A stretch of 42,225 bases of DNA from Georgenia satyanarayanai. Its GTDB lineage: Bacteria; Actinomycetota; Actinomycetes; Actinomycetales; Actinomycetaceae. The DNA lies in assembly GCF_009193135.1 (NCBI RefSeq), contig NZ_VUKC01000022.1, forward strand, positions 1-42,225. Reading direction: 5' to 3'. Under the pieces are notes generated by a model. That model was not told the origin of the DNA and made no database searches. It saw nothing but the letters and a program-made list of their open reading frames with translations. Both the position numbers and the translations under genes were made by a program. This document shows, piece after piece, positions 1 to 42,225 of the stretch (position 1 is the first letter of the stretch; each line of letters opens with the position of its first letter).

Positions 1-2
1 TG

Positions 3-260
3 GTCCGCGCGATCGTCGCCCGTGACCAGCACTGCCAGTACCCCGACTGCGACCAGCCACCCGGGGCCGGGGAGATCCACCACTCCCTGCAGTGGTACCG
101 CGACGGCGGGCCCACCAGCGTGGAGCACGGCATCCTGCTGTGCTGGCACCACCACGACTGGGTCCACACCCACGGCACCACCATCGTCCGCGCCACCGGC
201 CGCTGGTCCTTCTACACCCGCCACGGCCAGCTCATCACCACCAAGCACGAACAGACCTGA
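3..260 (+). CDS. HNH endonuclease domain, C-terminal fragment (DUF222/13E12-type protein)
   Basis: This is the last 85 codons of a gene that begins before the window. The translation holds RDQHCQYPDCDQP, then HHSLQW, GGPT, and an LLCWHHHDWVH segment. These are the paired cysteines and the histidines of an HNH nuclease fold as found at the C terminus of DUF222/13E12-repeat proteins, which are abundant in actinobacteria. The family is usually annotated as HNH endonucleases of uncertain biological role. The N-terminal DUF222 part is outside the window, so intactness cannot be judged. The stop is followed at once by a strong hairpin. Confidence 0.85.
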   Translation, partial: VRAIVARDQHCQYPDCDQPPGAGEIHHSLQWYRDGGPTSVEHGILLCWHHHDWVHTHGTTIVRATGRWSFYTRHGQLITTKHEQT

Positions 261-274
261 AACCCGAGGGGACA

Positions 275-311
275 GGTCTGCCCACCACCCGGCACGGGCG
301 GTGGGCAGACC
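275..311. terminator. Bidirectional terminator hairpin between convergent genes
   Basis: GGTCTGCCCACC (275-286) pairs perfectly with GGTGGGCAGACC (300-311). Inside the loop CCCG and CGGG pair again, so the stem is nearly continuous. It lies between the stop of the HNH gene and the stop of the minus-strand ABC permease and can serve both. There is no clear U tract. Confidence 0.75.
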
Positions 312-326
312 GGAGATCGGCGTGTG

Positions 327-1091
327 TCAGCCGGTCCTGCGCCGGTACATGGCGCCGGCGCCGGCGTACGCGGCGGCGAGGATGCCGACGAGCCAGGCGA
401 GGGCCACCCCGATGTCCGAGCCCACCGCGTCCCCGGCGAAGAGGGCTCGCACCGTGTCGACGATCGCCGTCACGGGCTGGTGCTCGGCGAACCACGCGAC
501 CGCGGCCGGCATCGTGTCCGTCGGCACGAACGCCGAGCTGATGAACGGCAGGAAGATGAGCGGGTAGCTGAAGGCGCTCGCGCCGTCGACCGTCCGCGCG
601 GCGAGCCCGGCGATGACCGCCACCCAGGTGAGCGCGAGGGTGAACAGCGCGAGGATCCCCACGACGGCGAGCCACTCGGCCACCGACGCCCCGGTCCGGA
701 AGCCCAGGAGGACGGCGACGCCGATGACGATCGCCACCGAGGCGAGGTTCGCGACCACCGAGGTGAGCACGTGCGCCCACAGCACGCTGGAGCGGGCGAT
801 CGGCATCGACCGGAAGCGCTCGACGATGCCGCCCTGCATGTCGAGGAAGAGCCGGTAGGACGTGTAGGCGATGCCCGAGGCGATGGTGATGAGCAGGATG
901 CCGGGAAGAAGGTAGTCGACGTACGCGCCCCCTCCGCCCGTGTCGATCGCCCCGCCCAGCACGTAGACGAACAGCAGCATGAGCGCGATCGGGGTGACCG
1001 CCGTCGTGATGATCGTGTCGGGGCTGCGGAGGACGTGGCGCAGCGAGCGGCCGGTGAGGGCGCCGGTGTCGGCGAGGACGTGGGCGGTCAT
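327..1091 (-). CDS. ABC-2 type transporter permease (DrrB-like)
   Basis: A 254-residue integral membrane protein with about six hydrophobic segments, typical of the permease half of DrrAB-type multidrug or antibiotic exporters. Near the N terminus is the family-like sequence RSLRHVLRSPDTIITTAVTP, and the middle carries the ABC-2 motif around RFRSMPIARSSVLWAHVLTS. It is the last gene of a four-gene minus-strand operon; its start overlaps the stop of the ATPase gene by 4 bp, which suggests translational coupling. The substrate cannot be read from sequence. The PadR regulator at the head of the operon suggests induction by a toxic or phenolic compound (inference). Confidence 0.88.
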   Translation of the reverse strand: MTAHVLADTGALTGRSLRHVLRSPDTIITTAVTPIALMLLFVYVLGGAIDTGGGGAYVDYLLPGILLITIASGIAYTSYRLFLDMQGGIVERFRSMPIARSSVLWAHVLTSVVANLASVAIVIGVAVLLGFRTGASVAEWLAVVGILALFTLALTWVAVIAGLAARTVDGASAFSYPLIFLPFISSAFVPTDTMPAAVAWFAEHQPVTAIVDTVRALFAGDAVGSDIGVALAWLVGILAAAYAGAGAMYRRRTG

Positions 1092-1888
1092 GACAGCTCC
1101 TTCCCTGCGGGCGTGGAGTCGTCGGGTCCCCCGACGAGGGCGAGGAAGACCTCCTCGAGGGTGGGCTGCTTCTCGACGTACTCGACGGTCGCGGAGGGCA
1201 GCAGCCGCTTGAGCTCGGCGAGGGTGCCGTCCTGGATGATCACGCCCTCGTGGAGGATCGCGATGCGGTCGGCGAGCTGCTCGGCCTCGTCGAGGTACTG
1301 CGTCGTGAGGAGCACGGTGGTGCCGCCGTCAGCCAGCTGCTTGACCGTCCGCCACACCTCCACCCGCCCCTGCGGGTCCAGACCGGTGGTCGGCTCGTCG
1401 AGGAAGATGACCGGTGGGCCACCGACGAGGCTCATCGCGATGTCGAGCCGGCGCCGCATCCCACCGGAGTACTCCCCCGCCTTGCGCCCGCCGGCGCCGG
1501 TGAGGGAGAAGCGGGCGAGCATGTCGTCGGCGACGGCGGCCGGGTCCGCCAGGTGACGCAGCCGCGCGACGAGGACGAGGTTCTCCCGGCCGGTGAGCAC
1601 CTCGTCCACGGCCGCGAACTGGCCGGTGAGGCTGATCGACTCGCGCACCTCGCCGGGCTCCGCGGCGAGGTCGTGGCCGAGCACGCTCGCGGTGCCGGCG
1701 TCTGCTCGGACCAGCGTCGAGAGGATCCGCACGAGCGTCGTCTTGCCCGCGCCGTTCGAGCCGAGGAGCGCGTGGACGGTGCCTGCGGCGACGTCGAGGT
1801 CGACGCCCCGGAGGACGTCGAGCTCACCGAAGGACTTTCGCAGGCCGCGCACCCGGACGGCGGGTGCGGCCGTGGCCGTCGCGCTCAC
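1088..1888 (-). CDS. ABC transporter ATP-binding protein (DrrA-like)
   Basis: A 266-residue ATPase subunit of an exporter. Walker A is GSNGAGKTT, the signature is YSGGMRRRLDIA, and Walker B is VIFLDEPTTGLDPQGR. The C-terminal extension after the H-loop region (EYVEKQPTLEEVFLALVG) is the usual DrrA/CcmA-type tail. It should power the permease encoded immediately downstream. The start overlaps the stop of the DUF1048 gene by 4 bp. Confidence 0.92.
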   Translation of the reverse strand: MSATATAAPAVRVRGLRKSFGELDVLRGVDLDVAAGTVHALLGSNGAGKTTLVRILSTLVRADAGTASVLGHDLAAEPGEVRESISLTGQFAAVDEVLTGRENLVLVARLRHLADPAAVADDMLARFSLTGAGGRKAGEYSGGMRRRLDIAMSLVGGPPVIFLDEPTTGLDPQGRVEVWRTVKQLADGGTTVLLTTQYLDEAEQLADRIAILHEGVIIQDGTLAELKRLLPSATVEYVEKQPTLEEVFLALVGGPDDSTPAGKELS

Positions 1889-2271
1889 TCGTCCCTCACC
1901 TCCCCACCATCACCGGCGGCGGCGTCGATCGCCGTCGTCAGGCGGGTGCGCTCCTTGTCCTGCCACTCCTTGCCGCCGTAGGCCCGGGCGAAGGACTCGG
2001 TGAAGTCCGCGGGGTCGTCACCGACGATGGCCCGCACCGGCGTACCGTCGATCGCCGCCCGCTCCCACAGGTCGGCAAGGTCGGTGACCATCGTCGTGAG
2101 GGTGTCGCCGTCGGTGACCCCGCTGCAGCTCATGAGGTACCGGTGCATCGCCCGGGCGGCCGTCCGGTGCGGCTCGGGGAGTGCGGCGATGCGCGCCATG
2201 TCCGCCCGGTACTGCTTCTTCTGCTCGAGCGACCCCGTGATCGCCTCGATCCACTTCCCCACCATCGTCAT
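1885..2271 (-). CDS. DUF1048 family protein
   Basis: A 128-residue soluble helical protein, MTMVGKWIEAITGSLEQKKQ at the N terminus. The family is DUF1048, repeatedly found next to PadR regulators and DrrAB-type ABC exporters, with no established biochemical role. The ATG at 2271 was chosen because it overlaps the PadR stop as ATGA and leaves the expected family start; a longer in-frame start at 2331 would add a basic low-complexity stretch that lies inside the regulator gene. A helper or modulator of the exporter or regulator is an inference from gene order only. Confidence 0.82.
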   Translation of the reverse strand: MTMVGKWIEAITGSLEQKKQYRADMARIAALPEPHRTAARAMHRYLMSCSGVTDGDTLTTMVTDLADLWERAAIDGTPVRAIVGDDPADFTESFARAYGGKEWQDKERTRLTTAIDAAAGDGGEVRDE

Positions 2272-2609
2272 GCCCTTTCGTCGTCGTCGTTGTCGTGGAG
2301 CTGTCCGATGCGCTCGGAGAGGAACGCCCACGTCCGCCAGAACTCGGCGAGCCGCTCCCGTCCCTGCGCGTTGAGCGAGTAGACCTTGCGTGGCGGGCCC
2401 TTCTCGGAGGGCACCTTCTCCACGTCCACCAGGCCACGCTGCTCGATCCGGATGAGCAGCGCGTACACGGTGCCCTCGGCGATCTCCGCGAAACCCCGAT
2501 CACGCAGCCCGGCGGTGATCTCGTACCCGTACGCCGCCCTCTCGGCGAGGAGCGCGAGCACGATGCCCTCGAGCGTCCCCTTGAGCATCTCCGTCATCTG
2601 GCTGGCCAC
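2268..2609 (-). CDS. PadR family transcriptional regulator
   Basis: A 113-residue winged-helix repressor. MTEMLKGTLEGIVLALLAER opens the DNA-binding domain, followed by YGYEITAGLRDRGFAEIAEG, the TVYALLIRIEQRGLV recognition region, and a wing with PPRKVYSLNAQGRERL. The GTG at 2609 was chosen because a GAGGAG ribosome site lies 5 nt upstream; an internal ATG at 2597 is too far from it. It is the first gene of the exporter operon, so autorepression that is relieved by the exported compound is likely (family knowledge and inference). Confidence 0.92.
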   Translation of the reverse strand: MASQMTEMLKGTLEGIVLALLAERAAYGYEITAGLRDRGFAEIAEGTVYALLIRIEQRGLVDVEKVPSEKGPPRKVYSLNAQGRERLAEFWRTWAFLSERIGQLHDNDDDERA

Positions 2610-2630
2610 GGACTCTCCTCTACCTAGCAC

Positions 2631-2688
2631 TACTGGGTACCGATACACAGTAACGCTAGGTACCGGTACTTGGCAACACTGAGTACCG
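2631..2688 (-). promoter_or_regulatory. Promoter and candidate PadR operators
   Basis: Two inverted repeats lie between the PadR gene and the divergent gamma-glutamyltransferase gene. The first, 2631-2652, is a 22-bp imperfect palindrome (TACTGGGTACC against TACTGTGTATC, 9 of 11 matching). The second, 2664-2688, is a perfect CGGTACT-N11-AGTACCG. On the minus strand TTGCCA (2671-2676) and TTACTG (2648-2653) have a 17-nt spacer and may be the -35 and -10 boxes, so the first palindrome would cover the -10. Binding by PadR is inferred. Confidence 0.5.
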
Positions 2689-2699
2689 AGCCCTCTCTG

Positions 2700-2705
2700 T
2701 AACCT
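2700..2705 (+). promoter_or_regulatory. -10 box for leaderless transcription of the GGT-family gene
   Basis: TAACCT fits the actinobacterial TANNNT -10 pattern and ends exactly 6 nt before the ATG at 2712. That spacing would put the transcript start at the start codon. No Shine-Dalgarno sequence is present. Confidence 0.4.
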
Positions 2706-2711
2706 GTGCCG

Positions 2712-4508
2712 ATGCCAGCCGCGTTCACCCCACCGCCGGACTTCACCACGCGCCCCACGCTCCAGGGCATCTTCGGGATGACGGCGTCGACGCACTGGAT
2801 CGCCACCGCCACCGCCCAGTCCGTCCTCGAGCGCGGGGGCAACGCCTTCGACGCCGCCGCGGCCGCGGGCTTCGTCCTCCACGTCGTCGAGCCGCACCTC
2901 AACGGCCCGGGCGGCGACATGCCGGCCATCTTCGTCACGGCCGACGCCCCGGGAGAGCCGGTCGTCCTCATGGGCCAGGGCCCCGCGCCGGCCGCCGCCA
3001 CCCGTGAGCACTTCCACGACCTCGGGCTCGACCTCGTCCCGGGGGCGGGTGCGCTCGCCGCGGCGGTGCCCGGCGCCGTCGACGCCTGGCTCGTCCTCCT
3101 GCGTGACCACGGCACCTGGGACCTCGCCGACGTGCTCGCCCCCGCCATCGGCTACGCCCGCCACGGTCACCCGGTGCTGCCCGCCGTCTGCCGCACCATC
3201 GCCCAGGTCCGCGACCTCCTCACGGAGCACTGGCCCACCTCCGCGGCCCAGTGGCTGCCCGGCGGGCGCGTGCCGGAGCCGGGGGAGCTCATCCGCAACG
3301 AGGCCTACGCGCGCACCCTCGAGCGGCTCGTCGCCGCCGGCACCGGGGGCCGCGTCGCGCGCATCGAGGCGGCCCGCAGCGCCTGGCGCGAGGGCTTCGT
3401 CGCCGAGGCGGCCGCGGCCTTCGCCGCCGTGCCCCACCGCCACTCCGACGGCGGGACCTACGCGGGCGTCCTCACGGCCGCGGACTTCGCGGCCTTCTCC
3501 GCCGGCTACGAGGCGCCGGCCACCGCCGAGTTCCGGGGCCACACCGTGGCGAAGACCGGCGCGTGGGGGCAGGGCCCCGCGCTGCTCCAGATGCTCACCG
3601 TGCTCGACGGGCTCGACGACGAGCACCTCGACCCGTCCACCGCCGTCGGCGCCCACACCCTCCTCGAGGTCCTCAAGCTCGCCCTCGCGGACCGGGACGC
3701 CTACTACGGCGACGACGACGCGGCAGCCGCCGCACTCGAGCACCTCCTCTCCCCCGGGTACGCCGCCGAGCGGCGCGCCCTCATCGGTGACACCGCGAGC
3801 GCCGAGGTCCGTCCCGGCCGGGTGCCGGGGCGCGCCCCCTTCGCCGCCCCGCTGCGCGAGTCCTACACCCCCGCGCCGGCCGGCACCGGCGAGCCCACGG
3901 TCTCGCGCGCGGGCGTGGTACGCGGGGACACCTGCCACATCGACGTCGTCGACCGCTGGGGCAACATGATCTCCGCGACGCCGTCGGGCGGGTGGTTGCA
4001 GTCCTCCCCGACGATCCCCGAGCTCGGCTTCTGCCTGGGCACACGGTTGCAGATGATGTGGCTGGAGGAGGGCGCGTCGTCGTCGCTGGAGCCGGGGCGC
4101 AGGCCGCGGACGACGCTGAGCCCCACCCTCGTCCTGCGCGACGGTCAGGCGGTGACGGCGCTCGGGTCACCGGGCGGGGACCAGCAGGACCAGTGGCAGC
4201 TGCTCTACCTCGTGCGCACGATCGTCGGCGGCTACAGCCCGCAGCAGGCGATCGACGCGCCGATCTTCCACACGCGCTCGATGCCCGACTCCTTCTGGCC
4301 GCGCACCTGGGCGCCGGGCAGCGCCGTCGTCGAGGACCGGCTGGGCGAGGACGTCATCGCCGGGCTCGAGCGGCGCGGCCACCGGGTGACGCGCGCCGGG
4401 GACTGGTCGCTCGGGCGGCTGTCGGCCGTCACCCGCGACCCCGCGACCGGGATCCTCGGGGCCGCGGCGAACGCGCGCGGCATGCAGGGCTACGCCGCGG
4501 GCCGCTAG
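2712..4508 (+). CDS. Gamma-glutamyltransferase family Ntn-hydrolase (YwrD/HpxW-like)
   Basis: A 598-residue proenzyme of the GGT superfamily. The N-terminal half has ERGGNAFDAAAAAGFVLHVV and the ligand loop EPHLNGPGGDMPA. The self-cleavage site is GDTCHIDVVDRWGNM, with the nucleophile threonine near residue 407, which would free a small subunit of about 190 residues. GWLQSSPTIPELGFCLGTR and ALGSPGGDQQ follow as the oxyanion and substrate-binding part. No signal peptide is seen, so it is probably cytoplasmic. The TPSGGWLQSSP-type sequence resembles the YwrD/HpxW branch, some members of which are amidohydrolases, so classical glutathione hydrolysis should not be assumed. ATG 2712 was preferred over GTG 2706 because of the leaderless -10. 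Confidence 0.88.
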   Translation: MPAAFTPPPDFTTRPTLQGIFGMTASTHWIATATAQSVLERGGNAFDAAAAAGFVLHVVEPHLNGPGGDMPAIFVTADAPGEPVVLMGQGPAPAAATREHFHDLGLDLVPGAGALAAAVPGAVDAWLVLLRDHGTWDLADVLAPAIGYARHGHPVLPAVCRTIAQVRDLLTEHWPTSAAQWLPGGRVPEPGELIRNEAYARTLERLVAAGTGGRVARIEAARSAWREGFVAEAAAAFAAVPHRHSDGGTYAGVLTAADFAAFSAGYEAPATAEFRGHTVAKTGAWGQGPALLQMLTVLDGLDDEHLDPSTAVGAHTLLEVLKLALADRDAYYGDDDAAAAALEHLLSPGYAAERRALIGDTASAEVRPGRVPGRAPFAAPLRESYTPAPAGTGEPTVSRAGVVRGDTCHIDVVDRWGNMISATPSGGWLQSSPTIPELGFCLGTRLQMMWLEEGASSSLEPGRRPRTTLSPTLVLRDGQAVTALGSPGGDQQDQWQLLYLVRTIVGGYSPQQAIDAPIFHTRSMPDSFWPRTWAPGSAVVEDRLGEDVIAGLERRGHRVTRAGDWSLGRLSAVTRDPATGILGAAANARGMQGYAAGR

Positions 4509-5164
4509 GCCCGACCCGCCGCCGGGCCGGTGGTGACGGGCGGGAGTGGGGCCGTCTCCCCCGCGGCCTCGGCCACCGGGGCGGCCACGGCAATCCCGGC
4601 CGCGGCGGCGAGCAGGACGAGCGCGCCGGCCACCGTAGGGCGGGCCCGCGCGCGAAGAGTGCCGCCGTCGTCGTCGGTGGTGAGGGACAGGGCGAGGACC
4701 GCGGGCAGCCAGCCCCACAGCAGTCCCCAGTGCGCGCCGGTCACGAGGTAGGTCCCCGCGAGACCCGACGGCATGCGGCCCTCCGCGAGCGCCCCGGCCA
4801 CCGCCGCGACGAACGGGACCGCGGCCGTCACCGCACCGGCGAGGACGGCGCACATCCAGTACGCGGCGAGCGCCGTGGGGACGGGCGCCTCCCGCCGTCG
4901 GACACGGACGAGGGCGAGCCCGGCGGCGTAGGCGCCCGCGACGGCAAGGGCCGAGAGCGCGGCGAGGACCAGGGGCCACGGCGCTGGCGCGGCGAGCTGG
5001 CCTATCGGCACGGTCTCGGGGGCGAGGAGGTCGAGGAGGTCGAGGAGGTCGAGGAGGTCGAGGAGGAAGCCCGACTCCTGCCGGCTGAGCCACTCGACCG
5101 CGCCGCTGACGAGCCACAGCGTCGCGGCGAGGAGGGCAGGCACCCATGCCCGGGCGTGTCGCAC
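4505..5164 (-). CDS. Hypothetical membrane protein with an LLD repeat
   Basis: A 219-residue protein with an N-terminal hydrophobic segment, an extracytoplasmic-looking stretch that carries four tandem Leu-Leu-Asp units, and about four further membrane segments. No family was recognised. The GTG start at 5164 has no ribosome site but sits 6 nt after a TAGCCT -10 box, so it is probably leaderless. Its stop shares a CTAG with the stop of the convergent GGT-family gene. The LLD run comes from a 9-bp tandem repeat and may vary in length between strains. Confidence 0.65.
   Translation of the reverse strand: MRHARAWVPALLAATLWLVSGAVEWLSRQESGFLLDLLDLLDLLDLLAPETVPIGQLAAPAPWPLVLAALSALAVAGAYAAGLALVRVRRREAPVPTALAAYWMCAVLAGAVTAAVPFVAAVAGALAEGRMPSGLAGTYLVTGAHWGLLWGWLPAVLALSLTTDDDGGTLRARARPTVAGALVLLAAAAGIAVAAPVAEAAGETAPLPPVTTGPAAGRA
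5024..5066. repeat. 9-bp tandem repeat (4.8 copies) inside a membrane protein gene
   Basis: GAGGAGGTC is repeated perfectly four times from 5024 to 5059 and followed by a partial GAGGAGG. On the coding minus strand it gives Leu-Leu-Asp units. The period is a multiple of three, so copy-number change would alter length without a frameshift. Confidence 0.9.
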
Positions 5165-5227
5165 GGTGCGAGGCTAGCGGGCCACCGAGCCGGAGAACCG
5201 CCGTTCAGGTCTCCGGCACGGACGTGG

Positions 5228-5267
5228 CCCGGGAGCCGACCGCGCACGCGCACGGCCGGCTCCCGGG
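5228..5267. terminator. Terminator hairpin
   Basis: CCCGGGAGCCG (5228-5238) pairs perfectly with CGGCTCCCGGG (5257-5267) across an 18-nt loop. It begins 11 nt after the stop of the minus-strand secreted repeat protein and lies before the promoter of the next minus-strand gene. Confidence 0.65.
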
Positions 5268-5278
5268 ACCAGGGTTCC

Positions 5279-6250
5279 TCAGAGGTTGGCGGGACCGGCC
5301 TTCTCGGCGCTGGTCTCGGCCGTGGACAGGCGCTCGCTGCGCAGCTGCTCGAGCACCTCGCGCTCGGCACCGGACTCGGCAGCGGGTGCCTCGAGCTGCA
5401 TCTGCATGCGCATCTGCGCCTGCTCGGCGAACTGGCCGCGGAGCTCGCCGCGGATGCGGTTGTCGCTCTGCGCGACGGACTCGTTGCCCGTGCCGTCGAG
5501 GTTGCCGCGGATGATGTTGTCGCTGACCTGGACGTGGCCGGAGGTGCCGGCAACCGTGACGTTGCCGCCCCACACGCTCGTGCCGAGGTCGCACTCACCG
5601 AGCGCGCCGCCGGCACCGAGCTGGACGCCCTCGCCGTTGCTCGCGAAGGTCGCGTGGCCATCGACCTCGCTGCCACAGACGAGCGCGCCGTAGTCGGCGC
5701 CGGTGACCGTGAGGGCACCGCCGACCACGGAGTCGAGGATGTCGGTGTACTGCGTGTCGCTCGCCTCGACGGCGCGGTTGACGACGGTGCTCTCGAGGAG
5801 GACCGACCCGCCCGTGGCGAGGACCCGGCCGGAGAAGTCGGCCTCGTAGGTCCAGAGGAAGGAGTCGGGGTTGACGTTGGCGTTCGCCGTGTAGGCGTTG
5901 GCCGTCGTGTAGTCGAGGTAGACGCCGTAGGCGCCGCGGTTGACGACGTTGCCCGTGACGGTCGAGTTGACGAGGTCGAGGTAGCCCTCGCCCTGGACGG
6001 TGACGTTGCCGTTGACCGTGAGGCCGTCGGCGACGAGGTCGGCACCGGCGGCCACCCGCACGTTGCCGTTGATGACCGTGTCCTCGAGCGAGCAGGCGTC
6101 GCCCGCGCCGACGACGAGATCACCGGGGACGGTGACACCGCCGGCCTCGCCGTCGCAGAAGGTGGTCAGCGCGGCCTGCGCGGGCGCGATCGCCCCGAAC
6201 CCGGCGAGCGCCAGGCCCCCGATGAGGACCGTGGTCATTCTCTTTCGCAT
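5279..6250 (-). CDS. Secreted protein with parallel beta-helix-like repeats
   Basis: A 323-residue exported protein. MRKRMTTVLIGGLALAGFGA with a following APAQA site is a clear Sec signal peptide, cleaved near residue 26. The mature part is rich in short turns with NGN, GNV and TVNGNVTVQG patterns spaced about 20 residues apart, as in right-handed parallel beta-helix proteins. Cysteines occur in pairs early (TFCDG, DACSLED) and later (LVCGSE, GECDLG). The C terminus becomes polar and helical, with a methionine/glutamine-rich stretch (QAQMRMQMQLEA). The ATG at 6250 has an AGGAGA site 6 nt upstream. No enzyme motif was found; a surface or matrix role is only a guess. Confidence 0.75.
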   Translation of the reverse strand: MRKRMTTVLIGGLALAGFGAIAPAQAALTTFCDGEAGGVTVPGDLVVGAGDACSLEDTVINGNVRVAAGADLVADGLTVNGNVTVQGEGYLDLVNSTVTGNVVNRGAYGVYLDYTTANAYTANANVNPDSFLWTYEADFSGRVLATGGSVLLESTVVNRAVEASDTQYTDILDSVVGGALTVTGADYGALVCGSEVDGHATFASNGEGVQLGAGGALGECDLGTSVWGGNVTVAGTSGHVQVSDNIIRGNLDGTGNESVAQSDNRIRGELRGQFAEQAQMRMQMQLEAPAAESGAEREVLEQLRSERLSTAETSAEKAGPANL

Positions 6251-6352
6251 GGTTTCTCCTTGTGCGGTGACATTCCCCGGCACAGCGACGACGACGACGT
6301 CGACGGCCTGCGCACGGAGGCGGTGGATGGCGAGGGTGGCACCGCGAGCTCG

Positions 6353-6466
6353 TCAGAGCTGCGCACGGCGAGACGCCGGTACCTCCACGCTCGTGCCCAT
6401 GACCGGGCGAAGCACGACCGGTGCGGGCACCGGCACGTGCGACGAACGCGACTTTCGTGACTCCAT
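6353..6466 (-). CDS. Possible 37-residue small ORF
   Basis: An ATG at 6466 has an AGGAG site 6 nt upstream and opens a 37-codon frame that starts MESRKSRSSHVPVPAPVV and ends in ASRRAQL. It lies about 100 nt upstream of the secreted repeat-protein gene on the same strand, so it could be a leader ORF or small protein. No family is recognised and codon evidence is weak at this length. Confidence 0.3.
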   Translation of the reverse strand: MESRKSRSSHVPVPAPVVLRPVMGTSVEVPASRRAQL

Positions 6467-6802
6467 CTGTCACTCCTGCCCACTTGACGACATCGCTGTC
6501 GGGGCAACCCCCAGGAGGGAGTCAATCGTCTCCGCGCCGAACTGGCAAGCCCCTTTGGAAGATTGATGATCAAAAGTTGACGCGACAACCGGACACAGTT
6601 GGCAAGGCCGAAGTTTGTGTGTCGTCTTTTGCTTGACCTTCATCAGAAGTCGGCCTAGGGTCGAGGGCGTTTGGTGATATGCCTCACGCCTCGGTAGTCG
6701 CAACGACGCGCTCGCTCCTCTGCGCACGCGTCGTCGTCGGGGGGTCCTGCCGGCGAGGTGCGTACAACCGAGGTGTCTGTCGAGACGACGGGAGCCTCCT
6801 AC
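6467..6802. other. Intergenic regulatory region with an AT-richer core
   Basis: This stretch separates the divergent repeat-protein and laccase genes. From about 6480 to 6640 it is visibly richer in A and T than the rest of the window. It contains the palindrome TTGATGATCAA (6563-6573) and, at its right end, the laccase promoter. No convincing gene is present apart from the small ORF listed separately. Confidence 0.55.
6633..6661 (+). promoter_or_regulatory. Sigma-70-type promoter for the laccase gene
   Basis: TTGACC (6633-6638), a 17-nt spacer and TAGGGT (6656-6661) form one of the best promoter matches in the window. A transcript would start near 6668 and have a leader of about 135 nt before the ATG at 6803. 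Confidence 0.6.
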
Positions 6803-7858
6803 ATGACAGACACGTCCGTTCCGCGCACCGACGGTGCGCTCTCACGTCGCAGCGTCCTCGCCGGGGCCGCTGCCGCGATGTTCGTCCCGGCGTCGGTCGC
6901 CGCCCTCGGGTCCACCGCGGGTGCCGCTGCGCCCCCGCCCACCACCCGTGGCACGGCAGCCACCGCCACCGGCGCGACCGCCACCGCCCGCTCGACCGCG
7001 GGCACGGTCCACCAGATCACGATGTACGTCGAGGACCTCGGGGGCGGGCAGACCGGCTACGGCCTGGAGCCCGGCAAGGCGACGATCCCCGGGCCGCTCC
7101 TCGAGATGTACGAGGGCGACACGATGGAGATCACGCTCGTCAACACGACCGACCGCGACGTCTCCATCCACCCTCATGGCGTCCTGTACGACGTGAACTC
7201 GGACGGGTCCCCGTTCAACAACTCCTACAACGGCCCGGGCGAGACACGCACGTACGTCTGGCGCACCACCGGGGAGAAGTCGCTGGGCCGCTGGTCGCGC
7301 CCGGGCACCGCCGGCTACTGGCACTACCACGACCACGCGATGGGCACCCCGCACGGCACGGGCGGCGTCGCCGCCGGCCTCTACGGGGGGCTCATCGTCC
7401 GTCGGCAGGGCGACATCCTGCCCGACCGTCAGTTCACGATGGTCTTCAACGGGATGCTCATCAACAACAAGATCGCGCCTGACACGCCGATGTTCGAGGC
7501 CAACCACGGCGAGACCGTCGAGTTCATCTGCATCGGCCACGGCGACATGTTCCACACCTTCCACCTGCACGCACACCGGTGGGCCAACACCCGCACGGGC
7601 TACCTCGAGGGCCCGCGGGACTCGAGCCAGATCATCGACAACCGGGACCTCAACGGCGGTGACTCCTTCGGCTTCCAGGTGATCGCCGGTGAGGACGTCG
7701 GCCCCGGCGCGTGGATGTACCACTGCCACGTCCAGTTCCACTCCGACGCCGGGATGTCCGGCATCTTCCTCGTCCGCAACGCGGACGGGAGCATGCCCGA
7801 CGGCGCCCAGGAGTCCATCGACTGGTTCCACGACCACGAAGGGAGCGGTCACCACTGA
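6803..7858 (+). CDS. Two-domain small laccase-type multicopper oxidase (Tat-exported)
   Basis: A 351-residue copper oxidase resembling Streptomyces small laccase (SLAC). The N terminus has a twin-arginine signal (SRRSVLAGAAAAMF). All copper motifs are visible: HPHG (123-126), HYHDH (174-178), HTFHLHAH (251-258) and HCHVQFHSDAGM (307-318), with Cys308, His313 and Met318 as type 1 ligands. Two-domain laccases work as trimers and oxidise phenols or metals with oxygen outside the membrane (family knowledge). The ATG at 6803 was chosen over a GTG at 6758 because it gives a normal Tat signal and has GGAG upstream. It heads a cluster of secreted oxidoreductases. Confidence 0.92.
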   Translation: MTDTSVPRTDGALSRRSVLAGAAAAMFVPASVAALGSTAGAAAPPPTTRGTAATATGATATARSTAGTVHQITMYVEDLGGGQTGYGLEPGKATIPGPLLEMYEGDTMEITLVNTTDRDVSIHPHGVLYDVNSDGSPFNNSYNGPGETRTYVWRTTGEKSLGRWSRPGTAGYWHYHDHAMGTPHGTGGVAAGLYGGLIVRRQGDILPDRQFTMVFNGMLINNKIAPDTPMFEANHGETVEFICIGHGDMFHTFHLHAHRWANTRTGYLEGPRDSSQIIDNRDLNGGDSFGFQVIAGEDVGPGAWMYHCHVQFHSDAGMSGIFLVRNADGSMPDGAQESIDWFHDHEGSGHH

Positions 7859-7915
7859 CACCGGCGGCCACGGCACCGTTGCCCGGCCGCACTCGTTCGT
7901 CACACAGGGGGAGAA

Positions 7916-10900
7916 TTGACCACGAACCATCCACGCCCGTCCACCGCCGGACGGGCACAGCGACTCCGGAAGACCGGGGTCCTCAGCGTGAGCGCGGCGC
8001 TCATGCTCACGATGTCCGCCGGCCCCGCGCTCGCCGCGCCGGGCAGCGCGACCGCCGCGTCCGCCGTCGCCAAGAACCGTGCCGCCCAGCCGGCCGCGGA
8101 CGTCAACGTCCTCGTCTTCCACGGGGACCCCGAGGCCCAGGAGGACCCGGTCCTCGAGGCCGCCGCCGCGATCCAGGAGCTCGGCGCCGAGAACGACTTC
8201 GACGTCACCGTCTCCGGGGACCCGGCCGACTTCACCGAGGAGAACCTCGACGGCTACCGCGGGGTCGTCTTCCTCTCCGCCGACGGCACCGAGCTCGACG
8301 GCGCGCAGGAGAGCGCCCTGCAGGACTTCGTCGGCGACGGCGGAGGCTTCCTCGGGGTGCGTGACGCCGTCAACGCCCAGCCCGAGTCCCAGTGGTTCAC
8401 CGGGCTGCTCGGCGCACGCCCGGCGGGCGCCCGTCCCACGCCGGAGGAGGTCGCCACCGTCTCGGCGACCGGTGACCAGCCCAACAACGAGCGCGCCGTC
8501 AACCTCATCGACGACGACCCGAGCACGAAGTGGCTCTCCTTCGCACGGACCGCGACCATCTCGCTCGAGCTCGTCGAGCCCGCCGTCGTGACGAACTACG
8601 TCATGACCTCGGCCAACGACTTCGCCGGCCGCGACCCGGCCACGTGGACGCTGCGCGGCTCCACCGACGGCGAGACGTGGGTAGACCTCGACGCCCGCAG
8701 CGACGACTTCCCCCAGCGCTTCCAGCGCAAGACCTACGAGTTCGACAACGACACCGCCTTCCAGTACTTCCAGCTGGACATCACGGCGAACAAGGGTGAG
8801 TCCGCGACCCAGCTCGCCGACCTCCTGCTCTTCACCGACGAGTCGATCGACCCACCCGTCGTCGAGATCCCGGTGAACGAGGCGACCGTCAACGTCGTCG
8901 ACCGTCAGCACCCGGCCAACGAGGGCCTCCCGCTGAACTGGACCCGCTCGGACAAGTGGCTCAACTGGGACACCAACCCGATCGGAGAGGTCCACACCGT
9001 GGCCCAGGTCCAGGAGTGGGACTACGACGCCGGCGACACCGCCAACGGCCCGTTCCACCCCATCTCCTGGTGCCGTGACTACGACGGCGGCCGTTCCTTC
9101 TACACCGGCATGGGCGGCACGCCCGGCAGCTGGGACGAGGACGCGTTCCGCAGCCACGTGCTCGGCGCGATCCAGTGGTCCGCCGGCCTCGTGCGCGGGG
9201 ACTGCCAGGCCACCATCGGCGACAACTACGAGATCGAGCGTCTGACGACGACGAACACGGCCGGGACGCTCGACCAGATCGGTGAGCCGCACGGCCTGAC
9301 GATCACCGACGACGGCACCGTGTTCTACGTCGGCCGCGGCGCCTGCCCCACCGGCCCGATCGCCTCGTGGGACCAGGAGAACGTCGGCCTGGGCTGCGGC
9401 AGCATCCACCAGTACGACCCCGAGTCCGGTGAGGTCACCCTGCTCACCGTGCTCGACGTCTTCGGCAACCGCGGTGGCGGTGGCGAGCTCGTCAAGACCG
9501 AGGAGGGCCTGTTCGGCGTCGAGCCGGACCCGAACTTCGCGGAGAACAACTGGCTCTACGTCTACTGGATGCCCTACGAGTCCATCGACACCGAGGACCG
9601 CATCGGCATGCGCACCGTCTCGCGCTTCACCTACGACCCCGAGGGCCCGAGCATCGACCTCGACTCCCGGGTGGACCTGCTCGAGTGGGAGACCCAGATC
9701 CACAGCTGCTGCCACGCCGGCGGCGGCATGGGCTTCGACGACGACGGCAACCTGTACGTCGCGACGGGAGACGCCAACTCCTCCCAGGGCTCGGACGGCT
9801 ACTCCGGGAACAACTGGACCCTGGACTACAAGGGCGTCTCGTTCCAGGACGCCCGCCGCACGTCGGGCAACACCAACGACCTCAACGGCAAGATCCTGCG
9901 GATCCACCCCGAGGCCGACGGCACCTACACGATCCCCGAGGGCAACCTCTTCACCGGGGACGAGGGCAACGGGGACCAGGCGCGCCCGGAGATCTACGTC
10001 ATGGGCGTGCGCAACCCCTCGCGCATCCAGATCGACCCGGACACCGACTGGCTAACCGCCGCGTGGGTGGGCCCGGACGCTTTCGGGCCCAGCCCGGAGC
10101 TCGGCCCGGCCAAGTACGAGACCGCCACGATCATCACCTCGGCGGGCAACCAGGGCTGGCCCTACTGCATGGGCGACCGTCAGCCGTACCGTGACCGGAG
10201 CAACGAGGACGCCAGCGTCCTCACCGACTGGTACGACTGCGACAACCTGGAGAACACCTCCCCGCGCAACACCGGGCTCGTCGACATCCCCGACGCCCGG
10301 GACAACATGATCTGGTACGCGCCCGGTGGCGGCGGCCCGGTCTTCCCGCGCGACGAGGACGGCGTCCCCAGCTACGAGGAGGACGAGGTCACCTACACCC
10401 AGCCCTACCTGCGCGGTGGTGGCCAGGCCGTCATGTCCGGCCCGACCTACCGCCTGTCCCAGGTGGACCAGGAGAGCGACATCGCCTGGCCGGAGTACTG
10501 GGAGGGCAAGTGGCTCATCGGTGACCAGTCCAACTCCAACAACCGGGTGGCCATCACGGCCGACCCGGAGGGCGTGGACGAGCAGGCACCCCCGGCGTTC
10601 GCCGAGGACCTGCGCCACATCATCCGCGCCGGTGGCGGCGGCAACCAGCTGCAGAGCTGGATGGACGCCGACTTCGGACCGGACGGTGCGCTGTACCTGC
10701 TCGACTACGGCAGCGGCTTCTTCACCCTGCACGAGAACCAGAAGCTCATCCGCATCGCCTACACCGGTGGCCCGGCGACCCCGGCGCCCACCGCGCACGC
10801 GGCGAGCGTCCAGAGCAGCCCGCTGACCGTCCAGTTCACCGGCTCCCGCTCCGGCGGCGTCTCGTGGCACTGGGACTTCGGGGACGGCACGACGTCCACC

Positions 10901-11899
10901 GAGGCCGACCCGCAGCACACCTACGACCGGGTCGACGAGTACACCGCCACCCTCACCGTCACCTACGCGGACGGCACGACGGAGACGGTGGAGACCGCCG
11001 TCGCCATCGAGTGCGCCGTCCCGGACGCGCGGGACACGGTGTGGATCGGTGACGTCGACACGGGCGTCGCCAACGACGACCTCGGTGGCTGCACCATCGC
11101 CGACCTCATCAACGACGAGGGCGAGTGGGACACCCACGGCGCGTTCATCCGCCACGTCAACGAGCTGGTGCGCCAGCTCAAGAACGACAGGGTCATCACC
11201 GGCCGCGAGGGCGCCCAGCTGAGCAGCGGGGCCACCCGCTCCGAGGTCGGGCGTCCGGGACACACCGGCTACCGCTGGCTCTTCGACGGGACGTCCGCGT
11301 CCCTCGAGGACTGGCGCCAGGCACCGGGCGGGCACTTCGAGCTGCTGCCAGGCGGGTCGATCCTGACCCGCGGCGGCCTGGGGATGCTGTGGTACGAGGC
11401 CGAGGAGTTCTCCGACTTCTCCCTCAAGCTGCAGTTCCGCGACGTGTCGGAGGGCAGCACGTACGCCAACGGTGGCGTGTTCGTCCGCTTCCCCGACCCG
11501 ACTGCCGCCGAGCAGCCGGAGTGCGGGCAGAACCAGTCCGAGGCCTGGGTGGCGATCATGTGCGGCCACGAGATCCAGTTGTACGACGGTCCCTCCGGTG
11601 AGCCCCAGAAGACGGGGTCGGTGTACAACTTCGCACCGAACACCCTCGAGGAGGCCGGCGCGACGGACAAGGGCGTGTGGAACGACTACGAGATCCGCGT
11701 CGTCGGCCAGCAGTACACGATCCTGCGCAACGGCGAGGTCATCAACGAGTGGGAGAACTCGCCGGGCCAGGAGTCGTCCCGCGCGGGTGACCCGCCCACC
11801 GACCTGCGCCAGTTCGCCAGCGGGTTCATCGGCCTGCAGAACCACGGCAACAACGACCTCATGGAGTACCGCAACGTCCGCGTGCGGGACCTGTCCTAG
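7916..11899 (+). CDS. Secreted ThuA / discoidin / PQQ-type sugar dehydrogenase / PKD / DUF1080 multidomain protein
   Basis: A 1,327-residue exported protein. A signal peptide spans about 1-42. A ThuA (trehalose-utilisation, glutamine amidotransferase-like) domain starts near 63 and is interrupted at about 174-310 by a discoidin (F5/8 C)-like domain, resuming until about 430. A glucose/sorbosone dehydrogenase beta-propeller runs from about 436 to 951, with HSCCHAGGGMGFDDDGNLY and NDLNGKILRIHP. A PKD domain (HWDFGDGTTS) covers about 956-1033. A module shared with the next gene covers 1036-1113, and a DUF1080 (3-keto-disaccharide hydrolase-like) domain ends the protein. It probably acts on extracellular sugars. 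The TTG start is the only one that keeps the basic part of the signal; its ribosome spacing is short, so the start is uncertain. Confidence 0.85.
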   Translation: MTTNHPRPSTAGRAQRLRKTGVLSVSAALMLTMSAGPALAAPGSATAASAVAKNRAAQPAADVNVLVFHGDPEAQEDPVLEAAAAIQELGAENDFDVTVSGDPADFTEENLDGYRGVVFLSADGTELDGAQESALQDFVGDGGGFLGVRDAVNAQPESQWFTGLLGARPAGARPTPEEVATVSATGDQPNNERAVNLIDDDPSTKWLSFARTATISLELVEPAVVTNYVMTSANDFAGRDPATWTLRGSTDGETWVDLDARSDDFPQRFQRKTYEFDNDTAFQYFQLDITANKGESATQLADLLLFTDESIDPPVVEIPVNEATVNVVDRQHPANEGLPLNWTRSDKWLNWDTNPIGEVHTVAQVQEWDYDAGDTANGPFHPISWCRDYDGGRSFYTGMGGTPGSWDEDAFRSHVLGAIQWSAGLVRGDCQATIGDNYEIERLTTTNTAGTLDQIGEPHGLTITDDGTVFYVGRGACPTGPIASWDQENVGLGCGSIHQYDPESGEVTLLTVLDVFGNRGGGGELVKTEEGLFGVEPDPNFAENNWLYVYWMPYESIDTEDRIGMRTVSRFTYDPEGPSIDLDSRVDLLEWETQIHSCCHAGGGMGFDDDGNLYVATGDANSSQGSDGYSGNNWTLDYKGVSFQDARRTSGNTNDLNGKILRIHPEADGTYTIPEGNLFTGDEGNGDQARPEIYVMGVRNPSRIQIDPDTDWLTAAWVGPDAFGPSPELGPAKYETATIITSAGNQGWPYCMGDRQPYRDRSNEDASVLTDWYDCDNLENTSPRNTGLVDIPDARDNMIWYAPGGGGPVFPRDEDGVPSYEEDEVTYTQPYLRGGGQAVMSGPTYRLSQVDQESDIAWPEYWEGKWLIGDQSNSNNRVAITADPEGVDEQAPPAFAEDLRHIIRAGGGGNQLQSWMDADFGPDGALYLLDYGSGFFTLHENQKLIRIAYTGGPATPAPTAHAASVQSSPLTVQFTGSRSGGVSWHWDFGDGTTSTEADPQHTYDRVDEYTATLTVTYADGTTETVETAVAIECAVPDARDTVWIGDVDTGVANDDLGGCTIADLINDEGEWDTHGAFIRHVNELVRQLKNDRVITGREGAQLSSGATRSEVGRPGHTGYRWLFDGTSASLEDWRQAPGGHFELLPGGSILTRGGLGMLWYEAEEFSDFSLKLQFRDVSEGSTYANGGVFVRFPDPTAAEQPECGQNQSEAWVAIMCGHEIQLYDGPSGEPQKTGSVYNFAPNTLEEAGATDKGVWNDYEIRVVGQQYTILRNGEVINEWENSPGQESSRAGDPPTDLRQFASGFIGLQNHGNNDLMEYRNVRVRDLS

Positions 11900-11907
11900 G
11901 TCATCCC

Positions 11908-11944
11908 GGGCCGGTGCGGCGGGCGCGTCCCGCCGCACCGGCCC
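11908..11944 (+). terminator. Terminator hairpin
   Basis: A perfect 16-bp stem, GGGCCGGTGCGGCGGG (11908-11923) with its complement at 11929-11944, and a 5-nt loop. It starts 9 nt after the stop of the multidomain dehydrogenase gene. It may reduce rather than stop transcription into the cupredoxin gene 36 nt further on. Confidence 0.75.
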
Positions 11945-11980
11945 ACCTCCGCCTCCAGCAACCGGAAGGTGCACCACCTC

Positions 11981-14152
11981 ATGTCCCAGCTCGCCTCCCC
12001 GCCCCGCCCCCGGACGCAGCGCCCAGCGGTCCTGCGCCGCGTCGTCGTCGCGCTCCTCGCGGCACTGACCGGGCTCACCCTCGTCCCCACGGCTGCCGGC
12101 GCCGCCGACCAGACGCTCACCTGGACCGCCGGCAACAGCGTCTCCGAGTACGTCACCGAACCGACGACCGCGGTCGCCGGCACGGCGACGATCATCTTCG
12201 AGAACAGCCGGGCCACCGGGAACACGACCGGCATGCCCCACACCCTGACCTTCGACACCTCGACCCCGGGCTACAACCACGACGTCGACCTCAACCTCGT
12301 CGCCAACCCCTTCGACGCGAACGGCGGCTACTACGAGGCCGAGGTCACCCTCACGCCCGGCACCTACCGCTTCTTCTGCGCCATCCCCGGGCACGGCCCC
12401 ATGTGGGGCGAGCTCGTCGTCACCGGCGACGGCGGTGAGCCGGACCCGGAGGACACGACCGCACCGACCGTCACCGCCGAGGTCACCGGCGAGCAGGACG
12501 AGGACGGCGCGTACGTCGGCACCGCCACCGTGACGATCACCGCCGCGGACGAGGACGGCGGCTCCGGACTCGACATGGTCGAGTACTCCCTCGACGGCGG
12601 GGAGTTCACGCACTACCACGCGGCGCTCACCGTCTCCGAGCCGGGCGAGCACACGGTCGCCTACCGGGCGAGCGACCTCGCCGGGAACGTCGGCGAGGGC
12701 TCGGTGACCTTCACGGTCGTCGAGGCCGACGCCGAGCCCGAGCCCGACACCACCGCCCCCGAGGTCACCGCCGCCGTCACCGGCGACCAGGACGAGGACG
12801 GCGCCTACGTCGGCACCGCCACCGTGACGATCACCGCCGCGGACGAGGACGGCGGCTCCGGCGTCGACACCGTCGAGTACTCCCTCGACGGCGGGGAGCT
12901 CACCGCCTACACCGAGCCGCTCGTGGTGAGCGAGCCCGGAGCGCACACCGTGGACTACCGGGCCACCGACGTCGCCGGCAACACCGCCGAGGGCACGGTC
13001 GACTTCACGGTCGTCGAGGCCGACGCCGAGCCCGAGCCCGACACCACCGCCCCCGAGGTCACCGCCGCCGTCACCGGCGAGCAGGACGAGGACGGCGCCT
13101 ACATCGGCACCGCCACCGTCACCCTCACCGCCACCGACGAGGACGGCGGCTCCGGCCTCGACACCGTCGAGTACTCCCTCGACGGCGGGGAGCTCACCGC
13201 CTACACCGAGCCGCTCGTGGTGAGCGAGCCCGGAGCGCACACGGTGGACTACCGGGCCACCGACGTCGCCGGCAACACCGCCGAGGGCTCGGTCGACTTC
13301 ACGGTCGTCGAGGCCGACGCCGAGCCCGAGCCCGACACCACCGCCCCCGAGGTCACCGCCGCCGTCACCGGCGAGCAGGACGAGGACGGCGCCTACGTCG
13401 GCACCGCCACCGTGACGATCACCGCCGCGGACGAGGACGGCGGCTCCGGACTCGACATGGTCGAGTACTCCCTCGACGGCGGGGAGTTCACGCACTACCA
13501 CGCGGCGCTCACCGTCTCCGAGCCGGGCGAGCACACGGTCGCCTACCGGGCGAGCGACCTCGCCGGGAACGTCGGCGAGGGCTCGGTGACCTTCACGGTC
13601 GTCGAGGCCGACGCCGAGCCCGAGCCCGACACCACCGCCCCCGAGGTCACCGCCGCCGTCACCGGCGACCAGGACGAGGACGGCGCCTACGTCGGCACCG
13701 CCACCGTGACGATCACCGCCGCGGACGAGGACGGCGGCTCCGGTGTCGACACCGTCGAGTACAGCCTCGACGGCGCCGCGTTCGCCGCGTACTCGGCGCC
13801 CGTCGAGGTGAGCGAGCCCGGTGAGCACACCGTGGACTACCGGGCCACCGACGTCGCCGGCAACACCGCCGAGGGCACGGTGAGCTTCACCGTGGTCGAG
13901 GCGGAGGAGCCGGAGCCGGGCGAGTGCACCGACACCCGCGCGACCGTCGTCATCGGCGGCGTGGACACCGGCGTGGCCGACACCGCCTGCCTCAACGACC
14001 TCATCGACGAGGACGGCGACTACGCCACGCGTGGCGCCTTCGTCCGCCACGTCGGCGACGTCCTGCGCCCGCTGGTCGCCGAGGACGTGCTCACCGCCCG
14101 TGAGCTCGGCGCCATCCTCCGCACCGCCGCCCGCAGCACCATCGGCGGGTAA
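11981..14152 (+). CDS. Secreted cupredoxin with five Ig-like (OmpL47-type) repeats
   Basis: A 723-residue exported protein. The signal peptide ends near AAGAA (about residue 38). A plastocyanin/azurin-like domain follows, with copper ligands His87 (MPHTL), Cys133 (FFCAIPGHGPM), His138 and Met141. From residue 158 to 647 there are five 98-residue repeats that begin DTTAP and contain GSGLDTVEYSLDG and YRATDVAGNTAEG, an Ig-like fold of the type called OmpL47. The last 75 residues match a module in the preceding protein. The copper site and the position after a laccase suggest an electron carrier or copper donor tethered by a repeat stalk (inference). ATG 11981 was preferred; GTG 11969 is possible. 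Confidence 0.85.
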   Translation: MSQLASPPRPRTQRPAVLRRVVVALLAALTGLTLVPTAAGAADQTLTWTAGNSVSEYVTEPTTAVAGTATIIFENSRATGNTTGMPHTLTFDTSTPGYNHDVDLNLVANPFDANGGYYEAEVTLTPGTYRFFCAIPGHGPMWGELVVTGDGGEPDPEDTTAPTVTAEVTGEQDEDGAYVGTATVTITAADEDGGSGLDMVEYSLDGGEFTHYHAALTVSEPGEHTVAYRASDLAGNVGEGSVTFTVVEADAEPEPDTTAPEVTAAVTGDQDEDGAYVGTATVTITAADEDGGSGVDTVEYSLDGGELTAYTEPLVVSEPGAHTVDYRATDVAGNTAEGTVDFTVVEADAEPEPDTTAPEVTAAVTGEQDEDGAYIGTATVTLTATDEDGGSGLDTVEYSLDGGELTAYTEPLVVSEPGAHTVDYRATDVAGNTAEGSVDFTVVEADAEPEPDTTAPEVTAAVTGEQDEDGAYVGTATVTITAADEDGGSGLDMVEYSLDGGEFTHYHAALTVSEPGEHTVAYRASDLAGNVGEGSVTFTVVEADAEPEPDTTAPEVTAAVTGDQDEDGAYVGTATVTITAADEDGGSGVDTVEYSLDGAAFAAYSAPVEVSEPGEHTVDYRATDVAGNTAEGTVSFTVVEAEEPEPGECTDTRATVVIGGVDTGVADTACLNDLIDEDGDYATRGAFVRHVGDVLRPLVAEDVLTARELGAILRTAARSTIGG
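12452..13921 (+). repeat. Five direct repeats of exactly 294 bp
   Basis: Units begin at 12452, 12746, 13040, 13334 and 13628. They encode the Ig-like repeats. Units 1 and 4 are almost the same (GLDMVEYSLDGGEFTHYHAA), units 2 and 3 share another version (YSLDGGELTAYTEPL), and unit 5 starts like unit 2 but diverges later. Long stretches are identical at DNA level. Confidence 0.95.
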
Positions 14153-14170
14153 CCCACCGCCGCAACGCAC

Positions 14171-14213
14171 GCCGAGAGCTGGATCCCGCCCCGGGCGGGA
14201 TCCAGCTCTCGGC
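14171..14213 (+). terminator. Terminator hairpin with a 21-bp perfect stem
   Basis: Arms 14171-14191 and 14193-14213 are perfectly complementary, starting GCCGAGAGCTGGATCCCGCC. The hairpin begins 18 nt after the cupredoxin stop. The GCCGAGAGC end belongs to the repeat family that recurs in this window. Confidence 0.8.
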
Positions 14214-14645
14214 CCGTCCGGGGTGGCCCGGGCGCGCCGCGCCGCCCCCCGCGGGGCGGGGCCGCGGGCGGGGGGGCGGCACCCCCCCCCCCCCACCGCC
14301 CGCTTCTTGTGGGCCCCCCCGGGGGGGGCCCCCCCCCCCCCCCCCCGTCCGGGGTCCCCCTCCCTCCCCCTCCCCCGCCCTGCGCCCTCCCCCTCCCTGC
14401 GCCCCCCCTCCCTGCGCCCTCCCCCTCCCTGCGCCCTCCCCCTCCCTGCGCCGACAGCCGACTTACCGACGTTGCATGCCCTCTCGCGCCGGCGGACCGA
14501 TCGCACGCGCCCGGCGGGATCCGGCTCTCGGCGACAAGTCGGCTGTCGCGGGAGGAGGGGTTCACGGGACCTCCACACACAGGCCTGGCCCGTGTCGGTG
14601 GGCGGGCGTACCGTCGTAGGCAGGCACCCAGTCGAGGAGAGACCC
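14214..14645. other. Gene-free low-complexity region with C and G homopolymers
   Basis: The region has C runs of 13 (14282-14294) and 18 (14329-14346), a G run of 8 just before the latter, four near-identical 15-17 bp units (CCCTCCCCCTCCCTGCG) at 14385-14450, and copies of the dispersed 18-bp repeat. No gene is seen. The long homopolymers may include base-count errors. Confidence 0.75.
14450..14555. repeat. Inverted pair of the dispersed 18-bp repeat
   Basis: CGACAGCCGACTT (14452-14464) is exactly complementary to AAGTCGGCTGTCG (14536-14548). The right side also holds GCGGGATCCGGCTCTCGGC, which matches 14195-14213 of the upstream hairpin except for one base. The copies flank about 70 bp of unique sequence. 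Confidence 0.75.
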
Positions 14646-15758
14646 ATGGCCCGCAGCACCTGGCAACGCTGGCTCCCGGCCGGCGCCGTCGTCGCCCTCG
14701 TCGCCGGCACGGTGGCGGTCACCTCCCAGGCGGGCGCCGTCGACCTGCCGGACAGGTCGCCGCAGGACGTCCTCGCCCTGCTCCTCGCGCAGGACGTCCG
14801 CGCCTACTCGGGCAGCTTCGAGACGAGCGCCGACCTCGGCCTGCCGGTCCCCGGTGACCTCGACCTCGGCCCGGGCGGCCCGGAGATGGGCGACGCCGCC
14901 GGCGCGGTGGCGCCCGAGGGCGGCGAGGCGGCCCAGGAGGTCCTGTCCGCGCTCGAGCTCCTCACCGGGGACAACACCGGCCGGGTCTTCGTCGGCGCGC
15001 AGGGCGCCCGCTTCCAGCACACCGACGGGCTGGCCGAGCGCAACGTCGTCGTCACCGAGGAGGACGTGTGGTTCTACGACTCCGAGACCAACGCCGCCAC
15101 CCACCTCGTCCTGCCCGAGCTCCCCGCGGGCGAGCACCCCGAGCCCACCGGCACCCTCCCCGTGCCCGAGGAGCTCGCGGCCACCGCCGTCGAGGCGCTC
15201 GAGCCGAGCACCGAGCTGACCGTCGGTCAGCACGAGCGCGTGGCCGGCCGTGACGCCTACACCCTCACCCTCACGCCCCGCGCGGAGGAGACGCTCGTGG
15301 GCGGCGTGACGATCGCCGTCGACGGCGAGACCGGCTTCCCGCTCGGCGTCACCGTCACCGCTCGCGACCAGGCCGAGCCGGCCCTGCAGGCGCAGTACAC
15401 CGACATCGACTTCTCGGAGCCGGACGCCGACCTCTTCGACTTCGCGGCGCCCGCCGGCGCGAGCGTCGAGGAGGAGGTCCTCGAGCTGCCCGCCGACGGC
15501 GGCACGCACGCCGCGCCGGACCACCACACGCCCGGCACCACCCCGCCCGGTGACGTGCTCGGCGAGGGCTGGGCCACCGTCCTCGCCGTGCCGGACGTCG
15601 AGCTGCCCGACGACCCGCTGCTCGAGGAGCTGACCGAGCCCGTCGACGGCGGCCGCCTCCTGTCCACGGCACTCCTGTCCGTCCTCCTCACCGACGACGG
15701 CCGGCTGCTCGTCGGTGCCGTCACCCCGACCCACCTGCAGGACCTCGCGGGCCGGTGA
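14646..15758 (+). CDS. LolA-like secreted protein
   Basis: A 370-residue exported protein with a basic N terminus (MARSTWQRWLPAG), a hydrophobic core and an AGA-VDLP junction near residue 35. The body has the feel of LolA/LppX-like or DUF2092 proteins of actinobacteria: GDNTGRVFVGAQGARF, VVTEEDVWFYDSETNAATHL, a GRDAYTLTLTPR segment and YTDIDFSEPDADLFDFAAP. Such proteins may bind lipid and often sit beside ABC exporters. The ATG has GAGGAG upstream, and the stop overlaps the GTG of the following ATPase gene, so the three genes form one operon. Confidence 0.72.
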   Translation: MARSTWQRWLPAGAVVALVAGTVAVTSQAGAVDLPDRSPQDVLALLLAQDVRAYSGSFETSADLGLPVPGDLDLGPGGPEMGDAAGAVAPEGGEAAQEVLSALELLTGDNTGRVFVGAQGARFQHTDGLAERNVVVTEEDVWFYDSETNAATHLVLPELPAGEHPEPTGTLPVPEELAATAVEALEPSTELTVGQHERVAGRDAYTLTLTPRAEETLVGGVTIAVDGETGFPLGVTVTARDQAEPALQAQYTDIDFSEPDADLFDFAAPAGASVEEEVLELPADGGTHAAPDHHTPGTTPPGDVLGEGWATVLAVPDVELPDDPLLEELTEPVDGGRLLSTALLSVLLTDDGRLLVGAVTPTHLQDLAGR

Positions 15759-16723
15759 CCGAGCTCGCGGTCGAGACCCACGGCCTGACCAAGCGGTTCG
15801 GGCGCCAGCTCGCCGTCGACGACCTCGATCTCGCCGTGCCCCGCGGCGCCGTCTTCGGGTTCCTCGGCCCCAACGGCTCGGGCAAGACGACGACGATCCG
15901 GATCGTCCTCGGCCTCGCCGCCGCGAGCGCCGGCAGCGTCCGCGTCCTCGGCCACGACATGCCGAAGTCCCTCGGCACGGTGCTCCCCCGCGTCGGCGCG
16001 CTCGTCGAGGGACCGGCCGCGTACCCGTTCCTCTCCGGCGCGGCGAACCTCCGGCGCCTGGACGCCGCCGACCGCCACGCCGCTCCCGCCACCCGCACCC
16101 GCCGGGTGGCGCAGGCGCTCGAGCGGGTCGGCCTCAGCCACGCCGGCGGCAAGCGGGTGCGCGCCTACTCGCTGGGGATGAAGCAGCGCCTGGGGATCGC
16201 CGCCGCACTGCTCCGACCGCGCGACCTCCTCGTGCTCGACGAGCCGACCAACGGCCTGGACCCGCAGGGCACCCGCGAGGTCCGCAGCCTGGTCCGCTCG
16301 CTCGCCGAGGGAGGCACCACCGTCGTCGTCTCCAGCCACCTCCTCGCGGAGATCGAGCAGATCTGCACCCACGTCGCCGTCATGCGCACCGGGCGGCTCG
16401 TCGCCCAGGGCAGCCTCGACGAGCTGCGCGGCCTGGGCCGCAGCCGCCTGCGCGTCCTCACGCCCGACCCCGCCCGCGCCCGGGAGGAGCTAGCCCGGCT
16501 CGGGCTCGTCGTCGAGCGCGACGACGACGGCGCTCCCGCCCCGGCACCGGACGGCGCCGCCGTCGTGCGGGCGGCGCTGCCGGCCGAGCCGCCGCTCCTC
16601 GAGACGCTCGCCGCCGCCCTCGTGGCGGCCGAGGTCCGGCTGCGGGGCTTCGAGCTCGAGCGGGACACCCTCGAGGACCGCTTCGTCGCGCTGACCGGGG
16701 AGGGTTTCGACGTTGCCCAGTGA
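15755..16723 (+). CDS. ABC transporter ATP-binding protein (BcrA/CcmA-like)
   Basis: A 322-residue ATPase. Walker A is GPNGSGKTT, the signature is YSLGMKQRLGIAAALL (LGMKQ replaces the usual LSGGQ), and Walker B is LLVLDEPTNGLDPQGT, followed by the H-loop SSHLLAEIEQ. This pattern is typical of bacitracin-type and ABC-2 exporters. A C-terminal domain of about 100 residues follows. The GTG start overlaps the upstream stop by 4 bp. It pairs with the permease directly downstream. Confidence 0.9.
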   Translation: MTELAVETHGLTKRFGRQLAVDDLDLAVPRGAVFGFLGPNGSGKTTTIRIVLGLAAASAGSVRVLGHDMPKSLGTVLPRVGALVEGPAAYPFLSGAANLRRLDAADRHAAPATRTRRVAQALERVGLSHAGGKRVRAYSLGMKQRLGIAAALLRPRDLLVLDEPTNGLDPQGTREVRSLVRSLAEGGTTVVVSSHLLAEIEQICTHVAVMRTGRLVAQGSLDELRGLGRSRLRVLTPDPARAREELARLGLVVERDDDGAPAPAPDGAAVVRAALPAEPPLLETLAAALVAAEVRLRGFELERDTLEDRFVALTGEGFDVAQ

Positions 16724-17576
16724 CACCGCACCCGCCGAGCCGCAGTCCCCCGCCCGGGCCAGCGGCCGCTCCCTCCTCGCCTCCGAGCTCCGCCTCGTCC
16801 TCGGGCGCCGCCGCACCTGGGCGATGCTCGTCGCGCTCGCCGCGATCCCGGTGCTCATCGCCGTCGTCGTCCGCATCGCCTCCGACCCGCCCGCCCCCGG
16901 GGAGGGGCCGCCCTTCCTCGACCGCGTCACCCAGAACGGGCTGTTCGTCTCGATCACCGGGCTCGTCGTGACGATCCCGCTGTTCCTGCCGCTCACCGTG
17001 GGCGTCGTCGCCGGGGACACCGTGGCCGGCGAGGCGAGCCTCGGCACGCTGCGCTACCTCCTCCTCGCGCCGGTCCAGCGAGGGCGGCTGCTCGTGGTGA
17101 AGTTCGCCGGCGCGGCCGTCTTCTGCCTGGCCGCGACGCTGAGCATCGTCGTCGCCGGCTCGGTCGTCGGGGCCCTGCTGTTCCCGGTCGGCCCGGTGAC
17201 CCTCCTGTCCGGGGACACGATCGGCGCGTGGGAGGCGCTCGTGCGCGCCCTGCTCGTCGCCCTGTACGTCACCGTCTCCCTGCTCGGGCTCGCCGCCGTG
17301 GGCCTGTTCATCTCCACGCTGACCGTCGTCCCGGTCGGGGCGATGGCCGCCACCGCCGTGCTCGCCATCGTCGTCCAGGTCCTCGGCTCCCTCGACCAGC
17401 TCGCCTGGCTCCACCCGTGGCTGCTGAGCGAGCACTGGCTCGGCTTCGCCGACCTCCTGCGCCAGCCGATCGACTGGGGCTCCTTCGCCGACAACGCCCT
17501 GCTCCAGCTCGGCTACGTCGCGGTCTTCGGCGCCCTCGCCTACGGCCGCTTCACGACCAAGGACGTGCTGTCCTGA
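16713..17576 (+). CDS. ABC transporter permease (ABC-2 type)
   Basis: A 287-residue protein with about six membrane segments. The VVAGDTVAGEASLGTLRYLLLAPVQRGRLL region is the conserved cytoplasmic loop of ABC-2 permeases that contacts the ATPase. The TTG start lies 11 bp inside the end of the ATPase gene and has GGGAGG 9 nt upstream. Together with the ATPase and the LolA-like protein it may export a lipid-linked or peptide substrate; the substrate is unknown. Confidence 0.87.
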   Translation: MPSDTAPAEPQSPARASGRSLLASELRLVLGRRRTWAMLVALAAIPVLIAVVVRIASDPPAPGEGPPFLDRVTQNGLFVSITGLVVTIPLFLPLTVGVVAGDTVAGEASLGTLRYLLLAPVQRGRLLVVKFAGAAVFCLAATLSIVVAGSVVGALLFPVGPVTLLSGDTIGAWEALVRALLVALYVTVSLLGLAAVGLFISTLTVVPVGAMAATAVLAIVVQVLGSLDQLAWLHPWLLSEHWLGFADLLRQPIDWGSFADNALLQLGYVAVFGALAYGRFTTKDVLS

Positions 17577-17619
17577 GCATCGCGGGCACCGCCCGGGAAC
17601 GTCACAGCCGCCACCGGCG

Positions 17620-17650
17620 TTGCCCCTCCCGCCGCATGCTCACATAGCAT
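17620..17650 (+). promoter_or_regulatory. Candidate promoter with an overlapping inverted repeat
   Basis: TTGCCC (17620-17625) and TAGCAT (17645-17650) have a 19-nt spacer. CATGCT (17635-17640) and AGCATG (17646-17651) form an inverted repeat over the -10. This would drive the CNNM/CBS gene pair. Confidence 0.35.
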
Positions 17651-17745
17651 GTCGCCTACTCTGCCCCCTGCCCCCAAAGGAACATGGACGAATCCTGTAG
17701 TCCCAGCACCCAGACCATCAGCACCGCCCGCGGGGGGTGCAACCG

Positions 17746-19125
17746 ATGATCTGGGTGTTCTCCCTCCTCGCGGGGGTCCTCGTCATTCTCGTCATCACCG
17801 CCGTCACGGGCTACTTCGTGGCCCAGGAGTTCTCCTACATGGCGGTGGACCGCTCCCGGCTCGCGGCCCGCGCCGAGGCCGGTGACGCGAGCGCCGACCG
17901 CGCCCTCAAGGTCACCCGGCGCACGTCCTTCATGCTCTCCGGCGCCCAGCTCGGGATCACGGTCACCACGCTGCTCGTCGGCTACGTCGCCGAGCCGCTC
18001 GTGGGCCAGGCCCTGGGCGACGCGCTCGGCGGCGTCGGCGTCCCCACGGGCGTGGGCATCGCCGTCGGCACCGTCCTCGCGCTGCTGTTCTCGACCTTCG
18101 TCCAGATGCTCTTCGGCGAGCTCTTCCCCAAGAACCTCGCCATCGCCAGGCCCGAGCCCGTCGCCCTGTGGCTGGCCCGCTCGACGAACATCTACCTCGC
18201 CGCCTTCGGCTGGCTCATCAAGGTCTTCGACGCCGCGTCCAACGCCCTGCTGCGGGTGCTGCGCATCGAGCCCGTCCACGACGTCGAGTACTCCGCCACC
18301 GCTCGCGACCTCGAGCACATCGTCGCCGACTCCCGCGCCAGCGGGGACCTGCCGGCCGACCTCGGCGTGCTGCTCGACCGCATCCTCGACTTCCCCCGCG
18401 AGGACGTCGAGCACGCGATGATCCCCCGCGCCCGCGTCGACGTCCTGCGCGCCGGCCAGTCCGTCGCCGAGGTCCGCGCGGTCATGTCCGCCGGCCACTC
18501 CCGCTACCCCGTCCTCGACGAGGACGACGACGTCGTGGGCATCGTCCACCTCGTCGACCTCCTCGACGGGACGGTTCCCGACGACGCGACCACCGCGGAC
18601 CTCCAGCGCCCCGCCCTCGTCCTGCCGACGGCGATGGCGCTGCCCGACGCGCTGCGCGAGCTGTCGGTCAGCCGCAACCAGATGGCCTGCGTCGTCGACG
18701 AGTACGGCAGCTTCACCGGTGTCCTCACCCTCGAGGACCTCGCCGAGGAGATCGTCGGGGAGATCACCGACGAGCACGACGACCCCGAGGCACCGGCGCT
18801 CATGCCGCAGGAGGACGGCACCTGGACCATGGCCGGGGACGTCCACATCGACGAGGTCGAGCGCGCCATCGACCACGACCTGCCGCGCGGGGACTACGAG
18901 ACCGTCGCCGGCCTGGCCATCGAGGTCCACGGCTCGCTGCCCGAGGTGGGCACCGTCGTCGTCGTCGACCTCCCGCCGGACCCGGCCCACCTCGCCCTGC
19001 CCGAGCCACCACCGGACAAGCAGCTCCACGTCGAGGTCCTCGACGTCGAGCGGCACGTGCCCTCCCTCGTGCGGGTGACCCTCGCCGACCGGCCCGCGCA
19101 CGACGACGAGGAGAACGACCGATGA
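17746..19125 (+). CDS. CNNM/CBS/CorC_HlyC membrane protein (hemolysin family)
   Basis: A 459-residue protein. A CNNM transmembrane domain covers roughly the first 190 residues (YFVAQEFSYMAVDRSRL, FGELFPKNLAIARPEP). Two CBS domains follow, with PRARVDVLRAGQSV, GHSRYPVLDEDDDVVGIVHL and ACVVDEYGSFTGVLTLEDL. A CorC_HlyC domain ends the protein. The family is linked to magnesium and cobalt efflux rather than hemolysis. The ATG at 17746 has a G-rich site 8 nt upstream; GTG 17737 is an alternative. The stop overlaps the ATG of a shorter paralogue. Confidence 0.88.
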   Translation: MIWVFSLLAGVLVILVITAVTGYFVAQEFSYMAVDRSRLAARAEAGDASADRALKVTRRTSFMLSGAQLGITVTTLLVGYVAEPLVGQALGDALGGVGVPTGVGIAVGTVLALLFSTFVQMLFGELFPKNLAIARPEPVALWLARSTNIYLAAFGWLIKVFDAASNALLRVLRIEPVHDVEYSATARDLEHIVADSRASGDLPADLGVLLDRILDFPREDVEHAMIPRARVDVLRAGQSVAEVRAVMSAGHSRYPVLDEDDDVVGIVHLVDLLDGTVPDDATTADLQRPALVLPTAMALPDALRELSVSRNQMACVVDEYGSFTGVLTLEDLAEEIVGEITDEHDDPEAPALMPQEDGTWTMAGDVHIDEVERAIDHDLPRGDYETVAGLAIEVHGSLPEVGTVVVVDLPPDPAHLALPEPPPDKQLHVEVLDVERHVPSLVRVTLADRPAHDDEENDR

Positions 19126-20174
19126 GCAACCCCTGGGTCGTCGCGACCGCGACCGTCGTCATCATCGCGCTCAGCGCGTTCTTCGTCGCCGTGGAGTTCG
19201 CCCTCCTCGCCGCCAAGCGGCACCGGCTGGAGGACGCCGCCCCCGACAGCCGCGCCGCCCGCGCGGCGCTGCGCAGCTCCACCGAGCTCACCGTCCTCCT
19301 CGCCGGGTCCCAGCTCGGCATCACCGTGTGCGCGCTCGCGCTGGGCGCCATCACCAAGCCGGCGGTCCACCACTGGATCACCCCGGTGGTCAGCGACCTC
19401 GGCGCGCCCTACTGGGTGGCTGACGTCGTCGGCTTCGTCCTCGCGCTGGTCATCGTCACCTTCCTCCACCTCGTCGTCGGTGAGATGGCGCCGAAGTCCT
19501 GGGCCATCGCCCACCCGGAGCGGTCCGCGACGATGCTCGCGCTGCCGATGCGCGCGTTCATGGTGCCGACCCGGCCCGTCCTCGTCGCGCTCAACAGCGC
19601 GGCGAACTGGTGCCTGCGCAAGGTCGGCGTCGAGCCGGTCGAGTCGGTGGGCACCGGGCAGAACGCCGAGGACCTACGCCACCTCGTCGAGCACTCGGTG
19701 AGCGTGGGAGCCCTCGAGGTCGCCTACTCGGCGCAGCTGTCCGGGGCGCTGGACCTGCGCCGCCTCACCATGGCCGACCTCGTGGCAGGCCACCCCGCGC
19801 CGTCGACCGTCCCCGAGGACGCGACCGCCGGGGACGTCCGGCGCCTGGCCCGCGACAGCGGCCGCCTGCGGATCCTCGTGTCCGCGCCCGGCGCCCCCGC
19901 CCCCAGCGGTGTGGTCCACGTGCGCGACACGCTCCTGCTCGAGGACGGCGCCCCGGTCACCGGGGTGACGAAACCGGTCTTCGAGCTCGAGGCGTCCACG
20001 CCGCTGCACACGGCGCTCACGCGGATGCGGGAGACGTCCAACCACCTCGCCGTGGTCCGGACCGCCGAGGGCGGGAGTGCCGTCGCGACGCTCGCCGACG
20101 TCCTCGCGCACCTCTTCCCGCGCCCCCCCGCCGCCGCCCTGGGCGCCGCGCCCGCCGTCGCCGGCGGCCGGTGA
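19122..20174 (+). CDS. CNNM/CBS membrane protein, short paralogue
   Basis: A 350-residue paralogue of the preceding protein. The CNNM domain is clear (AFFVAVEFALLAAKRHRLE, VVGEMAPKSWAIAHPERS), and two CBS domains follow, but the C-terminal CorC_HlyC domain is missing and the CBS sequences are less typical. Long-plus-short pairs of this kind are common in actinobacteria, and the two may form a heteromer (inference). The start overlaps the upstream stop as ATGA. The product ends just before a long terminator hairpin. Confidence 0.88.
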   Translation: MSNPWVVATATVVIIALSAFFVAVEFALLAAKRHRLEDAAPDSRAARAALRSSTELTVLLAGSQLGITVCALALGAITKPAVHHWITPVVSDLGAPYWVADVVGFVLALVIVTFLHLVVGEMAPKSWAIAHPERSATMLALPMRAFMVPTRPVLVALNSAANWCLRKVGVEPVESVGTGQNAEDLRHLVEHSVSVGALEVAYSAQLSGALDLRRLTMADLVAGHPAPSTVPEDATAGDVRRLARDSGRLRILVSAPGAPAPSGVVHVRDTLLLEDGAPVTGVTKPVFELEASTPLHTALTRMRETSNHLAVVRTAEGGSAVATLADVLAHLFPRPPAAALGAAPAVAGGR

Positions 20175-20179
20175 CACGT

Positions 20180-20223
20180 CGGCTCTCGGCGGGAGGGACG
20201 AGCGTCCCTCCCGCCGAGAGCCG
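20180..20223 (+). terminator. Terminator hairpin built from the dispersed repeat
   Basis: Arms 20180-20200 and 20203-20223 are perfectly complementary over 21 bp with only AG between them. The right arm contains CCCTCCCGCCGAGAGCCG, the same boundary sequence that begins the coding repeat arrays further right. Confidence 0.8.
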
Positions 20224-20245
20224 GGTTCCTCCGTACTCTGTGTCC

Positions 20246-20716
20246 ATGGACGTCCGCTGGGCGCAGCTGCCCGACGCGCCGGTGGTGGCGCAGCTCCTGC
20301 ACGACTTCAACGTCGAGTACGACAGCCACTCCCCCGGCCCCGCGGTCCTCACCGCGCGCCTGGAGGAGCTGCTCCCCGCCGGGCGGACGACGGCGCTGCT
20401 CGCCGGGGACCCCGCCGTCGGCGTCGCCCTGCTCACCTCCCGGCCCAACGTCTGGTACGACGGGCCGGTGCTGCTCCTCGACGAGCTCTACGTCGTGCCC
20501 GAGCGGCGCGGGCAGGGCATCGGGACGGCGATCGTCGAGCGGCTCCTCGCCGACGCCCTGGCGCAGGGCGTGGCGCTCATCGAGATCAACGTCGACGAGC
20601 CCGACGTCGACGCGCAGCGCTTCTACGAGCGCCACGGCTTCGCGAGCGGCGAGGCGCGTCCCGGCACGCGGGCCTTCTACTACGAGCGGGAGCTGCGGCC
20701 ACAGATCGGTGCCTGA
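20246..20716 (+). CDS. GNAT family N-acetyltransferase
   Basis: A 156-residue GNAT enzyme. The acetyl-CoA binding motif A is LDELYVVPERRGQGIGTAIV, and motif B ends in RFYERHGFASGE. GNATs transfer an acetyl group from acetyl-CoA to an amine, but the substrate is not predictable here. The ATG at 20246 lies 6 nt after TACTCT (20234-20239), so it is probably leaderless; no ribosome site is seen. Confidence 0.88.
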   Translation: MDVRWAQLPDAPVVAQLLHDFNVEYDSHSPGPAVLTARLEELLPAGRTTALLAGDPAVGVALLTSRPNVWYDGPVLLLDELYVVPERRGQGIGTAIVERLLADALAQGVALIEINVDEPDVDAQRFYERHGFASGEARPGTRAFYYERELRPQIGA

Positions 20717-20751
20717 CCGCTCGCACCCCGGCCGGGCGCTACGGTGCCGAC

Positions 20752-21333
20752 ATGAGCCTCTCCGCCCTCCTGAGCCAGGGCAGCTGGACCACCCCGCCCG
20801 TCTCCGCCGTCGTCGTCGACGACGAGCTGCGCGTCACCGCCGCCGAGGGCAGCGACGCGTGGCGCCACACCTCCTACGGCTTCGTCCACGACACCGAGCA
20901 CGCGCTGCTCGAGCCGCTGCCCGCGCAGGGAGCGGTCGAGGTGGACCTCGTCCTCGACTACGTTGAGCAGTTCGACCAGGCCGGCGTCTTCCTCCGCGTC
21001 TCACCCGAGGAGTGGGTCAAGGCGGGCGTCGAGGTGTCCGACGGCGTCGCTCAGGTGGGTGCCGTCGTCACCCACGGCGTCTCGGACTGGTCGGTCGCAC
21101 CGGTGCCCGAGTGGGTCGGCCGGTGCGTCACCGTCCGAGCCAGCCGGTCGGGGGACGCGGTGACCGTCCGCGCCCGCGCGGACGAGGAGCCGTTCCGGCT
21201 GGTGCGCGTGGCGCACCTCGACCCCGGCGCCGTCGTCACCGCCGGCCTCTTCTGCGCCGCTCCCACGCGCGCCGGCCTCACGGTCCGGTTCACCGAGTAC
21301 CGCCGCACCGCCCCGGACGCCGCGCTGCACTGA
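20752..21333 (+). CDS. DUF1349 domain protein
   Basis: A 193-residue cytoplasmic protein of the DUF1349 family, a concanavalin-like beta sandwich. Typical pieces are YGFVHDTEHALLEPL, DQAGVFLRVSPEEWVKAGVE and a late GLFCAAPTRAGLTVRFTEY. Members resemble carbohydrate-binding or glycosidase-like folds, but the function is not established. The ATG lies 6 nt after TACGGT (20740-20745), another apparent leaderless start. Confidence 0.85.
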   Translation: MSLSALLSQGSWTTPPVSAVVVDDELRVTAAEGSDAWRHTSYGFVHDTEHALLEPLPAQGAVEVDLVLDYVEQFDQAGVFLRVSPEEWVKAGVEVSDGVAQVGAVVTHGVSDWSVAPVPEWVGRCVTVRASRSGDAVTVRARADEEPFRLVRVAHLDPGAVVTAGLFCAAPTRAGLTVRFTEYRRTAPDAALH

Positions 21334-21350
21334 CGGACGCTGCCGCGGGC

Positions 21351-21381
21351 CGGCGGGGCACGCCCTCCGAGGGCCCCGCTG
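21351..21381. terminator. Candidate bidirectional terminator
   Basis: CGGCGGGGC (21351-21359) pairs with GCCCCGCTG (21373-21381), with one G-U pair. It lies between the convergent DUF1349 and TRAP permease genes. Confidence 0.45.
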
Positions 21382-21402
21382 GGTCGGCACCCGCGGCCGC
21401 GG

Positions 21403-22686
21403 TCAGTCGGTCAGCGAGGGCAGCCAGAGCGCCACCTGCGGGACGAGGATGACGAGGCCGATCGTCACGAGGATGACGAGGGCGAAGGGGACGGTGGCCG
21501 GCACCGCGCGGTGGACGGGGATGTTGCCGATCCGCGCGGCGAGCAGCAGCGAGAGCCCGTACGGCGGGGTGATGAGCCCCATCGCCAGGGCCATCACGGC
21601 GACGATGCCGTAGTGGACCGGGTCGAGGCCCGCCGCCGTCACGGCGGGCGCGAGGACCGGGATCATGATGGCCATCGCCGGCAGCGCGTCGAGGAAGATG
21701 CCGACGACGAGGAACACGATCGCCACGACCCACAGCAGCGCCCACCCCGGGACGCCCTCGACGACGCGCTGCAGCACCAGCGGGATCCGGTAGTAGGCCA
21801 TGAGGTGGGCGAGGGCCCCCGCGGCGGCGAGCGCGAACAGGGGCAGCACGGCGAACAGGGCGCTCTCCCGCAGGATGGCGGGCAGGTCGCGCCAGGAGAT
21901 CGTCCGGTAGACGACCATCCCGAGGAACAGCGCGTACAGGACCGCGATGACCGCGGCCTCCGTCGCCGTGACGAAGCCGCCGAGGATGCCGCCGAGCACG
22001 AGGACGACGATGCCCAGCGCCAGGAGGGAGTCCCGGAGCGCGGCGAGGACCTCCCGCAGGGGCGGGCGCTCCTCGCGGGGGAAGTCGTGGCGGCGGGCCA
22101 CGAGGTAGGCGACGGCCATCATCCCGCCGCCGATGAGCACGCCCGGGACCACCCCGGCGAGGAACAGCGCGCCGATCGAGGTGCCGCTGAGCGATCCCCA
22201 CACGACCATCTGGATGCTCGGCGGGATGACCGAGCCGATGACCGCCGAGGCGGCGGTGACCCCGACGGCGTACCCGACCGGGTACCCGCGCCGCTCCATC
22301 TGGGGGATGAGGACCGAGCCGAGCCCGGCGACGTCGGCGTTGGACGAACCGGAGACGCCCCCGAAGCCCATCGAGGCCGCGACGTTCGTCATGCCGAGGC
22401 CGCCCCGGATCCACCCGACGAGGGCCTGGGCGAGCACGATGAGCCGGTCGGTCACGTGCGACGCGTTCATGATCGCCGCCGCGAGGATGAAGAAGGGCAC
22501 GGCGAGCAGCACGAAGGAGTCGATCCCGGAGTACACCTGCTGGGCGAGCAGGGCCTGGTCCGCCCGCGGGTCGACGAGGAAGAAGGGCAGGCACGCGAGG
22601 AGGAGCGCGAAGGCGATGGGCACGCGCAGGACGATGAACGTGACGAACAGTCCGAGGAGGATGATCGCGATGAGGCCGGCGTCCAT
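21403..22686 (-). CDS. dctM: TRAP transporter large permease, DctM subunit
   Basis: A 427-residue membrane protein with about twelve hydrophobic segments. Family motifs include LRVPIAFALLLACLPFFLV, GGVSGSSNADVAGLGSVLIP, ASAVIGSVIPPSIQMVVWG and GLITPPYGLSLLLAARIGN. It forms the ion-coupled channel of a tripartite ATP-independent importer. Its ATG overlaps the dctQ stop by one base (TGATG). Third gene of the dctPQM operon. The substrate, probably a carboxylate, is not known. Confidence 0.93.
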   Translation of the reverse strand: MDAGLIAIILLGLFVTFIVLRVPIAFALLLACLPFFLVDPRADQALLAQQVYSGIDSFVLLAVPFFILAAAIMNASHVTDRLIVLAQALVGWIRGGLGMTNVAASMGFGGVSGSSNADVAGLGSVLIPQMERRGYPVGYAVGVTAASAVIGSVIPPSIQMVVWGSLSGTSIGALFLAGVVPGVLIGGGMMAVAYLVARRHDFPREERPPLREVLAALRDSLLALGIVVLVLGGILGGFVTATEAAVIAVLYALFLGMVVYRTISWRDLPAILRESALFAVLPLFALAAAGALAHLMAYYRIPLVLQRVVEGVPGWALLWVVAIVFLVVGIFLDALPAMAIMIPVLAPAVTAAGLDPVHYGIVAVMALAMGLITPPYGLSLLLAARIGNIPVHRAVPATVPFALVILVTIGLVILVPQVALWLPSLTD

Positions 22687-23252
22687 CAGCGCCCCCGCTC
22701 CTCGTCCGGGCCGGTGTCCTGTCCCCCGGCGCCGCGGGCGGGGTGCGCCCCGGGGGTGGCGCCCATCGCGGCCTGCGCGGGTAACGGACGGCGCCGCAGC
22801 ACCCGGACGGCCAGCTCGACGCTGAAAACGACCATGAACAGCCCGCCGACGGGCAGGGCGGCGAAGCCCCACGCCCGGTGCAGGCCGGAGGCGGTGGAGA
22901 CGCGGGTGAGCCCGCCCTGGGCCATGACCACCCCGCCGACGACGAGCACGACCGACACGGCCGCGACGAGGACGAGCACGAGCAGCTGGAGGAGGCGGCC
23001 CACCCGCGCGTCGACACGCCGCGGGATGAGGTCGATGACGAAGTGGTCGCTGCGCCGCAGGACGACCGCCGCGCCGAGGAACACCATCCAGGCGAGCAGC
23101 AGCCGGGCGATCTCCTCCGTCCACAGCGGACGCGGGATGAAGGGCACGTAGCGGCCGAGGACCTGGAAGGTGACGACGAGGGTGAGCGCCGCCAGCAGCG
23201 CCCCGGCGACCGCCGCGAGCACCCGGTCGAGTCGATCGAGCACGGATGTCAT
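22686..23252 (-). CDS. dctQ: TRAP transporter small permease, DctQ subunit
   Basis: A 188-residue protein with four membrane segments and the family sequences VVTFQVLGRYVPFIPRPLWT, EEIARLLLAWMVFLGAAVVL and SDHFVIDLI. It bridges the solute-binding protein and DctM. The gene starts 4 nt after the dctP stop and overlaps dctM by one base. The C terminus is a disordered Gly/Ala/Pro tail of about 30 residues. Confidence 0.92.
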   Translation of the reverse strand: MTSVLDRLDRVLAAVAGALLAALTLVVTFQVLGRYVPFIPRPLWTEEIARLLLAWMVFLGAAVVLRRSDHFVIDLIPRRVDARVGRLLQLLVLVLVAAVSVVLVVGGVVMAQGGLTRVSTASGLHRAWGFAALPVGGLFMVVFSVELAVRVLRRRPLPAQAAMGATPGAHPARGAGGQDTGPDEERGR

Positions 23253-23256
23253 CTGC

Positions 23257-24315
23257 TCAGCCCTCCCCCGTCGCGCGGATCTCCGCGAGCATGTCCTCCA
23301 GCCCCCACCGGGCCGCGTACCGCTCCCAGACGGGCTCGACCATCGCCGCGAGCACCTCGGTGTCCGCCTCGACGGCCGTGACGTCCGGGTCCGAGCGCAG
23401 CTCCTCGAGGGCGGCGTCGTCGGTCTCCGCCTCGAGCTCTCGCGCGAACTCCCCGGCCTCCTCGCCGGCCTCCAGCACGACCTGCCGGAGGTCCTCGGGC
23501 AGGCGGTCCAGCGTGTGCCCGGAGATGACGGCCGGGCGGATCGTCACCTCGTGCCCGGTGAGGTAGAGGTAGGGCGCCGCCTCCTGGAAGTTCTCCGCGA
23601 CGATGAAGACCGCCTCGTTGTCCGCCCCGGAGACGACGTCCTGCTGGAGCGCCGAATAGAGCTCGCCGTACGCCACGTTCGAGGCGTGCATCCCCAGGGC
23701 GCCGAAGGAGTCGGCCAGGACCTGGCTCGGCTGGGTGCGGAAGAGGCGGTCGGTGAGGTCTGACGGGTCGTCGACCGGCGCGTTGAAGAACATCTGTCGC
23801 ACCCCACCGCCGAAGTAGGTGAGCACCTCGTTGCCCGTCCGGTCCCGCATGAGCCGTTCGAGCCGCTCGGCCACCTCGCTGTCGATGATGGCGTCGCGCT
23901 GCTCACGCGTCGTGACGAGGAAGGGCATCGACAGGATGCTCATCTCGGGGACGAACTCGGCGATGAACCCGGGCGAGACGACGGCGACGTCCACCAGGCC
24001 GCGCCGCATGTTCTCGAAGAGGTCGGTCTCGCTGCCCAGCTGGGCGCTCGGGTAGACCTCCACCCGGACCCGGCCGTCGGACTTCTCGGCGACGAGGTCG
24101 GCGAACTCGTGCAGGCCCTCGTCGAAGGTCGTCCCCGCGGCAAGCTGGTGGCTGGCGATGAGGACGTGCTCGGCCCCCTCGGCGTCCGGGCCGGCACGGT
24201 AGCCGCACGCACCGCCGGCGAGGAGGGCGACACCCAGGGCGGCGACGGCACGCGCCCGGGAGCGCACGGTGCCCGGGCCGCGCGACGCCGCGCGCACCTC
24301 GGCCCGTGGGTGCAC
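23257..24315 (-). CDS. dctP: TRAP transporter solute-binding protein, DctP family
   Basis: A 352-residue exported binding protein. The N terminus is basic, followed by AVAALGVALLAGGACGYRAG, which is close to a lipobox although Gly-Ala precede the Cys. The binding domain shows HQLAAGTTFDEGLHEFADLV, GRVRVEVYPSAQLGSETDLF and SNVAYGELYSALQQDVVSGA, typical of DctP. The GTG at 24315 was chosen because GAGGAGG lies 5 nt upstream. It delivers substrate to the DctQM permease. Confidence 0.9.
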   Translation of the reverse strand: MHPRAEVRAASRGPGTVRSRARAVAALGVALLAGGACGYRAGPDAEGAEHVLIASHQLAAGTTFDEGLHEFADLVAEKSDGRVRVEVYPSAQLGSETDLFENMRRGLVDVAVVSPGFIAEFVPEMSILSMPFLVTTREQRDAIIDSEVAERLERLMRDRTGNEVLTYFGGGVRQMFFNAPVDDPSDLTDRLFRTQPSQVLADSFGALGMHASNVAYGELYSALQQDVVSGADNEAVFIVAENFQEAAPYLYLTGHEVTIRPAVISGHTLDRLPEDLRQVVLEAGEEAGEFARELEAETDDAALEELRSDPDVTAVEADTEVLAAMVEPVWERYAARWGLEDMLAEIRATGEG

Positions 24316-24416
24316 CGTCGCCTCCTCCCCGCCGCCGGCTCCACCGGGACAACGCGCGGCGGAGGAACGGTTCGCTGCGACCGTAGCAGGCGGGTGTGAC
24401 GACCGCCACAAAGCCG

Positions 24417-24842
24417 TCAGCCCCTGTCGAGGGCTCCCCGCAGGCGCGCGCCGTACTCCTCGAGCTCGCCCGCGGCGTAGCGGGCGCGCGGCCAGAAGAA
24501 GCCGCGCAAACCGTCACCCTTCGTCCGGGGCACGACGTGCGTGTGCAGGTGCGCCACGCTCTGGCTGACGACGTTGTTCATGGCGACGAAGGTGCCCTGC
24601 GCCCCGAAGGCCTCCGGCACCGCCGTGACCACCTGCCGCACCGCGGAGTAGTACGGCGCGAGGAGCGCGTCGGGCAGCTCGGGCAGCGTGACGACGTGCT
24701 CGCGCGGCACGACGAGGACGTGCCCCTTGAACACGGGCCGGACATCGAGGAAGGCGACGACCTCGGCGGTCGTGAGAACGACCTCGGCCGGCTCCACGCC
24801 GTCGGCGATGCGGCAGAACACGCAGGTGTCGTCGGAGGGCAT
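24417..24842 (-). CDS. HIT family hydrolase
   Basis: A 141-residue histidine-triad protein. It starts with DDTCVFCRIADG, a zinc-type cysteine pair, and has the active site HLHTHVV, with a preceding GTFVAMNNVVSQSVA. HIT enzymes hydrolyse nucleotide phosphoramidates or dinucleoside polyphosphates. The ATG at 24842 is the family start; G-rich sequence precedes it. It is transcribed in the same direction as the TRAP genes but lies upstream of them, about 100 nt away. Confidence 0.9.
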   Translation of the reverse strand: MPSDDTCVFCRIADGVEPAEVVLTTAEVVAFLDVRPVFKGHVLVVPREHVVTLPELPDALLAPYYSAVRQVVTAVPEAFGAQGTFVAMNNVVSQSVAHLHTHVVPRTKGDGLRGFFWPRARYAAGELEEYGARLRGALDRG

Positions 24843-24938
24843 CCCCCGATGATGGCACCACCGGCACGCGGCGGGCATGGGAGGATGCTCGGGCCTCGGG
24901 TCGGGCTCGCGATCCACCGGGACGACGAGGAGGATGGC

Positions 24939-25943
24939 GTGGACGCTGACATCGAGGGTGTGCCGCAGGAGGTCTCGACCGGGTCACTGCCGGCCGGGGA
25001 CAGGGTCCAGCGGAGCGTGGACGAGGCTCACGCGCGCTACCGCGACCGCGACGAGGGCGAGGTCATCGACTCGATCCCCGAGCTCGCCGAGGCCGACCCG
25101 GCCCTCTTCGGCCTGGCCGTCGCGCCGACCGGCGGTGACGTGCACGCCGCCGGTGACGCGGACGTCCAGTTCACCATCCAGTCGATCTCCAAGGCGTTCG
25201 TCTACGCCCTCGTCTGCGAGGCCCACGGGCACGACGAGGTCCTCGAGCGCGTCGGGGTCGACAACACCGGGTACCCCTTCGACTCCGTCGTCACCCTCGA
25301 GCTCAACGACGGCCACCCGAAGAACCCCATGGTCAACGCCGGTGCGCTCGCGACGACGGCGCTCGTGCCCGGGGACGGGGCTGCCGAGAGGTGGGAGCAC
25401 GTCCGCACCGGCCTGTCCGCCTTCGCCGGTCGGCGGCTGGAGATGGACGACGCCGTCCACCGCTCGGAGTCCGCGGTCAACCAGCGCACCCGCGCGATCG
25501 CCCAGCTCCTCGAGAGCTACGGGCGGATTACCACGGACCCCCTCGACGTCGTCGACGTCTACACCCGGCAGTGCGCGCTGCTCGTCTCGGCGCGGGACCT
25601 CGCCGTCATGGGCGCCACCCTCGCCAACGGTGGGGTCAACCCGCTGACCGGGGAGCGCACCGTGTCGCCGCACGTGTGCCGCGACGTGCTCTCCGTGCTC
25701 GCCGTCACCGGGATGTACGAGAAGTCCGGCGACTGGCTCTTCGGGATCGGCATGCCGGCGAAGTCGGGGATCAGCGGCGGGATCGTCGCGGTCGCCCCGG
25801 GCAAGGGTGCGCTGGGCGCCTACTCACCGCAGCTCGACAGCGCGGGCAACAGCGTGCGGGGCCAGCTGGCGGCCGCGTACCTGTCCCGCACGCTGGGGCT
25901 CAACGTCTTCGCGTCCTCCGCCGCCGGCGGTCCTCGCGGCTAG
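24939..25943 (+). CDS. glsA: Glutaminase A
   Basis: A 334-residue serine-dependent glutaminase that converts glutamine to glutamate and ammonia. The beta-lactamase-like S-x-x-K motif is IQSISKAF, with Ser82 and Lys85. Other family segments are LELNDGHPKNPMVNAGALAT, SESAVNQRTRAIAQLL, VCRDVLSVLAVTGMYEKSGD and PAKSGISGGIVAVAPGKGAL. The GTG at 24939 has GAGGAGG 5 nt upstream and leaves a normal length; an ATG at 24885 is less likely. Its stop overlaps the convergent neighbour through a shared CTAG. Confidence 0.93.
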   Translation: MDADIEGVPQEVSTGSLPAGDRVQRSVDEAHARYRDRDEGEVIDSIPELAEADPALFGLAVAPTGGDVHAAGDADVQFTIQSISKAFVYALVCEAHGHDEVLERVGVDNTGYPFDSVVTLELNDGHPKNPMVNAGALATTALVPGDGAAERWEHVRTGLSAFAGRRLEMDDAVHRSESAVNQRTRAIAQLLESYGRITTDPLDVVDVYTRQCALLVSARDLAVMGATLANGGVNPLTGERTVSPHVCRDVLSVLAVTGMYEKSGDWLFGIGMPAKSGISGGIVAVAPGKGALGAYSPQLDSAGNSVRGQLAAAYLSRTLGLNVFASSAAGGPRG

Positions 25944-26710
25944 CGCTTGACGACGACGTTGCCGAAGCGGCCGATGCCCTCGACCTCGACCTCGACGCGC
26001 TGCCCCGGACGCACCGGCCCGACCCCGGCGGGGGTGCCGGTGAGGATGATGTCGCCGGGGAGCAGGGTGAAGATCGTCGAGACGTAGGCGACGAGCTCGG
26101 GGACCCCGCGCACCATCTGGGACGTGCGCCCGTCCTGCCGCAGCTCCCCGTCCACCCACGCGCGCACCGCGACGTCGGAGACGTCGAGGTCCATCGCGAG
26201 GAACGGGCCCGTGGGGCAGGAGGTGTCGAAGGCCTTGCCGCGCGTCCACGTCGTGTCCGCGCGCTGGGCGGCGCGGGCGGTGACGTCGTTGGCCACCGTG
26301 TACCCGAAGACGTAGTCGAGGGCCTGCTCGGCGCTCACGTTCTTGGCCATGCGGGAGACGACGACGGCGAGCTCGGCCTCGTGGTCCACCTCCTCCGCGT
26401 AGCCCGGGACGACGATCGGGTCGTCCGGGCCGGTGACCGAGGTGTTCGGCTTGAGGAAGAGGATCGGCTCCTCGGGGACGTCGTTGCCCATCTCGGCCGC
26501 GTGCTCGGCGTAGTTGCGGCCCACGCCCACGACCTTGGAGCGCGGGATGACCGGGGAGAGGAGGCGGACGTCGTCGAGGGCGACGCGCTCACCGGTCGTG
26601 GCGACCGGCATGAACAGCGGGTCCCCCTTGAGCACCACCAGGTCGGTGGAGCCGTCCTCGAGGATGCCGTAGCGGGGGCTGTCCCCCGTGGTGAACCGTG
26701 CGATGCGCAT
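25940..26710 (-). CDS. Fumarylacetoacetate hydrolase family protein
   Basis: A 256-residue enzyme of the FAH superfamily. It shows KVVGVGRNYAEHAAEMGND, PILFLKPNTSV, the metal ligands around DHEAELAVVV, GYTVANDVTARAAQ and LPGDIILTGTPAGVG. Members act as fumarylpyruvate or acylpyruvate hydrolases, isomerases or decarboxylases; the exact substrate is not clear. The ATG at 26710 sits 7 nt after a TACCGT -10 box on the minus strand. No pathway partner is adjacent. Confidence 0.92.
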   Translation of the reverse strand: MRIARFTTGDSPRYGILEDGSTDLVVLKGDPLFMPVATTGERVALDDVRLLSPVIPRSKVVGVGRNYAEHAAEMGNDVPEEPILFLKPNTSVTGPDDPIVVPGYAEEVDHEAELAVVVSRMAKNVSAEQALDYVFGYTVANDVTARAAQRADTTWTRGKAFDTSCPTGPFLAMDLDVSDVAVRAWVDGELRQDGRTSQMVRGVPELVAYVSTIFTLLPGDIILTGTPAGVGPVRPGQRVEVEVEGIGRFGNVVVKR

Positions 26711-26736
26711 GGCTCCCACGGTACCCGGGCCGGGGC

Positions 26737-26764
26737 GGGCCGCCGGGTCACTCCCCGGCGGCCC
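26737..26764. terminator. Terminator hairpin after the AztD-like gene
   Basis: GGGCCGCCGGG (26737-26747) pairs perfectly with CCCGGCGGCCC (26754-26764) across a 6-nt loop. It lies 12 nt past the stop of the minus-strand zinc-protein gene and upstream of the FAH-family promoter. Confidence 0.75.
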
Positions 26765-26776
26765 TCGGCGAGGTGG

Positions 26777-28201
26777 TCAGTGCCCGTGACCGTCCTCGTC
26801 GTCGTGACCCTCCTCGTCGTGACCCTGCTCGTCGTGACCGTGCTCGTCGTGACCCTCCTCGTCGTGACCCTGCTCGTCGTGACCGTGCTCGTCGTGACCC
26901 TCCTCGTCGTGCCCGTGCTCGTCGGCCGGGGCCGACGGCTCGGCCGGCGGGAAGCCGGTGGCGACGGAGAGCTCGTTCGGGACGTGCGGGAGGTCGTAGG
27001 TCCGCACGACCTCGCCCGTCGACAGGTCGACGGCGTGGAGCGCACTCGCCGCCGGCTCGGTGACGTAGGCGACGCCGTCGACGGACACGACCGCCGGGCG
27101 CGGCTCCTGCCACTCCGTCGGCTCCTCCCACGGCTGGACGACGGTCACCTGGCCCATCTGCTCACCGGAGTCCGGGTCGATGGCCCGCAGCGTGCCGTCG
27201 GTCGTGAGGACGAGGGCCTCGCCGTACGGGCCACGGGCGAGGGAGCGGAAGGTGTAGCTCGCGCCGAGGTCGACGAGGCGCACGCTGTCGGCCCGCGTGT
27301 CGATGAGCGCGACACGCTCCGGGCGCTCGAGCTCGGCGTCCTCGTCCACCTTGTAGTCCCCGAGGACGACGGCGGACTCGCTCGAGCCCGCCAGGTTGCC
27401 GGACCGGGCGTACGCGTCCTCGACCGGCACCTTGTGGAACTCGCCGTCGCGCAGGACGAGCGGCCCGTCCTCGCAGCCGACGACGACGGCGCCTCCCCCG
27501 GCGACCGCCTCACCGTGCAGCCCCGGGCACTCCCCGGTCGCGAGCTCCTCGCCGTCGGCGTCGAGCAGGGCGGCGCCGGTGCGCGCGTCCTCGGTCCCCA
27601 CGCTCACGAGCATGGCGCCGTCGGCCAGCGGGACGGCAACGCCGTGGTGGGCGTCCGGCGCCGTCCACGTCGCGGCCTGCGGTGCACCGTCGACGAGCTC
27701 GAGCGGGTCGATGAGCTGCACCTCGCCCGTGCCGTCGGCGAACAGGGCGGTGACGCCGTCGTGGGTGACGACGTGACCGGGGGTGTCGGCGGCGAGGACG
27801 GTGTCGGTGAGCGACGGCGCCGAGGCGTAGTAGTGGTAGTGGTCGCCGTGACCCTGGGGCTCGAGCCCGGTGTCGTAGGCGTGGAAGCCCTCGGTGGTGG
27901 AGACGAGGACGTGGCGGCCGTCGCCCGCGGGGTTGAGGCGCAGGAAGCCGTCCATCTCGACGTCGTCGAGGATCTCCCCCGAGCCGGTGTCCAGCGTCAT
28001 GACGCCGCCGTCGTAGGTGAGGACGACGCGGGGGTCGAGGGTGGCCACCTCGACGGGCTCATTGCCCTCCGTCGCCGCGTCCGCTGCCGGTGTGGTCGTC
28101 GCGTCGCCGCCGGGAGCGGCGTCACCGGACCCGCACGCCGCCAGGGCGAGGGTCGCGAGCAGGCCGAGCGCGGGAAGCGCGCGGCGGGAGGTGCGGTGCA
28201 T
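26777..28201 (-). CDS. aztD: Zinc metallochaperone AztD-like lipoprotein with a His/Asp/Glu tail
   Basis: A 474-residue secreted protein. The signal ends in the lipobox LALAACGSG, so it is probably a lipoprotein. The body is a beta-propeller-like series of repeats, with a His-rich loop LEPQGHGDHYHYY near residue 120 and APDAHHGVAVPL further on. The last 48 residues are eight xGHDE pentads and a GHGH end, a strong metal-binding tail. This matches the AztD family, which passes zinc to an AztC binding protein. No aztABC genes are in the window. The ATG at 28201 has AGGAG 9 nt upstream. A Zur-box-like palindrome lies in its promoter. Confidence 0.83.
   Translation of the reverse strand: MHRTSRRALPALGLLATLALAACGSGDAAPGGDATTTPAADAATEGNEPVEVATLDPRVVLTYDGGVMTLDTGSGEILDDVEMDGFLRLNPAGDGRHVLVSTTEGFHAYDTGLEPQGHGDHYHYYASAPSLTDTVLAADTPGHVVTHDGVTALFADGTGEVQLIDPLELVDGAPQAATWTAPDAHHGVAVPLADGAMLVSVGTEDARTGAALLDADGEELATGECPGLHGEAVAGGGAVVVGCEDGPLVLRDGEFHKVPVEDAYARSGNLAGSSESAVVLGDYKVDEDAELERPERVALIDTRADSVRLVDLGASYTFRSLARGPYGEALVLTTDGTLRAIDPDSGEQMGQVTVVQPWEEPTEWQEPRPAVVSVDGVAYVTEPAASALHAVDLSTGEVVRTYDLPHVPNELSVATGFPPAEPSAPADEHGHDEEGHDEHGHDEQGHDEEGHDEHGHDEQGHDEEGHDDEDGHGH
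26804..26923 (-). repeat. 15-bp tandem repeat coding for xGHDE pentads
   Basis: Eight 15-bp units code for (H/E/Q)GHDE. The first residue cycles H, E, H, Q, E, H, Q, E, so a 45-bp higher-order unit is visible about twice. Confidence 0.9.
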
Positions 28202-28251
28202 GGGCAGGTACTCCTTGTTCGGGGGTGCGCCGGGCTGGAGGCGCGCGTCAC

Positions 28252-28281
28252 AGACTAAAGAATGAGAATCGTTCTCGTCAA
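28252..28281 (-). promoter_or_regulatory. Promoter with a Zur-box-like palindrome
   Basis: On the minus strand TTGACG (28276-28281) and TAGTCT (28252-28257) are spaced by 18 nt. Between them and overlapping the -35 lies TGAGAATCGTTCTCG (28263-28277), a near-palindrome close to the 7-1-7 pattern TGANAAT-N-ATTNTCA of Zur boxes. Zinc-replete Zur would block RNA polymerase here. The transcript would start near 28245, 44 nt before the ATG. Confidence 0.65.
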
Positions 28282-28642
28282 GCCGCCGGATGCTCCTCGG
28301 TCCCACGGATGCGTCGCCCCTTCCACTCCTCCGGAGGGTGCTCGGACTGGCGACCCAAGACCGAGACGTGCGACGCGAGCGGCGGGTTACGCCGCTCGCC
28401 TCCGAGCACGCGCAGCCAGGCCGGCCACAGGCCGCGGCCCACCGGCACCGCCTCGCTCACCTCCGTGCCGGCGAGCAGGCCGGTGGCCAGCCGGAAGCCG
28501 CCGTCGTTGCCGCCACCTCGGCGACCGCGCGCACTCCCGCTGTCGGCGGGGCGCTGTCGGCGGGAGGAGGGCCTGTCGGCGGGAGGTGTGCTCTCGGCGG
28601 GACGTGAGGTCGGGTCGGGGGCGGGCGCCCTACGCTGGGCGC
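28282..28642. other. Gene-free region with four copies of the dispersed repeat
   Basis: No gene is convincing here; a 60-codon minus-strand frame at 28278-28460 has no recognisable family. At 28540-28602 the repeat CTSTCGGCGGGA occurs four times (28540, 28554, 28573, 28591), in the orientation opposite to the coding arrays at 35-39 kb. A TACGCT box (28631-28636) precedes the next gene by 6 nt. Confidence 0.55.
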
Positions 28643-29716
28643 GTGAACCAACGGATCGTCGGGGTCGACATCGCCCGCGGGCTGGCCGTCATCGGGATGT
28701 TCGTCGCCCACCTGGGCGACACCGGCCCCGACGGCGTGCACTCGCCGTCGTGGTTCGTCGTCGCGGACGGGCGGCCGTCGGCGATGTTCGCGATCCTCGC
28801 GGGGGTGTCGATCGCCCTGTTCACCGGCGCGCGCACGGTGCCGCGCGGCCCGGCCCTCCGCCACGGCTGGCTGCGGATCGCCACGCGTGCCGGCGTCGTC
28901 CTCGCCATCGGCCTGCTCCTCGAGGTCCTGGGCACCCCGGTGGCCGTCATCCTGCCGTCCTACGCGGTGACCTTCCTCCTCGTCGCGCCCTTCATCGCGC
29001 TGCGGCCGTGGGTCGTCGCGGTCCTCGCGGCCGTCGCGGCCCTCGTCGGCCCGACACTGCTCGCGGTGCTCCTGTCCCCGGGCGCCGACGGGAGCGCGCC
29101 GGTCGAGGCGGAGCTCGGCGACAACTACGTCCTCGACCTCGTCCTCACCGGCTACTACCCCGCGCTCGTGTGGATCGCCTACATGCTCCTCGGCCTGTGC
29201 GTGGGCCGGCTGGACCTGCGCTCCCTGCCCGTCCAGGGGCTGCTCGTGCTCACCGGCGTCGGTCTCGCGCTCGTCGGCTACGGCGGCGGCGCCTACCTGC
29301 AGCAGGCGGTCGTGCCGGACTCGGAGCTCACCGCCCAGCTCGTCCGCTCCGACCCGCACTCCGACGCCACTCTCGAGCTCCTCGGCAACGCCGGGGTGAC
29401 CCTCGCCGTCCTCGGCGTCCTCCTCGCCGTCACCACGCTGCCGCCCGTCGCCCGGGTGGCCCGTGTCCTGCTCCAGCCGCTGGCGGCCACCGGGGCGATG
29501 GCGCTCACCGCCTACTCCCTCCACATCGTGGCGATCGCGATCCTCGGCAACGACGTCGTGTGGTACCCGGAGTCCAACGCCGTCCTCGCGTGGTTCGTCG
29601 TCGTCACGCTCGTCGTGTGCACGCTGTGGACCCGTCTCCTGGGACGAGGCCCGCTCGAGTGGGTGATGCGCCGGCTCACCGTCGGGCCCCACCGCCCGGT
29701 GCCCGCGCCGGTGTGA
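28643..29716 (+). CDS. Membrane protein of the DUF418/HGSNAT-like acyltransferase group
   Basis: A 357-residue membrane protein with about ten hydrophobic segments. The opening RIVGVDIARGLAVIGMFVAH and the SPSWFVVADGRPSAMFAILA segment resemble DUF1624/heparan-alpha-glucosaminide N-acetyltransferase-like proteins, and the AMALTAYSLHIVAIAIL end resembles DUF418. Such proteins are thought to acylate cell-envelope sugars or lipids, but this is not shown. The GTG at 28643 follows TACGCT by 6 nt and is probably leaderless. Confidence 0.8.
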   Translation: MNQRIVGVDIARGLAVIGMFVAHLGDTGPDGVHSPSWFVVADGRPSAMFAILAGVSIALFTGARTVPRGPALRHGWLRIATRAGVVLAIGLLLEVLGTPVAVILPSYAVTFLLVAPFIALRPWVVAVLAAVAALVGPTLLAVLLSPGADGSAPVEAELGDNYVLDLVLTGYYPALVWIAYMLLGLCVGRLDLRSLPVQGLLVLTGVGLALVGYGGGAYLQQAVVPDSELTAQLVRSDPHSDATLELLGNAGVTLAVLGVLLAVTTLPPVARVARVLLQPLAATGAMALTAYSLHIVAIAILGNDVVWYPESNAVLAWFVVVTLVVCTLWTRLLGRGPLEWVMRRLTVGPHRPVPAPV

Positions 29717-29769
29717 GCACACCACTCGACATCTCACGAAAACTCTCCTCGACCCGCCCTCCGTGGGCC

Positions 29770-29775
29770 TAGAGT
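29770..29775 (+). promoter_or_regulatory. Candidate -10 box of the glp operon
   Basis: TAGAGT fits TANNNT and lies about 100 nt upstream of the glpD start. The -35 is weak (CTCGAC at 29748-29753, 16-nt spacer), as expected for a promoter that needs activation or is regulated. Confidence 0.35.
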
Positions 29776-29871
29776 GACGTACGGCACACCCGATCAGACG
29801 CTCGCTTGCGGGGCTCACCCGTGGCGGGAAGCATGACAGGGCACCGCCGACGCACATCGAAGGGAACCCCT

Positions 29872-31602
29872 GTGGCATCGAGCACCCTGACCGCGGACAC
29901 ACGGCTCTCGGCCCTCGCCGAGATGAGCGGGGACGAGGCGCTGGACGTCCTCGTCATCGGCGGTGGGGTGACGGGTGCGGGCATCGCCCTCGACGCCGCC
30001 ACACGCGGCCTGCGCACGGGCATCGTCGAGGCGCAGGACTGGTCCTCCGGCACGTCGAGCTGGTCGAGCAAGCTCGTCCACGGCGGCCTGCGCTACCTCC
30101 AGATGCTCGACTTCAGCCTCGTCCACGAGGCGCTCACCGAGCGTGACCTCCTCATCAAGCACCTCGCCCCGCACCTGGTGAAGCGGGTGCCCTTCCTCTA
30201 CCCGCTCGAGCACCGGGTCTGGGAGCGCGCCTACGTCGGCGCCGGCATCGCGCTCTACGACACCCTCGCGGGGCTCGCGCCGGGCAAGCGGGCGATGCCG
30301 CTCCACCGCCACCGCTCCCGCGGCCGGATGGAGCAGCTCTTCCCCGACCTCCGCCACGACGCCGCGGTGGGCGCCGTCCAGTACTGGGACGCGAGCGTCG
30401 ACGACTCCCGCCTCGTCACCACCCTCGTGCGCACCGCCGCCTCCTACGGCGCGCTGGCGGCCAACCGCACCCAGGTCGTCGACCTCCACAAGGACGCCTC
30501 GGGCCGGGTGGCCGGCGCCCGGGTCAAGGACCTCGAGACCGGTGAGGTCCTCGACGTCAAGGCCCGTCACGTCATCAACGCCACCGGCGTGTGGACCGAG
30601 GAGACCGAGTCGCTGTCCGGCACCGACGGCGGCCTGCACGTGCTCGCGTCCAAGGGCATCCACATCGTCGTGCCGCGCGAGCGGGTCCGCGGCGACGTCG
30701 GGCTGATCCTCCAGACCGAGAAGAGCGTCCTGTTCATCATCCCGTGGTCGCGCTACTGGATCATCGGGACCACCGACACCCCCTACGAGCACGACCTGCG
30801 CCACCCCGTGGCGACGAGGGCGGACATCGACTACGTCATCGAGCACGCCAACGCCGTCCTCAAGACGCCCCTCACCCGGGAGGACGTCATCGGCACGTAC
30901 GCCGGCCTGCGGCCGCTGCTCCAGCCCGGGACCAAGGAGGGCACGTCCTCGGCGAAGGTCTCCCGCGAGCACACGGTCGCCTCCCCCACCCCGGGCCTCA
31001 CCGTCATCGCCGGCGGCAAGCTCACCACCTACCGGGTCATGGCCAAGGACGCCGTCGACTTCGCCCTCGGCGAGGAGGCGAGGCGCCTGCCCTCGATCAC
31101 CGAGCGGATCCCGCTGCTCGGTGCCGTCGGGCTGCGGGCCGTGCGCCGGCGCGCCCAGCGCCACGCCTCGCGGTTCGGCTGGTCCCGCGCCATGGTCGAC
31201 CACCTCCTGCACCGCTACGGGTCCATGCTCGAGGAGCTCGTCACGATGGTCGAGGAGCAGCCTGACCTCGCCCGCCCCCTCGAGCACGCCCCCGCGTACC
31301 TGCGCGTCGAGGTCGCCTACGCGGCCCGGCGTGAGGCCGTCATGCACCTCGAGGACGTCATGGTGCGCCGGACCCGGCTCGTCTACGAGGTCCGCGACAG
31401 CGGCCTCGCCGCCGTGCCGGAGATCGTCGACGTCATCGCCCCGATCCTCGGTTGGGACGAGGAGCGCCGGCGGGCGGAGACGGACGCCTACACCGCACGC
31501 TGCGAGGCCGAGCGCGCCGCGGCGGAGGCACCCGACGACGCCGCCGGGGAGCGCGCGCGTCAGCAGGCCCAGGACATCGTGCCGATGGTGCCCCTGGCCT
31601 GA
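29872..31602 (+). CDS. glpD: Aerobic glycerol-3-phosphate dehydrogenase
   Basis: A 576-residue FAD enzyme that oxidises glycerol 3-phosphate to dihydroxyacetone phosphate and passes electrons to quinone. The FAD motif is DVLVIGGGVTGAGIALDAAT, followed by the family signature SSGTSSWSSKLVHGGLRYL. TDTPYEHDLRHP and a GTYAGLRPLL segment are also typical. The C-terminal domain is DUF-like and helical. The GTG at 29872 has AAGGGA upstream. It leads a glpD-glpF-glpK cluster, a complete set for glycerol uptake and use. Confidence 0.95.
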   Translation: MASSTLTADTRLSALAEMSGDEALDVLVIGGGVTGAGIALDAATRGLRTGIVEAQDWSSGTSSWSSKLVHGGLRYLQMLDFSLVHEALTERDLLIKHLAPHLVKRVPFLYPLEHRVWERAYVGAGIALYDTLAGLAPGKRAMPLHRHRSRGRMEQLFPDLRHDAAVGAVQYWDASVDDSRLVTTLVRTAASYGALAANRTQVVDLHKDASGRVAGARVKDLETGEVLDVKARHVINATGVWTEETESLSGTDGGLHVLASKGIHIVVPRERVRGDVGLILQTEKSVLFIIPWSRYWIIGTTDTPYEHDLRHPVATRADIDYVIEHANAVLKTPLTREDVIGTYAGLRPLLQPGTKEGTSSAKVSREHTVASPTPGLTVIAGGKLTTYRVMAKDAVDFALGEEARRLPSITERIPLLGAVGLRAVRRRAQRHASRFGWSRAMVDHLLHRYGSMLEELVTMVEEQPDLARPLEHAPAYLRVEVAYAARREAVMHLEDVMVRRTRLVYEVRDSGLAAVPEIVDVIAPILGWDEERRRAETDAYTARCEAERAAAEAPDDAAGERARQQAQDIVPMVPLA

Positions 31603-31665
31603 CACCCAGACCCCTGACGTCGCACCGCCGCGCCGCCAGGTACACCATGTGAAAGAGAGGACAAC

Positions 31666-32415
31666 GTGGACTTCTCCGAGATCTTCCTGCCCGAGGTGCT
31701 GGGCACGGCGACCCTCATCCTCCTGGGATGCGGCGTCGTCGCCAACCACCTCCTTCCGAACAGCAAGGGCCAGGGCGGCGGGTGGCTGCTCATCAACTTC
31801 GGCTGGGGCCTGGCTGTCTTCGCCGGCGTGTTCGTCGCGTACTCCACCGGCGCCCACATCAACCCCGCCGTGACGGTCGGCCTGTGGGCCTCCGGCTCGG
31901 ACTTCTTCCCCGGCAACGAGGAGCTCGGCCTGCCGGTCATCGAGGCCACGGCCGGCAACGCGCTCGTCTACTTCGCCGCCCAGCTGCTCGGTGCCTTCAT
32001 CGGTGCCGTCCTCGCCTGGCTGGCCTACAAGAAGCACTTCGACCGGGAGGCGCCGGCGGCCGCCAAGCTCGGCGTCTTCTCGACCGGCCCGGAGATCCGC
32101 AGCTACGGCTGGAACGTCGTCACCGAGGTCATCGCGACCTTCGTGCTCGTCTTCGTCATCGTCGCCTTCGGCTTCACGCCCTCGGGTCTCGGGCCGCTCG
32201 CCGTGGCCCTGCTCGTCGTCGGCATCGGTGCCAGCCTCGGTGGCCCGACCGGGTACGCCATCAACCCGGCGCGCGACCTCGGCCCCCGCATCGCCCACGC
32301 GGTCCTCCCGATCCGCGGGAAGGGCTCCAGCGACTGGGGCTACTCGTGGGTGCCGGTCGTCGGACCCCTCATCGGCGGCGCCCTCGGTGGTCTCGCCGCC
32401 GCCAACATCCTGTGA
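31666..32415 (+). CDS. glpF: Glycerol uptake facilitator (MIP/aquaglyceroporin)
   Basis: A 249-residue channel with six membrane helices and the two half-helix NPA motifs GAHINPAVTVG and GYAINPARDLGPR. The second motif with Asp after NPAR is the aquaglyceroporin form, so glycerol is the likely substrate. The GTG start has GAGAGGA upstream, and the gene lies 63 nt after glpD and 30 nt before glpK. Confidence 0.95.
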   Translation: MDFSEIFLPEVLGTATLILLGCGVVANHLLPNSKGQGGGWLLINFGWGLAVFAGVFVAYSTGAHINPAVTVGLWASGSDFFPGNEELGLPVIEATAGNALVYFAAQLLGAFIGAVLAWLAYKKHFDREAPAAAKLGVFSTGPEIRSYGWNVVTEVIATFVLVFVIVAFGFTPSGLGPLAVALLVVGIGASLGGPTGYAINPARDLGPRIAHAVLPIRGKGSSDWGYSWVPVVGPLIGGALGGLAAANIL

Positions 32416-32445
32416 CCCCCTCCCGGCTCAACGAAAGGACCCGAC

Positions 32446-33960
32446 ATGGCTGACTACGTCCTCGCCATCGACCAGGGCACGACCAGCACCCGCGCGATCG
32501 TCTTCGACCACGCGGGCACCGTGCACTCCACCGGGCAGATGGAGCACGAGCAGATCTTCCCGCGCGCCGGCTGGGTGGAGCACGACCCCGTCGAGATCTG
32601 GCGCAACGTCCGGGAGGTCGTGAGCCTGGCGCTGTCCCGCGGCGACCTCACCCACCGCAACCTCGCCGCCGTCGGCATCACCAACCAGCGTGAGACCACC
32701 GTCGTGTGGGAGAAGAGCACGGGCAAGCCCGTCTACAACGCGATCGTCTGGCAGGACACCCGCACCCAGAAGATCGTCGACGAGCTCGCCGGTGACGAGG
32801 GGCCGGAGAAGTACAAGAAGACCGTGGGCCTGCCCCTCGCCACGTACTTCGCCGGGCCGAAGGTCAAGTGGATCCTCGACAACGTCGACGGCGCCCGGGA
32901 GAAGGCCGAGGCCGGCGAGCTGCTCTTCGGCACCACCGACTCGTGGGTGCTGTGGAACATGACCGGCGGGCCCAACGGCGGCGTCCACGTCACCGACGTC
33001 ACCAACGCCTCGCGCACCATGCTCATGAACATCGACTCGCTCACCTGGAACGAGGACATCGCGGCGGACATGGGCATCCCCCTGTCGATGCTCCCCGAGA
33101 TCCGCTCCTCCTCCGAGGTCTACGGCGAGGGCCGTGAGGGCGGCTTCGTGCCCGGCGTGCCGATCGCCGGCATCCTCGGTGACCAGCAGGCGGCGACCTT
33201 CGGGCAGGCGGCCTTCGAGGTCGGCAGCGCGAAGAACACCTACGGCACCGGCAACTTCCTGCTCCTCAACACCGGGACCGAGCTCGTCCACAGCGAGAAC
33301 GGGCTGCTCACCACGGTCGGCTACAAGATCGGTGACCAGCCGCAGGTGTACTGCCTCGAGGGCTCGATCGCCGTCACCGGCTCCCTCGTGCAGTGGCTTC
33401 GCGACAACCTCGGGATCATCAAGAGTGCTCCCGAGATCGAGGAGCTCGCCGCGACGGTGGACGACAACGGCGGGGCGTACTTCGTCCCGGCGTTCTCCGG
33501 CCTCTTCGCGCCGTACTGGCGGTCCGACGCGCGTGGCGCGCTCGTCGGCCTCACCCGGTACGTCAACAAGGGCCACATCGCGCGGGCCGTCCTCGAGGCG
33601 ACGGCCTACCAGTCCCGCGAGGTCGTCGACGCGATGAACGCCGACTCCGGGGTGGACCTCAAGGAGCTCAAGGTCGACGGCGGCATGGTCGCCAACGAGC
33701 AGCTCATGCAGTTCCAGGCCGACATCCTCGGCGTCGACGTCGTGCGGCCGAAGGTCACCGAGACGACGGCGCTCGGCGCCGCCTACGCCGCCGGCATCGC
33801 GGTCGGCTTCTGGAACGGTGAGCAGGACGTCGTCGACAACTGGGGTGAGGACAAGCGCTGGACCCCGTCGATGGACGAGGCCGAGCGCGAGCGCCTGTAC
33901 CGCAACTGGAAGAAGGCCGTGACGAAGACCTTCGACTGGGTCGACGAGGACGTCGACTGA
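32446..33960 (+). CDS. glpK: Glycerol kinase
   Basis: A 504-residue FGGY-family kinase that phosphorylates glycerol with ATP. The N terminus is [20 protein letters not shown]. Substrate residues lie in [14 protein letters not shown] and [10 protein letters not shown], and the C-terminal ATP-binding domain has [20 protein letters not shown] and [16 protein letters not shown]. Length is standard. An AACGAAAGGA ribosome site precedes the ATG. It traps glycerol brought in by GlpF for GlpD. Confidence 0.97.
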
Positions 33961-33975
33961 CCCGACGCCCACCCG

Positions 33976-34013
33976 GGACGGGGCCACTGCCGCAGCCGGC
34001 AGTGGCCCCGTCC
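33976..34013 (+). terminator. Terminator of the glp operon
   Basis: A 16-bp perfect stem, with GACGGGGCCACTGCC at 33977-33991 and its complement at 33998-34012, and a 6-nt loop. It begins 16 nt past the glpK stop. Confidence 0.85.
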
Positions 34014-34044
34014 GTCGTTCGGGGGCGCTGGGCTGGACGTGACA

Positions 34045-34079
34045 CCGGGGCCCGTCCCACGGGCTGGGACGGGCCCCGG
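34045..34079. terminator. Second hairpin, insulator between glp and the next operon
   Basis: CCGGGGCCCGTCCCA (34045-34059) pairs perfectly with TGGGACGGGCCCCGG (34065-34079), loop of 5 nt. Lying just before the next promoter, it likely stops any read-through from glpK. Confidence 0.75.
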
Positions 34080-34086
34080 GAGGTGG

Positions 34087-34115
34087 TTGGACCTTCAACC
34101 GGCGTGGCGTAGCGT
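34087..34115 (+). promoter_or_regulatory. Promoter of the leader-peptide operon
   Basis: TTGGAC (34087-34092), a 17-nt spacer and TAGCGT (34110-34115) give a good promoter. GGTTG (34085-34089) and CAACC (34096-34100) form an inverted repeat around the -35, a possible operator. The transcript would start near 34122, about 60 nt before the leader peptide. Confidence 0.6.
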
Positions 34116-34183
34116 CGTCGACGTCGGGGCACGCACCGTGCCCGAACGATCGCGGCGCCCGCCGCGAGCTGGGGAGGACCACC

Positions 34184-34282
34184 ATGACCGTGCACACGAG
34201 TGTCAGGCCGCACCTCGCGCCGAGCACCACCGTGTCCATGTGTCGGCGCGCCGCGGCGTGCATGTGTTGTTGTCCTGCCTGA
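34184..34282 (+). CDS. Cysteine-rich leader peptide (32 residues), candidate attenuator
   Basis: An ATG with a perfect GGGAGG site 7 nt upstream opens a 32-codon frame that ends SMCRRAAACMCCCPA. Five of the last 13 residues are Cys, four of them coded by TGT, a codon that is uncommon in DNA this GC-rich. The frame lies between a good promoter and a gene 165 nt downstream, and is followed by alternative RNA stems. Known cysteine-responsive leader peptides of actinobacteria work by ribosome stalling at Cys codons when Cys-tRNA is scarce. This peptide does not match the common RRHVDL-type leaders I know, so it may be a different class. Confidence 0.65.
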   Translation: MTVHTSVRPHLAPSTTVSMCRRAAACMCCCPA

Positions 34283-34294
34283 GGCGTTGATCCC

Positions 34295-34389
34295 GCGGGC
34301 CGCTGAGCCCGCCTCCGCCCACGAGCGTCGCCCGCTGCGGCGCTGACCTCCCGTCGTCCCCCGGCCGTGCGCACGCCACCGCCGGGAGG
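34295..34389 (+). promoter_or_regulatory. Candidate attenuator with mutually exclusive stems
   Basis: After the leader stop, GCGGGC (34295-34300) can pair with GCCCGC (34307-34312). Further on CCTCCCG (34347-34353) can pair with CGGGAGG (34383-34389), while CCCGGC (34360-34365) can pair with GCCGGG (34381-34386). The last two share one arm and cannot form together. The GGGAGG in that arm also resembles a ribosome site. There is no U tract. Confidence 0.4.
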
Positions 34390-34446
34390 AGAGCGCGGGA
34401 GCGCACCCCTACATGCTGCGGCGCTGCCGCGTACCCAGGAGCACCC

Positions 34447-35766
34447 GTGACCACCACCGCCCACCGCCCGCCCACCGCCCGCGAGGACCTCGTCGGCGCC
34501 CTCGCCGAGCTCGACCCGGCCACGGCCGCGGCCCGCCTGGCCAAGCCCGAGGCCGTCGAGCACACCCAGCGCGCCCACGACCACCTCTTCACCGACCCTG
34601 GCCGCCTGTCCCCCGCGCTGCGCCGGGCGCTGGCTGCGCGCGTCGCCGAGCAGCACGGCGCGCCGGTGCTCGCGCAGGAGCACCGGCGCCACGACCCGGT
34701 CGACCTCACCGTCGCCACCGCCGACGAGTCCGTCGCCGCGCTCGTGCGTCACGCGGACCTCCTGTCCCTCGCGCCCGCGGTCGTCACCCCCGACGACGTC
34801 GCCGCGCTCACCGCCGTCGGCCTCGACGCGGACGGCATCGTCCTCCTGTCCCAGGTCGTCGCCGTCACCGCCTACGAGGCGCGCCTGGTCACCGGGCTAC
34901 GGCTGCTCGCCGGCCACGACGACGCCGCCACCGCGGCGCCGGCGGCGGACCTGCCCGCCCGCGACAAGTACGCCCCGGACCTCGCGCCGGGCGGGCTGCC
35001 CGTGCCCCGCGCCTACACCCGCGAGATCCTCGGCTGGCTGCCCTGGGTGGAGCCGATCCCCGCGGCGCAGCTGACCGACGAGCACCGCGCCGCCTTCGCC
35101 GGCAAGAGCGACGGCGCCTACTTCCGTCTCCTCGCCCGCGAGACCGCCGTGCTCGCCGCCCGCACGCAGATCGACCACGCCGTCTTCCTCACCCGGGTGG
35201 GCCTGCCGCGGGCCGAGCGCGAGCTCGCCGCCGCGGTGACGAGCAAGGTCAACGACTGCATCTTCTGCGCCTCGGTCCACGCCCGGAAGGCCGCGCAGCT
35301 GAGCAGGCGCCCCGACGACGTCGACCGTCTCCTCGCCGCCGACGTCCCCCGCGGCCCCGGCTGGGCGCCGTCCGACCTGTCGGCGCTGAGCGCCGGCCAG
35401 GACGAGCGGTGGGCCGCGGTCATCGACCTCTCCGCCGCCCTGGCCGCGTCGCCGTCGCGGGCCACCGCCGCGCACGTCGACCGGCTGCGCGCGCTCGGCC
35501 TCGAGCCCGTGGAGCTCGTCGACCTCGTCGCCTCGGTCGCGTTCTTCTCCTGGGCCAACCGCCTCATGCTCACCCTCGGCGAGCCCCACCTCCCCGCCGG
35601 CACCCCCACCCCTCCCGCCGACAGCCCACTTCTCGCCGACAGCCGAGTTGTCGCCCACAGCCGACCTGTCGCCCACAGCCGACCTGTCGCCGACAGCCGA
35701 CCTGTCGCCGACAGCCGAGTTACCGACGACAGCCGAGCTACCGACACCACCGGAGAGACCCGATGA
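34447..35766 (+). CDS. Fused CMD / AhpD-like alkylhydroperoxidase-domain protein
   Basis: A 439-residue protein made of two carboxymuconolactone decarboxylase (CMD)-type halves. Residues 1 to about 165 resemble the Avi_7170 CMD family and lack a CxxC. Residues about 185 to 390 resemble the Avi_7169 alkylhydroperoxidase family and hold NDCIFCASVHARKA, with Cys271, Cys274 and His278 as AhpD-type redox residues. These two families are usually separate neighbouring genes, so this is a fusion. The last 47 residues come from an 18-bp repeat array. The GTG at 34447 has AGGAG 5 nt upstream. Its stop overlaps the next start by 4 bp. A peroxide or thiol redox role is likely; the substrate is unknown. 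Confidence 0.78.
   Translation: MTTTAHRPPTAREDLVGALAELDPATAAARLAKPEAVEHTQRAHDHLFTDPGRLSPALRRALAARVAEQHGAPVLAQEHRRHDPVDLTVATADESVAALVRHADLLSLAPAVVTPDDVAALTAVGLDADGIVLLSQVVAVTAYEARLVTGLRLLAGHDDAATAAPAADLPARDKYAPDLAPGGLPVPRAYTREILGWLPWVEPIPAAQLTDEHRAAFAGKSDGAYFRLLARETAVLAARTQIDHAVFLTRVGLPRAERELAAAVTSKVNDCIFCASVHARKAAQLSRRPDDVDRLLAADVPRGPGWAPSDLSALSAGQDERWAAVIDLSAALAASPSRATAAHVDRLRALGLEPVELVDLVASVAFFSWANRLMLTLGEPHLPAGTPTPPADSPLLADSRVVAHSRPVAHSRPVADSRPVADSRVTDDSRATDTTGETR
35616..35741 (+). repeat. 18-bp repeat array, 7 units, at the 3' end of the CMD/AhpD gene
   Basis: Seven perfect-length units of 18 bp (consensus CGCCGACAGCCGACCTGT) run without interruption and code for (A/D)-(D/H)-S-R-x-x hexapeptides. 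The array is preceded by CCCTCC and ends 21 bp before the next start codon. Confidence 0.95.
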
Positions 35767-36863
35767 CCCGCACCACCCGCACCGCCGCCGCCCTCCTCGC
35801 CTCGGCCCTCACGCTGGCGGCCTGCGGCCAGGTCGAGGTCGCCGGCTCCGGCGACGCCGCCGACCCCGCCGCCACCACCGGCGCGACCGACGGCACCGGC
35901 GAGATCACCGTCGTCGACGACCAGGACCGCGAGGTGACGATCGAGGGCCCGGTGGAGCGCGCCGTCGTCGCCCTGTCCTACAACAACGAGTTCGTCGAGG
36001 CGATCGGCGCGGGCGACCGGGTCGTCGGCGTCGACCGCGGCACCGTGCAGCGCGCTCCCTACCTCGGGCTCACCGAGGAGGACGTCGTCGGGGAGAGCAT
36101 CGGCGAGCTCAACTACGAGGCGATCGTCGCCCTCGACCCGGACGTCGCGATCATCCCCCGCAACGGTGCCTGGCAGGAGGCGGCGGAGCGGCTCGAGGAA
36201 TTCGACATCCCGGTCGTCGTCGTCACGTCGTGGGACGTCGACGTCTTCGCGGAGACGATCGACCTGCTCGGAGAGGTCTTCGACGAGCCGGAGGGCGCGC
36301 AGGCCGTGCGCGACTTCCACGACGAGATCGTCACCGCCGTCGAGGACAGCGTCGCGGGCCTCGAGCCCGTCCCGGTGTACTGGGAGACCGACCAGCCCTA
36401 CATCACCGCCCTGCCCGGCTCCGGCTTCGACCAGGTCATCACCGGCGCCGGCGGCACGAACGTCTTCGGCGACATCACCGGCGGCGACGCCCAGCACGAG
36501 ATCACCGTCGACCCGGCCGCCGTCGTCGAGCGGGACCCGGCCGTCGTCGTCCACGAGATGCCGCCCTCGGCCGAGCCGTACCCCGCCGGCGCGGTCGCCG
36601 AGATCGTCACCGGGATCCCCGCGCGGCCGGGCTGGTCCGGGATCGGCGCCGTCGAGGACGGTGAGGTCTACGTGACGAACGGGTGGGCGACGTCGGGGCT
36701 CGCCAAGGCGATCGCCACCGCCTACCTCGCCACCTGGCTGCACCCGGAGGCGACGGCCGACCTCGACCCGGCCGGCTACCTCGAGCGCTGGGCCACCGAG
36801 TTCCAGGGCGTCTCCGACTACCCGGGCGAGGACGCCTACGTCTCCGCCGGGGGCGGGCAGTGA
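35763..36863 (+). CDS. FecB/BtuF-like ABC transporter substrate-binding lipoprotein
   Basis: A 366-residue exported lipoprotein with the lipobox LTLAACGQV. The mature part has ITVVDDQDREVTIEGPVERA, the usual N-terminal strand of iron-siderophore and cobalamin binding proteins, then two lobes joined by a long helix (ETIDLLGEVFDEPEGAQAV). NPYITALPG-type and GGTNVFGDI segments are typical of Peripla_BP_2. It should deliver a chelate or similar ligand to the FecCD/FecE pair encoded next. The ligand is not known; iron-siderophore is the default guess. Confidence 0.88.
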   Translation: MTRTTRTAAALLASALTLAACGQVEVAGSGDAADPAATTGATDGTGEITVVDDQDREVTIEGPVERAVVALSYNNEFVEAIGAGDRVVGVDRGTVQRAPYLGLTEEDVVGESIGELNYEAIVALDPDVAIIPRNGAWQEAAERLEEFDIPVVVVTSWDVDVFAETIDLLGEVFDEPEGAQAVRDFHDEIVTAVEDSVAGLEPVPVYWETDQPYITALPGSGFDQVITGAGGTNVFGDITGGDAQHEITVDPAAVVERDPAVVVHEMPPSAEPYPAGAVAEIVTGIPARPGWSGIGAVEDGEVYVTNGWATSGLAKAIATAYLATWLHPEATADLDPAGYLERWATEFQGVSDYPGEDAYVSAGGGQ

Positions 36864-37987
36864 CCGCCCGTACCGCCGCCCGCCCTCCCGCCGACAGCCG
36901 ACTTACCGCCGACAGCCGACCTACCGACGCCGGCCCGGGTCCCCGCGGCCTGCGGCGGGCGCTGGGCAACCACCGCCTGCTCGTGCTCGTCGTGTCGGTG
37001 GTGGTGACCGTCGCCGTCGTCGCCGGCTCGACGGCGGTGGGCACCTCCGGGGTGACCGTCGCGGACGCGATGCGCATCCTGTGGCTGCGCGTGGCCGGCG
37101 GGACCATCGAGCCGGAGTTCGTCCAGTCCTACGCGATCGTCGCCGACCTGCGCCTGCCCCGCGCGCTGCTGGCCCTGGCCGCCGGCGCCGCACTGTCGGT
37201 GGCCGGCGCCGTCATGCAGGGCCTGCTGCGCAACCCGCTCGTCAGCCCCTTCACCCTCGGGGTCTCCCCGGCGGCGGCCTTCGGCGCGTCGCTGGCGATC
37301 CTCCTCGGCGGCGGCGGGGTGGCCTCGTCCAACCCGCTCGTCATCCTCTCCGCGCTCGCCTGCGCGGGGGTCGTGACGATGCTCGTCCTCGGCCTCGCCT
37401 CCGCGCGGAAGATGGCGGTGGCGACGCTGCTGCTCCTCGGCATCGCCGTCACCCAGCTCTTCGAGGCGCTGACCGCCGGCCTGCAGTACATCGCCAACGA
37501 GAACACCCTCCAGGCGATCGTGCGCTGGACCCTCGGCTCGGTCAACGACGCGTCGTGGACCGAGGTCCGGGTGATGGGCGCCGTCGTCGTCGTGCTCCTC
37601 CCGCTGCTCCTGTGGTTCGCCAAGGACATGAACGCGATCGCCTTCGCCGGCGACGACGCCGCCCGCTCCCTCGGCGTCAACGTCACCGTCGTGCGGGTCG
37701 GGCTCATCCTCGTGTCGGTGCTGCTCGCGTCCGTCGCGGTGTCGCTGTGCGGGGTCATCGGCTTCGTCGGGCTCGTCGGGCCGCACATCGCCCGGCTCAT
37801 CATCGGCGCCAACCACCAGTACCTGCTGCCGATGTCGGCGCTGTCGGGTGGCGTGCTCCTCGTCGCGGCGGACACGATCGGGCGCACGGTCGTGGCGCCG
37901 TCGGTCGTGCCCGTGGGGATCGTCGTCGCGATGCTCGGCGCGCCCGTCTTCATCTACCTCATCATGACGCGGAGGGCCTCGAAGTGA
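36860..37987 (+). CDS. FecCD family ABC transporter permease
   Basis: A 375-residue permease with about ten membrane helices. LRLPRALLALAAGAALSVAG, GLLRNPLVSPFTLGVSPAAA, a GSVNDASW loop, SLGVNVTVVRVGLILVS and the ATPase-contact CGVIGFVGLVGPHIARL are FecCD hallmarks. Only one permease gene is present, so it should form a homodimer. The GTG start overlaps the upstream stop by 4 bp. The cytoplasmic N terminus includes two repeat-derived hexapeptides (ADSRLTADSRPT), absent from normal family members. Confidence 0.92.
   Translation: MTARTAARPPADSRLTADSRPTDAGPGPRGLRRALGNHRLLVLVVSVVVTVAVVAGSTAVGTSGVTVADAMRILWLRVAGGTIEPEFVQSYAIVADLRLPRALLALAAGAALSVAGAVMQGLLRNPLVSPFTLGVSPAAAFGASLAILLGGGGVASSNPLVILSALACAGVVTMLVLGLASARKMAVATLLLLGIAVTQLFEALTAGLQYIANENTLQAIVRWTLGSVNDASWTEVRVMGAVVVVLLPLLLWFAKDMNAIAFAGDDAARSLGVNVTVVRVGLILVSVLLASVAVSLCGVIGFVGLVGPHIARLIIGANHQYLLPMSALSGGVLLVAADTIGRTVVAPSVVPVGIVVAMLGAPVFIYLIMTRRASK
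36889..36924 (+). repeat. 18-bp repeat array, 2 units, at the 5' end of the permease gene
   Basis: Two units, CGCCGACAGCCGACTTAC and one C-for-T variant, begin 29 bp after the start codon and are preceded by CCCTCC. They code for ADSRLT and ADSRPT. Confidence 0.9.
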
Positions 37988-38826
37988 CTGCAGTCCAGGA
38001 CCGGGCGACGACGGTGGCCTCGGCTGCCGTGGCCGCGGCGCCACCCGCCGCGCTGAGCATCCGCGACGTCGCGTTCGCCTACGGCAGGCACCAGGTGCTG
38101 CGCGGCATCGACCTCGACGTCGCGGCGGGGACGCTGTGCGCGCTGCTCGGGCCCAACGGCTCGGGCAAGTCGACGCTGACGAAGATCCTCGCCGGCGTGC
38201 TGCGGACGAAGCAGGGCGCGGTACGGCTCGGGGACCGCGACCTGCTGGCGATGAAGCCACGCGAGCGGGCCAAGGTCGTGGCCTACGTGCCGCAGTCCAG
38301 CGAGGTGCCCTTCGAGCTCACCGTCCGCGAGGCCGTGACGCTGGGCCGGACCCCGCACATGGGCATGCGGCCCTCGGCCGAGGACCTGGCGGTGGTCGAG
38401 GACTCGATCGCGCGGCTCGGGCTGGCCGAGCTCGCCGAGCGGCGGCTCTCGGACATGTCCGGCGGGCAGGCCCAGCGCGTGCTCATCGCCCGGGCGCTGG
38501 CCCAGCGGCCGCGGGTGCTGCTGCTCGACGAGCCGACCTCCGCCCTCGACCTGCGCTACCAGGTGGAGACACTGCAGATCGTGCGACAGGTGGCGCGCGA
38601 GGAGGGGGTCGCGGCGCTCATCGCGATCCACGACCTCAACCACGCGGCGACCTTCTGCCAGCAGGTCGTGCTCCTCAGCGGCGGCCGGCTCGTGGCCGAC
38701 GGCCCCGCGCCCGAGGCCTACGACGCCGAGCTGCTCGGTGAGGTCTACGGGCTGCCGGTCGAGGTCCTCCACGACGCCGGCCAGACCCAGGTCCGCCCCG
38801 TTCTGGCCAAGGACGCCCTCGCATGA
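37984..38826 (+). CDS. FecE-like ABC transporter ATP-binding protein
   Basis: A 280-residue ATPase. Walker A is GPNGSGKSTLTKIL, the Q-loop is YVPQSSEVPF, the signature is DMSGGQAQRVLIARAL, Walker B is VLLLDEPTSALDL and the H-loop is IAIHDLNHAA. This matches iron-chelate and cobalamin importers. The GTG overlaps the permease stop by 4 bp, and its stop overlaps the next ATG. Confidence 0.93.
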   Translation: MTAVQDRATTVASAAVAAAPPAALSIRDVAFAYGRHQVLRGIDLDVAAGTLCALLGPNGSGKSTLTKILAGVLRTKQGAVRLGDRDLLAMKPRERAKVVAYVPQSSEVPFELTVREAVTLGRTPHMGMRPSAEDLAVVEDSIARLGLAELAERRLSDMSGGQAQRVLIARALAQRPRVLLLDEPTSALDLRYQVETLQIVRQVAREEGVAALIAIHDLNHAATFCQQVVLLSGGRLVADGPAPEAYDAELLGEVYGLPVEVLHDAGQTQVRPVLAKDALA

Positions 38827-41042
38827 CCCAGTCCCACACCCCCTCCCCCGCCGACAGCCGACTTGTCACCGACAGCCGACTTCCCGCCGACAGCCGACTT
38901 ACCGCCGACAGCCGACTTCCCGCCGACAGCCGACTTCCCGCCGACAGCCGACTTCCCGCCGACAGCCGACTTACCGACGACAGCCGACTTACCGACGACG
39001 ACGACGCCGACGTCGACCTCGTCATCGTCGGTGGCGGCCCGCGTGCGGTGTCCGTCGTCGAACGGCTCACGGCTCGGGGCACGTCGGAGCGGCCGCTGCG
39101 GGTCGTCGTCGTCGACCGCTTCGAGGTGGGCGCCGGCGCCACCTGGCGCACGGACCAGAACCCGCAGCTGCTCAACAACACCTACAGCGCACACACGACG
39201 ATCTACCCGGACGACTCCACCCCGATGTCCGGACCGGTGACGCCCGGGCCGAACCTCGTCGAATGGGCACGCGACGTGGTCGCCGGGCTCCCGCGCACGA
39301 CGGCGCCGCCGTCCGCCGGCTGGAGCGCTGGCCCCCGGCCGGACTGGGTCGCCGAGGAGGCCGCCGCCGTCCAGCCGTGGTCCTACCCGACCCGACGCCT
39401 GCAGGGCGTCTACTTCCGCGAGCAGCTCGAGGCGATCCTCGCCCGTGGCGGCGTGGAGCTGACCGCGGTCGTGGGCACCGTCGTCGACATCGAGGCGTCG
39501 ACAGGTCAGCTCCCGGCGACAAGTCAGCTCTCGGCGACAAGTCAGCTCTCGGCGACAAGTCGGCTCTCGGCGGGAGGGCGAGCGGGAGAGGGAGAGGGGG
39601 CGGCAGCGGCGGCGGCGGGGACGCGCGTCGTGCGGCTCGCGGACGGGCGGGGGTTCTCCGCAGCCGCCGTCGTCCTCGCCCAGGGGATGATCCAGGCCGG
39701 GCGCTCCCGGCAGACCGAGGAGCGCGTCGCCGCCGCCGAGGACCAGGGGCTCGTCTACGTCGAGCCGGGCATGCCCGCCGAGCGGGACTGGGACGCCGTG
39801 CCGGGCGGGCAGGACGTCGTCGTCGCCGGGCTCGGGGCGAACTTCTTCGACGTCGTCGCGGTCCTCACCGCCGGCCGCGGAGGCCGCTTCGTCCCCGCCG
39901 GCTCCCCCTTCGACCTCACCTACCTGCCCTCGGGGCGGGAGCCGCGGCTGCTCGTCGGCTCGCGCCGCGGGCTGCCCTACCGCTCGAAGTCCTGGTACGG
40001 CGGCCTCCCACCGCGTTACGCGCCGCGGCTGGCCACCCCCGAGTGGTTCGCGGCCGCCGCGAGGATCCCCGACCAGGACTTCACCCGCGACGTCTGGCCC
40101 CAGCTCGCCCGCGAACTCGTCGTCGCGCACCTCACCACGCTCCTGCGCCACCACCCCGCCACCGTTCCCACGCTCACCGCCGACGACGGCGAGCTCCCGG
40201 CGGTCCTGCTCGCCCGGATCGCGGCCGCGGACGTGACCGAGCTGGACGACCTCGTCCGGGACGTCGTCGTCGATCCGGCCCGCCGGCTCGAGGTCGACCG
40301 CCTCGACCGGCCCGATGTCCGCCTCCCGTCACCCGAGGCGTGGCGGGCGTGGACCGAGCGCTGGGTCGCGGCGGAGCACGAGTCGATCACCCGGCCGCTC
40401 GCCAGCCCGCGCGCGGAGGTCAACCGGGCGATGGCCCTGCTGCGCGGGCAGGTCGCCGGGCTCGTGCGCGCCGGAGCGATCCACCCGGCGTCGGCCATCC
40501 GCGACGTCAACGGCTGGTTCGGTGCGCTCGGCCTCGCGCTGGCGTCCGGCCCGCCGCCGGAGCGCACGGCGCAGCTGCTCGCGCTCGTCCGGGCCGGCGT
40601 CGTCGAGCTTCTCGGCGAGGGGCTCTCCGTCACCGTGGAGCGCGGGCGCTTCGTCGCCCGCTCCCAGGTGATCGGGCGCGAGCACCGGGTGCGGACCGTC
40701 GTCGAGACCCGCATGTCCAAGGGCCACGCCGACGTCACCGACGACCCGCTGCTGCGCTCGCTCCTCGACTCCGGCCGCGCCCGCCTCCACGCGCGCACCG
40801 GCCCCGACGGCACGGTGGCCGCGACGCGGACCCTGGACGTGACACCCGAGGACTTCCACCTCCTCGACGCCGCGGGCCGACCCGACCCCCGGGTCGTCGT
40901 CATCGGCATCCCGGCCGGTGACGTGCAGCCGGGCTCGGCGATCGGGGCGACGCCCGGGGTGCCCTCGCCGCTCATCTCCGGCGCCGACCGGGCCGCCGCG
41001 CGGGTGCTTGCACTGGTGAGGGAGCCGGTGCCGGTCGGCTGA
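38823..41042 (+). CDS. FAD/NAD(P)-binding protein with repeat-derived inserts
   Basis: A 739-residue soluble flavoprotein-like enzyme of the FAD-NAD(P)-binding (NAD_binding_9) type. The dinucleotide fold is VDLVIVGGGPRAVSVVERL near residue 60. NNTYSAHTTIYPDDSTPMSG, a second nucleotide-binding part AVVLAQGMIQAGRS, and VVAGLGANFFDVVAVLTAGR are visible. The N terminus is a run of eight repeat hexapeptides (ADSRLP/T), and a reversed four-unit array interrupts the protein near residues 226-250 (TSQLSA repeats). Members of this family are found with metallophore or amino-acid loci but have no firm function. As the last gene of the operon, it probably oxidises or reduces the imported ligand (inference). 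Confidence 0.78.
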   Translation: MTQSHTPSPADSRLVTDSRLPADSRLTADSRLPADSRLPADSRLPADSRLTDDSRLTDDDDADVDLVIVGGGPRAVSVVERLTARGTSERPLRVVVVDRFEVGAGATWRTDQNPQLLNNTYSAHTTIYPDDSTPMSGPVTPGPNLVEWARDVVAGLPRTTAPPSAGWSAGPRPDWVAEEAAAVQPWSYPTRRLQGVYFREQLEAILARGGVELTAVVGTVVDIEASTGQLPATSQLSATSQLSATSRLSAGGRAGEGEGAAAAAAGTRVVRLADGRGFSAAAVVLAQGMIQAGRSRQTEERVAAAEDQGLVYVEPGMPAERDWDAVPGGQDVVVAGLGANFFDVVAVLTAGRGGRFVPAGSPFDLTYLPSGREPRLLVGSRRGLPYRSKSWYGGLPPRYAPRLATPEWFAAAARIPDQDFTRDVWPQLARELVVAHLTTLLRHHPATVPTLTADDGELPAVLLARIAAADVTELDDLVRDVVVDPARRLEVDRLDRPDVRLPSPEAWRAWTERWVAAEHESITRPLASPRAEVNRAMALLRGQVAGLVRAGAIHPASAIRDVNGWFGALGLALASGPPPERTAQLLALVRAGVVELLGEGLSVTVERGRFVARSQVIGREHRVRTVVETRMSKGHADVTDDPLLRSLLDSGRARLHARTGPDGTVAATRTLDVTPEDFHLLDAAGRPDPRVVVIGIPAGDVQPGSAIGATPGVPSPLISGADRAAARVLALVREPVPVG
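38849..38992 (+). repeat. 18-bp repeat array, 8 units, at the 5' end of the flavoprotein gene
   Basis: Eight 18-bp units, consensus CGCCGACAGCCGACTTCC, starting 26 bp after the ATG. They code for (P/T)-(A/D)-D-S-R-L. No alternative start codon lies between the array and the nucleotide-binding fold, so it must be translated. Confidence 0.95.
39500..39571 (-). repeat. 18-bp repeat array, 4 units, in reverse orientation inside the flavoprotein gene
   Basis: Four units of GACAAGTCAGCTCTCGGC type, the complement of the other arrays, followed by GGGAGGGCGAG, the mirror of the CCCTCCC boundary. Read by the gene they give Thr-Ser-Gln-Leu-Ser-Ala repeats. Confidence 0.93.
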
Positions 41043-41590
41043 TCCGACCGGCGGGAGGACCGCTGTCAGCGGCGGGGCGGTCGCTCGGGGCGAAGCGCTC
41101 CGCGGTGACGGCCGAGATGAGCCCGGTCGCGTCGCCCGGGCGGAGGTCCGTCCGCCTCACCCCCCACCACGACGAGTGTCTCCGAGACGAACGGTGCCGC
41201 TCGGCCGCTACCCGCTCCCGCTCATGGACGAGGTCCACTGGATCCTTGGGCGACCCCGGAGCCGCGAACCACCGTCCAGGCCGTCTCGGCCCGACAGGAA
41301 CGCGCCTTCCCGTCATCGCGGCAGCATTCCCTTCGGCCGTTGAGGTGAGGTGCTCGGCGACCACACCGTCGCTACCCCTGGTCGGCCACACCAGGAAAGC
41401 GGTGCGCGCCAGCCCAGGCCAGCCACCTCGCCCACGTACAGGCCGTTCAGGCCACCCCCGGCGGCCCTCCGCTCCCAGATCTCGGGCAAGGATCGGTCGT
41501 TCTGCCGATATCGGGCCCCATTCGCTGGTGCTCCAATGAAGGCACCGACCCGAGCCCGGAGCGGTGTGATCACCAGGACGAGGAGGAGAC
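41043..41590. other. Gene-free region before the damaged dehydrogenase gene
   Basis: CCGCTG (41060-41065) and CAGCGG (41067-41072) form a weak hairpin just after the flavoprotein stop, a possible terminator. From about 41,100 to 41,540 no frame has a recognisable protein, although open frames exist on both strands; base composition looks less biased than in the neighbouring genes. The right end holds a GAGGAGGAG ribosome site for the next frame. It may be eroded or transferred DNA. Confidence 0.45.
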
Positions 41591-42099
41591 ATGAGGGCAG
41601 TGGTCTATGAGGGGCCCCGGAAGGTCAGCGTCCTGGACGTGCCGGACGCGCGGATCGAGCGGCCGACCGACGTCCTGGTGAGGGTCACGTCGGCGAACAT
41701 CTGCGGCTCGGATCTACACATGTACGAGGGCCGGACGGACTTCGAGCCGGGCCGCTGGTTCGGGCACGAGAACCTGGGCCAGGTGGTCGAGGTCGGCGAC
41801 GGCGTGGGCAAGGTCCAGGTCGGCGACTGGGTCGTGCTCCCGTTCAACATTGCCTGCGGGCACTGCAAGAACTGCGAGCGCCAGCTGACGAACTACTGCC
41901 TGACCGCACAGCCGTAGCCGAGCATGGCCGGCGCTGCGTACGGGTTCGCGGACATGGGCCCCTACGGCGGGGGACAGGCCGAGCTGCTGCGTGTGCCCTG
42001 GGGTGACTTCAACTGTCTGCGGCTGGGCGAGGACGCCGAGGAGCGCCAGACCGATTACGTGATGCTCGCCGACATCTTCCCCACGGGTTACCACGCCAC
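41591..42099 (+). pseudogene. Glutathione-independent formaldehyde dehydrogenase-like gene, broken
   Basis: The frame encodes a zinc-dependent alcohol dehydrogenase of the FdhA type: VRVTSANICGSDLHMYEGRT, WFGHENLGQVVEVG and the structural-zinc part ACGHCKNCERQLTNYC. A TAG at 41915-41917 stops it after 108 residues, yet the same frame continues with MAGAAYGFADMGPYGGGQAE, DFNCLRLGEDAEERQTDYVM and ADIFPTGYHAT, all expected in the family. Homology ends at about 42,099, where insertion-sequence DNA begins. So the gene has both a nonsense codon and a truncation, and lacks most of its NAD-binding domain. Confidence 0.82.
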
Positions 42100-42225
42100 T
42101 GTCTCGTGCCGGGTTTAGTGGAGGCTCGGAACTGACGCTTCGGCCTTCACCGGGGCGTTGATCTGACGGTAGTAGGTTGCTTCGAGCTCGGCGGGTGGGA
42201 GGAGGCCGATCTCGCCGTGCAGGCG
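42100..42225 (-). mobile_element. End of an IS3-family insertion sequence
   Basis: The element begins at about 42,100 with TGTCTCGTGCCGGGTTTAG, right where the dehydrogenase homology stops, and carries a transposase C terminus on the minus strand. The remainder lies beyond the window. Target duplication and the other end cannot be seen. Confidence 0.65.
42115..42225 (-). CDS. IS3-family transposase (OrfB), C-terminal fragment
   Basis: The last 36 residues of a transposase, with RLHGEIGLLPPAELEATYYR and an SVPSLH end, the usual C-terminal signature of IS3-family OrfB (rve integrase) proteins. The gene enters the window from the right. It ends 15 bp inside the element's presumed terminus. Confidence 0.83.
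   Translation of the reverse strand, partial: RLHGEIGLLPPAELEATYYRQINAPVKAEASVPSLH

Follow-up and report, generated by a model that had tools for sequence, protein, structure and literature searches.

What does a translating ribosome read in a short, cysteine-rich frame placed ahead of an operon, and how could this reading set the expression of the genes behind it? The question is raised by a locus of Georgenia satyanarayanai (contig NZ_VUKC01000022.1, positions 1 to 42,225 of the forward strand; this whole stretch of 42,225 nt is called the window), in which a leader open reading frame (ORF) of 32 codons at 34184-34282 on the forward strand, translated as MTVHTSVRPHLAPSTTVSMCRRAAACMCCCPA and then a stop, lies 164 nt upstream of a five-gene operon. 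The reading favoured here, and considered reasonably probable, is that a leader peptide of cysteine codons sets the expression of a sulfur-acquisition operon and that transcription in the spacer between them is most likely terminated by Rho. Judged from the sequence, the leader is likely to be cysteine-responsive.

The leader frame and the operon behind it

The initial annotation had described a 32-codon frame with a ribosome site and five cysteines, three of them consecutive and four written as TGT, standing between a strong promoter and a coupled operon. The frame is borne out by the sequence, with cysteines at positions 20, 26 and 28-30 (n = 5) encoded by four TGT and one TGC. The promoter stands in part: its -35 element, spacer and -10 element are present and kept in six of six loci, but a strict sigma-70 scan of the window reported no promoter at the leader. 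The start region contains the following features.

34085-34100 (+): dyad GGTTG-N6-CAACC over the -35 element, a possible regulator site or a coincidence (sequence and conservation)
34087-34115 (+): predicted promoter, with -35 TTGGAC (34087-34092), a 17-nt spacer and -10 TAGCGT (34110-34115) (sequence and conservation)
34171-34179 (+): Shine-Dalgarno sequence of the leader ORF, GGGGAGGAC (GAGGA kept in six of six)
34184-34282 (+): leader ORF with a Cys run near its stop (ORF translation and peptide conservation)
34265-34273 (+): TGT TGT TGT, encoding Cys28-30, the presumed stall codons (spelling kept across six genomes)

Within the promoter, TTGG, the 17-nt spacing and TAGCGT are invariant in all six loci, and the -35 element varies in its last two bases only. 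The dyad over it is exact in four of the six and one base off in the others, GGTTGG and TCAA being retained throughout. If the predicted promoter is used, the start codon lies about 60 nt inside the transcript and, with its conserved Shine-Dalgarno sequence, does not have the form of a leaderless start. When both strands of the window were searched for Shine-Dalgarno-led ORFs of 10-60 codons containing CCC and at least five cysteines, a single place was found, and the same search returned none in 60 dinucleotide shuffles of the forward strand. The peptide matches no NCBIfam or Pfam family at E up to 1, and at its locus Rfam gives nothing above the gathering score; nine weak hits (E up to 10) are chance-like. 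The SAM-IV riboswitch has no match in the window, nor any at 33940-34500 with E up to 10. The upstream neighbour is glpK (confirmed by family search); between it and the leader promoter stand two 13-pair GC hairpins without U tracts (33980-34009 and 34047-34077), which are possibly the ends of the glpK transcript.

Downstream, the five genes start at 34447 and overlap by 4 nt at all four joints (with the start codons chosen in this analysis), in agreement with the coupling described for the operon.

34437-34441 (+): Shine-Dalgarno sequence AGGAG of the first operon gene (sequence)
34447-35766 (+): CMD/alkylhydroperoxidase-domain (CMD peroxidase-like) protein; TIGR04030 just above cut-off (234.7 bits, cut-off 233.15), TIGR04029 below
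35763-36863 (+): substrate-binding protein of FecB/BtuF type
36860-37987 (+): FecCD/BtuC-type permease (family matches below cut-offs)
37984-38826 (+): ABC ATPase of FecE/BtuD type (family matches below cut-offs)
38823-41042 (+): FAD/NAD(P)-binding protein (flavoenzyme), a relative of L-aspartate N-hydroxylase (8cp2)

The only solved chain related to the flavoenzyme at E up to 1 is 8cp2 (E 6e-68), a structure named in a paper on L-aspartate N-hydroxylase (PMC10404684). The ends and the inside of the operon genes also carry an 18-bp tandem repeat encoding a PADSRL-type peptide (35616-35736, 36880-36926, 38847-38999 and 39499-39572), and the end of the first gene that contains it matches nine other places of the same genome and several in a second one (G008). 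This repeat is a dispersed coding minisatellite.

Conservation and codon choice of the leader

The first operon gene was searched in 151 genomes of the family, 16 of which have any match. Close orthologues (identity at least 74%) occupy six loci: one in the window, four in further genomes of its genus and one in a genome of a different genus. The leader peptide is found in all six, and its conservation upstream of related operons, proposed as a check in the initial annotation, is in this way established for the close orthologous loci. Within its own genus the gene occurs in five of six genomes, the one without it being 57% complete, and within the other genus in one of nine. Run against 213 family genomes, a profile of the peptide strongly matches six places (E ≤6.3e-17), each genome having a single copy and every copy lying at this operon; four further, partial matches (E 0.004-0.0065), in frames 116-161 codons long, were discarded as chance. 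The exact DNA of the peptide end is present in four of 396 genomes of the order, always at this locus, with G. subflava (G125) outside that sample.

Upstream of 12 loci scanned among the looser first-gene matches the leader is not seen (one has only ~110 nt upstream), and no Cys-run leader was found at 14 non-Georgenia loci with a first-gene homologue. Short upstream frames with scattered cysteines occur at three non-Georgenia loci (L090, L093 and L094). In the window's own genome, which has 183 TGYTGYTGY sites, 11 of the 12 listed TGTTGTTGY sites besides the leader were examined and none is leader-like, a survey that covers this spelling among the sites listed, apart from C12:121268. No Cys-run leader was found before cysK-cysE of this genome, nor does the flank scanned contain a short ORF with CC and three cysteines.

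Each leader copy has four to six cysteines, three of them consecutive in five of the six loci. The run tolerates loss, since the window's copy has replaced Cys18 by serine, leaving it one cysteine fewer, and the copy of G084 has four cysteines with at most two consecutive. Cys18, Cys26 and Cys30 are each missing in one genome, CGT standing at position 30 in one of them. Invariant residues number 14 of 32, some of them outside the Cys run.

The run is fixed at the nucleotide level: every one of its Cys codons in the six genomes (17 of 17) is TGT, against 7 TGT and 83 TGC among the background cysteine codons of 41 gene-like frames taken from the window and from four relatives, frames that were chosen by base composition and are partly orthologous among the relatives. 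Elsewhere in the leader, Cys18 and Cys26 are TGC in five of five cases each, and Cys20 is TGT in four and TGC in two. A plausible explanation of this fixation is that UGU, read by wobble, is decoded more slowly. By codon position, the variable columns of the leader number 11, 10 and 8, without the third-position excess usual under protein selection, which the CMD gene does show. Third positions of leader and CMD gene were compared in three of five pairs, with p = 0.04 (G. subflava), 0.21 and 0.80, so that the pattern is a tendency only.

SAM-IV riboswitches and homologous operons

The relation of the operon to sulfur is drawn from SAM-IV riboswitches standing before homologous operons. The order of the five genes is shared by their homologues in Actinopolymorpha alba and at five Brachybacterium loci, and a short MAG contig (L089) has the first three. 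In A. alba, a SAM-IV lies directly upstream of the five-gene operon (L086, 3752-3860; 86.8 bits, gathering score 38). A second directly precedes the CMD homologue of Marinitenerispora (L087, 3764-3872; 71.6 bits), where the comparison is limited to this gene, and a third (91.2 bits) stands directly before CMD, substrate-binding protein and permease, in order, in a genome of another family. SAM-IV is directly upstream of the first-gene homologue at three of the 15 non-Georgenia loci scanned (L086-L088, L090-L099, L101 and L007, with L089 outside the scan), the other 12 being without it. The scan found it at none of four Georgenia loci and none of five Brachybacterium loci, and the five Brachybacterium copies have neither SAM-IV nor a Cys-run leader. 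Since some distant relatives carry a SAM riboswitch at the same spot, the Georgenia leader is probably a cysteine gauge.

Start signals also vary among these relatives. At four Brachybacterium loci (L090, L092, L093 and L094) and at L089, a TAAGAT/TAAAAT box stands 7-8 nt before the operon start codon, a position that, on the sequence, suggests a leaderless start in those five loci; L088 has a Shine-Dalgarno-like GAGGAG in its place.

The window's own genome has at least one SAM-IV (150 of 1890 candidates scored), located upstream of a frame that matches the NtaA/DmoA monooxygenase family partially and below the cut-off. In the genus of G. subflava, four more distant homologues are followed by a SAM-IV on the strand of the gene; at three of these loci the frame behind it begins, by eye, much like that of the window's genome, and the fourth locus ends. 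Such a SAM-IV shortly after the distant CMD homologue, on its strand and with a frame behind it that begins like the one in the window's genome, is seen at L008, L010 and L013 (genus g22). The window's genome (G000) also contains cysK and cysE, the latter confirmed by family search. No CysD match was found in it, and the species may rely on sulfur in organic or reduced form or have another ATP sulfurylase.

Spacer RNA, proposed mechanism and meaning

In the proposed mechanism, the operon would be transcribed from its own promoter and ribosomes would initiate on the leader ORF. With ample Cys-tRNA, they would pass the UGU codons, terminate at 34280-34282 and come off the transcript; the untranslated, C-rich spacer of 164 nt would then be exposed and expression cut, most likely by Rho-dependent termination. 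With Cys-tRNA in short supply, a ribosome would wait on UGU28-30 near the stop, and more transcripts would reach the operon. This scheme builds on the ORF, the promoter, the conservation, the fixed UGU codons and the sulfur link of the operon, all supported above, and adds translation, stalling, the cysteine response and Rho as presumed steps. The spacer, which in a Rho-dependent leader of the tna type would be rich in C and poor in G, has a C/G ratio of 1.30-1.56 in six of six loci, a level reached by 4-16% of random stretches and only mildly unusual; its C-richness is weakly compatible with Rho. That a parked ribosome holds off Rho is a guess, because the distance from the leader stop to the C-richest 70 nt is about 25 nt in the window and ranges from 7 to 319 nt in the relatives. 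Besides this modest C-richness, the losses in the Cys run, the leader's missing third-position excess, the 12 distant loci lacking SAM-IV, the Brachybacterium copies with neither device and the cysK-cysE genes with no such leader found before them count against the scheme.

The initial annotation had placed the switch in spacer stems, with CGGGAGG (34383-34389) pairing with either of two upstream segments and a direct repeat offering further pairing. Folding gives the following hairpins.

34246-34261 (+): hairpin within the leader ORF, immediately 5' of the Cys run, GCGCGC-CGCG-GCGUGC (folds)
34295-34312 (+): hairpin behind the stop of the leader, GCGGGC loop GCCCGC (at least five pairs in five of five alignable spacers; not found in G. 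subflava)
34324-34344 (+): spacer hairpin whose 3' arm is most of the first direct-repeat copy (folds)
34348-34401 (+): long spacer hairpin with no U tract after it (folds; weakly preserved in L005 and not seen in G. subflava)
34418-34430 (+): short hairpin before the CMD ribosome site, holding most of the second direct-repeat copy (folds)

The direct repeat GCTGCGGCGCTG is indeed present at 34334 and 34415. It looks like two separate hairpins, since its copies sit in separate ones in the lowest-energy folds; for the first copy the consensus disagrees. The 34324-34344 hairpin appears, with changed arms, in the lowest-energy fold of five of five alignable spacers, while the consensus fold instead pairs its 3' arm with the leader ORF. 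In that consensus of five, three of 62 pairs have two-sided changes and the covariation term is unfavourable. Folded on its own, the 16-mer of the hairpin inside the leader forms six pairs in five of six loci; folds of the full length make this hairpin likely in one of six only and half-likely in another. Terminator-like calls inside the leader ORF, made of a GC hairpin followed by the UGU codons, remain an oddity: their U tract is broken by G, and termination at this point would not read cysteine. As for CGGGAGG, it has one perfect upstream partner, CCTCCCG at 34347-34353, and five other segments fit at six of seven positions with G-U allowed. 'Either of two' was therefore generous.

Three other accounts of the leader have to be weighed against Rho-dependent control. 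A classical transcription attenuator, with terminator and antiterminator stems formed by CGGGAGG and its two partners and by the direct repeat, draws on stems that are present in the window and on a highly structured spacer. CGGGAGG is nevertheless absent or altered in all five relatives, no U tract follows any spacer hairpin, a conserved intrinsic terminator was not found, and the spacer of G. subflava is not conserved, which makes this account very unlikely. In G. subflava the promoter and the peptide are kept, and the spacer of 413 nt cannot be aligned with the others; this spacer (L006/L083) contains repeats around GGGTCAGCTGAACGCCGATCA. Translational attenuation would act at a later step: a ribosome parked on the Cys codons would refold the spacer and open the first gene's ribosome site, closed in the absence of stalling. 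The consensus fold agrees with it in pairing a leader segment with a spacer hairpin arm, and in the window's copy there is strong pairing between the stretch that precedes the Cys run and the one that precedes the CMD ribosome site. Yet the pairing of the leader segment with the last 45 nt before the operon beats 95% of shuffles in one of six loci only, the window's own, and that with the mid-spacer in none of six. Nor does a stalled ribosome consistently raise the modelled accessibility of the downstream Shine-Dalgarno sequence, whose values without and with stalling are 0.60/0.56, 0.50/0.50, 0.50/0.50, 0.34/0.47, 0.45/0.48 and 0.57/0.69; a ribosome-sized mask over Cys28 shifts it by -0.04 to +0.13, and the start codon shifts either way. 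With the spacer of G. subflava unrelated as well, translational attenuation seems unlikely. Given the results on CGGGAGG, on pairing, on Shine-Dalgarno accessibility and on the G. subflava spacer, a specific conserved switch is not supported, and the CGGGAGG and direct-repeat stems in that role are rejected as not conserved, with pairing in one of six and inconsistent opening of the Shine-Dalgarno sequence.

The third account takes the cysteines as residues rather than as a gauge of Cys-tRNA: a Cys-rich nascent peptide would sense a metal ion, thiol oxidation or similar and arrest the ribosome. It would suit a transporter that resembles metal-chelate and B12 importers, and a peptide with 14 of 32 residues invariant, including ones outside the Cys run. 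Homologous operons elsewhere are under SAM-IV, however, Cys18, Cys26 and Cys30 have each been lost in one genome, and conservation extends equally to third codon positions, which sensing by the peptide alone would not require; this account is most improbable. What remains of the cysteine-sensing attenuator first proposed is its sensing half, which gains support from the peptide kept in six of six loci, the fixed TGT codons and SAM-IV at three of 15 distant loci, whereas its switching stems are not supported.

Rho-dependent control has been suggested before. Cysteine leaders were predicted by Seliverstov et al. (2005; PMC1262725) for cys operons of Mycobacterium and Propionibacterium acnes and for cbs of Bifidobacterium longum, and Rho-dependent termination was suggested there for the mycobacterial ones. 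The Georgenia leader resembles them in layout, as a short ORF before a sulfur operon in Actinobacteria, with a Cys run near its stop and no conserved terminator; its target, a CMD/FecBCD-type/flavoenzyme operon, is different. Placement of the ORF, conservation of the Cys run and lack of a conserved intrinsic terminator are all as in actinobacterial cysteine-run leaders, and the conserved, mutually exclusive terminator and antiterminator with a U tract that mark the trp type were not found. In M. smegmatis, the polycysteine, leaderless small ORFs reported as cysteine-responsive by Canestrari et al. (2020), as cited in PMC9031893, PMC9094748 and PMC13236596, similarly place consecutive Cys codons in a leader ahead of operon genes; the last of these papers, from 2026, calls their mode of action translation attenuation, a point in favour of that account here. 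Unlike these, the Georgenia leader is probably not leaderless, since it has a conserved Shine-Dalgarno sequence and a predicted 5' stretch of ~60 nt. The uORFC-8-2 motif before cysS in Rhodobacterales, as described in PMC8632094, shares tandem Cys codons in a leader ORF; it has an intrinsic terminator and mostly UGC codons, whereas at the Georgenia leader no U tract was found and the run is of UGU. The SAM-IV riboswitch (RF00634), which senses SAM by its aptamer, has no match at the Georgenia locus; in three other Actinobacteria it stands in the position of the leader, ahead of the homologous gene or operon. A literature query pairing Georgenia with leader peptide found nothing related, and one on McbR with this gene family nothing useful.

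The leader brings a new genus, a new target and a Shine-Dalgarno start to the cysteine-run leaders, and through it an importer and flavoenzyme operon, itself uncharacterised, is linked to the supply of sulfur. The most valuable new point is the SAM-IV riboswitch before the homologous operon elsewhere, as related operons under a SAM riboswitch offer a natural comparison of two RNA-level sensors of sulfur status. It may be proposed, tentatively, that a regulatory swap has taken place, in which one sulfur-acquisition operon is read by SAM through SAM-IV in some Actinobacteria and by charged tRNA-Cys through a UGU-run leader in Georgenia, UGU wobble having been selected for the sensitivity of the gauge; the operon itself, with its CMD peroxidase-like protein, FecBCD-type importer and N-hydroxylase-like flavoenzyme, would then be an undescribed route of sulfur acquisition.
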